Shown here: positions 1-46,532 of the stretch, piece after piece
How the letters are laid out: each line of letters begins with the position of its first letter
Numbering within the stretch: position 1 is the first letter of the stretch
From: Deltaproteobacteria bacterium
GTDB lineage: Bacteria; Desulfobacterota; Binatia; UBA9968
Length of the DNA: 46,532 nt
NCBI GenBank assembly: GCA_009692615.1
Contig: SHYW01000031.1
Coordinates: 1 to 46,532, forward strand
Reading direction: 5' to 3'
Position numbers and translations under genes: made by a program
The notes under the pieces: generated by a model
Seen by the model: the letters and a program-made list of their open reading frames with translations, nothing else
The model's database searches: none
What the model was told of the DNA's origin: nothing

Positions 1-145
1 ACGCACACACTTGGCCTATATCGAACCAACTCCAACAAGGTGGGGTTCCGCTATGGCCAGGTTTCTAACTTACGACCTCAACCCAACGCACTACCCTGAC
101 ATAATCGCGTTGCTGTTAACATGACATATTGACGTTGCCACGACA
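1..145 (+). mobile_element. Right end of an insertion sequence (partial)
   Basis: Read on the minus strand from 145 leftward, this tip starts TGTCGTGGCAACGTC and carries two spaced copies of a TATGTCA motif around GTTAAC. It aligns over about 55 bases, with roughly ten differences, to the element tip starting at 46384. The two therefore look like the opposite terminal repeats of the same IS type, in the same orientation. Bases 1-99 stay open in frame 1 up to a TGA lying inside the repeat and could be the transposase C-terminus. I do not recognise that peptide. Confidence 0.6.
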
Positions 146-211
146 GGGAGAGGAGGCAGCTCAGTTTAACATCGAGCTGCTTAAGAATCCCGAAGCAGTT
201 CTTGGCATTCG

Positions 212-617
212 TCACTTACTCTTGATGATCTCTTTCAAAAGTTTATTGACCGGCTCCTGATTGCTGCGATCGGCGCTGTCCATGTTGATGTATTTAACTC
301 CGGGGACGCGCCGCTCCGCCATCAAGCGCGGTCCGGTCTCCGCCGCCGTCGTGCTGGCGACGGTCATTTGAATTTCTGGAAATTTCTTTTCGAATACTTT
401 GACCGCGGCTTCGATATTCTCGCGGTGATAAAGAAAGACGCCGACCTTGCCTTCTTCTTAGCCGGTCGACCGTTCGCGCCCACTCCGCTTCCGTCCCTGG
501 AGCTGAAGCAGCGTGGACAATCGAAGAGACAAAAATATTGCTAGAAACTAGCAGCGCGACAAAAAGCGGACAGCACCGCAACGCCAGTTTAGAAAGTGGT
601 AGATCGCAAAATCGCAT
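212..617 (-). pseudogene. Remnant of an iron(III)-type ABC substrate-binding protein
   Basis: The 5' part encodes a signal peptide (hydrophobic core ending near VHAASA) followed by EWARTVD, as in the binding proteins at 6262-7437 and 12275-13405. The frame then shifts near 460. In the new frame the family block EEGKVGVF, then FEKKFPEI and RLMAERR, can be read. MAERR is joined directly to PGVKYINMD, which in the paralogues belongs to the last 35 residues, and the frame ends at TGA 212-214. So one frameshift and an internal deletion of about 200 codons have destroyed the gene. It lies directly downstream of the ATPase, where a binding-protein gene of the same importer would be expected. The relic nature is seen directly. 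The former substrate is unknown. Confidence 0.75.
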
Positions 618-670
618 TCAAAATCTGAGATCTGAAATTTGAAATCTGCAATGCGCCGCCGTGGCGGCGA

Positions 671-1777
671 TTACTCGGCGGGCCACAGCGTCATGCCATT
701 AGGCATCAATTCTAAAAATACTTTGCCGCCGGGCTTCAATTGGCGCGCCTCGGGCGAGACGATAACCCGGGTTTCAGCGCCGAGAGTAACGGTGTATTCG
801 TAGCGGTCGCCGAGAAATTGGCTCGACCGCAAAGTTCCCTCGACGACATTCACTTCCCCGTCGCCGACGCTTTCGGACAGCACCATCTTTTCCGGCCGAA
901 TGGCGACCATTACGGGCTGGCCGACAACTGGCACTTCTTTGGCGATCACTTTGGCGCGTTCGATGGTCAACGCGCTGGCGCCGACACCGTGCACTTCGAC
1001 GCGCACCTGCTGTTCGGATACACCCGTCACTTTACCGGCCAAGAGAAATGTCTTACCCAAAAAGTCGCGCACGAACGGCGTCGCCGGTTGGTAATAAACC
1101 TGCTCCGGCGTGCCTACCTGCTCGAGCACGCCGAATTTCATGATCGCGATGCGATCGGACAAGCTCAACGCTTCGACTTGATCGTGGGTGACGAAGATTA
1201 CAGTGACGTTGACCCGCTGGCGCAGCGCTTTTAATTCCCGGCGCATCTCTTCGCGCAATTGCGCGTCGAGATTACTCAGCGGTTCGTCGAGCAGCAAAAC
1301 CTTCGGCGAAAAAACCAGCGCCCGCGCTAAAGCGACGCGCTGCTGCTGGCCGCCGCTCAAAGCCGGCGCCTGGCGCTCTTCCAAACCGCCGAGGCCGACT
1401 AGTCCCAACACGTCAGCGACTTTCTTCTGCGCTTCGGAACCGCGGATGCCGCGCAGTTTGAGCGGATAGGCGACGTTTTCGAACACCGTCATATGCGGCC
1501 ACAGCGCATAGGACTGAAACACCATGCCCATGTTGCGCTTTTCCGGCTTGATGAAAAGATTTTTTTCCGCCGACACCAGACATTGATCGCCGAGATAAAT
1601 CGCCCCGCTGTCGGGCCTTTCCAAGCCGCCGACCATGCGCAGCGTCGTGGTCTTGCCGCAACCGCTGGAGCCGAGCAGCGTGAAAAACTCGCCCTCTTGG
1701 ATTTCTAGATTGATCCTGTCGACCGCGGGGGCGCCGCCAAAAGTTTTGTAAAGATTCTCGATACGGAGAAAACTCAT
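671..1777 (-). CDS. ABC importer ATPase, PotA/FbpC type
   Basis: This 368-residue cytoplasmic ATPase powers an importer. Walker A GSSGCGKTT lies at residues 36-44, the Q-loop glutamine at 88, the signature LSGGQQQ at 140-146, Walker B LLLDEP at 161-166 and the H-loop histidine in VTHD near 198. The last ~130 residues form a TOBE-type regulatory domain, normal for the spermidine/putrescine and iron(III) group. The ATG follows an AGGAAA ribosome site. It lies 30 bases downstream of the fused permease gene and is its natural partner. The substrate cannot be read from the ATPase. The neighbouring oxygenases suggest an organic acid or its metal chelate rather than free iron. Confidence 0.93.
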   Translation of the reverse strand: MSFLRIENLYKTFGGAPAVDRINLEIQEGEFFTLLGSSGCGKTTTLRMVGGLERPDSGAIYLGDQCLVSAEKNLFIKPEKRNMGMVFQSYALWPHMTVFENVAYPLKLRGIRGSEAQKKVADVLGLVGLGGLEERQAPALSGGQQQRVALARALVFSPKVLLLDEPLSNLDAQLREEMRRELKALRQRVNVTVIFVTHDQVEALSLSDRIAIMKFGVLEQVGTPEQVYYQPATPFVRDFLGKTFLLAGKVTGVSEQQVRVEVHGVGASALTIERAKVIAKEVPVVGQPVMVAIRPEKMVLSESVGDGEVNVVEGTLRSSQFLGDRYEYTVTLGAETRVIVSPEARQLKPGGKVFLELMPNGMTLWPAE

Positions 1778-1807
1778 GGGTGATTTCCTATGGAAGAACT
1801 AGGTTGC

Positions 1808-3544
1808 TCAGTGGGTGCGAATGCCGACTTTCAAGCCAAACGAGCGCGCCACGATCGCCAGGCCGAGAGTCAGCAGAGTAATTAAGATGATCGTGATGCT
1901 CGCCACCTCGCGATAACCGGCGGCGATCTGATCGAGAGCGAGTAAGGATAAAGTGCGAGTTTCCGAAGTCGCTAGCAAAATAATCGCGCCGTTGTGCTGC
2001 GCCGCGAACATGAACTTGATCACCGCGACCATCACCATAGTTTGGGCCATCAGCGGGAACACCACTTTAAGATAAGTCCCCCAAAATCCCGCGCCCGACA
2101 TGCGCGAAGCTTCTTCGAGTTCCTTGCTCAGCTGGACGAAATTGGCTTTGAGAATTTGCGTCGCCAAGGTGATGCCGCCGAGCACCTGGGCGACTACCAG
2201 CAAGACGATGGTGCCATAGAACGGCCGGAAAAACGGCGTGCCAAGAAACATCCATAACAAACCGAGACCCGACAACACGCCGGGAATCGCCGACGGCAGC
2301 CAGCAGATCGAATCGAGCAGGCCGCGGCCGGGCAGTTTGGTGCGCACCAAGACGTAACCGACGAGAGAAAAAAACACAGCGCCGATCACGCCGGCGCTGA
2401 CCGCGACGATCAGCGTGTTGTGCAGCCCCTGCAAAATGCGCGGATCGCTGAGCGCCATTTTCCAATATTCCATGGTCCAGGTTTTCGGCAGATTGAAAAA
2501 ACCGAAGCGGGTCATGAAGCTGCCGCCGACCACGCTAAACAGTGGCACGACATCTAAGATAAAAATTATCAAGGCGACGAACGCCGTGGCTGGAACACGC
2601 CAGGCACCGAGTTCGACGATCTTCGGCTTGAACTGACCGGTGACGGTGGTGAATTGGCGCCGGTTGATGAGCTTTCGTTGCAGCGGAATGAACGCCGCGA
2701 GAAACAGCAAGATAATGCTGCCCAGCGCCGCCGCTTGATTGACCAGTGGCGGCTCCTGGCGCGCCAGATCGACGATCTTGGTCGAGTAAACGTAAAAACT
2801 CCAAGGCACGCCGAGCAACAACTCGATTTCCAAACTGCTGAAAATCCGGATCACGCTGAGAAGAAACACCACGATGATCACCGGCGTCATCGCCGGCACG
2901 GTGATACGCATCAAGGTCGTCAACGCGCTGGCGCCGGACATCCGGCTCGCCTCTTCCATGGACGCATCCATGCGCCGAAATGACGGTGTCATGAGCATGA
3001 CTTTGGTCGACAGCCCATGGCTGACCAGATGCACCCAGATGATGCCCCAGAAAGAATAGATGTCGAAGTTAAGCCCGCTCAAAAACGGCATCTGGCGCAG
3101 CCAAGCATTGATCAAGCCCGTGCTCGGATCGAGAATCAGCATCCAGCCGAAAGTACAGGCGAGACCGGGCATGAAGAAGGAAATCCAAAAACCGAATTCA
3201 AAAAAGTTCGCGCCATAAATATTGGTGCGCGCGAGCAGCCAGGAAACCAAAATGCCGGTCGGCAAGGCGCACGCCTGCACCGCGATGCCGATCTTCACGC
3301 TGTTCCACAAAGCGCGCCAAATCCCAGGCTCGGCGAACGCCTTACGCCAAGCACCTAAGCCGTAAACTTCCGGCTCGGCGATGGTCGCGGTGTTGAAACT
3401 ATTGATCAGGATTAGAATCAGCGGATAGAGAACGTAAAAGCCCATGAAGCCGATCAACGCGGCCATCATCGCCGTGCCGCCGTCCATCGCCGGCAGCCAA
3501 GAACGACTGACGGACGGCGAACTGATCGCTTCGGTTTTAGCCAT
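1808..3544 (-). CDS. ABC importer permease, fused two-domain (FbpB/ThiP-like)
   Basis: The product is a 578-residue inner-membrane protein made of two homologous permease halves, each with about six membrane segments. Each half carries an EAA loop that docks the ATPase: EEASRMSGASALTT in the first and EEASRMSGAGFWGT in the second. The near identity of the two loops shows internal duplication, as in the FbpB, ThiP and AfuB families. The reading frame is open to a TTG at 3601. I chose the ATG at 3544 (MAKTEAISS) because the extra 19 residues look like leader sequence and lack a clear ribosome site. It sits between the Gfo/Idh/MocA gene and the ATPase, and its nearest intact binding-protein candidate is at 12275-13405. 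Confidence 0.92.
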   Translation of the reverse strand: MAKTEAISSPSVSRSWLPAMDGGTAMMAALIGFMGFYVLYPLILILINSFNTATIAEPEVYGLGAWRKAFAEPGIWRALWNSVKIGIAVQACALPTGILVSWLLARTNIYGANFFEFGFWISFFMPGLACTFGWMLILDPSTGLINAWLRQMPFLSGLNFDIYSFWGIIWVHLVSHGLSTKVMLMTPSFRRMDASMEEASRMSGASALTTLMRITVPAMTPVIIVVFLLSVIRIFSSLEIELLLGVPWSFYVYSTKIVDLARQEPPLVNQAAALGSIILLFLAAFIPLQRKLINRRQFTTVTGQFKPKIVELGAWRVPATAFVALIIFILDVVPLFSVVGGSFMTRFGFFNLPKTWTMEYWKMALSDPRILQGLHNTLIVAVSAGVIGAVFFSLVGYVLVRTKLPGRGLLDSICWLPSAIPGVLSGLGLLWMFLGTPFFRPFYGTIVLLVVAQVLGGITLATQILKANFVQLSKELEEASRMSGAGFWGTYLKVVFPLMAQTMVMVAVIKFMFAAQHNGAIILLATSETRTLSLLALDQIAAGYREVASITIILITLLTLGLAIVARSFGLKVGIRTH

Positions 3545-3613
3545 ATCGAAAACTCTCACACGAGCCAGCGCGTTTCTAGCGCGTAGGAGTGGAAAGTTCA
3601 AGGGTTTAGTAGC

Positions 3614-4783
3614 TCAAAAGGGGCTCGGCACTTGATGAAAAACCTTTTCCTCCCGGCCATTTTGACTGGAGTGAAGTATCGCCAGGCAAACTTCCAGAGT
3701 GGCCTTGCCCCACTTGCCGTCATGCAGCACCGGCCGGTCGTCCGTCACCGAGCGGCAAAAATCTTCGAGCTCGACCTTGAGCGCACCGGCCCAAGGCGGA
3801 CAGGCCACTTCGCTGCGGCCATGCTCATCGTAAACGAACAAGCCAGCGGAGGACTGGCGCAAGGCGCCGCGCTCGCAGCTCACCAGCGTCAAACCGAAAA
3901 AAGGTTGGCGCGGCTTCTTGTCGACATCGCCGTCGCCGCGCTCGATGTCGAAGGCGACGCCGGAACGGCTGGTGTCTTTATTTAATTTTCCTTCAGCCCG
4001 CGCTTGGCGCAGGCGATGGCCGGGGCCGAGCTGGTCTTTGCCGCCGACCACGTCGCCTTCGATCAATTCTCGATCGTCGAAATAACCGTAGCCGTCGTAA
4101 ATCAACGTCGCGCTGACGCCGTTGTCGAATTCGAGCAACGCCGAATAATTTCCTTCGGTGTCGTTTTCCGCCGACCAACGGCCGGCATGGGCGCGCACGC
4201 TGCGCACCATGCCGCCGCCGAGCAAACGCGCGATGTCGACTTGGTGCGGCGCCTGGCGGTAACAAACACCGCCGCCCAGTTCAGTGACGATCTCGCCGGG
4301 CTCGCGCGGCCGCAAGAGCCACGGTGAATAGCGCAACGTGTGCACCTGGGTGACGCGGCCGAGCCGGCCGCTGCTGATCACTTCACGCATGGCGCGAATC
4401 GGCGGATTGAAGCTGCGCGTGTGGGCGACCATCAATTTAACTTTATTATCCCGCGCCGCGGTGATCATCCGGTCGCAATCTTCCAGCGTCAACGCCATCG
4501 GCTTCTCGACCATGACATGCTTGCCGGCTTGCAACGCCGTGATCGCATGTTCGGCGTGAAATGGATTGGGCGTGGCGACATAGACCGCATCCAACTCTTT
4601 CATTGCGCACAGCGCCTCGACGCTGTCGAAGGTTTGAATGCCAAACTCGCTGGCATACAGCGCCCGCGCCTCAGCGCGCAGATCGGCGCCAGCGACGAAA
4701 CTGAAGCCGGTGGTCTTGCCAACCGCGAGAGGCAATGAGCGACCGCCGGTGCCAAGACCGACAAGGCCGATTTTAATCATCAT
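3614..4783 (-). CDS. Gfo/Idh/MocA-family NAD(P)-dependent dehydrogenase (Pht4-like by context)
   Basis: This 389-residue cytoplasmic oxidoreductase has the nucleotide-binding glycine motif GLVGLGTGG at residues 7-15, the VATPNPFHAEHA segment, and the EKPMALT motif near residue 93 whose lysine is catalytic in this family. A C-terminal alpha/beta substrate domain follows. The family covers sugar dehydrogenases and also the putative 4,5-dihydroxyphthalate dehydrogenase Pht4. Position between a Rieske oxygenase and an importer, with a Pht5-like gene nearby, favours a dihydrodiol dehydrogenase role. That is inference from context, and a sugar or inositol substrate remains possible. The length is normal. 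The start is a double ATG behind AGGAATC. Confidence 0.88.
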   Translation of the reverse strand: MMIKIGLVGLGTGGRSLPLAVGKTTGFSFVAGADLRAEARALYASEFGIQTFDSVEALCAMKELDAVYVATPNPFHAEHAITALQAGKHVMVEKPMALTLEDCDRMITAARDNKVKLMVAHTRSFNPPIRAMREVISSGRLGRVTQVHTLRYSPWLLRPREPGEIVTELGGGVCYRQAPHQVDIARLLGGGMVRSVRAHAGRWSAENDTEGNYSALLEFDNGVSATLIYDGYGYFDDRELIEGDVVGGKDQLGPGHRLRQARAEGKLNKDTSRSGVAFDIERGDGDVDKKPRQPFFGLTLVSCERGALRQSSAGLFVYDEHGRSEVACPPWAGALKVELEDFCRSVTDDRPVLHDGKWGKATLEVCLAILHSSQNGREEKVFHQVPSPF

Positions 4784-4810
4784 GATGATTCCTAAGTTCT
4801 CTGCACGAAT

Positions 4811-4893
4811 CCCTCGCTACGCGCTGCGCGCTACTCGGAACCATCGGATTTACCGGGCCGATTTCCCTAGTAGCGCAAAGCGCGTAGCGAGGG
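4811..4893. repeat. Long imperfect inverted repeat
   Basis: Two 25-base arms (4811-4835 and 4869-4893) match as inverted copies at 23 of 25 positions. Each arm contains CCCTCGCTACGCGCT or its complement, and the spacer is 33 bases. It fills the gap between the broken Rieske gene and the Gfo/Idh/MocA gene. It could fold in RNA and act as a processing or termination site, or be a small mobile repeat. No T-run follows. Confidence 0.75.
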
Positions 4894-4906
4894 AAGAATT
4901 GTACGG

Positions 4907-6145
4907 CTATTTCTCTTCGCTATTCAAAATCGGACTATACTTCGTCGCGCCACCCTGGCGGCTCGGCTTGCCGCCTCGGAACTTGTTCTTATCAAGCTTG
5001 GCATCCTCTAGACGCAGTTTGATCGAAACATTTTTCGCCGGATCGCGAAACACGTTCATCGGGTCTTGGCCGGCTTGGACTTTTTCAATCTGTTCTTGCA
5101 ACTGCTTTCGATAAAGAATGATCCCCTTGTCCGACAGCCCGAGAGCTTCTTTGGTCCGGTCCGCCACGCCGCCTTGGGTCATCCAAGCGATCATGTCTTC
5201 GCCGCTGTTGTTATCGAGCAAGGACCAATCCGGCTCGCCGCTGGCATCGATGCTCGGCACCGGCACTTGATAGAACGGAATGACCTCCTGCGGCTTGGCA
5301 TCGTCGCGCGCGTAGCAGGTGTACCACAGATGCAATGTGTGCGTGTCGTCCAGCGGCACACGGATCTGAAAAGTCGGCCGCTGCGTACTACCGCTCAAGA
5401 GAATATTCGGGAACAGCACTGGATGACCCACCTGCCAATCTTCGCTGTCTTCGGTTTGCCCTTCGAGCATGCGGTTTTTGATCAGCCCATGTTCGAATTC
5501 GCGAAAATTAATTTTCTTGTGGCTCACCGGCTTGCCTTTGAACTCCGTCCGCCCCAACCGTTCTTGAACATAGTTAAAAAAATGTTGGTGCAGCCACTCG
5601 ACGTGAACCGGGTCAAGCGAGTTCTCCATGATCTGCAACCAATTGCAGGGAATCACCGCCGCGCCGATATCGCGCAGCACGCCGTCGCGCACGAACAACT
5701 CCCAGCGCGGAATCAGCGGCGCCGGTTCGGGACCGAGATAGGCGAAGAGCAAACCGCCCAATTCCTGCACCGGATAAGCCGGCATGCGAATGCGATCTTT
5801 GAACGTGCTGTTGGGATCTTCGGCGGTTTCGTAAGGTTGTTCCAAACATTTCTCGTCTTTGCCGTAGAGCCAACCATGATAGGAACAACGCAAGCCGTCG
5901 TTGTCGGGAATGCCTAACATCATCTACATGCGCCGATGCGCGCACTGCGGCCCGATCAACCCCGGCCGCCCTTGCTTGTCGCGGTAGAGCACCAAATCCT
6001 CACCCAACAAACGCACCGCCTTCGTCGGCTTGTCGATCAGTTCAGCAGACGCCGCGATCGGCAGCCAATAACGCCGCCACAATTCCCCCATCGGCGTGCC
6101 GCGACCCACTTGGGTGAGTAGTTCATTCTCTTGTTGGGTCAGCAT
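4907..6145 (-). pseudogene. Rieske non-haem iron oxygenase alpha subunit, interrupted by an in-frame TAG
   Basis: The product would be a 412-codon ring-hydroxylating oxygenase alpha subunit of the phthalate-dioxygenase (Pht3) type. The Rieske ligands are C68 and H70 (CAHRR) and C87 and H90 (CSYHGW). The mononuclear iron motif is DPVHVEWLH. Codon 74, between the two ligand pairs, is TAG (minus strand, 5926-5924), and the frame continues unbroken on both sides. Counting the TAG as one residue gives 16 residues between H70 and C87, as in the intact paralogue at 10974-12140, which has a serine there. A single TCG-to-TAG change would explain it. The gene's own terminator is also TAG, which argues against general recoding. 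The start ATG has GGAG seven bases upstream. Confidence 0.85.
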
Positions 6146-6164
6146 AATAGTCTCCAGGATTTTT

Positions 6165-6244
6165 CACCACGAAGGACACGAAGAGCACGAAGTTCAGAAT
6201 AATATTTTTCCGAACCCTTCGTGTCCTTCGTGTTCTTCGTGGTG
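6165..6244. repeat. Inverted repeat made of CACGAAG units
   Basis: Left arm 6165-6192 and right arm 6215-6244 are inverted copies of CACCACGAAG-type units, with a 22-base AT-rich spacer. They lie between two decayed genes, the binding protein upstream and the Rieske gene downstream. I know similar units as dispersed intergenic repeats in many environmental genomes. A strong RNA hairpin would form on either strand. Confidence 0.75.
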
Positions 6245-6261
6245 AGATAGAATTTTCTTAT

Positions 6262-7437
6262 TCACTTCTTCGCCACTTCGCCCTGCGCCTCGGCGATCAC
6301 TTTCATAATCGGTTTCATATCGAAGTAGTCCGGATTCCACTGCGGCACATACTTTACCCCGGGGTTGAGCCGATTGCGCGCTGGAATATCGTCCTTCCCT
6401 ATGTCCATCCTGAGCGAACCCTCGGCGCCGGCGTCGAGATATTTCGCCGCCGATTTTTGAAAATCGCTCTGCCCCTCGCGCGATAGAAACCAGTTGAGAA
6501 AAACCTTCGCCGCGTTGGCATGAGGCGCTTGATTCATCAGTACCAAAGTCTTGGCGCGGCTTTCAACGCCGACGCCCTCCTTGAATTGCGCCGGCTCCAT
6601 CAAGTCCACCGGCAGCCCTTGGCTCTTCGCTTCGCTGATCGACTGGTGCCGGCAAAGACAGAGCGAATATTTACCCGCGGCCAACCAATCCTCACCCTGC
6701 GGGATACGCGCATACAGCGTCAGCGCCGTTTCGCTAAACAGCCGGCGTAAAAACTGCGGTCCCAATTCGGGATTGTGATAAAAAAACCGGTCGCGGGTCG
6801 CGGCAAAGCCGCCGGACTTGGGATCGAAGGCGACGATCTTGCCCTTCCACTTGGGATCGAGCAAATCCCAATAAGATTTGAAGCCGGCGGGATTAACCGA
6901 CTTGGTGTTGTAGCCAAGCAAGAACAGCGGCGCGCCGACGTAGACAAAGATATATTTGCCCTCGGGGTCGATGAACTGTTGCTTGCCCTGCCACCACTTA
7001 GACTCGTCCTTAACCTCCGGCAGGATAAAGGCCGAAGCGATCGGATCGAGGACTTTGCTTTGATAGAGCGTGTACGGCGAAGTGTTGCCGAGGTTGCCGA
7101 TGTCGGCGAGAAACTTCCCTGCGCGCCGCTCCGCCATGATGCGCTGCAAGTGCTGCGCCGCGCTGGCGTGCAGCAAGTTCACTTTGATTTTGGGATATTT
7201 TTTCTGAAACGCCTGCCACTCGGAGTCGCTGGCGATCTAGTAGACGTTGACCTGGCCTTCCTGCTCGGCGGCTTTGATCGTCCGCTCCCACTCGCTATCC
7301 GGTGCGGCAGCCGTTTCCGCACCATAGGCGTGGGATCCCAAAAGCACCGCCGCCAATAGAATCGCTAACGATGCAATCGCATCGCGGATCCCCCCCTTTG
7401 AAAAAAGGGGGGAAGGGGGAATTTTCTGGCGGATCAT
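6262..7437 (-). pseudogene. Iron(III)-type ABC substrate-binding protein, interrupted by an in-frame TAG
   Basis: The product is a periplasmic extracellular solute-binding protein (family 1, FbpA/AfuA-like) of about 391 codons. The start ATG at 7437 follows GGAGG. The signal peptide is odd: residues 6-17 (IPPSPLFSKGGI) are encoded by a dispersed C-rich/G-rich palindrome at 7391-7412, before a normal hydrophobic stretch. After AEQEGQVNVY codon 67 is TAG (7239-7237), and the same frame resumes with DSEWQAFQKKYP, RIMAERRAGKF and the normal C-terminus ending PGVKYVPQW. The intact paralogue at 12275-13405 shows the same order of motifs and the same spacing around the stop. It is therefore a recent nonsense pseudogene or needs amber readthrough. 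It starts 23 bases after the decarboxylase-like gene. Confidence 0.82.
7391..7412. repeat. Palindrome CCCCCCTTT/AAAGGGGGG inside a signal-peptide coding region
   Basis: A nine-base perfect stem with a short loop lies within codons 8-16 of the binding-protein pseudogene and encodes PPSPLFSKGG-like residues on the minus strand. This peptide is a familiar translation of a dispersed intergenic repeat. It appears to have moved into the start of this gene. Confidence 0.65.
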
Positions 7438-7459
7438 CGTCGATCCGCCTCCGCAAGAC

Positions 7460-8473
7460 TCAAAGATCCAAGGTCGCCGGCGCGAACAACTCTTCGATCT
7501 TGGCCTTCTGCGGGGTCAGTCCCTGCTCGTATGAGTAGTCGATAATCGTCTCCATCATCGGCCGGTTCGCTTTGACGCCGTAGGGATACGGATCGTCGCC
7601 GAGAATCTCGCGCGTCTTGGCTGCGTATTCTCTGCCGAAGAACAGTCCCGACGGCAGGCTCTGGACGAATCGGTCACGCCAGCGTTCTTTGGCCGCGGCA
7701 AAACCTTTGTAAAGATTGAACGCCAGCCAAGGATACTTGCGCGCGACATCGCCGCGGATCGCGTAGGCATGGTTGGCCGGGGCAAAGCCATGCTGATTGA
7801 CGAATCGGCTGACCTCGGCGATACGGTCGGGAAACAGAGGTTTGACCTTGCTCCAATCGCCGTCCTGGGCGCGGATATGGGTCGAGCGGTCGATGATGTT
7901 CGACTCGCGCGAGAACGCCCTGGTCACCGAGGCGACGTCGAGTTCATGGTTGACCAACATCGAGGCGATGCTCTTGTCCGCGGGAATCTTGTTAAACGAG
8001 ATGCCTTTCGGCGGCGTGAATCCGGTCGCGCCGCCGTGACTCAACTCATCGGTGCGCTCCATCCACCAATCGACCTTGTATTGCGACACGCCGAAATCAT
8101 GGTCTAACGTGCCGCGCACCCACAGCGATGCGGTCTGCTGGTATTCGCCGACGCCGATGCGATGGCCGGTCACGTCACCGGGCTGTTTGATCCCGGAATC
8201 GACGTGATAGGAAAGCTCGGCGTGAAAAAATCGCCGCGAGGGAAAGACTGGAATCGCGATAAAATCCATACCCCGGGAGCGCGCGATCAGATAGGACGAC
8301 AGCGACATCTCGGAAATTTCAAATTCCTGAAACTTGAGCTGGCGCCAAAAAGTTTCCGACGGATCGGAGTAGGTCGGCACCAGCTCGACGCCCTCGGGCT
8401 GAATGCTGCCGTCCATCAACGGCTGGACGCGCTCGTTGAATGCCGAAACGAAACTCAGTTGCAGTCGTGGCAT
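7460..8473 (-). CDS. 4,5-dihydroxyphthalate decarboxylase-like protein (Pht5 family)
   Basis: This 337-residue protein has no signal peptide. It starts MPRLQLSF and carries blocks I recognise from the Pht5 group: LMDGSIQPEGVELVP, the segment EISEMSLSSYLIARSRG, IAIPVFPSRRFFHAEL and GHRIGVGEYQQTASLWVRG. The family has a periplasmic-binding-protein-like fold, and members are variously annotated as 4,5-dihydroxyphthalate decarboxylase or binding protein. In phthalate degradation the enzyme makes protocatechuate. A strong GGAGGTTTCC site precedes the ATG. It is embedded among Rieske oxygenases, cupins and a Gfo/Idh/MocA dehydrogenase, which supports a decarboxylase acting on an oxygenated product. 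The exact substrate is not shown, and a cytoplasmic ligand-binding role remains possible. Confidence 0.8.
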   Translation of the reverse strand: MPRLQLSFVSAFNERVQPLMDGSIQPEGVELVPTYSDPSETFWRQLKFQEFEISEMSLSSYLIARSRGMDFIAIPVFPSRRFFHAELSYHVDSGIKQPGDVTGHRIGVGEYQQTASLWVRGTLDHDFGVSQYKVDWWMERTDELSHGGATGFTPPKGISFNKIPADKSIASMLVNHELDVASVTRAFSRESNIIDRSTHIRAQDGDWSKVKPLFPDRIAEVSRFVNQHGFAPANHAYAIRGDVARKYPWLAFNLYKGFAAAKERWRDRFVQSLPSGLFFGREYAAKTREILGDDPYPYGVKANRPMMETIIDYSYEQGLTPQKAKIEELFAPATLDL

Positions 8474-8512
8474 GGAAACCTCCGATTCAATTTAATATAC
8501 GAAGCCGCGCAA

Positions 8513-9607
8513 TTATTTCTGCGTGCAGCCGGGATGATACGGCATGTTGCAGCGCGCGCCGGCGGCGTTGATCGACGCTTCGAACTGTTTGTGAATCAGC
8601 GGATCTTCATCTTCGAACTCGATCTGCCCGCCGCCATTTTTAATACTCGTATAAGTCCCGCCCTCGCCGTCCTGCATGCGCATGAAGCGAAACTTCCAAC
8701 TGCCCCAGCGTAGCGCCAAGTAACGCGCTGGCGCCGCGCCGGAATTGAAATGTTGGTGAAACCATTGATCCGGCGGTACCACCGCGCTGCCGGGCTTCCA
8801 GTTAACCCGCTGCATGTCTTGCCCTTCGGGCCAGAGCACCGAATAGCCTTGGCCGGAGAGGATGATGACATGCGCGCCCGGACCATGCTTGTGGCCTTTC
8901 TTGTAAGTGCCGACTGGAAATTCGGAGATATGCGCACACATGGTTTGGCCGGCGAGATTGAACTTCATGTTGGTGCTGCCCTTGCCGCGCTCGCTGTAGT
9001 CCGCCAGCCCGACGGTGTGAGTGTCCGGCACGAAGTTGGTGGTCATGAAGAAGCGCCCGGTGACTTCGCCGTTGCCGCTGAAATAATTATCGTCGGATGG
9101 ATCGAAGCGATCGATGAACGGATAGTCGTTGTTGAAAATAAAATCGACGTTGTGAAACAGGTTCATCATGAAGCAGGAATTTGTCACCGCGAAATAACGC
9201 GCCGACTCGCCGCCGCTGGCGTTGAAATGCTGATAGTAAGCGTTGATCGGCACGGCGAACAAACTACCCGGCCCCCACTCGAATGTGTGTTTCTTGCCGT
9301 CCTTCTGCCACACCGTGGTCGCGCCGTAGCCTTGGGTGACGTAAACCATCTCTTCGTAGAGATGCTTTTGTACCTTGGTCTTACACTTGGGCGGAATCTC
9401 GCAGACATAGCCGTCATTCACCCCGCCGGTGCCGTCGAGCACGACGAACGAACAGGGCACGCCCTTCAGATCCCAAGGCTCCACCGGAAGTTTGTTCAAA
9501 TCCTCGACGAAGAATCCGGTGACCAACGGAATTTTTTGCTTGGCCTGCCAATCTTTGTAGGTATCGATGCGTTCGTATTTGATCGCCAAGGGCGTTGCTT
9601 CCGCCAT
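8513..9607 (-). CDS. Two-domain cupin protein, copy 1
   Basis: This 364-residue cytoplasmic bicupin resembles gentisate-dioxygenase-type proteins in layout. The N-terminal cupin has QKHLYEEMVYV and later YQHFN, which could give His/Glu metal ligands. The C-terminal cupin has GHKHGPGAHVIILSGQGYS and WFHQHFNSG. The tail CNMPYHPGCTQK carries two cysteines. I chose the ATG at 9607 (MAEATPL), preceded by GGGGGGA. The frame is open to a TTG at 9631 but that extension has no ribosome site. It is about three quarters identical by eye to copy 2 directly upstream, so the pair arose by tandem duplication. Metal-dependent dioxygenase, hydrolase or isomerase activity on the pathway intermediate is plausible. 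No specific reaction can be assigned. Confidence 0.87.
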   Translation of the reverse strand: MAEATPLAIKYERIDTYKDWQAKQKIPLVTGFFVEDLNKLPVEPWDLKGVPCSFVVLDGTGGVNDGYVCEIPPKCKTKVQKHLYEEMVYVTQGYGATTVWQKDGKKHTFEWGPGSLFAVPINAYYQHFNASGGESARYFAVTNSCFMMNLFHNVDFIFNNDYPFIDRFDPSDDNYFSGNGEVTGRFFMTTNFVPDTHTVGLADYSERGKGSTNMKFNLAGQTMCAHISEFPVGTYKKGHKHGPGAHVIILSGQGYSVLWPEGQDMQRVNWKPGSAVVPPDQWFHQHFNSGAAPARYLALRWGSWKFRFMRMQDGEGGTYTSIKNGGGQIEFEDEDPLIHKQFEASINAAGARCNMPYHPGCTQK

Positions 9608-9689
9608 AAAAGAATCCCCCCGTAAAGCCAAAAAACAATTCGCTAAGCCATCTCGTATCGCGAGCCGCGCTAACCGTCAACCGATAGGA

Positions 9690-9709
9690 GCGCGGACATT
9701 CCTGTCCGC
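9690..9709. repeat. Palindrome CGCGGACA-ttcc-TGTCCGCG
   Basis: An eight-base perfect stem with a four-base loop, preceded by TAGGAG, lies just downstream (minus strand) of the terminator between the two cupin genes. It resembles REP-type intergenic palindromes. Confidence 0.7.
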
Positions 9710-9711
9710 GT

Positions 9712-9741
9712 CAAAAAAAAAGGCCGGCTCAAAAGCCGGCC
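9712..9741 (-). terminator. Rho-independent terminator after cupin copy 2
   Basis: Read on minus, GGCCGGCT (9741-9734), a four-base loop and AGCCGGCC (9729-9722) are followed by ten T. This is a classic intrinsic terminator located 50 bases after the stop of cupin copy 2. The plus strand also ends in CTCCTTTTT, so it may work both ways. It suggests that cupin copy 1 and the genes beyond it need their own promoter or readthrough. Confidence 0.85.
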
Positions 9742-9790
9742 CTCCTTTTTAATACCGTGAAAGTTAACTGCCGCGGCAATCGCAGCGCGC

Positions 9791-10894
9791 TTACTTCTGC
9801 GTGCAGCCCGGATGATACGGCATGTTGCACTTGGCGCCGGCGATTTTCATCGCTTGCTCGAAGTCCTTGTGCACCTGCGAGTCTTCATCCTCGAACTCGA
9901 TTTGGTTGCCGCCCAATTTAAGGCTCGTGTAAGTGCCGCCTTCGCCATCCGTTGAGCGCAAGAAGCGGTAGCGCCAGTTGTTCCAACGTAAGGCGAGATA
10001 GCGCGCCGGGTTGGCGCCGGAATTGAAATGCTGATGGAACCATTGATCCGGCGGCACGACCACGCTGCCCGGCCCCCACTCGACCCGTTCGGTGGGCTCG
10101 CCATCTTTCCACAACACCGAATAGCCCTGGCCGGAAAGAATGATCACATGGGCGCCGGGACCATGGCGATGACCTTTCTTATAAGTTCCCACGGGAAATT
10201 CGGAAATATGCGCGCCCATGGTGTTGCGCGCCAGGTCGAACTTCATGTTGGTGCTACCCTTGCCGCGCTCGCTGTAATCGGTGAGCTTGATGTTGTGGGT
10301 ATCGGGAACGAAATTCGTGGTCATGAAAAACCGCCCGGTGATGGTCCCTTCGCCGTTGAAGTAACCTTCGGTGTGGGGATCGAAGCGGTCGGTGAAAATA
10401 TAGTCGCTATTGAAAATGTAATCGCTGTTGTGAAACAGGTTCATCATGAAGCAGCTGTTGGTCACCGCGAAGTAGCGCGCGGTATCGCTGCCGCTGGCGT
10501 TGAAGTGCTGGTAGTCGGCGTTGATCGGGATCGCGAACATGCTGCCCGGTCCCCACTCAAAGGTGTGCTTTTTCTTGCCGTCGCGCTGCCACACCGTGGT
10601 CGCGCCGTAGCCTTTGGAAACGTAGACCATCTCCTCGTACATATGTTTCTGCGGTTTGGTCTTGCCGCCGGCGGGAATCTCGCAGACATAGCCGTCGTTG
10701 GTGCCGCCGGTGCCGTCGAGAACGACAAACGAACAAGGCACGCCTTTCAAATCCCAAGGCTCCACCGGAATTTTGTTGACGTCTTTAACGAAGAAACCGC
10801 GAATGCAGGGGATTTTCTGTTCCGCCTGCCAAACTTTATAAGTATCGAGCCGCTCAGGTTTGAGATCGACGGGTTGGGTTGTCATTTCGACCAT
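9791..10894 (-). CDS. Two-domain cupin protein, copy 2
   Basis: The product is a 367-residue bicupin paralogous to 8513-9607 over its full length. Shared blocks include PVEPWDLKGVPCSFVVLDG, KHMYEEMVYVSKGYG, NLFHNSDYIF, GTYKKGHRHGPGAHVI, VVPPDQWFHQHFNSG and the cysteine-containing tail CNMPYHPGCTQK. The start MVEMTTQP follows a perfect AGGAGGA site nine bases upstream. It lies downstream of the intact Rieske oxygenase and upstream of a strong terminator. Keeping two such similar copies suggests either dosage or specialisation on two related substrates, and possibly a heteromer. The candidate metal-binding histidines are conserved in both copies, so neither looks inactive. Confidence 0.88.
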   Translation of the reverse strand: MVEMTTQPVDLKPERLDTYKVWQAEQKIPCIRGFFVKDVNKIPVEPWDLKGVPCSFVVLDGTGGTNDGYVCEIPAGGKTKPQKHMYEEMVYVSKGYGATTVWQRDGKKKHTFEWGPGSMFAIPINADYQHFNASGSDTARYFAVTNSCFMMNLFHNSDYIFNSDYIFTDRFDPHTEGYFNGEGTITGRFFMTTNFVPDTHNIKLTDYSERGKGSTNMKFDLARNTMGAHISEFPVGTYKKGHRHGPGAHVIILSGQGYSVLWKDGEPTERVEWGPGSVVVPPDQWFHQHFNSGANPARYLALRWNNWRYRFLRSTDGEGGTYTSLKLGGNQIEFEDEDSQVHKDFEQAMKIAGAKCNMPYHPGCTQK

Positions 10895-10973
10895 TAAAAC
10901 TTCCTCCTATAAAATTCCGTGATACGTCCGATTGGTGACTGATTCCGTCCGATTGCTGTAACGAAGAGGCTGC

Positions 10974-12140
10974 CTACGCCACCTTTTTTTCCTTCGGCAG
11001 AATCCCGATGCGCTCGTTGACCACGTCGAACTCGATCAAACGATTCTTCTGGGCATCGCGCACCACGCCCAGGGGCTCGCCGCCTTTGCGCACGACTTCG
11101 ATCTGCTCGCGGAGAATTTTTCTAAGCAGAATGATGCCCTCGTCGCCGACTCCCAAATGCTCCTGAGTGCGATCCGTCGGCGCGCCTTGAGTCTCCCACG
11201 CCATGGCGTCCTGGACCAACACTTCATCGAGCCGGTAGTTGCCATCATCGTCGCGAATGCGAAAGAACTCCCAGGGCGTGTCACCGTCCGCCGGCGAACG
11301 ATCCCTATCATTGGGCGAAAAGTAGACAACGAACACTTGCGTATGGGCGTCGTCCACCGGCACGCGGACCTGCAAATTGTGGCGCACGCGACCTTCGAAC
11401 AAACGCTCCTTGAACACATGGCGCAAGGTGCTCGGGAATAAAAGCGGATGCTGATCGACGACGGGAGCATCGCCGGGTTTTCTGCCCGGCGTCACGCGCC
11501 GCTTCATGATGCCGTATTCGAACGGCGTAAAAGTGTGATCCTCTTCATAATGGTCCACGCTCGGCGCCAAGTGCGCCGTGTCGCCGTGAAGCCAATAGAG
11601 ATGCGACGGGTCGACGGAGTTCTCCGTCGGCTGGAGCCAGTTGCAGTTATAGATCTCGTGCTTCTCGATCCAGCGGTAGCCATTTTCCCAGGACAGCACG
11701 TCCCAGCGCGGCAGAAGCGGCGCGGGCAGCGGCCCCATGTAAGTCCAAATCAATCCGCCCAAGCGCTCGGCCGGATAAGCCGTGTGTTTGATCTTGTCTT
11801 TGTAGCCGCCGTCGGTGGGCTCCGCCGGCTGCTCCAGACATTTCCCGGTGCAGTCGAACTTCCAACCATGATAGGGGCAACGAATCCCTTCGGCATCGAC
11901 GCGGCCAAACGCCAACGACGCCTTGCGATGCGGGCATTGTTCGGCGACCACGCCGTAGCGGCCGCTCTGATCGCGATAAACGACCAGATCTTCGCCCATC
12001 AGCCTAAACGCTTTGATCGGTTTCTCTTCGGTCAATTCGCCCGCCGCCACCGCCGGCATCCAATAGCGCCGCAAGAACTCGCCACCCGGCGTGCCGCGGC
12101 TGACTTGGGTTAGGGTCTCGTTTTCTTCTTTGGTGAGCAT
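10974..12140 (-). CDS. Rieske non-haem iron oxygenase alpha subunit (phthalate-dioxygenase type)
   Basis: This 388-residue oxygenase is expected to hydroxylate or demethylate an aromatic acid with electrons from a separate reductase. The Rieske cluster ligands are C69 and H71 (CPHRKAS) and C88 and H91 (CPYHGW). The mononuclear iron site is in NSVDPSHLYWLHG with H180 and H185. The overall form, start MLTKEENETLTQV and RYWMPA motif match the single-component alpha subunits of the phthalate 4,5-dioxygenase/vanillate demethylase group. It is clearly paralogous to the TAG-interrupted gene at 4907-6145. No ferredoxin reductase gene is visible in the window, so electrons must come from elsewhere. 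Cupin copy 2 follows. Confidence 0.93.
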   Translation of the reverse strand: MLTKEENETLTQVSRGTPGGEFLRRYWMPAVAAGELTEEKPIKAFRLMGEDLVVYRDQSGRYGVVAEQCPHRKASLAFGRVDAEGIRCPYHGWKFDCTGKCLEQPAEPTDGGYKDKIKHTAYPAERLGGLIWTYMGPLPAPLLPRWDVLSWENGYRWIEKHEIYNCNWLQPTENSVDPSHLYWLHGDTAHLAPSVDHYEEDHTFTPFEYGIMKRRVTPGRKPGDAPVVDQHPLLFPSTLRHVFKERLFEGRVRHNLQVRVPVDDAHTQVFVVYFSPNDRDRSPADGDTPWEFFRIRDDDGNYRLDEVLVQDAMAWETQGAPTDRTQEHLGVGDEGIILLRKILREQIEVVRKGGEPLGVVRDAQKNRLIEFDVVNERIGILPKEKKVA

Positions 12141-12274
12141 AACGTACTCCTGACACCGAAACGTCGAAAGCGAAATGAAATTTCCGTTTCTCTCCCAATT
12201 TTACTTCCTCTCCCTCGACGGAAGAGGGAACAACTCATACACTCCGTGCACAATTCATCGCGGCTCGAATGATG

Positions 12275-13405
12275 CTACTTGCCCTTATCCACCGAAGTCA
12301 TGATGTCTTTCGCAAGATCGAAAATCGGTTTCATATCACCATACTCAGGTTTTACAACGTCAAAATACTTCACGCCGGGCTGCAATCGATTGTCCGGCGC
12401 AATGTCGTCCTTGGGAATATCGATGCGCCGCGAATTCGCCGGATCGTCGACGTCGCCGAGCTTTTGCAAGGCGAGCTGACCCTTCTTCGATAAAAACCAG
12501 TTGAGAAAAACTTTTGCCGCGTTGGGATGAGGCGCTTGATTCAAGTAACTCACCGAGCCGCCGCCGGCCGAGAAGCTCGAACCCTCTTTCCAACGGTTGG
12601 TGTCGAAATCTTCCACCGGCAGCCCCTGATTCTTCGCCCGCGCGGAGTCTTTGCAGCCCATGCAAATGGCGAATTTACCCTGTCCCAGCCAATCGGTCAT
12701 CTGGCGAAAATTCTTCGCGTAGGTGATTTCCATGCCGCCGAAAAAAGTTTTCATAAATTGTGGCCCAAGTTCCGGACTGTAATACCAAAACTGCATGGTC
12801 GCACCCAATCCCGTGTCGCGCGGATCCAGCGAGACGATTTTGCCTTTCCATTTCGGATTGAGAACATCCTGATAGGATTTGAACTCCTGGGGATTGACCA
12901 TTTTAGTATTATAAGCCAACTGCGCATTGCTCGCAGCACCGATAAACGCAAAGATATGTTTGCCTTCCGGGTCGGCGTAGCGATGCTCGTTGTTGAACCA
13001 CTTAGACAAGTCGGTCACTTCGGGCAGCACCAACAGCGGTTTGAGCGGATCGAGCGCTTTGCCTTTGTAAAGCGTGTTGTACAGACTGTTGGTGCCGCCG
13101 CTGTAAACGTCGGCGATGAATTTCCCCGCGCGCCGCTCCGACATGATACGGTTGGTCAAGTCATTACCGCGCCCAGTCACCGAAACCACGTTGATGCCGG
13201 GAAAGTCACGCTTGAAATCGCGCAGCAAACCCTCGTAGCGGTAAATGTAGACCGTGACCTGCCCCTCATTTTTCGCCGCCGCCAGCGTCTGCTCCCAGTC
13301 CTTTTTCCAATCCGCCTGAGCACCGAAGACTTCAGCCGCCAATGCCAACAAGAAAAAGATCCCGGCAGCACCGATCGTTTTTTGCCTCATTCTATTCGAT
13401 CCCAT
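12275..13405 (-). CDS. Iron(III)-type ABC substrate-binding protein (intact copy)
   Basis: This 376-residue periplasmic binding protein starts at MGSNRMRQK with GAGGAG six bases upstream. The signal peptide ends near EVFGAQA. Family 1 features include DWEQTLAAAKNEGQVTVY, RIMSERRAGKFIADV, AFIGAASNAQLAYNTKMV, NPKWKGKIVSLDPRD and the C-terminal VKYFDVVKPEYGDMKP. It is the only complete member of three related genes in the locus (see 212-617 and 6262-7437) and so probably serves the permease and ATPase at 1808-3544 and 671-1777. The ligand may be an iron chelate or an organic acid. The tyrosine cluster of true ferric-binding proteins is not obvious. It starts 11 bases after the preceding gene. 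Confidence 0.9.
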   Translation of the reverse strand: MGSNRMRQKTIGAAGIFFLLALAAEVFGAQADWKKDWEQTLAAAKNEGQVTVYIYRYEGLLRDFKRDFPGINVVSVTGRGNDLTNRIMSERRAGKFIADVYSGGTNSLYNTLYKGKALDPLKPLLVLPEVTDLSKWFNNEHRYADPEGKHIFAFIGAASNAQLAYNTKMVNPQEFKSYQDVLNPKWKGKIVSLDPRDTGLGATMQFWYYSPELGPQFMKTFFGGMEITYAKNFRQMTDWLGQGKFAICMGCKDSARAKNQGLPVEDFDTNRWKEGSSFSAGGGSVSYLNQAPHPNAAKVFLNWFLSKKGQLALQKLGDVDDPANSRRIDIPKDDIAPDNRLQPGVKYFDVVKPEYGDMKPIFDLAKDIMTSVDKGK

Positions 13406-13415
13406 ATTCAGCTCC

Positions 13416-14357
13416 TCAGCTATAGAGCCGGTCAATGAATCCAGAATGATCGAGCGTTCGCAGGTAATGCAAATCCCAGAGCGCCAGCGGCGATTGTTCT
13501 TCGGCTTCAGGATTTTTCAAGCAGCAAAGTTTGTAGGCGTTGGCCACGGCCTCATACTCAGGATAGGGTTTCGGCGCTAGCTTGGCGACGCTGCGGTACT
13601 GAACGTTTTTACATTCCGGCTCGCGCTTGCGCAGGCCGTCGAGAATCGCTTCGGTCTCGCCGCGCTTGGTGCGCGCGAAGTGAATACCCATGATTTGCGC
13701 CTTGACCAGCCGCTCCGCCAAACCTTCTTTGTTTTGCAGGGTCGTCAACGTCGAGGTCAGCGTCGGCCCGTTAATCATCGGCAAGCGATCCAGCCGCAGC
13801 ACCTGCATGCCGGCCTGTTCGAACTTGTCGGTATTGCCGGTGACAAAGATCGCATCGACCTGCTTATTTTTCAGTACATCGAGCTGCATCGACTTGAACG
13901 CATTGTTGGACTCCGACAGTTCGATCCACTCGACATCGGTCAACTTCAAGCCGCCGCGCATGACGTAGAGCATATGATTGCCGCGCGGATGATGATAACC
14001 GCCGATGGAATCGATCAGCGTGGTATCGCCAATGCGTTTGCCGCGCAGCTCGGCGATAGATTGGATTGGAAAATTTGTCACCAAGCGATCGTTGGTATCG
14101 TTGGACGGCGAAGTCAGGCAGACGATCGGCTTGCCGCGCTTGACGAGCAAATACGGCGAAATATGATTGCCCGAAACAAAGTCGACATCGCCGCCGAACA
14201 AAGCCTTCTCTGCCGCCTCCGAACTGTCGCAAAATTCGAAGCTGACTTTGAGCCCGGCCTGCTGCCAGATCCCCGACTTCTCCATCACTTCCCAGATCGG
14301 CAGATGCGAATAAGCGCGGAAAAAGCCGCGGATCTCCATCGGTTTGTCTTGCGCCAT
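13416..14357 (-). CDS. NitT/TauT-type ligand-binding protein without signal peptide
   Basis: This 313-residue protein of the SsuA/THI5 (NMT1-like) fold has no export signal. Visible blocks are LPIWEVMEKSGIWQQAGL, EKALFGGDVDFVSGNH, IAELRGKRIGDTTLID and KNKQVDAIFVTG. A clean AAGGAG site precedes the ATG. Members without a signal peptide can be cytoplasmic sensors or enzymes, as in the Pht5 and THI5 groups, so a decarboxylase or biosynthetic role is as likely as transport. It lies between the ThDP decarboxylase and the iron(III)-type binding protein, on the same strand and closely packed. The histidines HHPRGNH (about 112-118) could bind a metal or acid ligand. Confidence 0.75.
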   Translation of the reverse strand: MAQDKPMEIRGFFRAYSHLPIWEVMEKSGIWQQAGLKVSFEFCDSSEAAEKALFGGDVDFVSGNHISPYLLVKRGKPIVCLTSPSNDTNDRLVTNFPIQSIAELRGKRIGDTTLIDSIGGYHHPRGNHMLYVMRGGLKLTDVEWIELSESNNAFKSMQLDVLKNKQVDAIFVTGNTDKFEQAGMQVLRLDRLPMINGPTLTSTLTTLQNKEGLAERLVKAQIMGIHFARTKRGETEAILDGLRKREPECKNVQYRSVAKLAPKPYPEYEAVANAYKLCCLKNPEAEEQSPLALWDLHYLRTLDHSGFIDRLYS

Positions 14358-14385
14358 ATGAATCTCCTTCGATTAGATTTTTCCC

Positions 14386-14411
14386 GTAGGGACGGACCAA
14401 AGTGTCCGCCC
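14386..14411. repeat. Imperfect REP-like palindrome with GTAGGGA end
   Basis: GTAGGGACGGACC and GTCCGCCC pair imperfectly around a short loop, between the ThDP subunit gene and the binding-protein gene. The GTAGGG end links it to the perfect palindromes at 15619, 19943, 20245, 20558, 29424 and 31383. Confidence 0.5.
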
Positions 14412-14515
14412 GCCTCTGAATTCCGCTATTGCGGGTATGACGGAACGACTCGTTTCATCGCCCGAAGCCCTAACCTTCGCGCATACGAGAAACAATCTGC
14501 GAAATAAAACTCTGC

Positions 14516-15082
14516 TCAGCTGCGCGCCAGATTCTGACGGAACTTCTCGCGATACTCGGTACTGTAAAGGCGGGCGAAATTTTCCGGATAGGTTTCGCCC
14601 AGCTCGACCTTGAGCGAGACGAACACCGGACCTTCTGCGTTGAGAATTTCCGGTAGCTGCTTTTGCCAATCCACCAGCTCAGAAATCTCAAAAGTTTTTT
14701 TGTAGCCCGAGGTCTTGGCCAACTCGGCGAAGCGAACTTTACCGGCGCTCGGCAGCGGCACCGAGCCATTGGTTTCGTAGCAGCCGTTTTCGCATAGGCA
14801 ATGAATATAATTTTTTGGCGCCTGACTGCCGATGGTCACCAGCGAGCCGAGATTCATCAGCAAACTGCCGTCGCCGTCGAAGACGATGACTTTCTTGTCC
14901 GGCCGGCCCAAGGCCAACCCTAACGCGTGCGACGAGCCCTGGCCCATGGCTCCAACAAAAGTGTAGTTCAAATCGCTCGGCGAAATATGCGTCAGCTCCT
15001 GCGCCGCCATATAGACCGCGACGACGATTTCATCTTTGCGCTGACGCGCAAACGCTTTTAGCATCTCATCTCGTTTCATCAT
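14516..15082 (-). CDS. ThDP-dependent decarboxylase, cofactor-binding (C-terminal) subunit, ComE-like
   Basis: This 188-residue subunit binds the diphosphate/Mg part of thiamine diphosphate. The motif runs from GDGSLLMNLGSL, with the following NYIHCLCENG forming the rest of the GDG-N region. FVGAMGQGSSHALGLALG precedes it. It resembles the beta subunits of sulfopyruvate and phosphonopyruvate decarboxylases (ComE group). Its ATG begins two bases after the TAG of the upstream subunit gene, so the two are translationally coupled and presumably form one enzyme. The expected reaction is non-oxidative decarboxylation of a 2-oxo acid to an aldehyde. Substrate specificity cannot be read here. Confidence 0.85.
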   Translation of the reverse strand: MMKRDEMLKAFARQRKDEIVVAVYMAAQELTHISPSDLNYTFVGAMGQGSSHALGLALGRPDKKVIVFDGDGSLLMNLGSLVTIGSQAPKNYIHCLCENGCYETNGSVPLPSAGKVRFAELAKTSGYKKTFEISELVDWQKQLPEILNAEGPVFVSLKVELGETYPENFARLYSTEYREKFRQNLARS

Positions 15083-15084
15083 GG

Positions 15085-15594
15085 CTAGCGCGGCTCCCTT
15101 CCGATTAAAATCGCGCTCGGTGACGAGCTAGCAAACGATTTTTCAATTGCCGAAAAAATTTTCGGCGCGTCGCCGTCCCGTTCGACCAAGCAATGCTCGA
15201 TGCCCATGACATCGCAGATCGGCTCGATAATCTTGACACCGTATTTTTTTGACTGCGCGGGCGCCACATCGGGCTCTTTGCCGAGCAGACCGACGACGAT
15301 GCAGACAGGGAACTTACCTTCGACAGCGATGCCGCGGATCGAATTGATGGAATCGAGAAAGCCGGTGTACTGCATCATCAACACCGACTTGTGGCCGGCG
15401 GCGTAGAGTCCGGCGCAGATCGACACGCCTTCGTCTTCTTTGCACACCTGAACGACTTTGTAGTCGGGATCGGCGATCAAGCCTTTGAGCAAATGATGGC
15501 TAGTCACCCGATCCGGCAGCGCGACGACAAAACGAATGCCGGCGCGTTTATATTCATTCTTGATCGCCGCAGCGGTCAAAGGATAGTCGGCCAT
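15085..15594 (-). CDS. ThDP-dependent decarboxylase, pyrimidine-binding (N-terminal) subunit, ComD-like
   Basis: This 169-residue subunit starts at MADYPLTAA with GGGAGGACCC before the ATG. The frame extends further upstream but that part overlaps the REP palindrome and the GMC gene end. The block VVQVCKEDEGVSICAGLYAAG holds the glutamate that activates the ThDP aminopyrimidine ring. LMMQYTGFLDSINSIRGIA and VVGLLGKEP are typical of sulfopyruvate decarboxylase alpha (ComD) and the N-terminal part of phosphonopyruvate decarboxylase. It pairs with the ComE-like gene directly downstream. The split form is usual for the Com group, whereas phosphonopyruvate decarboxylases are mostly one chain. Confidence 0.85.
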   Translation of the reverse strand: MADYPLTAAAIKNEYKRAGIRFVVALPDRVTSHHLLKGLIADPDYKVVQVCKEDEGVSICAGLYAAGHKSVLMMQYTGFLDSINSIRGIAVEGKFPVCIVVGLLGKEPDVAPAQSKKYGVKIIEPICDVMGIEHCLVERDGDAPKIFSAIEKSFASSSPSAILIGREPR

Positions 15595-15618
15595 GGGTCC
15601 TCCCTCTTCTATTCGGTC

Positions 15619-15642
15619 GGGCGCAGCATGCTGCGCCCCTAC
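15619..15642. repeat. REP palindrome GGGCGCAGCATGCTGCGCCC + CTAC
   Basis: A perfect 20-base palindrome lies in the 52-base gap between the GMC oxidoreductase and ComD-like genes. It has the same GGGC...GCCCCTAC frame as the copies around the RAYT gene but a different core. Confidence 0.8.
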
Positions 15643-15646
15643 GAAA

Positions 15647-17161
15647 TCACGCCACTTCCTGGACAAAATCCGCCAATCGCTCGCCGATCATGATCGAAGT
15701 TAAATTGGTATTGGCGCGGCTAACCACCGGCATGATCGACGCGTCGCCGACCCAAAGATTTTGCAAGCCGTGCACGCGGAGTCTTTGATCGACCACCGCC
15801 ATCGGATCGCTCGCCGGTCCCATCTTACAAGTGCCGACGCCATGGTGATAGCTATCGTAAGTCTTGCGCGCGAAGGCGCCCCAATCATCGCCCGGCCCCG
15901 GCTGGATCAACGGCCCGTAGTAATCTTTCACTCCCGGCTGATGCACCAACTCATCGATGAACTGCATCGCCTCGACCATCGCTTTCAGATCTTCCGGATG
16001 TTCGAGCATGCAGGAGTCGATGCCGACCTGATCGTGCGGATCGGCGCTTTGCAGGAAAACCTTGCCGCGGTTGCGCTGTTCGAGCAAATGGGCGGAAATC
16101 GGCATCATGCGCTTGAGCCCGCTCACTTCCGTCGGCGGCCGCATGTTGATGTGAAAGTTCGCCGCTTCGCTGATCGGGTTCTTGCGAACGATCAAACGGA
16201 AACGCGGCACCACCCAATCCTCTTTCGACTCCTTTGGCCCTTCGAATGTCATGAAGACGACAGGATGGTCTTGATAGTTTTCGCCGACGCCCTTGAGTTC
16301 ATGCGCCAGCGCGATGTTATATTTTTTCAACTGCTCGGCCTGGCCGATACCGGTGAGCATGAGAATCTGCGGCGTGCCGTAGACCCCCGAGGTGACCAGA
16401 ATCTGCCCGCCGAGAACAGTGTGCATGGCGCCGTCTTTTTCGTAATTGACGCCTTCGCACTTTTTGCCGTTGAGTTTTAGTGTATGCACCGTCGCTTGAT
16501 CGATGATCGTCAGATTCTTTCGCTCACGCGCGGCGTTTAAGTAAGCCACCACGGTGGATTGCCGTTTGCCGTCTTTAATATTGTAAGGCGACGCGCACAC
16601 GCCGTAGGGCTCCGGCACATTGAGATCGGGGCACTTCGGCAGGCCCATGGCATAAGCCGCATCGATGAAGGCGCGGGCCGGCGGCGACATCGGCATATCG
16701 AGCGTATACTGACGTTTAACGTAGAGCGGACCGTCTTTGCCATGAATCGGATCGTCAGGAAAATCCTGGTCCGACTCGATCTTCTTCATGAACGGCAGAC
16801 ATTTTTCATAGGTCCAATCGGGATTGCCTGCCGCCACCCATTGATCTAAATCGTAACGCTGCGGCCTGAGCACCGACATGACGTTGACCGAAGAACCGCC
16901 GCCCATGATGCGGCCGGCGAGCGCATAGTAAGTGCTGCCGTCGATATGGCGCTGGGTGCCGAACATCGAGACGTAATCGGACTCCAACAGCAAGCGCGTC
17001 TGATTCTTCGACTCGGCAATCAACTCCGGCAACGGCCAGGGATCGGGACCGGCTTCGAGCAACAACACTTTGCGCGCCGGATCTTCCGACAACCGATTGG
17101 CCGCCACGCAGCCCGCCGATCCGCCGCCAACAATTATCACGTCGTACTTTCCTTCGGCCAT
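15647..17161 (-). CDS. GMC-family FAD alcohol oxidase/dehydrogenase
   Basis: This 504-residue flavoprotein of the glucose-methanol-choline family has the ADP-binding motif GGGSAG at residues 12-17. GRIMGGGSSVNVMS is the GMC signature near residue 85. Near the C-terminus, SYHHGVGTCKMG carries the active-site histidine, followed by the FAD-binding LWVGDASIMP and ANTNLTSIMIGERLAD. It would oxidise a primary alcohol to an aldehyde, passing electrons to oxygen or another acceptor. The start ATG follows GAGGAG. It is the first gene of the minus-strand catabolic run, and the ThDP decarboxylase, an aldehyde producer, follows at once. Length is near the family norm. Confidence 0.92.
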   Translation of the reverse strand: MAEGKYDVIIVGGGSAGCVAANRLSEDPARKVLLLEAGPDPWPLPELIAESKNQTRLLLESDYVSMFGTQRHIDGSTYYALAGRIMGGGSSVNVMSVLRPQRYDLDQWVAAGNPDWTYEKCLPFMKKIESDQDFPDDPIHGKDGPLYVKRQYTLDMPMSPPARAFIDAAYAMGLPKCPDLNVPEPYGVCASPYNIKDGKRQSTVVAYLNAARERKNLTIIDQATVHTLKLNGKKCEGVNYEKDGAMHTVLGGQILVTSGVYGTPQILMLTGIGQAEQLKKYNIALAHELKGVGENYQDHPVVFMTFEGPKESKEDWVVPRFRLIVRKNPISEAANFHINMRPPTEVSGLKRMMPISAHLLEQRNRGKVFLQSADPHDQVGIDSCMLEHPEDLKAMVEAMQFIDELVHQPGVKDYYGPLIQPGPGDDWGAFARKTYDSYHHGVGTCKMGPASDPMAVVDQRLRVHGLQNLWVGDASIMPVVSRANTNLTSIMIGERLADFVQEVA

Positions 17162-17203
17162 TACGTTCTCCTCAATATGCTATGTCGTTAGTTTATCCGG
17201 GAT

Positions 17204-17269
17204 AGATTTCTCGCTGCGCTCGAAATGACAGTTGATTGGGTTTGTCATCCCGAGCAAAGCGAGGGATCT
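17204..17269. repeat. Dispersed inverted repeat with TGTCATCCCGAGC arm
   Basis: Arms 17204-17230 and 17243-17269 are imperfect inverted copies of about 27 bases (AGATTTCTCGCTGCG against CGAGGGATCT). The form is a well-known dispersed intergenic element in environmental genomes. It marks the boundary between the catabolic run and the CoxG gene. Confidence 0.7.
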
Positions 17270-17334
17270 CACCCTTCGCTCAGCCTATAAAACATTTCCG
17301 CTAGTTTGAACAGGCCGAAACAGGCGAACCCTAT

Positions 17335-17360
17335 TGCCTGTTGCCTACTGCCTGTTGCCT
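17335..17360. repeat. Short direct repeats TGCCTGTTGCCT
   Basis: Two direct copies of TGCCTGTTGCCT lie 14 bases apart immediately after the CoxG stop. They may be slippage-derived. No function is visible. Confidence 0.55.
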
Positions 17361-17364
17361 TCCG

Positions 17365-17817
17365 CTACGCCTGCGCGCCAAGCCCCTGATGCAGCCGCTT
17401 GGTGAATTCTTGGAGAATCAAAGTCGCCGTCGCGCGCAAAACCATGTCGCCAAGAATCCCCAGGCGCCCTTTGATCTGCACATCCGCTTTGTAATCCATC
17501 TGCGAAGTCGAATCGGTCACCCGGCGCAAATCGACCGTCATATCGGCGTTCACCGTACTCTTGGTCACGGTATCGGTGCCTTCGGTCTTCACCACCATTT
17601 GCACCGGCGGCTTGCTCTCGACGATCGTCGAACGAAAGTTAAACTTCCCCGAGATCGGCCCCACCGACGCCGAGATCACCCCGTCGAAACGCGTCGAATC
17701 AATCTGCGTCACCGAGTCGATGCCCGGCAAGCAGGTCGAAAATTTATTGATATCGATCAAAAACTCCCAGGCCTTTTCGATTGGGGCATTCAAATCGATG
17801 GTACCATCAAGAATCAT
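17365..17817 (-). CDS. CoxG-like SRPBCC protein
   Basis: This 150-residue SRPBCC (START-like) protein matches the CO dehydrogenase subunit G family. It shows the N-terminal GTIDLNAPIEKAWEFLIDINKF, CLPGIDSV, VGPISGKFNF and the C-terminal KGRLGILGDMVLRATA. CoxG helps recruit or mature molybdenum hydroxylases at the membrane. The C-terminal membrane anchor of classic CoxG is absent here, so this is the short form. A GGGAG site precedes the ATG. A molybdenum hydroxylase large subunit lies 3.5 kb away on the same strand, which makes a joint role credible though not proven. Confidence 0.88.
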   Translation of the reverse strand: MILDGTIDLNAPIEKAWEFLIDINKFSTCLPGIDSVTQIDSTRFDGVISASVGPISGKFNFRSTIVESKPPVQMVVKTEGTDTVTKSTVNADMTVDLRRVTDSTSQMDYKADVQIKGRLGILGDMVLRATATLILQEFTKRLHQGLGAQA

Positions 17818-17913
17818 TGTGCGGCTTCTCCCATTAGAAATTCAGGCGCGATCTTATGTGACAAAAAATCGCGTGACAAGTCCTGGACAAACTATTACGG
17901 TTCAAGCCCGTGC

Positions 17914-19272
17914 TTATTCCCGAGTTAATCCGAGTTCCGCCCACATCCAAGTGAAATCATAGGCGACCTCTCCTGAACGGCGCTGGCGTTCTGAGTAGCT
18001 TTCGAAATCTTTTAGCAATGCGATCAACTTGGGGCGTACGGTTTTCAACTTGGCGGCATGACGGGGCGTACGGTTGCCAAGGGCCGGCACCGGCTCGTCG
18101 AGCCACTTGCCATAGTGATCTTGGTAGAACTCACCGAGGAGCCGCTGTTGTTCTGCAGACGGAATCTCTGGCTCTTTTGTTCTGTTCCGTGGCGGCGCGT
18201 GTTTGAGCGCTTGCTCGATGTCTTCGTAACTGATGGCGCGGAAACGCACGGCGGCGCCGCACAGGACCGACAACTCATCGCGGGCCTTTTCGGCGCGCGA
18301 GCGCGACATGGTTTCGAATACGACGCGCTTATCCTCAATGACAATGACGCCAAGGCTGCGCTGCCCAGCGCCAGCCGGCTCCAGCCAGACGTAGCTACCG
18401 TCATCCTGAGCGACAAAATCTTCGCGCACCGCCAACGCACCCAACAATGCATCGCGGTCGAGCAGATCGAACACCACCTTGGCGAAGATCATCGGCTCGC
18501 CGTCGCTGGTCATAATCTTAGGCCGCGGCGGCAACGCGACTCGCTCCAACCACCACTGATGCAACGACGGCGTCACCCAGCGAAAGAAGTCAGAAAGGCT
18601 TTTCTCGCCATATCGGCGGGTGAATTCCCGATGGTCGCGCCGCAAGTCACTTAGAAGCTCATCCTTGATCGACGCTGGAAATAGATGGGTCAAAGTTTCG
18701 AACACCACGGCACCGTCACCTGACAAGCCGATCCGTCCGACAACCAAATCCCACGCTACCACTTGCCGGGTGGCAGATCGCTCGCGCACATACAGGCGCC
18801 GATCATCCCACAAGTCGCGCAGTTCGAATCCCTGGTCAATCTTTACTTCGAGAACTTCGTACAACCGGGAATGGCTGCCGAGCATGCCTTCGAGATAATT
18901 AAGCTCGCCGCTGGAAAATCTCTTGGCCTCGCGTTCGAGAAATAGATCGAGCAACGTCAGACCATCGCTAAGTTCGAAATCGTAAGCAAACCAACTGTTG
19001 TACGCGATATTCACCGATTCCGATTTCATCACCGCATCGAGTTGCTCGTCCGGCTCATCCAGTATCCATTCGCCCCAAAACAGTTCGAGAGCTTCCTTGT
19101 GCTCTTCATTGAACTCAGCGCGAGCGGCGAAGCGCACCAGCTTCGCCAGGGCGCTATCGCGCTCCTCACGGCGATAGGATGGCGCCACTGTAAGGCTCTT
19201 GTTGAAACAGCATTTCTTGAACTTGAGGCCACTGCCGCAAGGACAAGGATCGTTTCGGCCAACCGCACTCAC
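17914..19272 (-). CDS. SEC-C motif protein of unknown function
   Basis: This 452-residue protein begins with a SEC-C zinc motif, GRNDPCPCGSGLKFKKCC (residues 5-22), the metal-binding module found at the end of SecA and in many uncharacterised proteins. The start codon is GTG behind AGGAGG, which places the motif right at the N-terminus. The rest is mainly helical and acidic, with no further domain I recognise. Related long SEC-C proteins are annotated as hypothetical. It follows the redoxin gene by 65 bases on the same strand. The name refers to SecA's C-terminal motif and is unrelated to selenocysteine. Confidence 0.85.
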   Translation of the reverse strand: MSAVGRNDPCPCGSGLKFKKCCFNKSLTVAPSYRREERDSALAKLVRFAARAEFNEEHKEALELFWGEWILDEPDEQLDAVMKSESVNIAYNSWFAYDFELSDGLTLLDLFLEREAKRFSSGELNYLEGMLGSHSRLYEVLEVKIDQGFELRDLWDDRRLYVRERSATRQVVAWDLVVGRIGLSGDGAVVFETLTHLFPASIKDELLSDLRRDHREFTRRYGEKSLSDFFRWVTPSLHQWWLERVALPPRPKIMTSDGEPMIFAKVVFDLLDRDALLGALAVREDFVAQDDGSYVWLEPAGAGQRSLGVIVIEDKRVVFETMSRSRAEKARDELSVLCGAAVRFRAISYEDIEQALKHAPPRNRTKEPEIPSAEQQRLLGEFYQDHYGKWLDEPVPALGNRTPRHAAKLKTVRPKLIALLKDFESYSERQRRSGEVAYDFTWMWAELGLTRE

Positions 19273-19337
19273 TGTAAATCCTCCTATTGCAGCTGAGAGC
19301 TTGGAGCTGCGAATTTAGAATCGCCAGGCTCTAACCG

Positions 19338-19889
19338 CTATTTTCCCGGATAATCCGCCGCCGGTGCTTTGCCGACCGCCACCGCGCACGCCGCCTTGGC
19401 CAACGCCACCGGGCTTGGCCGATCGGCCGCGCTGTCGCTCACGTAGGCCCATTTCACCTTGCCGGAGGGATCGACGACGTAGGTCACCGGCGCGGCTATG
19501 GTACCGGCCCAATGACCTTGGTTCTCCGTGCCGCAGGCGCGGATCAAAGTCGCGTCGGGATCCGAGAGCAGACGCAGCGGATAAGGATCGAGTGGAATAT
19601 GCGGCCGGTCTTCTTGGCAGTCGCGCGTCACTCGTTCGAGAAGTTTCTTACCTTCCTCCGGCGGTTCGACACTGATGCCGAGGATCTGCACATTTCCAGC
19701 TAAATATTTTTCCCATTCGTAAACAAAGGCCGTCACCTGGGCCCGGCACCAGGGTCACCAGCGGCCGCGGTAGAAAAAGATCACCGTCGCCGGCGCACTT
19801 TTAAAAACCGCGGGAAAGTCGACGGTACCGCCGTCGATGTCTTTGATCGATGCGGATGGGAATGGATCGCCGACCGATAATTTTGCCAT
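19338..19889 (-). CDS. Redoxin/peroxiredoxin-like protein, probable selenoprotein (in-frame UGA, U45-x-x-C48)
   Basis: Read through, this is a complete 183-residue AhpC/TSA-type redoxin: start MAKLSVGDPFPS (ATG 19889), then DGGTVDFPAVFK, ATVIFFYRGRW, codon 45 TGA (19757-19755), PWCRAQVTAFVYEW, LGISVEPPEE and a C-terminal cis-Pro region AAPVTYVVDPSGKVKW. Relatives have YRGxWCPxC here, so the UGA stands exactly at the first redox cysteine of a CxxC motif. UxxC redoxins are a known bacterial selenoprotein type. No other frame defect is visible and conservation continues to the TAA-side end. A hairpin starts at the UGA (19728-19766). A TGC-to-TGA nonsense mutation is the alternative. Expected role: thiol-dependent peroxide reduction or disulfide exchange. 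No sel genes lie in this window. Confidence 0.75.
19728..19766 (-). promoter_or_regulatory. Candidate bacterial SECIS hairpin at the redoxin UGA
   Basis: On minus, CCTGG (19753-19749) pairs with CCAGG (19740-19736) around an eight-base loop TGCCGGGC. An outer GGCCG (19766-19762) pairs with CGGCC (19732-19728), enclosing the UGA. An alternative stem GCCG/CGGC presents a GG-starting loop 11-12 bases after the UGA. The loop lies closer to the UGA than in most described bacterial SECIS elements, so the assignment is tentative. Confidence 0.4.
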
Positions 19890-19942
19890 GAGACTTTTCC
19901 TTTTGTTGCGATCTATTGAGGTTTATTCCCTGTGAACGAAGA

Positions 19943-19966
19943 GGGCAAGGCACGCCTTGCCCCTAC
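19943..19966. repeat. REP palindrome copy at the 3' side of RAYT
   Basis: GGGCAAGGCACGCCTTGCCC is a perfect inverted repeat followed by CTAC. It overlaps the last codons of the RAYT frame. Confidence 0.85.
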
Positions 19967-20240
19967 GAAGATTGCGTCGATTTCGGCCTTCAGTGAATGT
20001 TTGTGAGTCGCATTTGGATTGTTAGTATCCTCATGCCAGCGACCCGGATTCGCCACGATATATTCGCGCACTCGATCCATCTCTGAGTCATTGCGAATGA
20101 CACGTTCGAAGTAATTTCGTTGCCAGAGTTGCGCTCCAGATATGCCGCGTAATTCGTTGATGCGTCTCGTGCTGGCCGACTTAAACGCCCCAACCACCAT
20201 TCCCAACGAAGCTCTGACAGGCCGGCCGAAGCCCGCCGAC

Positions 20241-20264
20241 GTAGGGGCAAGGCGTGCCTTGCCC
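20241..20264. repeat. REP palindrome copy inside RAYT
   Basis: GTAG followed by GGGCAAGGCGTGCCTTGCCC, in inverse orientation to the outer copies. It lies within the transposase coding region, between the HVH motif and the C-terminal helices. Confidence 0.85.
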
Positions 20265-20557
20265 TCTTCGCCTCCATTCAAGCAGACAATTCCATGGACG
20301 TGATTCGGCATGACAACGAAGGCGTCGAGACTCACATAGGATCGCAAGGCTGCGCTTTTCATCCATATCCTCATCAACGATTTTTCCAAAACCATTCGGT
20401 TCCATCGTTCCATCCACGACATCTCCGAAAAGACATTGACGATTGAGTGTACAAACCGTTACGAAATAAGCTCCGGTCTCTCGATAGTCAAATTCTCGGA
20501 GCCTGATTGAGCGGCGATGGATTTGTTCATTCGTTGGCGCCATTGCCATGCGAGCAA

Positions 20558-20580
20558 GGGCAAGGCACGCCTTGCCCCTA
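20558..20580. repeat. REP palindrome copy at the 5' side of RAYT
   Basis: The core is identical to the copy at 19943 (GGGCAAGGCACGCCTTGCCC, then CTA). It lies eight bases upstream of the RAYT start codon. With the copy at 19943 it brackets the gene as direct repeats. Confidence 0.85.
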
Positions 20581-20590
20581 CAGGGGACGA

Positions 20591-21139
20591 CTAATCGTTG
20601 ACCGTGTACTCGCGCTCGTTCAGCGTGAACCTGCCGGTCACCGGCATGCGCTTACGCATGGAATTGACCGTGTGGCAGCCCTGGTCCGCCGCTTGGGCGA
20701 CTTGGATGACCTGTTCGAGCGGCGATTCGCTGATGATTTTGAAGACGTAGTTGATGCCTTGGGCGGCATCGGAAAAATCTTTGATCGGAAACTTGCCGGT
20801 CAGGTCGTAGGTCATGCGCAGATCCATTTCAAGGTCGCGTAAGACCACGCCGGTCTTAACCGCCAGACGTTTGAACTGGCTGAACATGCAGAAGCCGATA
20901 GAGGCGATGAAATATTGCAGCGGCGAAGGCCGCTTGCCATGTTGCCGCTTGAACTTTTCGTCGTCGCAATAGACCGTGTAGTCTTCGCGTTGCTCTAGCT
21001 TGACCAGCTCTTCGTTGAGCCGAATGATGGCGCGCTGCTGTAAGAGATAGCCGTCCGCATCGTCGGACGGCCGCTGCCGTTCTTCCTCATAAACGACGCG
21101 AAACTTTCCGAGATCGATGGTTCCCGGAAATGCCGCCAT
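20591..21139 (-). CDS. OsmC family protein
   Basis: This 182-residue member of the OsmC/Ohr superfamily comprises thiol peroxidases acting on organic hydroperoxides. The first catalytic cysteine is in SPLQYFIASIGFCMFSQF and the second in ADQGCHTVNSMRKRMPV, the usual spacing. A longer than usual N-terminus (about 60 residues before the core) precedes the core. It starts 3 bases after the stop of the molybdenum hydroxylase gene, so the two are co-transcribed. It may protect the hydroxylase from peroxide, or the OsmC-like fold may serve another thiol reaction. Confidence 0.9.
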   Translation of the reverse strand: MAAFPGTIDLGKFRVVYEEERQRPSDDADGYLLQQRAIIRLNEELVKLEQREDYTVYCDDEKFKRQHGKRPSPLQYFIASIGFCMFSQFKRLAVKTGVVLRDLEMDLRMTYDLTGKFPIKDFSDAAQGINYVFKIISESPLEQVIQVAQAADQGCHTVNSMRKRMPVTGRFTLNEREYTVND

Positions 21140-21142
21140 GGG

Positions 21143-23368
21143 TCACTTGGCGCCGTGCAGCGCTTGGTAAATCTTTTCCGCCGTGATCGGCAGGCTGGTG
21201 ATACGCACGCCGCAAGCGTCTTCCACCGCATTGGCAATCGCCGCGGCGGTGGGAACATTCGAGGTCTCGCCGATCGGCATGCTGTTGTACGGCCCCGCGC
21301 CCTTGAGACTTTCGGTCACCGAGCTTTTGAACACCGGCAAGTCTTTGATGGTCGGGATTTTGTATTCGCCAAAATTCGCCGTCACTACTTTGCCGTCGCT
21401 GATAATCACCTGCTCCATCAATGTGTAGCCAATGCCGGTCAGCGCGCCGCCTTCGATCTGGCCTTGATGCATGAGCGGGTTCAAAACCGTGCCGCCGTTG
21501 TGCGTGGAAGTGAATTTTTTGAGCTGCACTTGGCCGGTGGCCGGATCGACTTCCACTTCGGCGATCTGCACGCACATGGAAGCTTCATGAACTTTTTTAT
21601 TGTTGTCGTAGGTCGCTTCGACGCGGATCGGGCCGCCGGTGGCCTTGACCAACTCGGCGTAGGAAAGCTTGCGTTCCATGCGCGGATGCAGCACCGCGCC
21701 TTTAGCCAAGACGATTTGATCGGCGGGAACGTTGAATTGACTCGCCGCCGCCTGCTTGATCGCTTCGACGGCTTTCAACGCCGCTTCGTAGCCGGCGTTG
21801 CCGTAGACACGGGTCGCGCGGCTACCGCCGACGCCGGTGTCTTTGACGCCTTCTTGAGTGTTGAGTTGCTGCATGCGCACTTGGTTCAGCGGAATTTTTA
21901 GTTCTTCGGCGACGATCTCGCTGATGACTGTATAAGTTCCCGCGCCTTGATCGGCCATCGCCGAGGAAATCGTCACGATGCCTTTGTCGTCGAGCGCCAG
22001 CGCCACCGTGCCGATGCCGCCGTTGGCCATCCATTGCACGAACGCCACGCCGCGGCCGACGTTTTTTGCTTTCGGCCGATTGTATCCGGAATCTTCCAGC
22101 GCTTTCGCCAGGGTTTCATCCGACTTGATGAAGCCCACTTCTTCGCCGATGGGATCGACATCGCCGTCATGCATGAGATTTTTCTGGCGGAACTTGAGCG
22201 GGTCCATGCCAAGCTTCTTGGCGATGATATCCAACTGGCTCTCGTTGGCGAAAAAGCCCTGAGGGTCGCCCGGCGAGCGCATATGGCCGCAGGGAATCTT
22301 GTTAGTGTAAACCATATGCTCTTCGATCAAACAGTGGGGAATCTTGTAGGGCCCGGCCGAGCCGTGCGGGCCGGCGAGAAACGCGTTGGGCTTGAAGGCG
22401 CCATAGGCGCCGCTATCGAAGATGAAATCCATATGATGGGCGACGATGGTGCCGTCTTTTTTGAGACCGGTTTTAACTTTGATGATCGACGCGTGGCGCG
22501 GATTGCCGGCGATCAGCTCTTCATCGTAATCCATCACCAGCTTCACCGGCTTGCCGGCTTTCTTCGACAGCAAGTAAACCACCGCGACATCCATGAAGTC
22601 GCCCTTGCCGCCAAAATCGCCGCCGATGTAGCAAGGATTGACGACCAATTTTTCGTGGGCAATGTTTAAGGCATTGCCGACCTGCTCGCGAATCGCGTAG
22701 GGCACTTTGCTGCAACACCAAATCTCCGCCGAACCGTCCGGCGCGGTTTTGACCACCGCGGAATGGGGTTCGATGTAGCCGTGATGCACCACCGGCGTGG
22801 TGAAAGTATTTTCAACGACGATGTCCGCTTGGCGGAATCCGATTTCGATATCGCCCTTCTTCCAGGTGTAATAAACAAACTCGTTAGTCGGACCCGAGAG
22901 CGGTTTGGGCAGGCCTTTATAGTTGGCGACATTGGGATGGACCCACTTCGCGCCGGCGCCGAGCGCTTCGACGGGATCGAGCAGCGCGAGATTTTCTTCG
23001 TACTCGACTTCGATCAAATTCAAAGCCTCTTCGGCGATGTCTTCGCTGTCCGCCGCCAGAGCGAGAACTTTTTCACCGATGAAACGCACTTCGCCGTCAG
23101 CGAGGATCGGCATGTCGTAAAGTCGGCGGCCGATTTTCAATCCCTCACAGTCCACGCCGGTGACGATGGCGCGCACGCCTTTGAGTTTTTCCGCTTTGCT
23201 AGCGTCGATCCGCTTGATCTTTCCCGAGGCGATCGGACTGCGCAGCAGTTTTCCCCAGAGCATGCCCGGCAGCGTCACGTCCACCGCGTACTTCGCTTGG
23301 CCGCTGACTTTGAGTTCGCCTTCGATTCGCGGTGTCGGATTACCGACGATTTGTTTGTTCGATGCCAT
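21143..23368 (-). CDS. Xanthine dehydrogenase-family molybdenum hydroxylase, molybdopterin-binding subunit
   Basis: This 741-residue large subunit hydroxylates aldehydes, N-heterocycles or CO-like substrates at a molybdenum cofactor. Typical blocks are TPRIEGELKVSGQAKYAVD at the start, HGYIEPHSAV, NPCYIGGDFGGKGDF, GHMRSPGDPQGFFANES, MADQGAGTYTVISEI, TGVGGSRATRVYGNAG, and PIGETSNVPTAAAIANAVEDA with the active-site glutamate near the C-terminus. I set the start at MASNKQ because AGGAGG lies just upstream. The frame runs on into the tRNA gene, so any longer start is false. The FAD and iron-sulfur subunits are not in the window. OsmC follows after 3 bases and CoxG lies further on. Confidence 0.93.
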   Translation of the reverse strand: MASNKQIVGNPTPRIEGELKVSGQAKYAVDVTLPGMLWGKLLRSPIASGKIKRIDASKAEKLKGVRAIVTGVDCEGLKIGRRLYDMPILADGEVRFIGEKVLALAADSEDIAEEALNLIEVEYEENLALLDPVEALGAGAKWVHPNVANYKGLPKPLSGPTNEFVYYTWKKGDIEIGFRQADIVVENTFTTPVVHHGYIEPHSAVVKTAPDGSAEIWCCSKVPYAIREQVGNALNIAHEKLVVNPCYIGGDFGGKGDFMDVAVVYLLSKKAGKPVKLVMDYDEELIAGNPRHASIIKVKTGLKKDGTIVAHHMDFIFDSGAYGAFKPNAFLAGPHGSAGPYKIPHCLIEEHMVYTNKIPCGHMRSPGDPQGFFANESQLDIIAKKLGMDPLKFRQKNLMHDGDVDPIGEEVGFIKSDETLAKALEDSGYNRPKAKNVGRGVAFVQWMANGGIGTVALALDDKGIVTISSAMADQGAGTYTVISEIVAEELKIPLNQVRMQQLNTQEGVKDTGVGGSRATRVYGNAGYEAALKAVEAIKQAAASQFNVPADQIVLAKGAVLHPRMERKLSYAELVKATGGPIRVEATYDNNKKVHEASMCVQIAEVEVDPATGQVQLKKFTSTHNGGTVLNPLMHQGQIEGGALTGIGYTLMEQVIISDGKVVTANFGEYKIPTIKDLPVFKSSVTESLKGAGPYNSMPIGETSNVPTAAAIANAVEDACGVRITSLPITAEKIYQALHGAK

Positions 23369-23416
23369 GCTTGACCTCCTGATGCGGGTAAAACTAATAA
23401 TAAAAAAAATATATGT

Positions 23417-23462
23417 ACTCCGCTTCGCTAAACGACCTCGGTGAGATCGCGCGAAGCGGAGT
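23417..23462 (-). terminator. Stem-loop terminator after tRNA-Asn
   Basis: ACTCCGCTTCGC (23417-23428) and GCGAAGCGGAGT (23451-23462) form a perfect 12-base stem eight bases after the tRNA's CCA end. On the minus strand it is followed by ACATATATTTTTTTTATT. It probably ends tRNA transcription upstream of the hydroxylase gene. Confidence 0.75.
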
Positions 23463-23469
23463 TGAAAGC

Positions 23470-23545
23470 TGGCTCCCCGGGAGGGACTCGAACCCCCGAC
23501 CCGGTGATTAACAGTCACCTGCTCTACCAACTGAGCTACCGGGGA
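23470..23545 (-). tRNA. tRNA-Asn (GTT)
   Basis: The 76-base cloverleaf is read on minus. The acceptor 5' TCCCCGG pairs with 3' CCGGGGA, followed by discriminator G and an encoded CCA (23472-23470). The anticodon loop CTGTTAA gives GTT, and the T-arm contains GGTTCGAGTCC. It is complete and unbroken. Degenerate pieces like its 5' half occur at 23617 and 24038. Confidence 0.97.
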
Positions 23546-23616
23546 ACATCAATGCCGCAAAACTTACTATTTCCTTTAACAGCCGCAGCCAGAGGCTGAT
23601 CCGCCCACCGCAGAAA

Positions 23617-23652
23617 CTGTTATACCGACTGAGTTTCGGCAGAACCGGGGAA
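23617..23652 (-). other. Degenerate tRNA-Asn 5'-half-like fragment A
   Basis: On plus it reads CTGTTATACCGACTGAG, then TTTCGGCAGAACCGGGGAA. This parallels the tRNA's own CTGCTCTACCAACTGAG and CTACCGGGGAA, with a short insertion. A small hairpin CAGCC-aga-GGCTG precedes it (23586-23598). It lies between the tRNA and the GIY-YIG gene. Confidence 0.45.
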
Positions 23653-23739
23653 ATAATTCCGGAATCCTTATCCTAAGCCAACTTAATCGAGCTATTCCCG
23701 CCTCGATGCAATGCCAGTTTGCAATCGGTGATGGTCACT

Positions 23740-23985
23740 TCACGAATGCAGCAACTCATCTAACCAATGGCGGCCTCTACCCGACTTCAAGAAAAGCTCT
23801 CGTTGGCGGGCGGTCTTAGAGTCACCAAACTCTTCGTGATGAATCAACACAAACGGTCTGTTTTGCCGTGTCCACCGCGTAGCGCCACCATTATGTTCCT
23901 TTAGCTTATCCGTTGGCGCCTTACTGGTATACCCAATATACCTTTTGTTGTTTTTAAGACTTCGCAGAACGTACACATAGAACAT
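23740..23985 (-). CDS. GIY-YIG nuclease family protein (UvrC-like single domain)
   Basis: This 81-residue single-domain protein shows the GIY-YIG core: FYVYVLRSLKNN and KRYIGYT in place of the two triplets, KLKEHNGG with the supporting segment, and FLKSGRGRHWLDEL with the catalytic region. A start at the ATG giving MFYVYV fits the family. The frame extends 11 codons further upstream. Small stand-alone members are often found near tRNA genes, and their role is unknown. Here tRNA-Asn-like fragments lie on both sides, so a link to tRNA-targeted mobility is worth testing. The surrounding sequence is visibly more AT-rich than its neighbours, which suggests transfer. Confidence 0.82.
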   Translation of the reverse strand: MFYVYVLRSLKNNKRYIGYTSKAPTDKLKEHNGGATRWTRQNRPFVLIHHEEFGDSKTARQRELFLKSGRGRHWLDELLHS

Positions 23986-24037
23986 CTTCCATAGTTCTCT
24001 AAACAAAACGCGCCACAAATGGTCTTGCTCCGTTAAC

Positions 24038-24097
24038 GCTCTACCGGCTGACTGAGCTTCGGCTGAAAGCCGATCAGCCTACGGCTGAACCGGGGAA
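24038..24097 (-). other. Degenerate tRNA-Asn 5'-half-like fragment B with two hairpins
   Basis: On plus, GCTCTACC, ACTGAGCT and ACCGGGGAA keep the order found in the tRNA-Asn gene (23521-23546) but are separated by inserts. The inserts form CGGCT-gaa-AGCCG (24060-24072) and TCAGCC-tac-GGCTGA (24074-24088). It lies on the far side of the GIY-YIG gene in the same orientation as the tRNA. Confidence 0.45.
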
Positions 24098-24146
24098 GCA
24101 AAAGAACAGGCACTTTTTTTAGCATACGATGGAATGGAATTCTACA

Positions 24147-24632
24147 TCATCCGGCGGCAATTTTTTGTAGTGCGTCCAACATCTTGTGTTGGTGCGTCGC
24201 CGACCAATAGACGCGCTGGCACCGGGGACACCAAGAGAAGCGCTCTTGGCTGGCGTAAACGTAAGGCGGCACGAGATTTTCCACGCTTGTCTTTGAGCGC
24301 GCTTGCAGCGGGGAATTGCAAACCAGGCAGCGGGAAAATAGCCGCTCGCCCCATTGCAAGCCGCAGTCGCGTATCAACTGGCGCATCTGCTCATCGTAAC
24401 GGTTGCTTTCAAGAAAAATAAACGGCGGCGGCTGTTTCTGTTTAAGGCCGCGGTCGCGGGTGAGAATCGTTCGGCTCTCGGCCCGCGCCGCGCGAATCAA
24501 TCCGTAACCGGTCAAGTGCGGACCGTAAATCACATCGCAGCCGGCGGCGCGCAGCCATTTGACCAGCCGGCCGAGCATGCGGTCGGCGGCAAATTTTTGC
24601 TCGGCGGTTTCAGTGATTTCCATATTTGACAT
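24147..24632 (-). CDS. Mut7-C RNase domain protein with zinc ribbon
   Basis: This 161-residue protein has a Mut7-C domain, a PIN-like RNase fold: KFAADRMLGRLVKWLRAAG carries the first acidic residue, and RTILTRDRGL the later ones. The C-terminal half is a zinc ribbon with CLVCN and CPRCQRVYW cysteine pairs. The frame is open far upstream, but that part is antisense to the transglutaminase gene, so I start at the ATG at 24632 (MSNMEITE). A second ATG at 24623 is possible. Its bacterial role is not known. The gene diverges from the next one with a 42-base gap. Confidence 0.85.
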   Translation of the reverse strand: MSNMEITETAEQKFAADRMLGRLVKWLRAAGCDVIYGPHLTGYGLIRAARAESRTILTRDRGLKQKQPPPFIFLESNRYDEQMRQLIRDCGLQWGERLFSRCLVCNSPLQARSKTSVENLVPPYVYASQERFSWCPRCQRVYWSATHQHKMLDALQKIAAG

Positions 24633-24674
24633 TGCTTCGCATAACCCGAGGCCGTAACATAGCCGCTCAACCCC

Positions 24675-26126
24675 ATGCTTGTGAAGCGCTCCATCGGAAT
24701 CTTTGCCGCATTGTTCTGGTGCGTGATGAATTTTCTCCTCATCCAGCGCCAGCTCGCCGCGCCGCCGAGCGTGATCGCCCTCAAGGGCACGGAGAAAATT
24801 TCCGCCGGCGGCGAAGAATGGTGGGGCGTGTTTTACCGCGGCGAAAAAATCGGCTACGCCTGGCAAACCATCGCGGCCAAACCGACGGGCTATGAGCTGC
24901 GCGACGGTTCGGTATTGAATCTCAACCTGCTCGGCATCGTGCAGCCGGCAGAAACCCACTTGGAAATGGCCGCCAACGAAGATTGGATTCTCGACCGTTT
25001 TAACTTCCAACTCACATCCAAAGAAATGCGCTTCAGCGCTCGTGGCGCCAGGAACAATAACAAACTGTCGCTCGAAATCGACTCCGCCGGCCACCACTCG
25101 ACGCAGGAAATAACTTTGACCCAAGCGCCCTACCTGCTCGCCGCGCTCAAGCCCTACGTCGTCACCCAGCAACTGGAGACCGGCAAGAAGTTTTTCTTCG
25201 CCACCTTCGATCCCTCGACGCTGTCGCAACAAGTGACGGCGGTGGTCATCGAAGGACGCGAACAGATTCGCATCGGTAATCGCCTAGAAGCGGCGATCAA
25301 GATGCGCCAAAGCTTTCGCGGCATCTCGGTGCTGTCATGGATCGACGGCCAGGGACGAACGTTGAAAGAGGAATCCCCGGCCGGCATGTCGCTGCTCAGA
25401 CAAGATAAAGCCGTCGCGCGTAATTTATCGAATCGCGCCATGGCCCTCGATATCGTCGCTCAGACTGCGATCAAGGTGACGACGCCGATTGACAACGCCG
25501 CCGCGCGGCGAGCGCTGGAACTCAAACTGAGCGGCTTTGACTTAAGCAACTTTCCCCTCGACGGCGGCCGCCAGCGGCTGAGCGAGAATCGCTTGACGAT
25601 TGCGCTAGAAGATTTGCCCAAGCCCGGCACGCGCACGCTGCCCTTCGCCGATGCCCGCGTGTCGGCGTATCTACGTCCCACCGCGTTTTTGCAATCGGAT
25701 CATCCGCGCATCAAAGCATTGGCAACAAAAATATTGAACGGCGAAACCGACGCGCAGCGCGCCGCGGTTAGAATCAAAGACTGGGTTTACCAAGAAATCG
25801 CCAAAGAACCGACGGTCAGCATTCCCAATGCTCTGCAAGTGCTGCAAACGAGAAAAGGCGACTGCAACGAACATACGGTGCTGTTCAACGCCTTGGCCCG
25901 CGCCGCCGGCATCCCGGCGAAAACCGTCGTCGGCGTGGTCTATCTGCGCGGCGCCTTTTACTATCACGCCTGGTCCGAAGTCTGGCTCGGCGAATGGATT
26001 TCCCTCGACTCGGTATTCAATAAATTTCCCGCCGACGTCACCCACGTGAAATTTCTCGAAGGCGAAATCGACCGGCAGATCGATATTCTGCAATTGATCG
26101 GCAATCTGAAAATCGAAGTGCTGTAG
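24675..26126 (+). CDS. Membrane-anchored transglutaminase-like protease-fold protein
   Basis: This 483-residue protein has one N-terminal membrane segment (residues about 6-24) and then a periplasmic part. The last ~150 residues form a transglutaminase-like domain with the triad C397 (KGDCNEH), H431 (YYHAWSEVW) and D445 (SLDSVF). The middle region is beta-rich and has no name I recognise. Such domains often work as cysteine peptidases or amide-forming enzymes. The stop lies two bases before the ABC ATPase start, so enzyme, ATPase and permease form one unit. A role in export or modification of a peptide or envelope component is suggested by context only. Confidence 0.88.
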   Translation: MLVKRSIGIFAALFWCVMNFLLIQRQLAAPPSVIALKGTEKISAGGEEWWGVFYRGEKIGYAWQTIAAKPTGYELRDGSVLNLNLLGIVQPAETHLEMAANEDWILDRFNFQLTSKEMRFSARGARNNNKLSLEIDSAGHHSTQEITLTQAPYLLAALKPYVVTQQLETGKKFFFATFDPSTLSQQVTAVVIEGREQIRIGNRLEAAIKMRQSFRGISVLSWIDGQGRTLKEESPAGMSLLRQDKAVARNLSNRAMALDIVAQTAIKVTTPIDNAAARRALELKLSGFDLSNFPLDGGRQRLSENRLTIALEDLPKPGTRTLPFADARVSAYLRPTAFLQSDHPRIKALATKILNGETDAQRAAVRIKDWVYQEIAKEPTVSIPNALQVLQTRKGDCNEHTVLFNALARAAGIPAKTVVGVVYLRGAFYYHAWSEVWLGEWISLDSVFNKFPADVTHVKFLEGEIDRQIDILQLIGNLKIEVL

Positions 26127-26128
26127 AA

Positions 26129-26872
26129 ATGATTCAACTCATCAACCTGACCAAACACTATGGCAAACTCGCCGCTGTGGATAATTTGAATTTGGAAGTT
26201 CCCGCCGGCGAGATCTTCGGCTTCCTCGGACCCAACGGCGCCGGCAAGACCACGACGATCCGCTGCATGATGGGTATTTTGAAACCGAGCTCAGGCCAAA
26301 TCTTGCTCGGCGAGTACGACGTGATTAAAGAGGCGCAGAAGGCCAAAGCGATCTGCGGCTTCATTCCCGACCGGCCATTTATCTACGAGAAGCTCAGCGG
26401 CCAGGAGTTTTTAAACTTCGTCGGCAAGCTCCACCGTGTCGAAGATCGACAGCTCGAAAAGAAAATTGCCGAACTGCTAGAGCGTTTGGAACTCACATCG
26501 TGGCGTGACGAGCTAGTCGAAAGCTACTCTCACGGCATGAAACAGCGCTTGGTGGTCTGCGCCGCGCTGATTCATGAGCCGCGCATCTTGATCGTCGATG
26601 AACCGATGGTCGGCATGGACCCCAAAGGCGCGCGCACGCTGAAAGATCTTTTTCGTTCCCTGGCCAAAAGCGGCACCACGGTTTTTCTTTCCACCCACAG
26701 CATCGGCGTCGCCGAAGAAATCTGCCACCGCATCGCCATCATCCAAAAAGGCCGCCTGATCGCCTGCGGCACCATGGCGGAGATTCACAGCCAAGCGAGT
26801 GATAACGACGGCAATCTCGAAAGCGTCTTTCTCGAACTGACTCGGGAGGAAGAGCGTGTTCGTGACTCGTGA
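26129..26872 (+). CDS. ABC transporter ATPase (exporter type)
   Basis: This 247-residue ATPase has Walker A GPNGAGKTT at residues 34-42, the variant signature YSHGMKQR at 133-140, Walker B ILIVDEP at 153-159 and the H-loop STHS. The YSHGMKQ form is typical for drug, natriuretic-type and bacteriocin exporters (CcmA/NatA group). It is preceded by the transglutaminase-like gene (two-base gap) and followed by a large permease gene that is frameshifted. If the permease is truly broken, this ATPase has lost its partner in this window. Confidence 0.93.
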   Translation: MIQLINLTKHYGKLAAVDNLNLEVPAGEIFGFLGPNGAGKTTTIRCMMGILKPSSGQILLGEYDVIKEAQKAKAICGFIPDRPFIYEKLSGQEFLNFVGKLHRVEDRQLEKKIAELLERLELTSWRDELVESYSHGMKQRLVVCAALIHEPRILIVDEPMVGMDPKGARTLKDLFRSLAKSGTTVFLSTHSIGVAEEICHRIAIIQKGRLIACGTMAEIHSQASDNDGNLESVFLELTREEERVRDS

Positions 26873-26923
26873 TCGTGCTCGTGTCCGGATTCGAACGAAC
26901 ACGAGCACGAACCACGAGCACGA
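26873..26923. repeat. Inverted repeat TCGTGCTCGTGT / ACACGAGCACGA plus an extra copy
   Basis: Arms 26873-26884 and 26899-26910 are perfect 12-base inverted copies, and a third CCACGAGCACGA unit follows. The repeat fills the 66-base gap between ATPase and permease and overlaps nothing essential. It would form an RNA hairpin inside the operon. Confidence 0.75.
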
Positions 26924-26938
26924 AAATGGCGAAGTACT

Positions 26939-28629
26939 ATGACCAACGTGATCTTACTACTCACCCCAACCTGGCTGGGCTGGAAGAATAGTTTCTTCCG
27001 CGCCAAGGCGTCGTGGAGCCGGCGGATTCTGCTCGGCGCTCTCGCGCTGTCCTTTTGGTTCGGCACGTTTCTGCTGATTCGCCGGGTGCTGCGCTATTTC
27101 GAAAATGTCTACGAACTCGGTCCGGCCTTGGCCTATCAACTTTTGTTGATCGTCCTGCTGACGTTTCTTTCCATGTTGCTGTTCAGCAATTTGGTCTCAG
27201 CGCTGTCGACTTTTTTTCTCGCCCGCGATCTCGAATTGATACACACCACGCCGGTAGCACCGACTAGTTTTTTCTACGCGCGCTTGATCGCCACCACGAT
27301 CAATTCGTCTTGGATGATGCTGTTTTTCAGTTTGCCGATCTTCGCCGCCTATGGCTCGGTGTTCGGCGGCGGCGTCACGCTTTATCTTTGGCTCGCGGCA
27401 ATCTTGCCGCTATTTCTCGTCATCCCGGCGTCGATCGGCATTCTCATCACCCACCTCTTAGTTTACTGCCTGCCGGCACGGCGCATTCGCGATTTATTAT
27501 TTTTCCTCGGCCTGTTCGGTTTTCTGGTTATGTACTTTTTGTTCCGCTTCGCCCAGCCCGAGCGCTTGGTGCAGCCCGAAGCCTTCGGCAACTTCATGCA
27601 GTTTCTGTCGGCCATGGAAACGCCGTCGTCGTCTTTTTTGCCTAGCAGTTGGTCGGCGGAGATTCTCGCCGGAACACTTTTCAACCGCGACACCGAGCAG
27701 GGCTTCTTCTTCGCGCTATTGGCGAGCTACGCACTGTTCCTGCCGGTCGCCACTAGTTGGGTTTCCGGCGCGGTCTACCTCGACGGCTGGTCCAAGGCGC
27801 AGGAATCCCGCCAAGGCCGCCGTAAACTCGCTTGGCTCGATCGCACGTTGGAAGTAATCACACGGCCGTTTCCGGAAATCACCCGTGCGCTCATGCTCAA
27901 GGACATCAAAACTTTTTTGCGCGATACCACTCAATGGTCGCAGCTTTTTTTGCTGGTCGCGCTAATCGTCGTCTATCTTTACAATTTCAAAGTCCTGCCG
28001 TGGACCGTTCGCCCATGCCGCTGGCGACCATCCGCACCATCGTCGCGTTCGCCAACCTCGCGCTCGCCGGATTCGTATTGAGCGCCATCGCGATCCGCTT
28101 CGCCTTTCCCGCCGTCAGTCTGGAGGGCAAAGCGTTTTGGCTGCTGCAAACCGCGCCCATCGAACTGCGAGCGCTGCTCTGGAGCAAGTTTTGGCTCAAT
28201 TTCATTCCCCTCTGTTGCTTAGGCGAGCTGCTGATCTTTCTAAGCAATTTAATGCTCGAAGTTCCTAACTGGATGATGGCACTATCGCTAGCGACAATAT
28301 TTTTAATGACCTTCGGCATCACCGCCATCGGCATCGGCCTGGGCGCGCTCTATCCTAATTTTAACTATGACAACGCCGCCGAGATTCCCACCAGCTTCGG
28401 CGGCGCGATCTGCATGATCGTCAGCATGGCGTTCATCGCCCTCGCCGTGATGATCGAAGCCTGGCCGATGTATCGCATCGCGATTCAATCCTTCGGCCGC
28501 GCCCAGAGCGCCCCACCGGATGTGTGGACGATTGCGCCGCCAATGTTGATCGTGTTAGCTCTCACCGTCGTAACCGTGTTGGCAGTGCTACGCGTCGGCA
28601 TCAAACATCTGGAGCAGCTAAAAGAATAA
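26939..28629 (+). pseudogene. ABC exporter permease, frameshifted
   Basis: The product would be about 563 residues of membrane protein with roughly 12 membrane segments. The first frame runs from MTNVILLLTPTW through DLELIHTTPVAPTSFF to YLYNFKVLP, then turns into arginine/serine-rich nonsense. A second frame takes up the membrane pattern at once with VDRSPMPLATIR and runs to KHLEQLKE. Adding a single G at about 28000 (CCG-TGG) would restore one frame. DLELI-x-T-P is a typical loop of large bacterial ABC-2-like permeases. Either a real single-base deletion or a sequencing error is possible. The coding pattern stays well preserved after the shift, which points to a recent event or an error. Confidence 0.8.
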
Positions 28630-28671
28630 CTTCACGACACTCACTCTGACGGCTCTTCGTACCTTCCGATA

Positions 28672-28709
28672 CCCTCGCCCCTTGCGGGAGAGGGCTAGGG
28701 TGAGGGGGG
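28672..28709. repeat. Dispersed GC-rich repeat (CCCTCGCCCCTTGCGGGAG...)
   Basis: An imperfect palindromic element CCCTCGCC...GGTGAGGG lies between the permease and esterase genes. The same type of element is common in intergenic regions of many bacterial genomes. Confidence 0.6.
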
Positions 28710-28780
28710 AATCGCTGCAACCGGAGTTAACAAACGCTAACTTGCGACGAGGAAGACAATAAGGCCCATAGGAGAATTCC

Positions 28781-29455
28781 GTGAATCTCATCCACACCAT
28801 TTACCAACCGCCCGGCGCCGGACCGTATCCAACGATTCTCACTCTCCACGGCCGCGGCGCCAACGCTTTCGATTTGCTCGGCCTCGCACCCTATATTTGC
28901 GGCGGAAAATTTTTACTGATCTGCCCCCAGGCACCGCTCGAAGTTCCCATCGGCCCAGATGCGACGGGCTACGCCTGGTATGCGGGAAGTCGAAGCGGCG
29001 TGCCGGATGTCGAAGGGATGCTGTCGTCGCACAAACTGCTGCAAACATTTCTCGATGAATGTCTGCAACGCTATCCCATAGATGAAAAAAAATTGATCGT
29101 CCTCGGCTTCAGTCAAGGCGGCGTGATGGCGTACAGCTTAGCGCTGACCGATCCCGGCCGCTTCGCAGGTCTGGCCGCGCTCAGCACCTGGCTGCCGCGC
29201 GAACTAACGCCGCGCTTGAACATCAGCGACGCCGTACAAACGCTGCCGACGCTGATCCAGCACGGCATTCAAGATCCACAAATCGAAATCGCCCGCGCCC
29301 GCGATTCCGTAGTGCGACTGCACGAACTCAAAGTCCCGTTAACGTTTAAGGAATACGAGATGGGCCATGAAATCAGGCCGAGAAGTCTCACCGACCTGTC
29401 GGCCTGGTTAGAAACAAATGTAGGGGCGACCGGCCGGTCGCCCGTGCACGAATAA
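28781..29455 (+). CDS. Alpha/beta hydrolase, carboxylesterase/phospholipase type
   Basis: This 224-residue serine hydrolase has the triad S111 in GFSQGG, D165 in IQDPQ and H196 in MGHEI. The oxyanion segment LHGRGANAFD lies at residues 22-31. The family hydrolyses short acyl esters or lysophospholipids in the cytoplasm. The start is GTG with AGGAG upstream. The last ten residues (VGATGRSPVH) are encoded by a REP palindrome at 29420-29443, so the natural C-terminus has been replaced or extended by a repeat. It stands alone between a repeat and the convergent htpX gene. Confidence 0.9.
   Translation: MNLIHTIYQPPGAGPYPTILTLHGRGANAFDLLGLAPYICGGKFLLICPQAPLEVPIGPDATGYAWYAGSRSGVPDVEGMLSSHKLLQTFLDECLQRYPIDEKKLIVLGFSQGGVMAYSLALTDPGRFAGLAALSTWLPRELTPRLNISDAVQTLPTLIQHGIQDPQIEIARARDSVVRLHELKVPLTFKEYEMGHEIRPRSLTDLSAWLETNVGATGRSPVHE
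29420..29443. repeat. REP palindrome GTAG + GGGCGACCGGCCGGTCGCCC inside a gene end
   Basis: A perfect 20-base palindrome lies in the last codons of the esterase gene and encodes VGATGRSP on plus. It has the same GTAGGGGC...GCCC frame as the RAYT-flanking copies with a different core. Confidence 0.85.
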
Positions 29456-29474
29456 TGGCTGAGTGCGGTGCGTC

Positions 29475-30344
29475 CTAATTACGCATATAGCTCAAATCTT
29501 TCGCCATCGCCTCTAGCCGCGCGATGCGTTCTTCCATCGGCGGATGCGTGCTGAACCACGACGAGATACCGCCGCCGCTCAATGGACTGACGATGAACAT
29601 ATGCGCGGTGGCATTGGTGGTCGCGTCGCTCGCTTGCAAGGGAATTTCTTGCGCGCCCATGTGCAGCTTGCGTAACGCACTGGCGAGGGCCAATGGGTCG
29701 CCGCTAAGCCTCGCGCCGCCGGCATCCGCCAGGTATTCACGCGCCCGCGACACCGCCATTTGAATCAGCGGCGCCGCAACCATCGCCACCACCATCGCAA
29801 AGATCACTCGGATAATGTTCGAGCCGCCGCCTTCATCGTCGCGACTTCTGCCGCCGCCGAAAAACATGGCGAATTGCGCCATGTAACCGATCGCCGCGCC
29901 AAGCGTGGCGGCGATGGTGCCGATGAGAATATCGCGGTTCAAAACATGCGTGAGTTCGTGGCCGAGCACGCCGGCAAGCTCGCGCTTGTTGAGAATACGG
30001 CGAATCCCTTGAGTCACGGCAACCGCCGCATGTTGAGGATTGCGTCCGGTGGCAAAGGCGTTGGGCGTGTCGTCAGGGATGATATAGACCTTGGGCATCG
30101 GCAGCCCGCCCTTAACCGCCAACTCTCGCACTAACCCATGCAGTTCCGGGTCGTCGTTCTGGGAAACTTCTTGGGCGCTGTACATGCGCAGCACGAGCTT
30201 GTCGCTGAACCAGTAACTGAAGAACTGCATGCCGCCGGCCATGATCAGCGCCATGACCGCACCCTGTTGACCGGCGAGCGCCTGTCCTACCATCATGAAC
30301 AAAACTGTCAGCACCGCTAAAAGAACTACTGTGCGGGTATTCAT
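29475..30344 (-). CDS. htpX: Membrane zinc protease HtpX
   Basis: This 289-residue inner-membrane M48 metalloprotease degrades damaged membrane proteins. The zinc motif HELTH is at residues 129-133, and the third ligand lies in [15 protein letters not shown]. Two N-terminal membrane segments (about 6-45) and two after the motif match the family, as do [15 protein letters not shown] and the C-terminal [20 protein letters not shown] site precedes the ATG. It is convergent with the esterase gene and divergent from the LLM oxidoreductase. Heat-shock type control is usual for HtpX, but no operator is visible. Confidence 0.97.
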
Positions 30345-30510
30345 ACGAATCTCCCTTCGCTATGTATCCTACGAAAAGATCGGGTTAAGTCAAGGTACGT
30401 TTTCACGTAGCGTCAATCTGTGTACGAGTGGGGCAAAATTCAAGTCCCCAGTTTCACAAGTCGGCGAATTTGACTTAATATCGGCCAACTGAAAATTGGA
30501 GGGATGAAGC

Positions 30511-31380
30511 ATGCGTATTGGAGTAGTTTTTCCGCAAACCGAGATCGGCGCCGATCCGTATTATATCAAAGACTTCGCCCAGGCCGCTGAGGAGCTCGGC
30601 TTCGCGCATATCCTCGCCTACGATCATGTCGTCGGCGCCAATCCGGCGAGCCGGCCCAATTGGAAACCGCCTTACTCACATTTAGACAGTTTCCACGAGC
30701 CCTTTGTTCTGTTCGGTTATCTTGCCGGCGTGACGAAAAAGATTGAACTGGTCACTGGCATTATTATTCTGCCGCAACGGCAAACCGTTTTGGTCGCCAA
30801 ACAAGCGGCGGCGCTGGATGTTTTGAGCGGCGGCCGTCTGCGCTTCGGCATCGGCATCGGCTGGAACCCGGTGGAGTACGAAGCGCTCGGGGAAAATTTT
30901 CACAATCGCGGCAGTCGCTCGGAAGAACAGATCGCAGTGTTGCGCCAACTGTGGACGAATCCCACTGTGACCTTCGAAGGCCGCTGGCACAAAATCACCG
31001 ACGCCGGCGTCAACCCGCTGCCGGTGCAAAGGCCGATCCCGATCTGGTTCGGCGGCGGCGACGAGCGCGCGCTGTGCCGATTGGGAAAACTCGGCGACGG
31101 CTGGTTTCCACTCTTAGGCCCGGACGATAAATGCCGCGCCGCCATCGAAAAAATCCGCGCCGCGGCCCAAGAGGCTGGCCGCGATCCAAACACAATCGGC
31201 ATCGAAGGAAGAATCGCCTACGGCCAAGGCTCGCTCGAAGCGTGGACAAAAGATTTGCAAGCTTGGAAAGCTCTCGGCGCTAGCCATCTGAGTTTCAATA
31301 CGATGAAAGCGGGACTGACGACGCCGTCGGCCCACATCGAAGCGCTGCGGCGATTCAGCAAGATCGCAGTGACAAGTTAG
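30511..31380 (+). CDS. LLM-class F420/flavin-dependent oxidoreductase
   Basis: This 289-residue luciferase-like TIM-barrel enzyme is of the F420-dependent type (TIGR03619-like). Blocks are MRIGVVFPQTEIGAD, AEELGFAHILAYDHVV, VTGIIILPQRQTVLVAKQ, LSGGRLRFGIGIGWNPVEY and PIPIWFGGGDERAL. Such enzymes transfer hydride to or from small carbonyl compounds. Coenzyme F420 versus FMN cannot be decided from sequence alone. A strong GGAGGGA site precedes the ATG. It is a single gene between htpX and a convergent peptidase gene, and a REP palindrome follows its stop at once. Confidence 0.92.
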   Translation: MRIGVVFPQTEIGADPYYIKDFAQAAEELGFAHILAYDHVVGANPASRPNWKPPYSHLDSFHEPFVLFGYLAGVTKKIELVTGIIILPQRQTVLVAKQAAALDVLSGGRLRFGIGIGWNPVEYEALGENFHNRGSRSEEQIAVLRQLWTNPTVTFEGRWHKITDAGVNPLPVQRPIPIWFGGGDERALCRLGKLGDGWFPLLGPDDKCRAAIEKIRAAAQEAGRDPNTIGIEGRIAYGQGSLEAWTKDLQAWKALGASHLSFNTMKAGLTTPSAHIEALRRFSKIAVTS

Positions 31381-31382
31381 GA

Positions 31383-31407
31383 GGGCGGGTTTAAAACCCG
31401 CCCCTAC
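31383..31407. repeat. REP palindrome GGGCGGGTTT-A-AAACCCGCCC + CCTAC
   Basis: A perfect ten-base stem with a one-base centre starts two bases after the LLM stop. It shares the GCCCCTAC end with the other REP copies and may also serve as a transcript end between convergent genes. Confidence 0.8.
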
Positions 31408-31422
31408 ACGTCCCGATCTTTT

Positions 31423-32565
31423 TTACTTCCTTTGCGTCCCGATTGCCCTGAGCTTGTCGAAGGGTGCGGCTAATAATCTTCGCACCGCTTCGAAGGGCTC
31501 GCCGCCGTCGGCCACTGCCTGCTTCACCATTTCAACTGTCTTCACCAGACTTCGCCCCGACTTCTCATACAGCAATTCGAATAGATCGAGATCTTTCAAA
31601 TAAACGACGTAATGCATCAGCACGGCGTTGTTGAGCGGCTGTTGGCTGAAGGCGCGGGCGCGATGTTGTGGGCGGTCGGCGGTGCGCCAGGCCCATTCGG
31701 CTTTGCCGCGATTAAAAACTTCCTCGCGCAAACGCAATTTATCCGCCCGGGCGATGTCACGATTGTAAAGCTCGACCAACGTCTGCGCCAGTTCAGCGAT
31801 GAATGAACTGAACTCCCGTTCTTCTTCCCAAACGAGAATGGCGCGCTGATGCTCCGCGCTACCCGCGCCGAAACGGTCGCGAAAAAAATCTATCGCCGCG
31901 CGATGGCCGATAAAATTCGCCAGGCTTTCGTTAAATGCGCCGGCGCCATTGATATAAAGCGTTTGATGAAACAGCTCGTGAAAAACGATCTCGCTCAGCA
32001 CGACTTTGTCGTAGCGCAGCAAATGCGACAGCAGCGGATCGTCGAACCAGCCGAGCGTACTGAACGCCGCCGATGGGCGAATGTTGGTGTCGTAACCTTC
32101 GGCGTTTAACCGCTGCGCTTCTTCCTCGGCATCGGCTTTCTCGAAAAAGCCCTTGTACGGCACGCTGCCGACGATCAAGAACCACCAAGTGTAAGGACGC
32201 AGTTCGGTTTTCGGAGCGGCGACCACAATGTGCGTGAGATCGGGCCGGTCGACGTAGGAGTAACTGGAAAAGCTCCCGCCGACGTTGAGCTTGAGCACGT
32301 CGCGCGCGTATTCGCGCAGCGCCAAGACCAGTTTTAATTTTTCCTGAGTGTCGAGAGTAACTTCCGGCTTTCGGACATAGTCGACAATCGGCTCGCGGCG
32401 CCAGAGAATCTTCCCTTCTTCATAAGCGGCGCGGAGAACGTAGATGGGCGAGCAGCCGGACAGAACCGCTCCCATGACGATTCCCAATAAGATTGCAGCA
32501 ACGAGTCGGCGCGGTGGCACTTGCGTTAATTGAAGAAAAGCGTTTCGCACGGCGCCGCTAGGCAT
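31423..32565 (-). CDS. Predicted zinc aminopeptidase lipoprotein (COG4324 type)
   Basis: This 380-residue lipoprotein has its lipobox LSGC with Cys38. The metalloprotease motif HELFHQ lies mid-chain, followed by FNESLANFIGHRAA with the further glutamate ligand, as in the putative aminopeptidase family PF10023. I start at the second ATG (MPSGAV, eight-base overlap with the upstream stop). An ATG at 32586 is equally open. The C-terminal residues PFDKLRAIG are encoded by a dispersed repeat (31446-31464). It is downstream of and overlapping the two-gene ABC exporter, so it may act in the same envelope process. Confidence 0.87.
   Translation of the reverse strand: MPSGAVRNAFLQLTQVPPRRLVAAILLGIVMGAVLSGCSPIYVLRAAYEEGKILWRREPIVDYVRKPEVTLDTQEKLKLVLALREYARDVLKLNVGGSFSSYSYVDRPDLTHIVVAAPKTELRPYTWWFLIVGSVPYKGFFEKADAEEEAQRLNAEGYDTNIRPSAAFSTLGWFDDPLLSHLLRYDKVVLSEIVFHELFHQTLYINGAGAFNESLANFIGHRAAIDFFRDRFGAGSAEHQRAILVWEEEREFSSFIAELAQTLVELYNRDIARADKLRLREEVFNRGKAEWAWRTADRPQHRARAFSQQPLNNAVLMHYVVYLKDLDLFELLYEKSGRSLVKTVEMVKQAVADGGEPFEAVRRLLAAPFDKLRAIGTQRK
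31446..31464. repeat. Dispersed repeat CCCTGAGCTTGTCGAAGGG at a gene end
   Basis: This short element is familiar as a very common dispersed repeat in environmental genomes. On minus it encodes PFDKLRAI, the C-terminus of the peptidase lipoprotein. Confidence 0.65.
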
Positions 32566-34375
32566 TAACTTTCGCCGCGCTATCATGCGGTGCGAGCTTC
32601 AACACTTCGCGCTCGTACTGCAGTTGGTACAAGCGGTAGTAGATTCCGCGCCGGTCCATCAGCTCGGCGTGGCTGCCGATCTCGCGGATCTCGCCGTGGT
32701 GCAGCACGATAATGCGGTCGGCATTGCGGATCGTCGACAGCCGGTGGGCGATCAACAGACAAGTCCGGTTGCGCATGACTTTTTCCAGGGCATCTTGGAT
32801 CAGCGCCTCGGTCTCGGTATCGACGCTCGATGTCGCTTCGTCCATGACGAGAATTTCCGGCTGGAAGACCAACACGCGAGCCAAAGACAACAGCTGGCGC
32901 TCGCCGGCGGAAAAATTGCTGCCGCGCTCGCGCACCGGCGCCAGATAGCGTTCGGGCAGCCGGTTGATGAAGGTGTCGGCATTGGCCGCCTCGGCGGCTC
33001 TTTCGATGCGCTCCATGGGCGCCGCCGCATCGCCCAGCGCCAGATTGGCGCGCACGTCGCCGGAGAAAAGAAACACGTCCTGTAAAACTACGCCGACATG
33101 CTGGCGCAGCGCGGCCAAGTCCCACTCGCGCACGTCGACACCGCCGACTTTGATCGAGCCTTTTTGGATATCGTAGAAACGGTTCAGCAGTTTGATCGTG
33201 GTGGTTTTTCCCGAACCGGTGGCGCCGACGACGGCGATCTTTTCCCCCGGCGCGATGCGAAACGACACGCCTTTTAACACTGGATCGCCGGCTTTGTATT
33301 CGAACCAGACGTTGTCGAACACCACTTCGCCGAGAAACGGTTTGGGCACCACGGCGTTTTTTGGACTTTCGATATCCGCGGGCGTATCGAGCAGTTGAAA
33401 AATTCTTTCCGCCGACGCCATCGCCGACTGCATGACCGCGTATTTTTGGCTGAAGTCGCGCAGCGGCACGAAAAATCGATGGATGTATTCTTTGAACGCC
33501 ACCAAGGTACCGATACCGATCACCGCATGCAGCACTTCGCCGCCGCCATACCAGAGCAGCAAGCCGACGCTCACCGAACCGGCCGCCTCAACCATTGAGT
33601 AGAGCGCCGCTTCGTAGAGATTCGACATGTGATAGGCATCGCGATGGTCGCCATTGAGCGCTTCGAATTCTTGATAGGTTCGTTGCTCCCGGGCGAACAG
33701 TTGAATCACCGCCATGCCGGAAATCGATTCGCCGAGATAAGCATTGATGCGCGCGATGCGTTCGCGAATTTGCCGATAGGTCTGGCGCGCCTTGACGCGA
33801 AAAAAATTAATTGCCAAGGCCATGGGCGGAATCATCGCCAGCGAAACCATGGCCAAGATCGGGTGGAGATAAAACATGATGCCGACGATCCAAGCGACCA
33901 TGATAAAATCCGACACCAGCGTCATCACGCCGGAGGAAAACATCTCTTGCAGCACGTCGACGTCGGTGGTCATGCGCGTCACCAGCCGGCCGACGGGATT
34001 GCGGTCGAAATAACTCATCGGCAGCTTCTGCACATGGGCGAAGATCGCCACCCGCAGATCGGCCAGACAGCGCTGCGCCACCAGCATGGAAAAATAATAT
34101 TGCACGAAAACGACCACGGTCTCGCCGATCAGCGCGGCGAGAAACAGCAGCATGACGGTCTGCAAACCCCAGAGATCTTTGCCGGCGATGTAGCGGTCGA
34201 TACCGATCTTCATCAGATAGGGCTGGGCCAGACCGAACCCCTGCTGCAAAGGCAAGAGCAGCATGCTCAAGAGAAATAACCGCTTGTAGGGAATAATAAA
34301 GCGCCACAGCCGCTTCATCATTTGAAAGTCGTAGGCTTTGCCGAGAACTTCTTCGGATTGCGAGGGCTGCGCCAT
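32558..34375 (-). CDS. ABC exporter half-transporter B (MdlB/MsbA-like)
   Basis: This 605-residue fusion has six membrane segments (residues about 25-320) and a C-terminal ATPase. Walker A is GATGSGKTT, the signature FSAGERQLLSLAR, and Walker B ILVMDEATSSVD. The start ATG directly follows the TAA of the next half-transporter gene, so the two proteins surely form a heterodimer. The family exports lipids, peptides or drugs from the inner membrane. FSAGE instead of LSGGQ is a typical degenerate-site difference between the two halves. The substrate is unknown. Confidence 0.94.
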   Translation of the reverse strand: MAQPSQSEEVLGKAYDFQMMKRLWRFIIPYKRLFLLSMLLLPLQQGFGLAQPYLMKIGIDRYIAGKDLWGLQTVMLLFLAALIGETVVVFVQYYFSMLVAQRCLADLRVAIFAHVQKLPMSYFDRNPVGRLVTRMTTDVDVLQEMFSSGVMTLVSDFIMVAWIVGIMFYLHPILAMVSLAMIPPMALAINFFRVKARQTYRQIRERIARINAYLGESISGMAVIQLFAREQRTYQEFEALNGDHRDAYHMSNLYEAALYSMVEAAGSVSVGLLLWYGGGEVLHAVIGIGTLVAFKEYIHRFFVPLRDFSQKYAVMQSAMASAERIFQLLDTPADIESPKNAVVPKPFLGEVVFDNVWFEYKAGDPVLKGVSFRIAPGEKIAVVGATGSGKTTTIKLLNRFYDIQKGSIKVGGVDVREWDLAALRQHVGVVLQDVFLFSGDVRANLALGDAAAPMERIERAAEAANADTFINRLPERYLAPVRERGSNFSAGERQLLSLARVLVFQPEILVMDEATSSVDTETEALIQDALEKVMRNRTCLLIAHRLSTIRNADRIIVLHHGEIREIGSHAELMDRRGIYYRLYQLQYEREVLKLAPHDSAAKVNA

Positions 34376-36115
34376 TTAGATTTCTTCCAGCTCCTCGCTC
34401 AACCGCTGCTGCTGATAGAGTTCGGCGTAGACGCCCTCTTGACGGACCAGCTCTTCATGATTGCCGCGCTCAATGATCCTGCCTTCATCCAAGACGAGAA
34501 TTTCATCGGCTTCTTTGACTGCGGAAATACGGTGGGAAATGATCAAGCAGGTTTTTTCTTTGAGTATCGAGCGCAGGCCTTGGAGAATTTCCGCCTCGGT
34601 CTGGGCATCGACGCTCGACAAGCAATCGTCGAGGATCAACACCGGCGGGTCCATAATCAAAGCGCGGGCCAACGTCGCGCGCTGCTTCTGGCCGCCGGAT
34701 AGCGTCACGCCCCGTTCGCCGACCATGGTGTCGAGCCCTTGGGGAAATATTTCCAGATCGCGGTCGAGCTTGGCGATTTTGATCGCGCGCGCCAGCTCTT
34801 CTTCGGAATACTCGTCCCGGCCGAATGCCAAATTGCGCCGCAATGAAGTGGAAAACAAAAACGGATCCTGCGGCACATAGCCCATCACCCGGCGCAGCTC
34901 ACGCAGCGAAAGCTTGCGAATATCCTGGCCGTCCAGACGAATCTCGCCGCTGCCGACATCGAACATGCGCGGCACCAACTGCGCCACAGTGCTCTTGCCC
35001 GAACCGATACGGCCGACCAGACCGACCGATTTGCCGACAGGCAGCTTAAAGTTGATGCCTTCCAACGCGCCGTGACCGTTTTGCGGCTGGCCATAAGAAA
35101 ATGAAACGTTGTGAAACTCGATGCCATCTTTGAGCTTCGCCAACGGTGCGCCGGCTTCGGCGCCGGCGATCTCTGGCGTGGTTTCAAGAATTTCTTCGAG
35201 CCGGCGCATCGCCGCCCGGCCGCGCTCGACCAACGATAGCATCCAGCCAAACGCCGCGGTGGGCCAAGCGAGAACGTTTAGATAAGCGATGAAGGCGACG
35301 ATGTCGGCGACCAGCAGATCGCCGCCTACCACCCGCACGCCGCCGTACCAGATGACGATCAAGACGGTCAAGCCGTTGATGCCTTGCATGACCGGATTGA
35401 CGATGCCGCGCATCTTCGCCATCTCCATGCTTTTGACTTCATAGCCTTTGTTGAAATCGGCGAATTGCTGGGTTTGAAACTGTTCCTGGGAATAGGCTTT
35501 GACCACGTGCATGCCGCTCAAGTTTTCCTGCACGTGGCTGCTCAACACCGACATCTGCTGCTGCACCTCCAGGGAAGTTTTTAATATCTTGCCGCGGAAT
35601 TTGCGCGCGACGTACATCAGCAGTGGAAACGGCGCCAACGCCGCCAAAGTCATGCGCACGTCCATCGACAGCATCAGCGCCACCGCGTAAACGTAATAGA
35701 GCGGCGCGTTGGCGAAGTTGAGCACGCCGGGACCGAGCATGACGCGCACCGCGGAAATGTCGTTGATCGTGCGCGACATCAAGTCGCCGGTGCGCCGCGA
35801 CTGGTAAAACGACAGCGGCAGTTTTTCCAAGTGGGCGAACAGATCGTTGCGCAGATCGTATTCGACGTTGCGCCCGGCGTTGAAAATCAACGCCCGCGAA
35901 TAGGTGCGGACGATCCCTTGAACCAACGCCGCGGCGACGATCAACACGGCGTAAAACGTCACGTCGCGCACCGCGCCGCCGCCCTCGATGATGCGCACGG
36001 CCTCGCGAATCCACCACGGAATCCACATGACCAACGTCGCGGTGGCGAGCAAACACAGTCCGCCCTGCAAATAACTCCGCCAGTAACGCCAGATGTAGTG
36101 TGACAACCGCCCCAT
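34376..36115 (-). CDS. ABC exporter half-transporter A (MdlA-like)
   Basis: This 579-residue half-transporter has six N-terminal membrane segments and a nucleotide-binding domain with Walker A GRIGSGKST, signature LSGGQKQRATLAR and Walker B VLILDDCLSSVD. The D-for-E change after Walker B (LDDCLS) suggests the weak catalytic site typical of one half in heterodimeric exporters. The segment EEILETTPEIAGAEAG links the two domains. It is first of the minus-strand group (exporter A, exporter B, lipoprotein peptidase) and diverges from typA across 114 bases that must hold both promoters. Confidence 0.94.
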   Translation of the reverse strand: MGRLSHYIWRYWRSYLQGGLCLLATATLVMWIPWWIREAVRIIEGGGAVRDVTFYAVLIVAAALVQGIVRTYSRALIFNAGRNVEYDLRNDLFAHLEKLPLSFYQSRRTGDLMSRTINDISAVRVMLGPGVLNFANAPLYYVYAVALMLSMDVRMTLAALAPFPLLMYVARKFRGKILKTSLEVQQQMSVLSSHVQENLSGMHVVKAYSQEQFQTQQFADFNKGYEVKSMEMAKMRGIVNPVMQGINGLTVLIVIWYGGVRVVGGDLLVADIVAFIAYLNVLAWPTAAFGWMLSLVERGRAAMRRLEEILETTPEIAGAEAGAPLAKLKDGIEFHNVSFSYGQPQNGHGALEGINFKLPVGKSVGLVGRIGSGKSTVAQLVPRMFDVGSGEIRLDGQDIRKLSLRELRRVMGYVPQDPFLFSTSLRRNLAFGRDEYSEEELARAIKIAKLDRDLEIFPQGLDTMVGERGVTLSGGQKQRATLARALIMDPPVLILDDCLSSVDAQTEAEILQGLRSILKEKTCLIISHRISAVKEADEILVLDEGRIIERGNHEELVRQEGVYAELYQQQRLSEELEEI

Positions 36116-36229
36116 GTAATTTTTAAAAATACGCTACGGTGGCGCGCTTCGCAAGGAAGCGGCCGCGATGCAGTGGCGCGAATCGGCTCGGCGGCTTGAC
36201 TTCGCGAGTTCGCTCCCTAATAACAGTGC

Positions 36230-38068
36230 ATGACTCAAACGCATCTCACCCGCCGCGAAGATCTTCGCAACATCGCGATCATCGCCCACGTCGACCACGG
36301 CAAAACCACTTTAGTCGATGCCTTGCTGCACCAAAGCGGCATTTTCCGCGCCAACGAACAGGTTGTCGATCGCGTCATGGACTCCATGGATCTCGAGCGC
36401 GAGCGCGGCATCACGATCATGGCGAAAAACACCTCGATCCATTACGGCAAAGTTAAGATCAATATCGTCGACACGCCCGGCCACGCCGACTTCGGCGGCG
36501 AAGTGGAACGAACTCTAGCGATGGTCGACGGCGTCATGCTGCTGGTAGATGCCTCGGAAGGGCCGCTGCCGCAGACTCGCTTCGTCTTGAAGAAAGCGCT
36601 TGAAGCCAAGCTGACGCCGATCGTCTGCATCAATAAGATCGACCGGCCCGACGCGCGCATCGCCGAGGTGCTCGATGAAATCTACGATCTGTTCATCGAC
36701 CTCGACGCCAGCGAAGACCAGCTCGATTTTCCGGTGGTCTATACTAACGCCAGGGCCGGCACGGCGACCCTCGATTTGAAACAGCGCGGTGAAAATCTTA
36801 AACCGATGTTCGAGCTGATCGTCGAAACCTTGCCGGGCCCAAGCTACGACCCGGCGATGCCGACCCAGTTTCAAGCTAACAACCTCGATTACAACGACTA
36901 TGTCGGCCGCCTAGCGGTCGGCCGCGTCAAGAACGGCACGCTAGCGCCGGGACAACACATGCTCTGCCGCGTCGACGGCAGCCAGCAACTGATCAAGATC
37001 ACCCAAGTCTATGGTTGGCAGGGGCTCAAGCGCGTCGAAGTCTCCTCGGTGCAAGCCGGCGACATCACCGCGGTGGCCGGCATCGAGGACATCGGCATCG
37101 GCGACACCATCAGCGACAAAGAAAAACCCGTGCCGCTGCCGCCGCTGCGCATCGATGAGCCGACCATCGCGATGCTGTTCATCGCCAACAATTCGCCTTG
37201 GTCCGGCCGCGAAGGAGAGCATGTCACCTCGCGCAAACTACGTGAACGATTGTTCTTCGAGTCCCGGCGCAACGTCAGCTTGCGCGTCGAAGAAACCGCC
37301 AGCGCCGACGCCTTCCAAGTCACCGGTCGCGGCGAATTCGCCTTAGCCATCGTCATCGAGACCATGCGCCGGGAAGGTTATGAAATGATGGTCTCCAAGC
37401 CCACCGTCATCACCCGCGAGATCAACGGCATGACCAACGAACCGATGGAACTCTTGGTGATCGATATTCCCGAAGATTTTATCGGCGTGGTGTCGCAGCT
37501 ATTAGCCATTCGCAAGGGTAAGATGACCAAGATGATCCACGCCGGATCGAGCCGCGTGCGCTTGGAATTCGCCGTGCCCTCGCGCGGTCTGATCGGTTTT
37601 CGCTCGCGCTTTCTCACCGACACCCGCGGGACAGGCATCATGAACGCGCTGTTCAACGGCTGGGAGCCCTGGCATGGCCTAATTCAGTCGCGCACCAACG
37701 CCGCCATGGTCGCCGACCGCGAAGGCAACGCGCCGCCCTATGCGATTTATCACTTGCAAGAACGGGGCGTGATGTTCATCGCGCCGGGCACCAAAGTCTA
37801 CGAAGGCATGGTGGTCGGCGAATACTCGCGCGAAAACGATTTGAACGTCAACGTTTGTAAAGAGAAAAAGCTCACCAACATGCGCGCCTCGGGCAAAGAC
37901 GAGAACATCATCATCTCGCCGCACCGCGAGATGGGGTTGGAAGCAGCCCTTGAATGGATCTCTGACGATGAGTTGGTAGAAGTGACACCGCAGTCGATTC
38001 GACTGCGCAAGAAGATTCTCAAACAAGCCGACCGTCCGCGCCGGCGCTACGAATCCGAAGAAGATTAA
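36230..38068 (+). CDS. typA: Ribosome-binding GTPase TypA/BipA
   Basis: This 612-residue translational GTPase helps 50S assembly and stress growth. G1 is HVDHGKT at residues 20-26, G2 lies in RERGITI, G3 is DTPGH at 81-85 and G4 is NKID at 135-138. Domain II is followed by the EF-G-like domains III and V and the BipA-specific C-terminal domain ([20 protein letters not shown], then [13 protein letters not shown]). Length is normal. No strong ribosome site is seen before the ATG. It is a core gene and supports a chromosomal location. Confidence 0.97.
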
Positions 38069-38071
38069 CCG

Positions 38072-38503
38072 CTATTTTTTCTCGGCACCGACCGGCTTCT
38101 TGTCGCAGTTCTCTTGCCGGACAAACATGACATGAATCCCTGCCGACGGCGCGCGCACTTCGACTGCGGGGCGGATGCCGGCTTTGAACTCCTTAACCTC
38201 GGCTGGATGGCCCAGGGCCTTCAACTTTTCTTTTAGCTGCAGCGGACTTTTAACGCCTTTTAACTGCTCGCCCTTTTTTTCCAGGATCGACACCGGCGCG
38301 CACTCGCCTTCCCGGCCCGCGAGCAGCCAGGTACCGCTGTCGTCGAGCGGCGCGTTCTTGGCAGGCTTGGCCGCAGCATCCTTGGCAGCTGCTGTTTTGC
38401 TTGGTTTCGGTGCGGTTGCCGCAAGCGAAATAGTTGGCGCGGCAAGCAGCGCCGCAAAAGCGATGCTCAGCAAAATTCTTCCAGTTGCGTTGGCATTCAT
38501 CAT
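38072..38503 (-). CDS. Secreted protein of unknown function, copy A
   Basis: This 143-residue protein has a signal peptide (hydrophobic core to about residue 28, AAPTISLAA) and then an Ala/Lys/Pro-rich linker. The folded part has WLLAGREGECAPVSIL, LKGVKSPLQLKEKLKALG, EVKEFKAG, VEVRAP and a final cysteine in RQENCDK. It is clearly related to 38568-38885. The two conserved cysteines could form a disulfide in the periplasm. I do not recognise the family. It lies 64 bases downstream of copy B and is convergent with typA. Confidence 0.8.
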   Translation of the reverse strand: MMNANATGRILLSIAFAALLAAPTISLAATAPKPSKTAAAKDAAAKPAKNAPLDDSGTWLLAGREGECAPVSILEKKGEQLKGVKSPLQLKEKLKALGHPAEVKEFKAGIRPAVEVRAPSAGIHVMFVRQENCDKKPVGAEKK

Positions 38504-38567
38504 CGACCTCCAGCGCGAATTTTAAATTGTCTTCGCGTCGAGCGCAACTGCGAAACCGCCATTCAGG

Positions 38568-38885
38568 CTAGCTTGACTTACAAACTTCGGCCGGCACGAC
38601 CATCACGGCAAGCTCCTTCGCCGGCACATGAACTTCCACCATGTTCCCGTTGGGAGTTTTATGTTCCTTCACTTCGACCCGATAGCCCGCTGCGCGCATC
38701 TTGTCGATCAGCTGATAAGGCGTCTGAAGCCCGACAAACTCCGACCCCTTCCGAGCCAAACTCGCCAACGGCGCGCAGCCGCCCTCGCGCATCAGCAAGA
38801 ACCACTCAGTAGCCAGCGCCGAGCTAGGCGGAACGGAGAGCATGAAAGTCGCGATCAATAGATTGCGAATATTGCGTTCAGTCAT
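38568..38885 (-). CDS. Secreted protein of unknown function, copy B
   Basis: This 105-residue protein starts at MTERNIRN with GAGG upstream, and its ATG overlaps the TGA of the preceding small gene. The signal peptide ends near SALATEW. The mature part EWFLLMREGGCAPLASLARKG, LQTPYQLIDKMRAAG, VEVKEH, VEVHVP, PAEVCKSS follows the same pattern as copy A: W-LL-REG-CAP, then TPxQL, then a final cysteine. The pair therefore arose by duplication and one copy gained a linker. No function is known to me. It ends the overlapping operon that begins with the AsmA-like gene. Confidence 0.78.
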   Translation of the reverse strand: MTERNIRNLLIATFMLSVPPSSALATEWFLLMREGGCAPLASLARKGSEFVGLQTPYQLIDKMRAAGYRVEVKEHKTPNGNMVEVHVPAKELAVMVVPAEVCKSS

Positions 38886-39069
38886 TGCCATCCTCAAATC
38901 CGATGTAATCTCTCTCGATTGCCTGCAACTCGAACTCTTGGTTTGGCAGATCGAAACTGGTGACAACCCAAACATTGGCATCCGGATCCCATTCAGCCTT
39001 AACTTCAATGCGATCGATCACGTCCAAAGCCCAGTCGATTATCCCGGATGAGTCAACGCCAGAAAACAC
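38878..39069 (-). CDS. Small DUF1902-like protein
   Basis: This 63-residue frame starts at GTG 39069, directly after the peptidase stop, and its stop overlaps the start of copy B (ATGACTGA). The segment IDRIEVKAEWDPDANVWVVTSFDLP resembles the beta-strand core of DUF1902/HicB-like small proteins, some of which act as antitoxins. The C-terminal half does not match that family, so it may be diverged. A shorter start at an internal GTG would give 47 residues. No toxin partner is visible. Confidence 0.55.
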   Translation of the reverse strand: MFSGVDSSGIIDWALDVIDRIEVKAEWDPDANVWVVTSFDLPNQEFELQAIERDYIGFEDGND

Positions 39070-39070
39070 T

Positions 39071-40195
39071 TCAAACGCCGCACCACTGCCGCGCGATTTC
39101 CGTGTAAGCTTCCGCGGCTAGATCGATCTTAGATATGGAACAAAACTCATCGGTCTTATGCGCCAGCTCCGGCTCGCCGGGACCGAGAATTATCGTCGGC
39201 GGATTGCCATAGGCCGGAGTTAAAATCGAGCAATCGCTGAAATAAGTCGCCCCAACTGGCACCGGACGCTTGCCGGTGAGATGTTCCATGATGTCGAAGA
39301 CAGATCTCACCCACTCATCATTTTCATCGCTGCTGACGCTGGCCGCGCCTTGCAAGCGCCGCAACTCGACATCGATGCCCAATGCCGATTGCAGCTTTTT
39401 AAGAATGTCTGCTTCCGTCTGTCCGGGTAGAGTTCGAATATCCAAGCTAACCACCGCTTCGCCGGGAATCATATTGATCGCGCTGCCGGCGCTCATCATC
39501 GTCACCGCCAGCGTCGGCTGACCGAGAATGGGATGGGACGGCACGGCGAAATCGAAGGACTCAAGCTTCTTGATCGCATCCGCCGCCTTGTAGATCGCAT
39601 TGACGCCCTGCTCCGGCATCGAACCATGGGCCGCAACGCCGGTTATTTTTACCGCGTAACGCACGCAGCCTTTGTGCGCAATGAAAGGAACATTGGCGCT
39701 CGGTTCGCCGGCGACAATCGCCCCGGCCACGCCGAGCACGCCGTCCAGCGCCGCAACCTGCGCCGCGCCTTCGCAGGTGGTTTCCTCGCCCGCGGTGAAA
39801 ATCAACGTGATCCCGGATTGGCGGTTGGCCAGCTGCGCCAGCGCAAGCGCCATCGCAACCATCGCAGCCACGCCGCTTTTCATATCCGACGCGCCGCGTC
39901 CAAAGAGCTTATCGCCGTCAATTTCACCGGCAAACGGATCGCGCGCCCAGGGCGTCGCACCCAATGGCACGGTGTCTAGATGGCCGGTGAAACAGATCGG
40001 CGGTTTATCGTTGGATCCGGCAAGCCGGGCGATCAACGTCGAACGCTTGTCGGCGAACTCGTAGTAGCGCGTTTCGTATCCGGCATTTTCCAGCAGCCCG
40101 CCAAGATAGTGCGCACACTCGCGCTCATCGCCGGGTGGATTGACGGTTTTGAAAGACAGCAGCTTGCGAGTCAGCGCTAGGGCATCATTTTTCAT
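39071..40195 (-). CDS. M20-family metallopeptidase/deacylase (ArgE/DapE type)
   Basis: This 374-residue cytoplasmic dizinc amidohydrolase carries the expected ligands: H72 and D74 in GHLDTVP, D104 in GASDMKSG, and catalytic E137 with E138 in AGEET. The lid domain (VRYAVKITGVAAHGSMPEQG) follows, and a further histidine lies in LGPGEPELAHKTDEF. It could cleave N-acyl amino acids or succinyl-diaminopimelate. The exact substrate is open. The start MKNDALAL has GGAGGC upstream and overlaps the end of the HEAT gene by 11 bases. Confidence 0.93.
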   Translation of the reverse strand: MKNDALALTRKLLSFKTVNPPGDERECAHYLGGLLENAGYETRYYEFADKRSTLIARLAGSNDKPPICFTGHLDTVPLGATPWARDPFAGEIDGDKLFGRGASDMKSGVAAMVAMALALAQLANRQSGITLIFTAGEETTCEGAAQVAALDGVLGVAGAIVAGEPSANVPFIAHKGCVRYAVKITGVAAHGSMPEQGVNAIYKAADAIKKLESFDFAVPSHPILGQPTLAVTMMSAGSAINMIPGEAVVSLDIRTLPGQTEADILKKLQSALGIDVELRRLQGAASVSSDENDEWVRSVFDIMEHLTGKRPVPVGATYFSDCSILTPAYGNPPTIILGPGEPELAHKTDEFCSISKIDLAAEAYTEIARQWCGV

Positions 40196-41048
40196 TGCGC
40201 CTCCGCTTGCTCTCGGTGTTTGATACCTTTCTTGCTTGCTTCGCGTCATTCCTACGACCAAACGCGTCAGGTTCAGGCCAATAACCTTTAGTCAAAACAA
40301 AGATCGCGTCTTTCGCTTCCTCAGCAACTGACCATCCTAATGCAGCCACCGCGTGGTCGCTACGCGAGAGCTTGCAAAGTTTCGGCAGCGCTTGCTTGAG
40401 GCCAAAACAATTTACGCCAAATACGCCCCAGAACCGAACTTCCGCCTCAGCATCATCCAGGCAATCGAGAAGCACCTCCGTCGTCGCGCGTCGACTGCGA
40501 CGCCGCCGATCAATATAATTGCCGTGAATCGCGATCCCTTCCACAGCTTGTCCGCGCAAATGAGGATCGTTCGTCCGATCCTTAACCACAGCAAAGAAAA
40601 TAGCCGGGTCGAGCCCAAACCATTGGTGTGCCAGACCGTGACAGGCCTCGAATCGAGTTTCCGGCAACTGCTCCTGGTCATTGAGAACGCGAACAAGCCC
40701 CTTGAAAGCTCGCTGACCACCTAGAGTTGCCAAGGCATTGCGAATATCGAACCGAGAACCTCTATCTGTCTGAACCTGCTGGAGCATTTCTAGCAATGTC
40801 GGCACCACTGCTCGCTTGCCAGTCAGTCCCAAGATCTCAAATGCCGTTCGCAGTTTTTCTTTTGGGAGAAAATCGAGACGCTTCAAAAGTGTCGCGTAGT
40901 TCTTGACACCGTCACGCTGTAAAACCAGAAAAGAGCGGGCATTAGTTTCTCGCACCGATGGGTGCGACTTCTTCAGCAGATCCCGGTAGAAAACACAAAG
41001 GCGAGTCGTTCCGCGCGTGGCGCTATTTTTTGCAGCCCGAGCATTCAT
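40185..41048 (-). CDS. HEAT-like repeat protein, copy 1
   Basis: This 287-residue helical protein is made of HEAT/PBS-lyase-like repeats. Blocks are LRTAFEILGLTGKRAVVP, LATLGGQRAFKGLVRVLND, FEACHGLAHQWFG and CLDDAEAEVRFWGVFG, ending in GWSVAEEAKDAIFV. The start overlaps the stop of the upstream binding-protein gene (ATGA). It is paralogous to 42046-42888, with which it brackets that gene. Such repeats bind proteins. No catalytic residues stand out. A regulatory or immunity-like role is possible but not shown. Confidence 0.82.
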   Translation of the reverse strand: MNARAAKNSATRGTTRLCVFYRDLLKKSHPSVRETNARSFLVLQRDGVKNYATLLKRLDFLPKEKLRTAFEILGLTGKRAVVPTLLEMLQQVQTDRGSRFDIRNALATLGGQRAFKGLVRVLNDQEQLPETRFEACHGLAHQWFGLDPAIFFAVVKDRTNDPHLRGQAVEGIAIHGNYIDRRRRSRRATTEVLLDCLDDAEAEVRFWGVFGVNCFGLKQALPKLCKLSRSDHAVAALGWSVAEEAKDAIFVLTKGYWPEPDAFGRRNDAKQARKVSNTESKRRRNEK

Positions 41049-42049
41049 TTTGCCGGTGCTCCGCCCCAAAGTTTTTCCATAAACCCGCTCTTTTCCATCT
41101 CATCGACAAACTGACGATCGAACAACGACTGCGGCTTGATGGCCTTCGCGCGGGCGTCGGTGGGCGCGATGTCGTCGAGGATCGCTTGCAGGGTGTCGAG
41201 CTTTAATTCCAAGCGCGGCTCCAACGCTTTGATCTCGGCGTTGTAACCGGCTTCGAGAATCTTGCGGTCGTCGACGCGCAAATATTTCGCCAACACTTTG
41301 AACGTCGTTTCTTTGTCGGTGTGGAGAATTTTCGCCGCCTCGGCCATGGCACGCAGAAATTGGCCAATCAAGTGTGCGTTGCGCGCGATAATGGAACGGC
41401 GCGCGATGAACGAAACCGCGACTTGGGGAATGCGCAGGTCCGGACCGTAGACGACATAATGATAACCTTGCGCGATGGCGCGGGTATCCCACGGCGCGGT
41501 CATGGTGCCGGCATCGAGAGTGCCGGAAACCAGCGCGGCGTACATCTCCGGCGCGCCGCCGGTTTGAATGATCGTGTAGTCGCGCCCCGCTTCCATGCCG
41601 CGCCGTTTGAACGCTTGTAAGACAAAATAATGGGTCGTGCTGCCGATGCGCGTGACGCCGACTTTCTTGCCGCGCAAATCCTCCAGCCGTTTGATGTCAC
41701 TCTTGGCGAGGATGCTTTGGGTCAAATAATTTTTTACGCCGGCGATAAAAACCAAATCGGTATTGCCCTGCACCGCGGCGCGCACCGTACCCAACCCACC
41801 GTCGACCAAGATCTGCGCTTCGCCGCTCAACATCGCCGCCGTCGCCAGCGGCGACGAACCGATATAGACCAAGGGAAATTCCAAATTGTACTTGCGAAAA
41901 ATGCCGGCCTCCTCGGCAATCCACGGCATCGACTGCGAGATCACCCGCGCCGATTGCACGCCGACGAGGCGGTCCGCTGACCAACTCACCGTCACACCAA
42001 CGGTCAGAACCATCAGCAAACAAAAAATCGGGGACGTTTTCGTTTTCAC
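41045..42049 (-). CDS. NitT/TauT-type ABC substrate-binding protein
   Basis: This 334-residue periplasmic binding protein of the SsuA/THI5 fold has signal peptide MKTKTSPIFCLLMVLTVGVT with cleavage near VSWSAD. Blocks are QSMPWIAEEAGIFRKYNLE, LSGEAQILVDGG, LEDLRGKKVGVTRIGS and LVSGTLDAGTMTAPWD. Sulfonates, nitrate, thiamine precursors or aromatic acids are typical ligands. The start overlaps the upstream HEAT gene by four bases and the stop overlaps the downstream HEAT gene by three. No permease or ATPase follows, so it works with a distant transporter or as an orphan sensor. Confidence 0.88.
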   Translation of the reverse strand: MKTKTSPIFCLLMVLTVGVTVSWSADRLVGVQSARVISQSMPWIAEEAGIFRKYNLEFPLVYIGSSPLATAAMLSGEAQILVDGGLGTVRAAVQGNTDLVFIAGVKNYLTQSILAKSDIKRLEDLRGKKVGVTRIGSTTHYFVLQAFKRRGMEAGRDYTIIQTGGAPEMYAALVSGTLDAGTMTAPWDTRAIAQGYHYVVYGPDLRIPQVAVSFIARRSIIARNAHLIGQFLRAMAEAAKILHTDKETTFKVLAKYLRVDDRKILEAGYNAEIKALEPRLELKLDTLQAILDDIAPTDARAKAIKPQSLFDRQFVDEMEKSGFMEKLWGGAPAK

Positions 42050-42888
42050 GAAGACTCCTTCCCGACCGTGGTAGACATTGCGCGCAATCGCCGCTCCGAC
42101 GCATCAACTTTAGGCCAGCGACCGTTATGTGTCTGGCAATAAACCGCATCTTTAGCCTCTTCCGCCACGGACCATCCAAAGGGGCCGTCGGCGTGATCCA
42201 TGCGAGCAAGTTGGCGGAGCTTCGGCAGCGCTTGTTTCGCCTTGGCCCCAGCCAAAGCGAAGATCGCCCAAAACCGCACTTCGGCAAATTGATCATCAAG
42301 GCAAGGAAAGAGTAAGTCCACTGCTTTACGGCTCTCACTTCTTGCAGCGCCCGGCGCGCGAAGGCCGATACGACCACCGACACTCTCGATCGCATATCCG
42401 CGCAGACTCGCGTTTTCTCCAGGGTTGCTGACGATCGGATAAAAGATTGATGCTCGGACTTTGCCTCGCCAATGATGTCCGAGCCCATGACAAGCTGCAA
42501 CGCGAACGTTCAAAGGCTGCGTTTGATCATTAAGCGAACGCACGAGCTCGCGGCGAGCATGTTTGCCGCCAAGAATCGCTAACGCTTCGATGGCGTAGAC
42601 TGCCGCCTTCGGTCGTATCCGGCGGATCACCAATATCTTTGAGACATCACTTCGCTTACCAGCCCGGCCGAGAACCCAGAGCGCTGTAGAAAGTTCGCGC
42701 TCAGGAAGGGTTTCAAGGAGTTTCTTGAGTGAAGTACGATTCCTTATGCCACGACGCTCAAGCTTTTTGAGGTCACGCTCAATGCTTTCACGAACGGAAT
42801 CGCCCATTTGATCCGCGATCCGCTTTAGAAACGGACAAAGTTCCTGGTTTCGCGAACGCGAAATGGCGACAGGCCGCGGCAATTTCAT
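42046..42888 (-). CDS. HEAT-like repeat protein, copy 2
   Basis: This 280-residue helical repeat protein is related to 40185-41048. It shows LPERELSTALWVLGRAGKRSD, LAILGGKHARRELVRSLND, VAACHGLGHHWRG, CLDDQFAEVRFWAIFAL, KQALPKLRQLARMDHA and GWSVAEEAKDAVYC. The shared blocks, in the same order and spacing, prove duplication. It precedes the binding-protein gene with a four-base overlap, 12 bases after the glutaredoxin-like gene. The function is unknown. The histidines in ACHGLGHHW could bind a metal, but this is speculation. Confidence 0.82.
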   Translation of the reverse strand: MKLPRPVAISRSRNQELCPFLKRIADQMGDSVRESIERDLKKLERRGIRNRTSLKKLLETLPERELSTALWVLGRAGKRSDVSKILVIRRIRPKAAVYAIEALAILGGKHARRELVRSLNDQTQPLNVRVAACHGLGHHWRGKVRASIFYPIVSNPGENASLRGYAIESVGGRIGLRAPGAARSESRKAVDLLFPCLDDQFAEVRFWAIFALAGAKAKQALPKLRQLARMDHADGPFGWSVAEEAKDAVYCQTHNGRWPKVDASERRLRAMSTTVGKESS

Positions 42889-42900
42889 TTAGCTCACTTC

Positions 42901-43170
42901 CTAAAATCTAAAAAGAGATCGGATGCCGCGCACTCGATCTAACTTCCCTTCCAACTCACGTGCCGTCAATTGATACTTGAACGCCTTGCGCCCGTCGATA
43001 AACAACACCGGCACTTCGTTGCCGTATTTCGCCTTTAGCTCGTCATCGTTATCGACATCGATCTCGACTAAGTCGAGCGCAGTCTTCGCCGCGACTTGAT
43101 GAATGATCGATTTCATCTCGTCGCACAGGCAACAGTCTTGGCGCGAATATAAAGTCAGCTTGGGCCTCAT
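42901..43170 (-). CDS. Glutaredoxin-like thiol protein (DUF836 type)
   Basis: This 89-residue thioredoxin-fold protein has the redox motif CCLC at residues 13-16, the family's cis-Pro segment EVPVLFIDG and the strand LDLVEIDVDND. It matches the short glutaredoxin-like family PF05768. I start at MRPKLTLY because its ATG overlaps the stop of the AsmA-like gene (ATGA). The frame further upstream is antisense-free but overlaps that gene. It probably reduces small disulfides in the cytoplasm. Why it is coupled to an envelope protein gene is unclear. Confidence 0.88.
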   Translation of the reverse strand: MRPKLTLYSRQDCCLCDEMKSIIHQVAAKTALDLVEIDVDNDDELKAKYGNEVPVLFIDGRKAFKYQLTARELEGKLDRVRGIRSLFRF

Positions 43171-46100
43171 TTTGCTGCCGGCGCTTTGGCGGGCTCTTTT
43201 GATTCTTCTTTTTTCTCGCCATCGCCCAAGGTGAGGACGTTTTTCGGAATGCCGAGCACGCCCCAAAATATTTCCGACAAAGTTCCCAGCGGCGCCGGCG
43301 TGATGGTCGGATCTTCGATGCGTCCTTTGACGTTGAAGCTGCCGACTAAAAAAGAATTGAGGATCGCCGCCACGCCGCGGCCGAGGATCGGCACGGTGTT
43401 GAACGCCGATTCGATGCCGGGGAACGGCCGCACGGCGATGAGCAGATCGATTTCGTCGTTGGGTACGTCGATCTTGCCGGCGCCGGTCATGCGCAGGTCG
43501 CTGCTATCGACGATCAAGTTTTCCGTCTCGTAGACACCCTTGACGACTTTGAAGTCCGCCGTGATGGCGCGAAAGCGAATGCCTTGCTTGGCCAGGTCGG
43601 GCATCTGAAAGGTAAACCAGCGCGACAGATCGAGCAGGTTGAGAATCTGCACCACCATGCGCATGCGGTTGATGACGCCATCTTCGATGCGCAGCGTGAA
43701 CGCGCCGTTCAAGTTCTGCCGGCGCTCGACGTCGTTCTTGCCGACGGTTTCCAGTTTCCCGGTGAGATTCACTTGTCCGGTCATCTCGGTGTTGGCGACG
43801 TTGAACCATTTGAGAAACGACTGCACCGGCACGGCTTGAATTTTCGGCTCGGTGACGATGCCGAGGCTGTCTCGCCGGTCGACAATCGTCGTCGCGCCGA
43901 GGATCGTGCCGCCGGCCGAGCGCGCCGTCAGATTGGCCAGACGCCAGACGCGCCGGTCGATGGTCGCGTCGATTTTCAGATCGCTGAATTCGAAATTTTT
44001 AATCCGCCCACGGCCGATGGTAAATTTTCCCTCGGCCTGCAAGCTGTTGTAAAACTCGCCAACCTCCGGATCGATTTGCGCGATCAGCTGGGTCACGTCC
44101 AGATTCGGCGCAGTAAAATCGAAAAGCAGCTGCGGTTTTTCGCGGTAGCGCCAACGGCCGCTGGCGGCGGCGGGAAAGCCGGCGACTTGTCCTTTTAAAT
44201 TCTGAAAGTCGATGCCATTGTCGTCGATGATGACCTTGCCGTTGAGTTCGCGCAGCGGCTGCAACAACGGATGCACCAAGATTTGCAGGTTGGCGAGGTC
44301 CAAGGCGCCGGTGAACTTGCGCCGCTCTTTGCTGTTGAACGCACCGGCGTAGCGCACCGCGCCGCGGATGATGCCGGAATCTTGTGGCGTGCCGGTATCG
44401 AGCAGCAAGCTGGTGACGACGCCGGCTTTGATCCCGGTCGTATTGATCGCCAAGTCGAAACTGCCGTCGGCGCCGTCGTAATCTAGCAGCGTCAGTTGGA
44501 TCTGGATCGGCGCGCCGCTCAACTGCGCGCGCAGCTGCTCGCTCTTGATTTCTTTCGGCGTGAACAGCAGCTCGCCTTTGATCTCACTGAAAGAGTGATC
44601 GCCGTAGCGCAGCTTAACATTATCCAATGCCGCCCTGCCGTTGATCTCCACTGGCCCGTTAGCCTCACGCTTAAGCTCGAAGTCGATTTTGCTGCGGCCG
44701 AGCAACTCTTGCAGCGACTGTGCAAGCTTGACCGACTGGGCCGAGAACTGCCCCGATATCAGCTGCTCGCGCAGTTCGGCGAGATTGAAATCGCCGTGCA
44801 ATTGCAGCGCCAAAGCGCCGCCGCCAGCCGGGGCGAGATCGTAACGTCCGTTCAATTGCTGAATCTGCGAATCGCCGTAGACGGCTTTGAAGTTTTGCAG
44901 CGTCGCCACGCCTTGATTGAAACCCAGATGGCCATCCGCGCCGCGCAGCGGCAGCATGCCGTCAACTCCCAAGCTGCCGGCGCCGTCGCGCAACTCGCCG
45001 TCGAACCAGACCTGCTTGCCGAAGCCGGTTTGAGAAACGCGCCGCAAGCCGGCAATCGTGGCATCGACGCCGGCTTTTTTGATTTCCAAGCGGCCGGCCT
45101 GGATTGAAGCAAGCGCTTTCTCCAAACGCGGCGAATCGATTAACTTAACCGGCAGATATTTGCGCAGCGCCAATAACGGCGCACTCGGCGCAATCAAGTT
45201 CAAACGCAAATGGGGATCGTTGCCGTCGAGGCCGTCGATGTCGCCCTGAAGTGAAAACTTGACCTCGCCGGCGCGAAATTCGCCGCGCGATAAATTTAAC
45301 CGGTGGGGGCTCCACTCGGCTGTCAGAGTCGCCTTGCCGGCGCCGACGGCGAGAGGCGCGGTAAAGATTTCCGGGGCATCAATAGTGAGCGCTTTGAAAT
45401 CGACATCGCCGCTCACCAGCCACGGCTTTTCCGCCGCGCCTTCGACATGCAGACGCGGGCTAATCTGGCCTGTCAGCGATTTTAGCGACGCCGCGCCGGC
45501 GTATTTTTGCACCAGCGCGCCGGGCAACTCGCCAAGCTCGATATCGCCGCTCCAGCGCGCCCGCTGAAATTCAAGCGCGTCTTTGGGAAACAGCAAACGA
45601 CCGGCGCTTTTTAAGTTCATCGTCGCGCCGTCTTTAACCAACGAACCCTTGAGGTCGAAGCTCAACGCCGCGCCGACGCTCTCCGCCTGCCCCAGTTTGA
45701 ACCAGCTCGCCATGACATCGCGCAATCTCTGGCCACGGACCCACTCGACGTCAATGATAGCTTTGGCTAAATGCCAATCGCCGAGCATGCCTTGGGACCA
45801 GCAGTCGGTGAAATCGATGGCGCCGTCTTGAACCTTGAGCGCCTGCAAGTCCAATTTGAACTCGCCGCCCTGCTGTTTGAGAAACGGCAGATTGCGCAGA
45901 CGATCGAGCAACGGAATGCTTCCATCCGCTTCACGGATGAACGTAGCAGACGGTTTGCGCAGATGAATTTCATAAAACACCACTTGCCGGCTGAGCAGCG
46001 GCAAGAGCGCCACCCTTGCGGTCAATCTTTCGGCACGGATCGCCGGCGCCGCCGCGCCGGGCTCCGACAACGCCAAGTCGGAAAAACCGACGCCGGTAAT

Positions 46101-46286
46101 CCAACCGATTTCCAAATCGGCGTCGCCGAGGGCGACTTTAAGCTCGGTTTGCTTTTCGACTTCGTCGATCAAAAAGCGGCGAAACTCGCCGGTGCGCACG
46201 AGATGATAAAACGCCAGAGCGCAAACGATGAAAAAAAGAATGAAAGTAACGCCGATGAAACCGCAGACTTTGAACGCTTTGCGCAT
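43167..46286 (-). CDS. AsmA-like/YhdP-type envelope protein
   Basis: This 1039-residue protein has one N-terminal membrane anchor (residues about 7-30) and a long periplasmic part made of repeated beta-strand units, as in AsmA, TamB and YhdP, which move phospholipids between membranes. The N-terminus FLIDEVEKQTELKVALGDADLEIGW and the C-terminal block NLIVDSSDLRMTGAGKIDV, PNDEIDLLIAVRPFPG, VPILGRGVAAILNSFLVGSF are typical of the AsmA-like C-terminal domain. The last ~25 residues are Lys/Glu/Ala rich. It is the first gene of the overlapping operon running to 38568. Confidence 0.92.
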   Translation of the reverse strand: MRKAFKVCGFIGVTFILFFIVCALAFYHLVRTGEFRRFLIDEVEKQTELKVALGDADLEIGWITGVGFSDLALSEPGAAAPAIRAERLTARVALLPLLSRQVVFYEIHLRKPSATFIREADGSIPLLDRLRNLPFLKQQGGEFKLDLQALKVQDGAIDFTDCWSQGMLGDWHLAKAIIDVEWVRGQRLRDVMASWFKLGQAESVGAALSFDLKGSLVKDGATMNLKSAGRLLFPKDALEFQRARWSGDIELGELPGALVQKYAGAASLKSLTGQISPRLHVEGAAEKPWLVSGDVDFKALTIDAPEIFTAPLAVGAGKATLTAEWSPHRLNLSRGEFRAGEVKFSLQGDIDGLDGNDPHLRLNLIAPSAPLLALRKYLPVKLIDSPRLEKALASIQAGRLEIKKAGVDATIAGLRRVSQTGFGKQVWFDGELRDGAGSLGVDGMLPLRGADGHLGFNQGVATLQNFKAVYGDSQIQQLNGRYDLAPAGGGALALQLHGDFNLAELREQLISGQFSAQSVKLAQSLQELLGRSKIDFELKREANGPVEINGRAALDNVKLRYGDHSFSEIKGELLFTPKEIKSEQLRAQLSGAPIQIQLTLLDYDGADGSFDLAINTTGIKAGVVTSLLLDTGTPQDSGIIRGAVRYAGAFNSKERRKFTGALDLANLQILVHPLLQPLRELNGKVIIDDNGIDFQNLKGQVAGFPAAASGRWRYREKPQLLFDFTAPNLDVTQLIAQIDPEVGEFYNSLQAEGKFTIGRGRIKNFEFSDLKIDATIDRRVWRLANLTARSAGGTILGATTIVDRRDSLGIVTEPKIQAVPVQSFLKWFNVANTEMTGQVNLTGKLETVGKNDVERRQNLNGAFTLRIEDGVINRMRMVVQILNLLDLSRWFTFQMPDLAKQGIRFRAITADFKVVKGVYETENLIVDSSDLRMTGAGKIDVPNDEIDLLIAVRPFPGIESAFNTVPILGRGVAAILNSFLVGSFNVKGRIEDPTITPAPLGTLSEIFWGVLGIPKNVLTLGDGEKKEESKEPAKAPAAK

Positions 46287-46383
46287 GAGAGATAGATGAT
46301 CGCTAAATGGTTTTGGGATGGTTCGCTAACTTTGCCGCATGCTAATGGAACTGCTCTACTCTGGCAAGAGAATTGTCGCGTGG

Positions 46384-46532
46384 TGTTGTAGCAAAGTGAT
46401 TATGTCAGGGGTTAACGGCAACGTAATTATGTCAGGGTGGAAGGATGACAACCCTGACAATGAAAGACGAGAAACGACTAGACGTAATTCAACAAGTATA
46501 TCGCAGCGAGATCACCGTGGTTGAGGCCGCAC
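46384..46532 (+). mobile_element. Left end of an ISNCY-like insertion sequence (partial)
   Basis: The tip TGTTGTAGCAAAGTGATTATG is followed by two direct copies of ATTATGTCAGGG (46398-46409 and 46426-46437) around GTTAACGGCAACG, and then by the transposase start. The tip matches the inverse of bases 91-145. The element runs off the window. Confidence 0.75.
46445..46532 (+). CDS. ISNCY-family-like transposase, N-terminal fragment
   Basis: The 29 visible codons read MTTLTMKDEKRLDVIQQVYR, then SEITVVEAA, cut off by the window end. This is the start of the helix-turn-helix domain as I know it from ISNCY-type transposases, which begin with a MxTLTxKDEKRLxVIQ segment. GGAAGG lies directly before the ATG, and an in-frame ATG five codons on is an alternative start. 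It would bind the terminal repeats and move the element. Confidence 0.72.
   Translation, partial: MTTLTMKDEKRLDVIQQVYRSEITVVEAA

Follow-up and report, generated by a model that had tools for sequence, protein, structure and literature searches.

A probable Prx-like UxxC selenoprotein with a conserved active-site UGA in an uncultured lineage of Deltaproteobacteria

Introduction

The Prx-like selenoproteins are set apart from the selenocysteine-containing peroxiredoxins by a UxxC motif that replaces TxxU (PMC1088965). 'Prx-like 1' is assigned to pfam00578 and 'Prx-like 3' to pfam08534 (PMC2398784), and the selenoprotein types named in a further source include 'Redoxin family protein' and 'Prx-like thiol:disulfide oxidoreductase' (PMC13188914). 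Here we describe a redoxin gene with an in-frame UGA in a stretch of 46,532 nucleotides from an uncultured Deltaproteobacteria bacterium. This stretch, hereafter the window, lies on contig C31 of a genome assembled to 5.05 Mb in 186 contigs and estimated to be 98.7% complete. From sequence comparisons we put at roughly 0.96 the probability that the gene makes a selenoprotein, in which SelB and Sec-tRNA-Sec would decode the UGA of codon 45 to give a redox-active UxxC product.

Results

A redoxin frame with a single internal UGA

The features of the gene are as follows.

19338..19889, minus strand: probable Prx-like (AhpC/TSA fold) selenoprotein gene, 183 residues, UxxC active site (from frame, Pfam, alignment and fold prediction)
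19755..19757, minus strand: in-frame UGA, residue 45, probably read as selenocysteine (from the sequence and TGA in 12/12 other close copies reaching the site)
19746..19748, minus strand: codon of Cys48, the second residue of UxxC (invariant across 12 aligned rows)

Translation of the minus-strand frame 19889-19338 gives 183 residues with one internal stop, a TGA at codon 45 (19757-19755), and the gene terminates with TAG. The motif around codon 45 is FYRGRW(TGA)PWCRAQ, in which the second Cys is residue 48. An earlier note, made from the sequence alone, had read this gene as a selenocysteine redoxin, and its coordinates, frame, length and lone TGA at codon 45 are all exact. The Pfam domain AhpC-TSA spans residues 6-147 and thus runs across the TGA (3.7e-22, residue 45 entered as Cys). 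An AlphaFold2 model built from the 12-row alignment described below has a mean pLDDT of 87.2 and a pTM of 0.86, and places residue 45 directly before a helix formed by residues 46-65. The sequence AAAAGGAAAAGTCTC sits 5' of the ATG and is a plausible ribosome-binding site. With the standard code the open reading frame listing gives just a 132-residue downstream piece of the gene (19338-19736, GTG start), so that the redoxin gene is easily lost from annotation.

Conservation of the UGA in relatives

To place the gene, we searched 58 genomes (the window's own and 57 relatives) with the readthrough protein; 55 of them yielded at least one match at E <= 0.001, and many of the matches are distant redoxins. 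The close group comprises 15 copies including that of the window, and all 13 that extend to codon 45 carry TGA there. The 12 other copies reaching the site (12/12 with TGA) come from 11 related genomes and have a protein identity of 43-82%, in keeping with the view of the earlier note that a UGA would be unlikely to fall on a redox Cys codon by chance. Close relatives with varied non-Cys codons at this site, which that note had named beforehand as speaking against its reading, were not seen; TGA is kept in every close copy that reaches it. The remaining two close copies (G002 and G010) are pieces in which the first 35-36 residues are kept and the site is absent, the G002 piece also retaining a C-terminal remnant.

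The alignment holds 12 of the 13 copies that reach codon 45; the copy of G014 (L034), the G002 and G010 pieces and the weaker matches of the 58-genome search, with or without a TGA inside, were left out, and L033 and L035 were aligned only as far as their frame breaks. Among the positions invariant in these 12 rows are F38-G42, W44, residue 45 (as Cys), P46, W47, C48 and R49-V52, which bears out the retention of C48 reported in the earlier note. An otherwise undamaged copy is present in nine genomes (G000, G006, G007, G012, G015, G016, G017, G024 and G025), and the copies of G014, G003 and G005 have frame breaks; in that of G014 the TGA is joined by a TAG and another break of the frame.

Beyond the close group, 21 more distant redoxins were returned as loci, with a stop at the same place in 19 (one TGA inside) and Cys in two (L043 and L045). 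Contigs C5, C129 and C25 of the window's own genome each carry a redoxin whose motif has an in-frame TGA in the same position (L002, L003 and L004). As these are three of the 19 TGA-bearing distant redoxins, the genome holds four such redoxins in all.

A species-wide scan (one genome per species, 84,980 species) returned 22 related loci. Twelve of them are close-group copies from Deltaproteobacteria MAGs, at least several of which were already in the 58-genome set (L075 is G014 and L071 is G025), so that these copies add no independent evidence. The other 10 are remote, at 23-37% identity, and come from Pedobacter, Mucilaginibacter, Flavihumibacter, Chitinophagaceae and Cytophagaceae. At the site of codon 45 they have Cys in nine cases and Asp in one, so that the UGA does lie where relatives have the redox Cys, as had been proposed. 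One of the two patterns used spelled Cys at the site, and the scan of the 84,980 species brought up no close-group copy in Cys form. All copies found of the close group (at least 43% identity) belong to the family and order of the window. When the phylum was searched at E <= 1e-25, one of 395 genomes was hit, the window's own; no other known carrier scored among the 395, so that there is none in that sample, a result that says little about the window's own family.

Selenocysteine machinery in the same and related genomes

The earlier note had proposed a check for sel genes and had counted the absence of all of them against its reading; selA, selB, selD and tRNA-Sec are all present in the window's own genome. 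The tRNA-Sec lies on contig C142 (74.9 bits, gathering score 47; called tRNA-SeC with anticodon tca by ARAGORN), and selA (617 bits, cut-off 268), selB (410 bits, cut-off 242) and selD (372 bits, cut-off 125) are consecutive on contig C70. The selD gene has an in-frame UGA of its own (VKAAGUAAKLG), and UxxK is given as the SelD motif in PMC13188914.

Across the 58 genomes, selB is present in 48 (E <= 1e-80), selA in 51 (E <= 1e-40) and tRNA-Sec in 41 (E <= 1e-9, with stricter filters). The nine genomes with an intact redoxin copy have selA in 9/9, selB in 8/9 and tRNA-Sec in 8/9: no selB was found at the threshold used in G025, which has two redoxin copies, and tRNA-Sec was not found in G006. 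Decayed copies of the selenoredoxin were also observed at loci L054 (G002), L055 (G010), L056 and L075 (both G014). At the thresholds used, G002, with its redoxin pieces, is without selA, selB and tRNA-Sec; G010, with a redoxin piece, has a partial selA and is without selB and tRNA-Sec; G014, with frame breaks, is without selA and selB and has tRNA-Sec; and G003 and G005, also with frame breaks, have selA and selB, tRNA-Sec not being found in them. That gene decay tracks loss of the machinery is suggestive only, the assemblies being fragmented and several genomes keeping other TGA-bearing redoxins. The decayed copies may offer a natural test of selenocysteine dependence, one confounded by this fragmentation.

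Synonymous constraint and a candidate SECIS downstream of the UGA

Two features were recorded immediately 3' of the UGA.

19754-19728, minus strand: excess synonymous conservation, codons 46-54 (permutation test)
19744-19740 paired with 19731-19727, minus strand: stem of a candidate SECIS hairpin, loop CAGGUGAC at 19739-19732 (fold no better than synonymous shuffles)

Synonymous identity in codons 46-54 is 384/508 pairs (0.756), compared to 2748/6298 (0.436) over the remaining codons, an excess with a permutation p of 2e-5 (100,000 draws). The permutation used 7 amino-acid-invariant codon columns inside the stretch and 38 outside, was corrected for codon usage and compared columns of the same sequences with the tree ignored. 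Such an excess is as would be expected of a SECIS, and it lies where a bacterial SECIS belongs.

The rules for bacterial SECIS elements given in PMC13188914 are a loop of 3-9 nt, a stem of 4-16 bp, a G in the first two loop positions, a spacing of 16-37 nt and an MFE <= -7.5. The candidate hairpin GGGCC-CAGGUGAC-GGCCU is paired in 58 of 60 cells, and its stem and loop size are within these rules. Its 8-nt loop opens 15 nt past the UGA with CA, with no G in the first two positions, and by itself the hairpin reaches -7.2. With an alternative AGGU loop, at 16 nt and with G in second place, the hairpin has a weaker -4.7. The stem GGGCC/GGCCU shows no covariation across the aligned rows, and the 45 nt past the UGA are not in excess stable: 54% of 300 synonymous shuffles are as stable for the window, and 14-70% over the 12 rows. 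With a simple reading of the published rules, a rule-based search gave a best hairpin of -2.9 kcal/mol, with 24% of shuffles as good, and found no hairpin in L033. At the gathering score no Rfam family matched the stretch downstream of the UGA, and the RNAalifold consensus was not SECIS-like by eye.

Three distant homologues (L003, L042 and L047) carry CAGGU in the same codon register, and there GGCA-GGU-UGCC makes a neater hairpin, noted in L003 after the UGA. AGGU is also presented by the E. coli fdhF SECIS. In all, a SECIS is likely to be present downstream of the UGA, and its fold is put forward as a candidate because the hairpin neither covaries nor is unusually stable. The earlier note had pointed to 19720-19760 for a SECIS: this interval does contain the stretch of synonymous constraint (19728-19754).

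Other readings of the UGA

An ordinary CxxC redoxin gene could have acquired the TGA through a nonsense mutation or an error in sequencing, and the window itself gives some ground for asking. Two other genes, named by eye, are each interrupted once on the minus strand, a Rieske-type gene by TAG at 5924-5926 and a substrate-binding-type gene by TAG at 7237-7239, and the damaged G014 copy of the redoxin adds a TAG and a frame break to its TGA. Both TAG stops are seen in the window's genome alone, in contrast to the UGA: the aligned relatives are stop-free at the TAG site in 5/5 cases for the first gene (76-93% identity) and in 4/4 for the second (68-77%). The two TAG-interrupted genes on which the earlier note had kept the nonsense explanation alive are real, and the case for selenocysteine is not weakened by them. 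A mutation or an error is also hard to reconcile with a protein conserved on both sides of the TGA, with the Sec machinery in the genome and with the synonymous constraint immediately past the UGA. Since the same codon is TGA in the relatives down to 43% protein identity, we reject this explanation as very improbable.

The residue of the relatives at the TAG sites was also recorded, Ser in 5/5 for the first gene and Ser in 3/4 and Thr in 1/4 for the second. We regard the Ser or Thr at both sites as a small coincidence. Pyrrolysine was considered for these TAGs and discarded, PylS being above the cut-off in 0/58 genomes, with weak matches below it in 36. A serine amber suppressor was likewise discarded: ARAGORN called 13 tRNAs at eight tRNA-Sec-like places of the window's own genome, none with a CUA anticodon, and besides these places no CUA tRNA was seen in the window or in the stretches L057 and L058.

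It is less probable still that the TGA is a true stop, with the downstream part re-initiated as a separate short protein from the 132-residue GTG frame. That frame exists, but the Pfam domain and the predicted fold continue across the TGA, the invariant active-site motif straddles it, and the residues before it are conserved while the synonymous sites there vary. Decoding of the UGA as another amino acid, through a changed code or a suppressor, would suit the Cys of the distant homologues and is just as improbable, given a complete Sec system in the genome and the use of TGA as terminator by ordinary genes in the window, at least by that of the molybdenum hydroxylase (21143-21145).

Genomic neighbourhood

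Upstream of the redoxin gene the window contains the following genes.

19913..20422, minus strand: REP-associated tyrosine transposase-like gene, between OsmC and redoxin (61.7 bits, NCBIfam cut-off of 80 not reached)
20591..21139, minus strand: OsmC-like gene, NCBIfam 'OsmC-related (seleno)protein' (104.1 bits, cut-off 95)
21143..23530, minus strand: molybdenum hydroxylase (xanthine dehydrogenase/aldehyde oxidase type) large subunit, a recurring upstream neighbour

The start of the hydroxylase frame is mechanical and overlaps a tRNA-Asn (23470-23545), so that the true start is probably further in. Its terminal TGA (21143-21145, minus) shares the frame of the OsmC gene, which starts with an ATG one codon further on; we take this TGA as an ordinary boundary between the two genes. 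There is no in-frame UGA inside the window's OsmC copy. A homologue of the transposase-like gene, 53% identical, was observed immediately upstream of the redoxin in L065 (5618-6031).

The stretch 14516-23530 (minus) of the window was compared with 12 close-group loci (L065-L076), several of which are too short to tell. The redoxin has the hydroxylase large subunit upstream of it in 7/12, with an OsmC homologue between the two in 2/12; in 4/12 the locus includes the GMC oxidoreductase and the two genes that follow it, one of them with a TPP-enzyme C-terminal domain. The OsmC neighbour was also seen in G002, L072 and L075. In L074 only the redoxin matched over 6.9 kb, and in G002 the hydroxylase and OsmC genes are present with the redoxin down to pieces. 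The repeated occurrence of the redoxin beside a molybdenum hydroxylase, at some loci together with OsmC, gives a concrete starting point for working out what it does.

From these positions we can tentatively imagine, and hold to be rather unlikely, that the selenoredoxin is a dedicated thiol-redox partner of the hydroxylase and the OsmC protein, the GMC oxidoreductase also lying close. If so, one oxidative pathway of the lineage would be selenium-dependent, with UxxC shuttling electrons or peroxide. A link of redoxin, hydroxylase and OsmC was not found in the parts of the literature available to us.

Discussion

The machinery genes, the TGA of the relatives, the Cys of the remote homologues and the synonymous constraint downstream all support the selenocysteine redoxin that the earlier note had proposed. 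In the mechanism that we favour, SelB with Sec-tRNA-Sec would decode the UGA of codon 45 as selenocysteine, assisted by an RNA element just 3' of it. The product would have a peroxiredoxin/thioredoxin-type fold in which a Sec45-Cys48 UxxC pair opens the long helix 46-65. Judging from the motif, it would most likely be a thiol:disulfide oxidoreductase, or a peroxidase acting through Sec, and would cycle between a reduced form and a Sec45-Cys48 Se-S bond. With the close group, an uncultured lineage whose genomes have selB in 48 of 58 cases gains a well-supported selenoprotein.

The best PDB match of the model (Foldseek rank 1) is the peroxiredoxin Bcp4 (3hjp, E 5.6e-13, TM 0.74/0.85). The window protein has its fold in common with the Bcp-type peroxiredoxins (3hjp and 2cx3), which have Thr or Ser at the position of the predicted Sec45. 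In a profile alignment Sec45 is opposite Thr in 3hjp and Ser in 2cx3, and Cys48 is opposite Ser in 3hjp and the Cys of the SxxC motif in 2cx3, which is presumably the peroxidatic Cys. The T/SxxC of peroxiredoxins proper, with Thr or Ser three residues before the peroxidatic Cys, is not found in the window protein, where Sec45 would occupy that position. The best NCBIfam match is NF040769, SelL-related redox protein (residues 9-88, E 5e-8), and membership of that family was rejected at 32.8 bits, the cut-off being 120.

In the parts of PMC13188914, PMC2398784 and PMC1088965 available to us, neither the close group nor its neighbourhood was found described, which is no proof of absence. As far as found, the group is confined to the window's family and order. 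By fold and motif the predicted protein is of the published Prx-like UxxC selenoprotein type, a likeness drawn from published descriptions of its members: the two have in common the AhpC/TSA (PF00578) fold and a thioredoxin-like UxxC.
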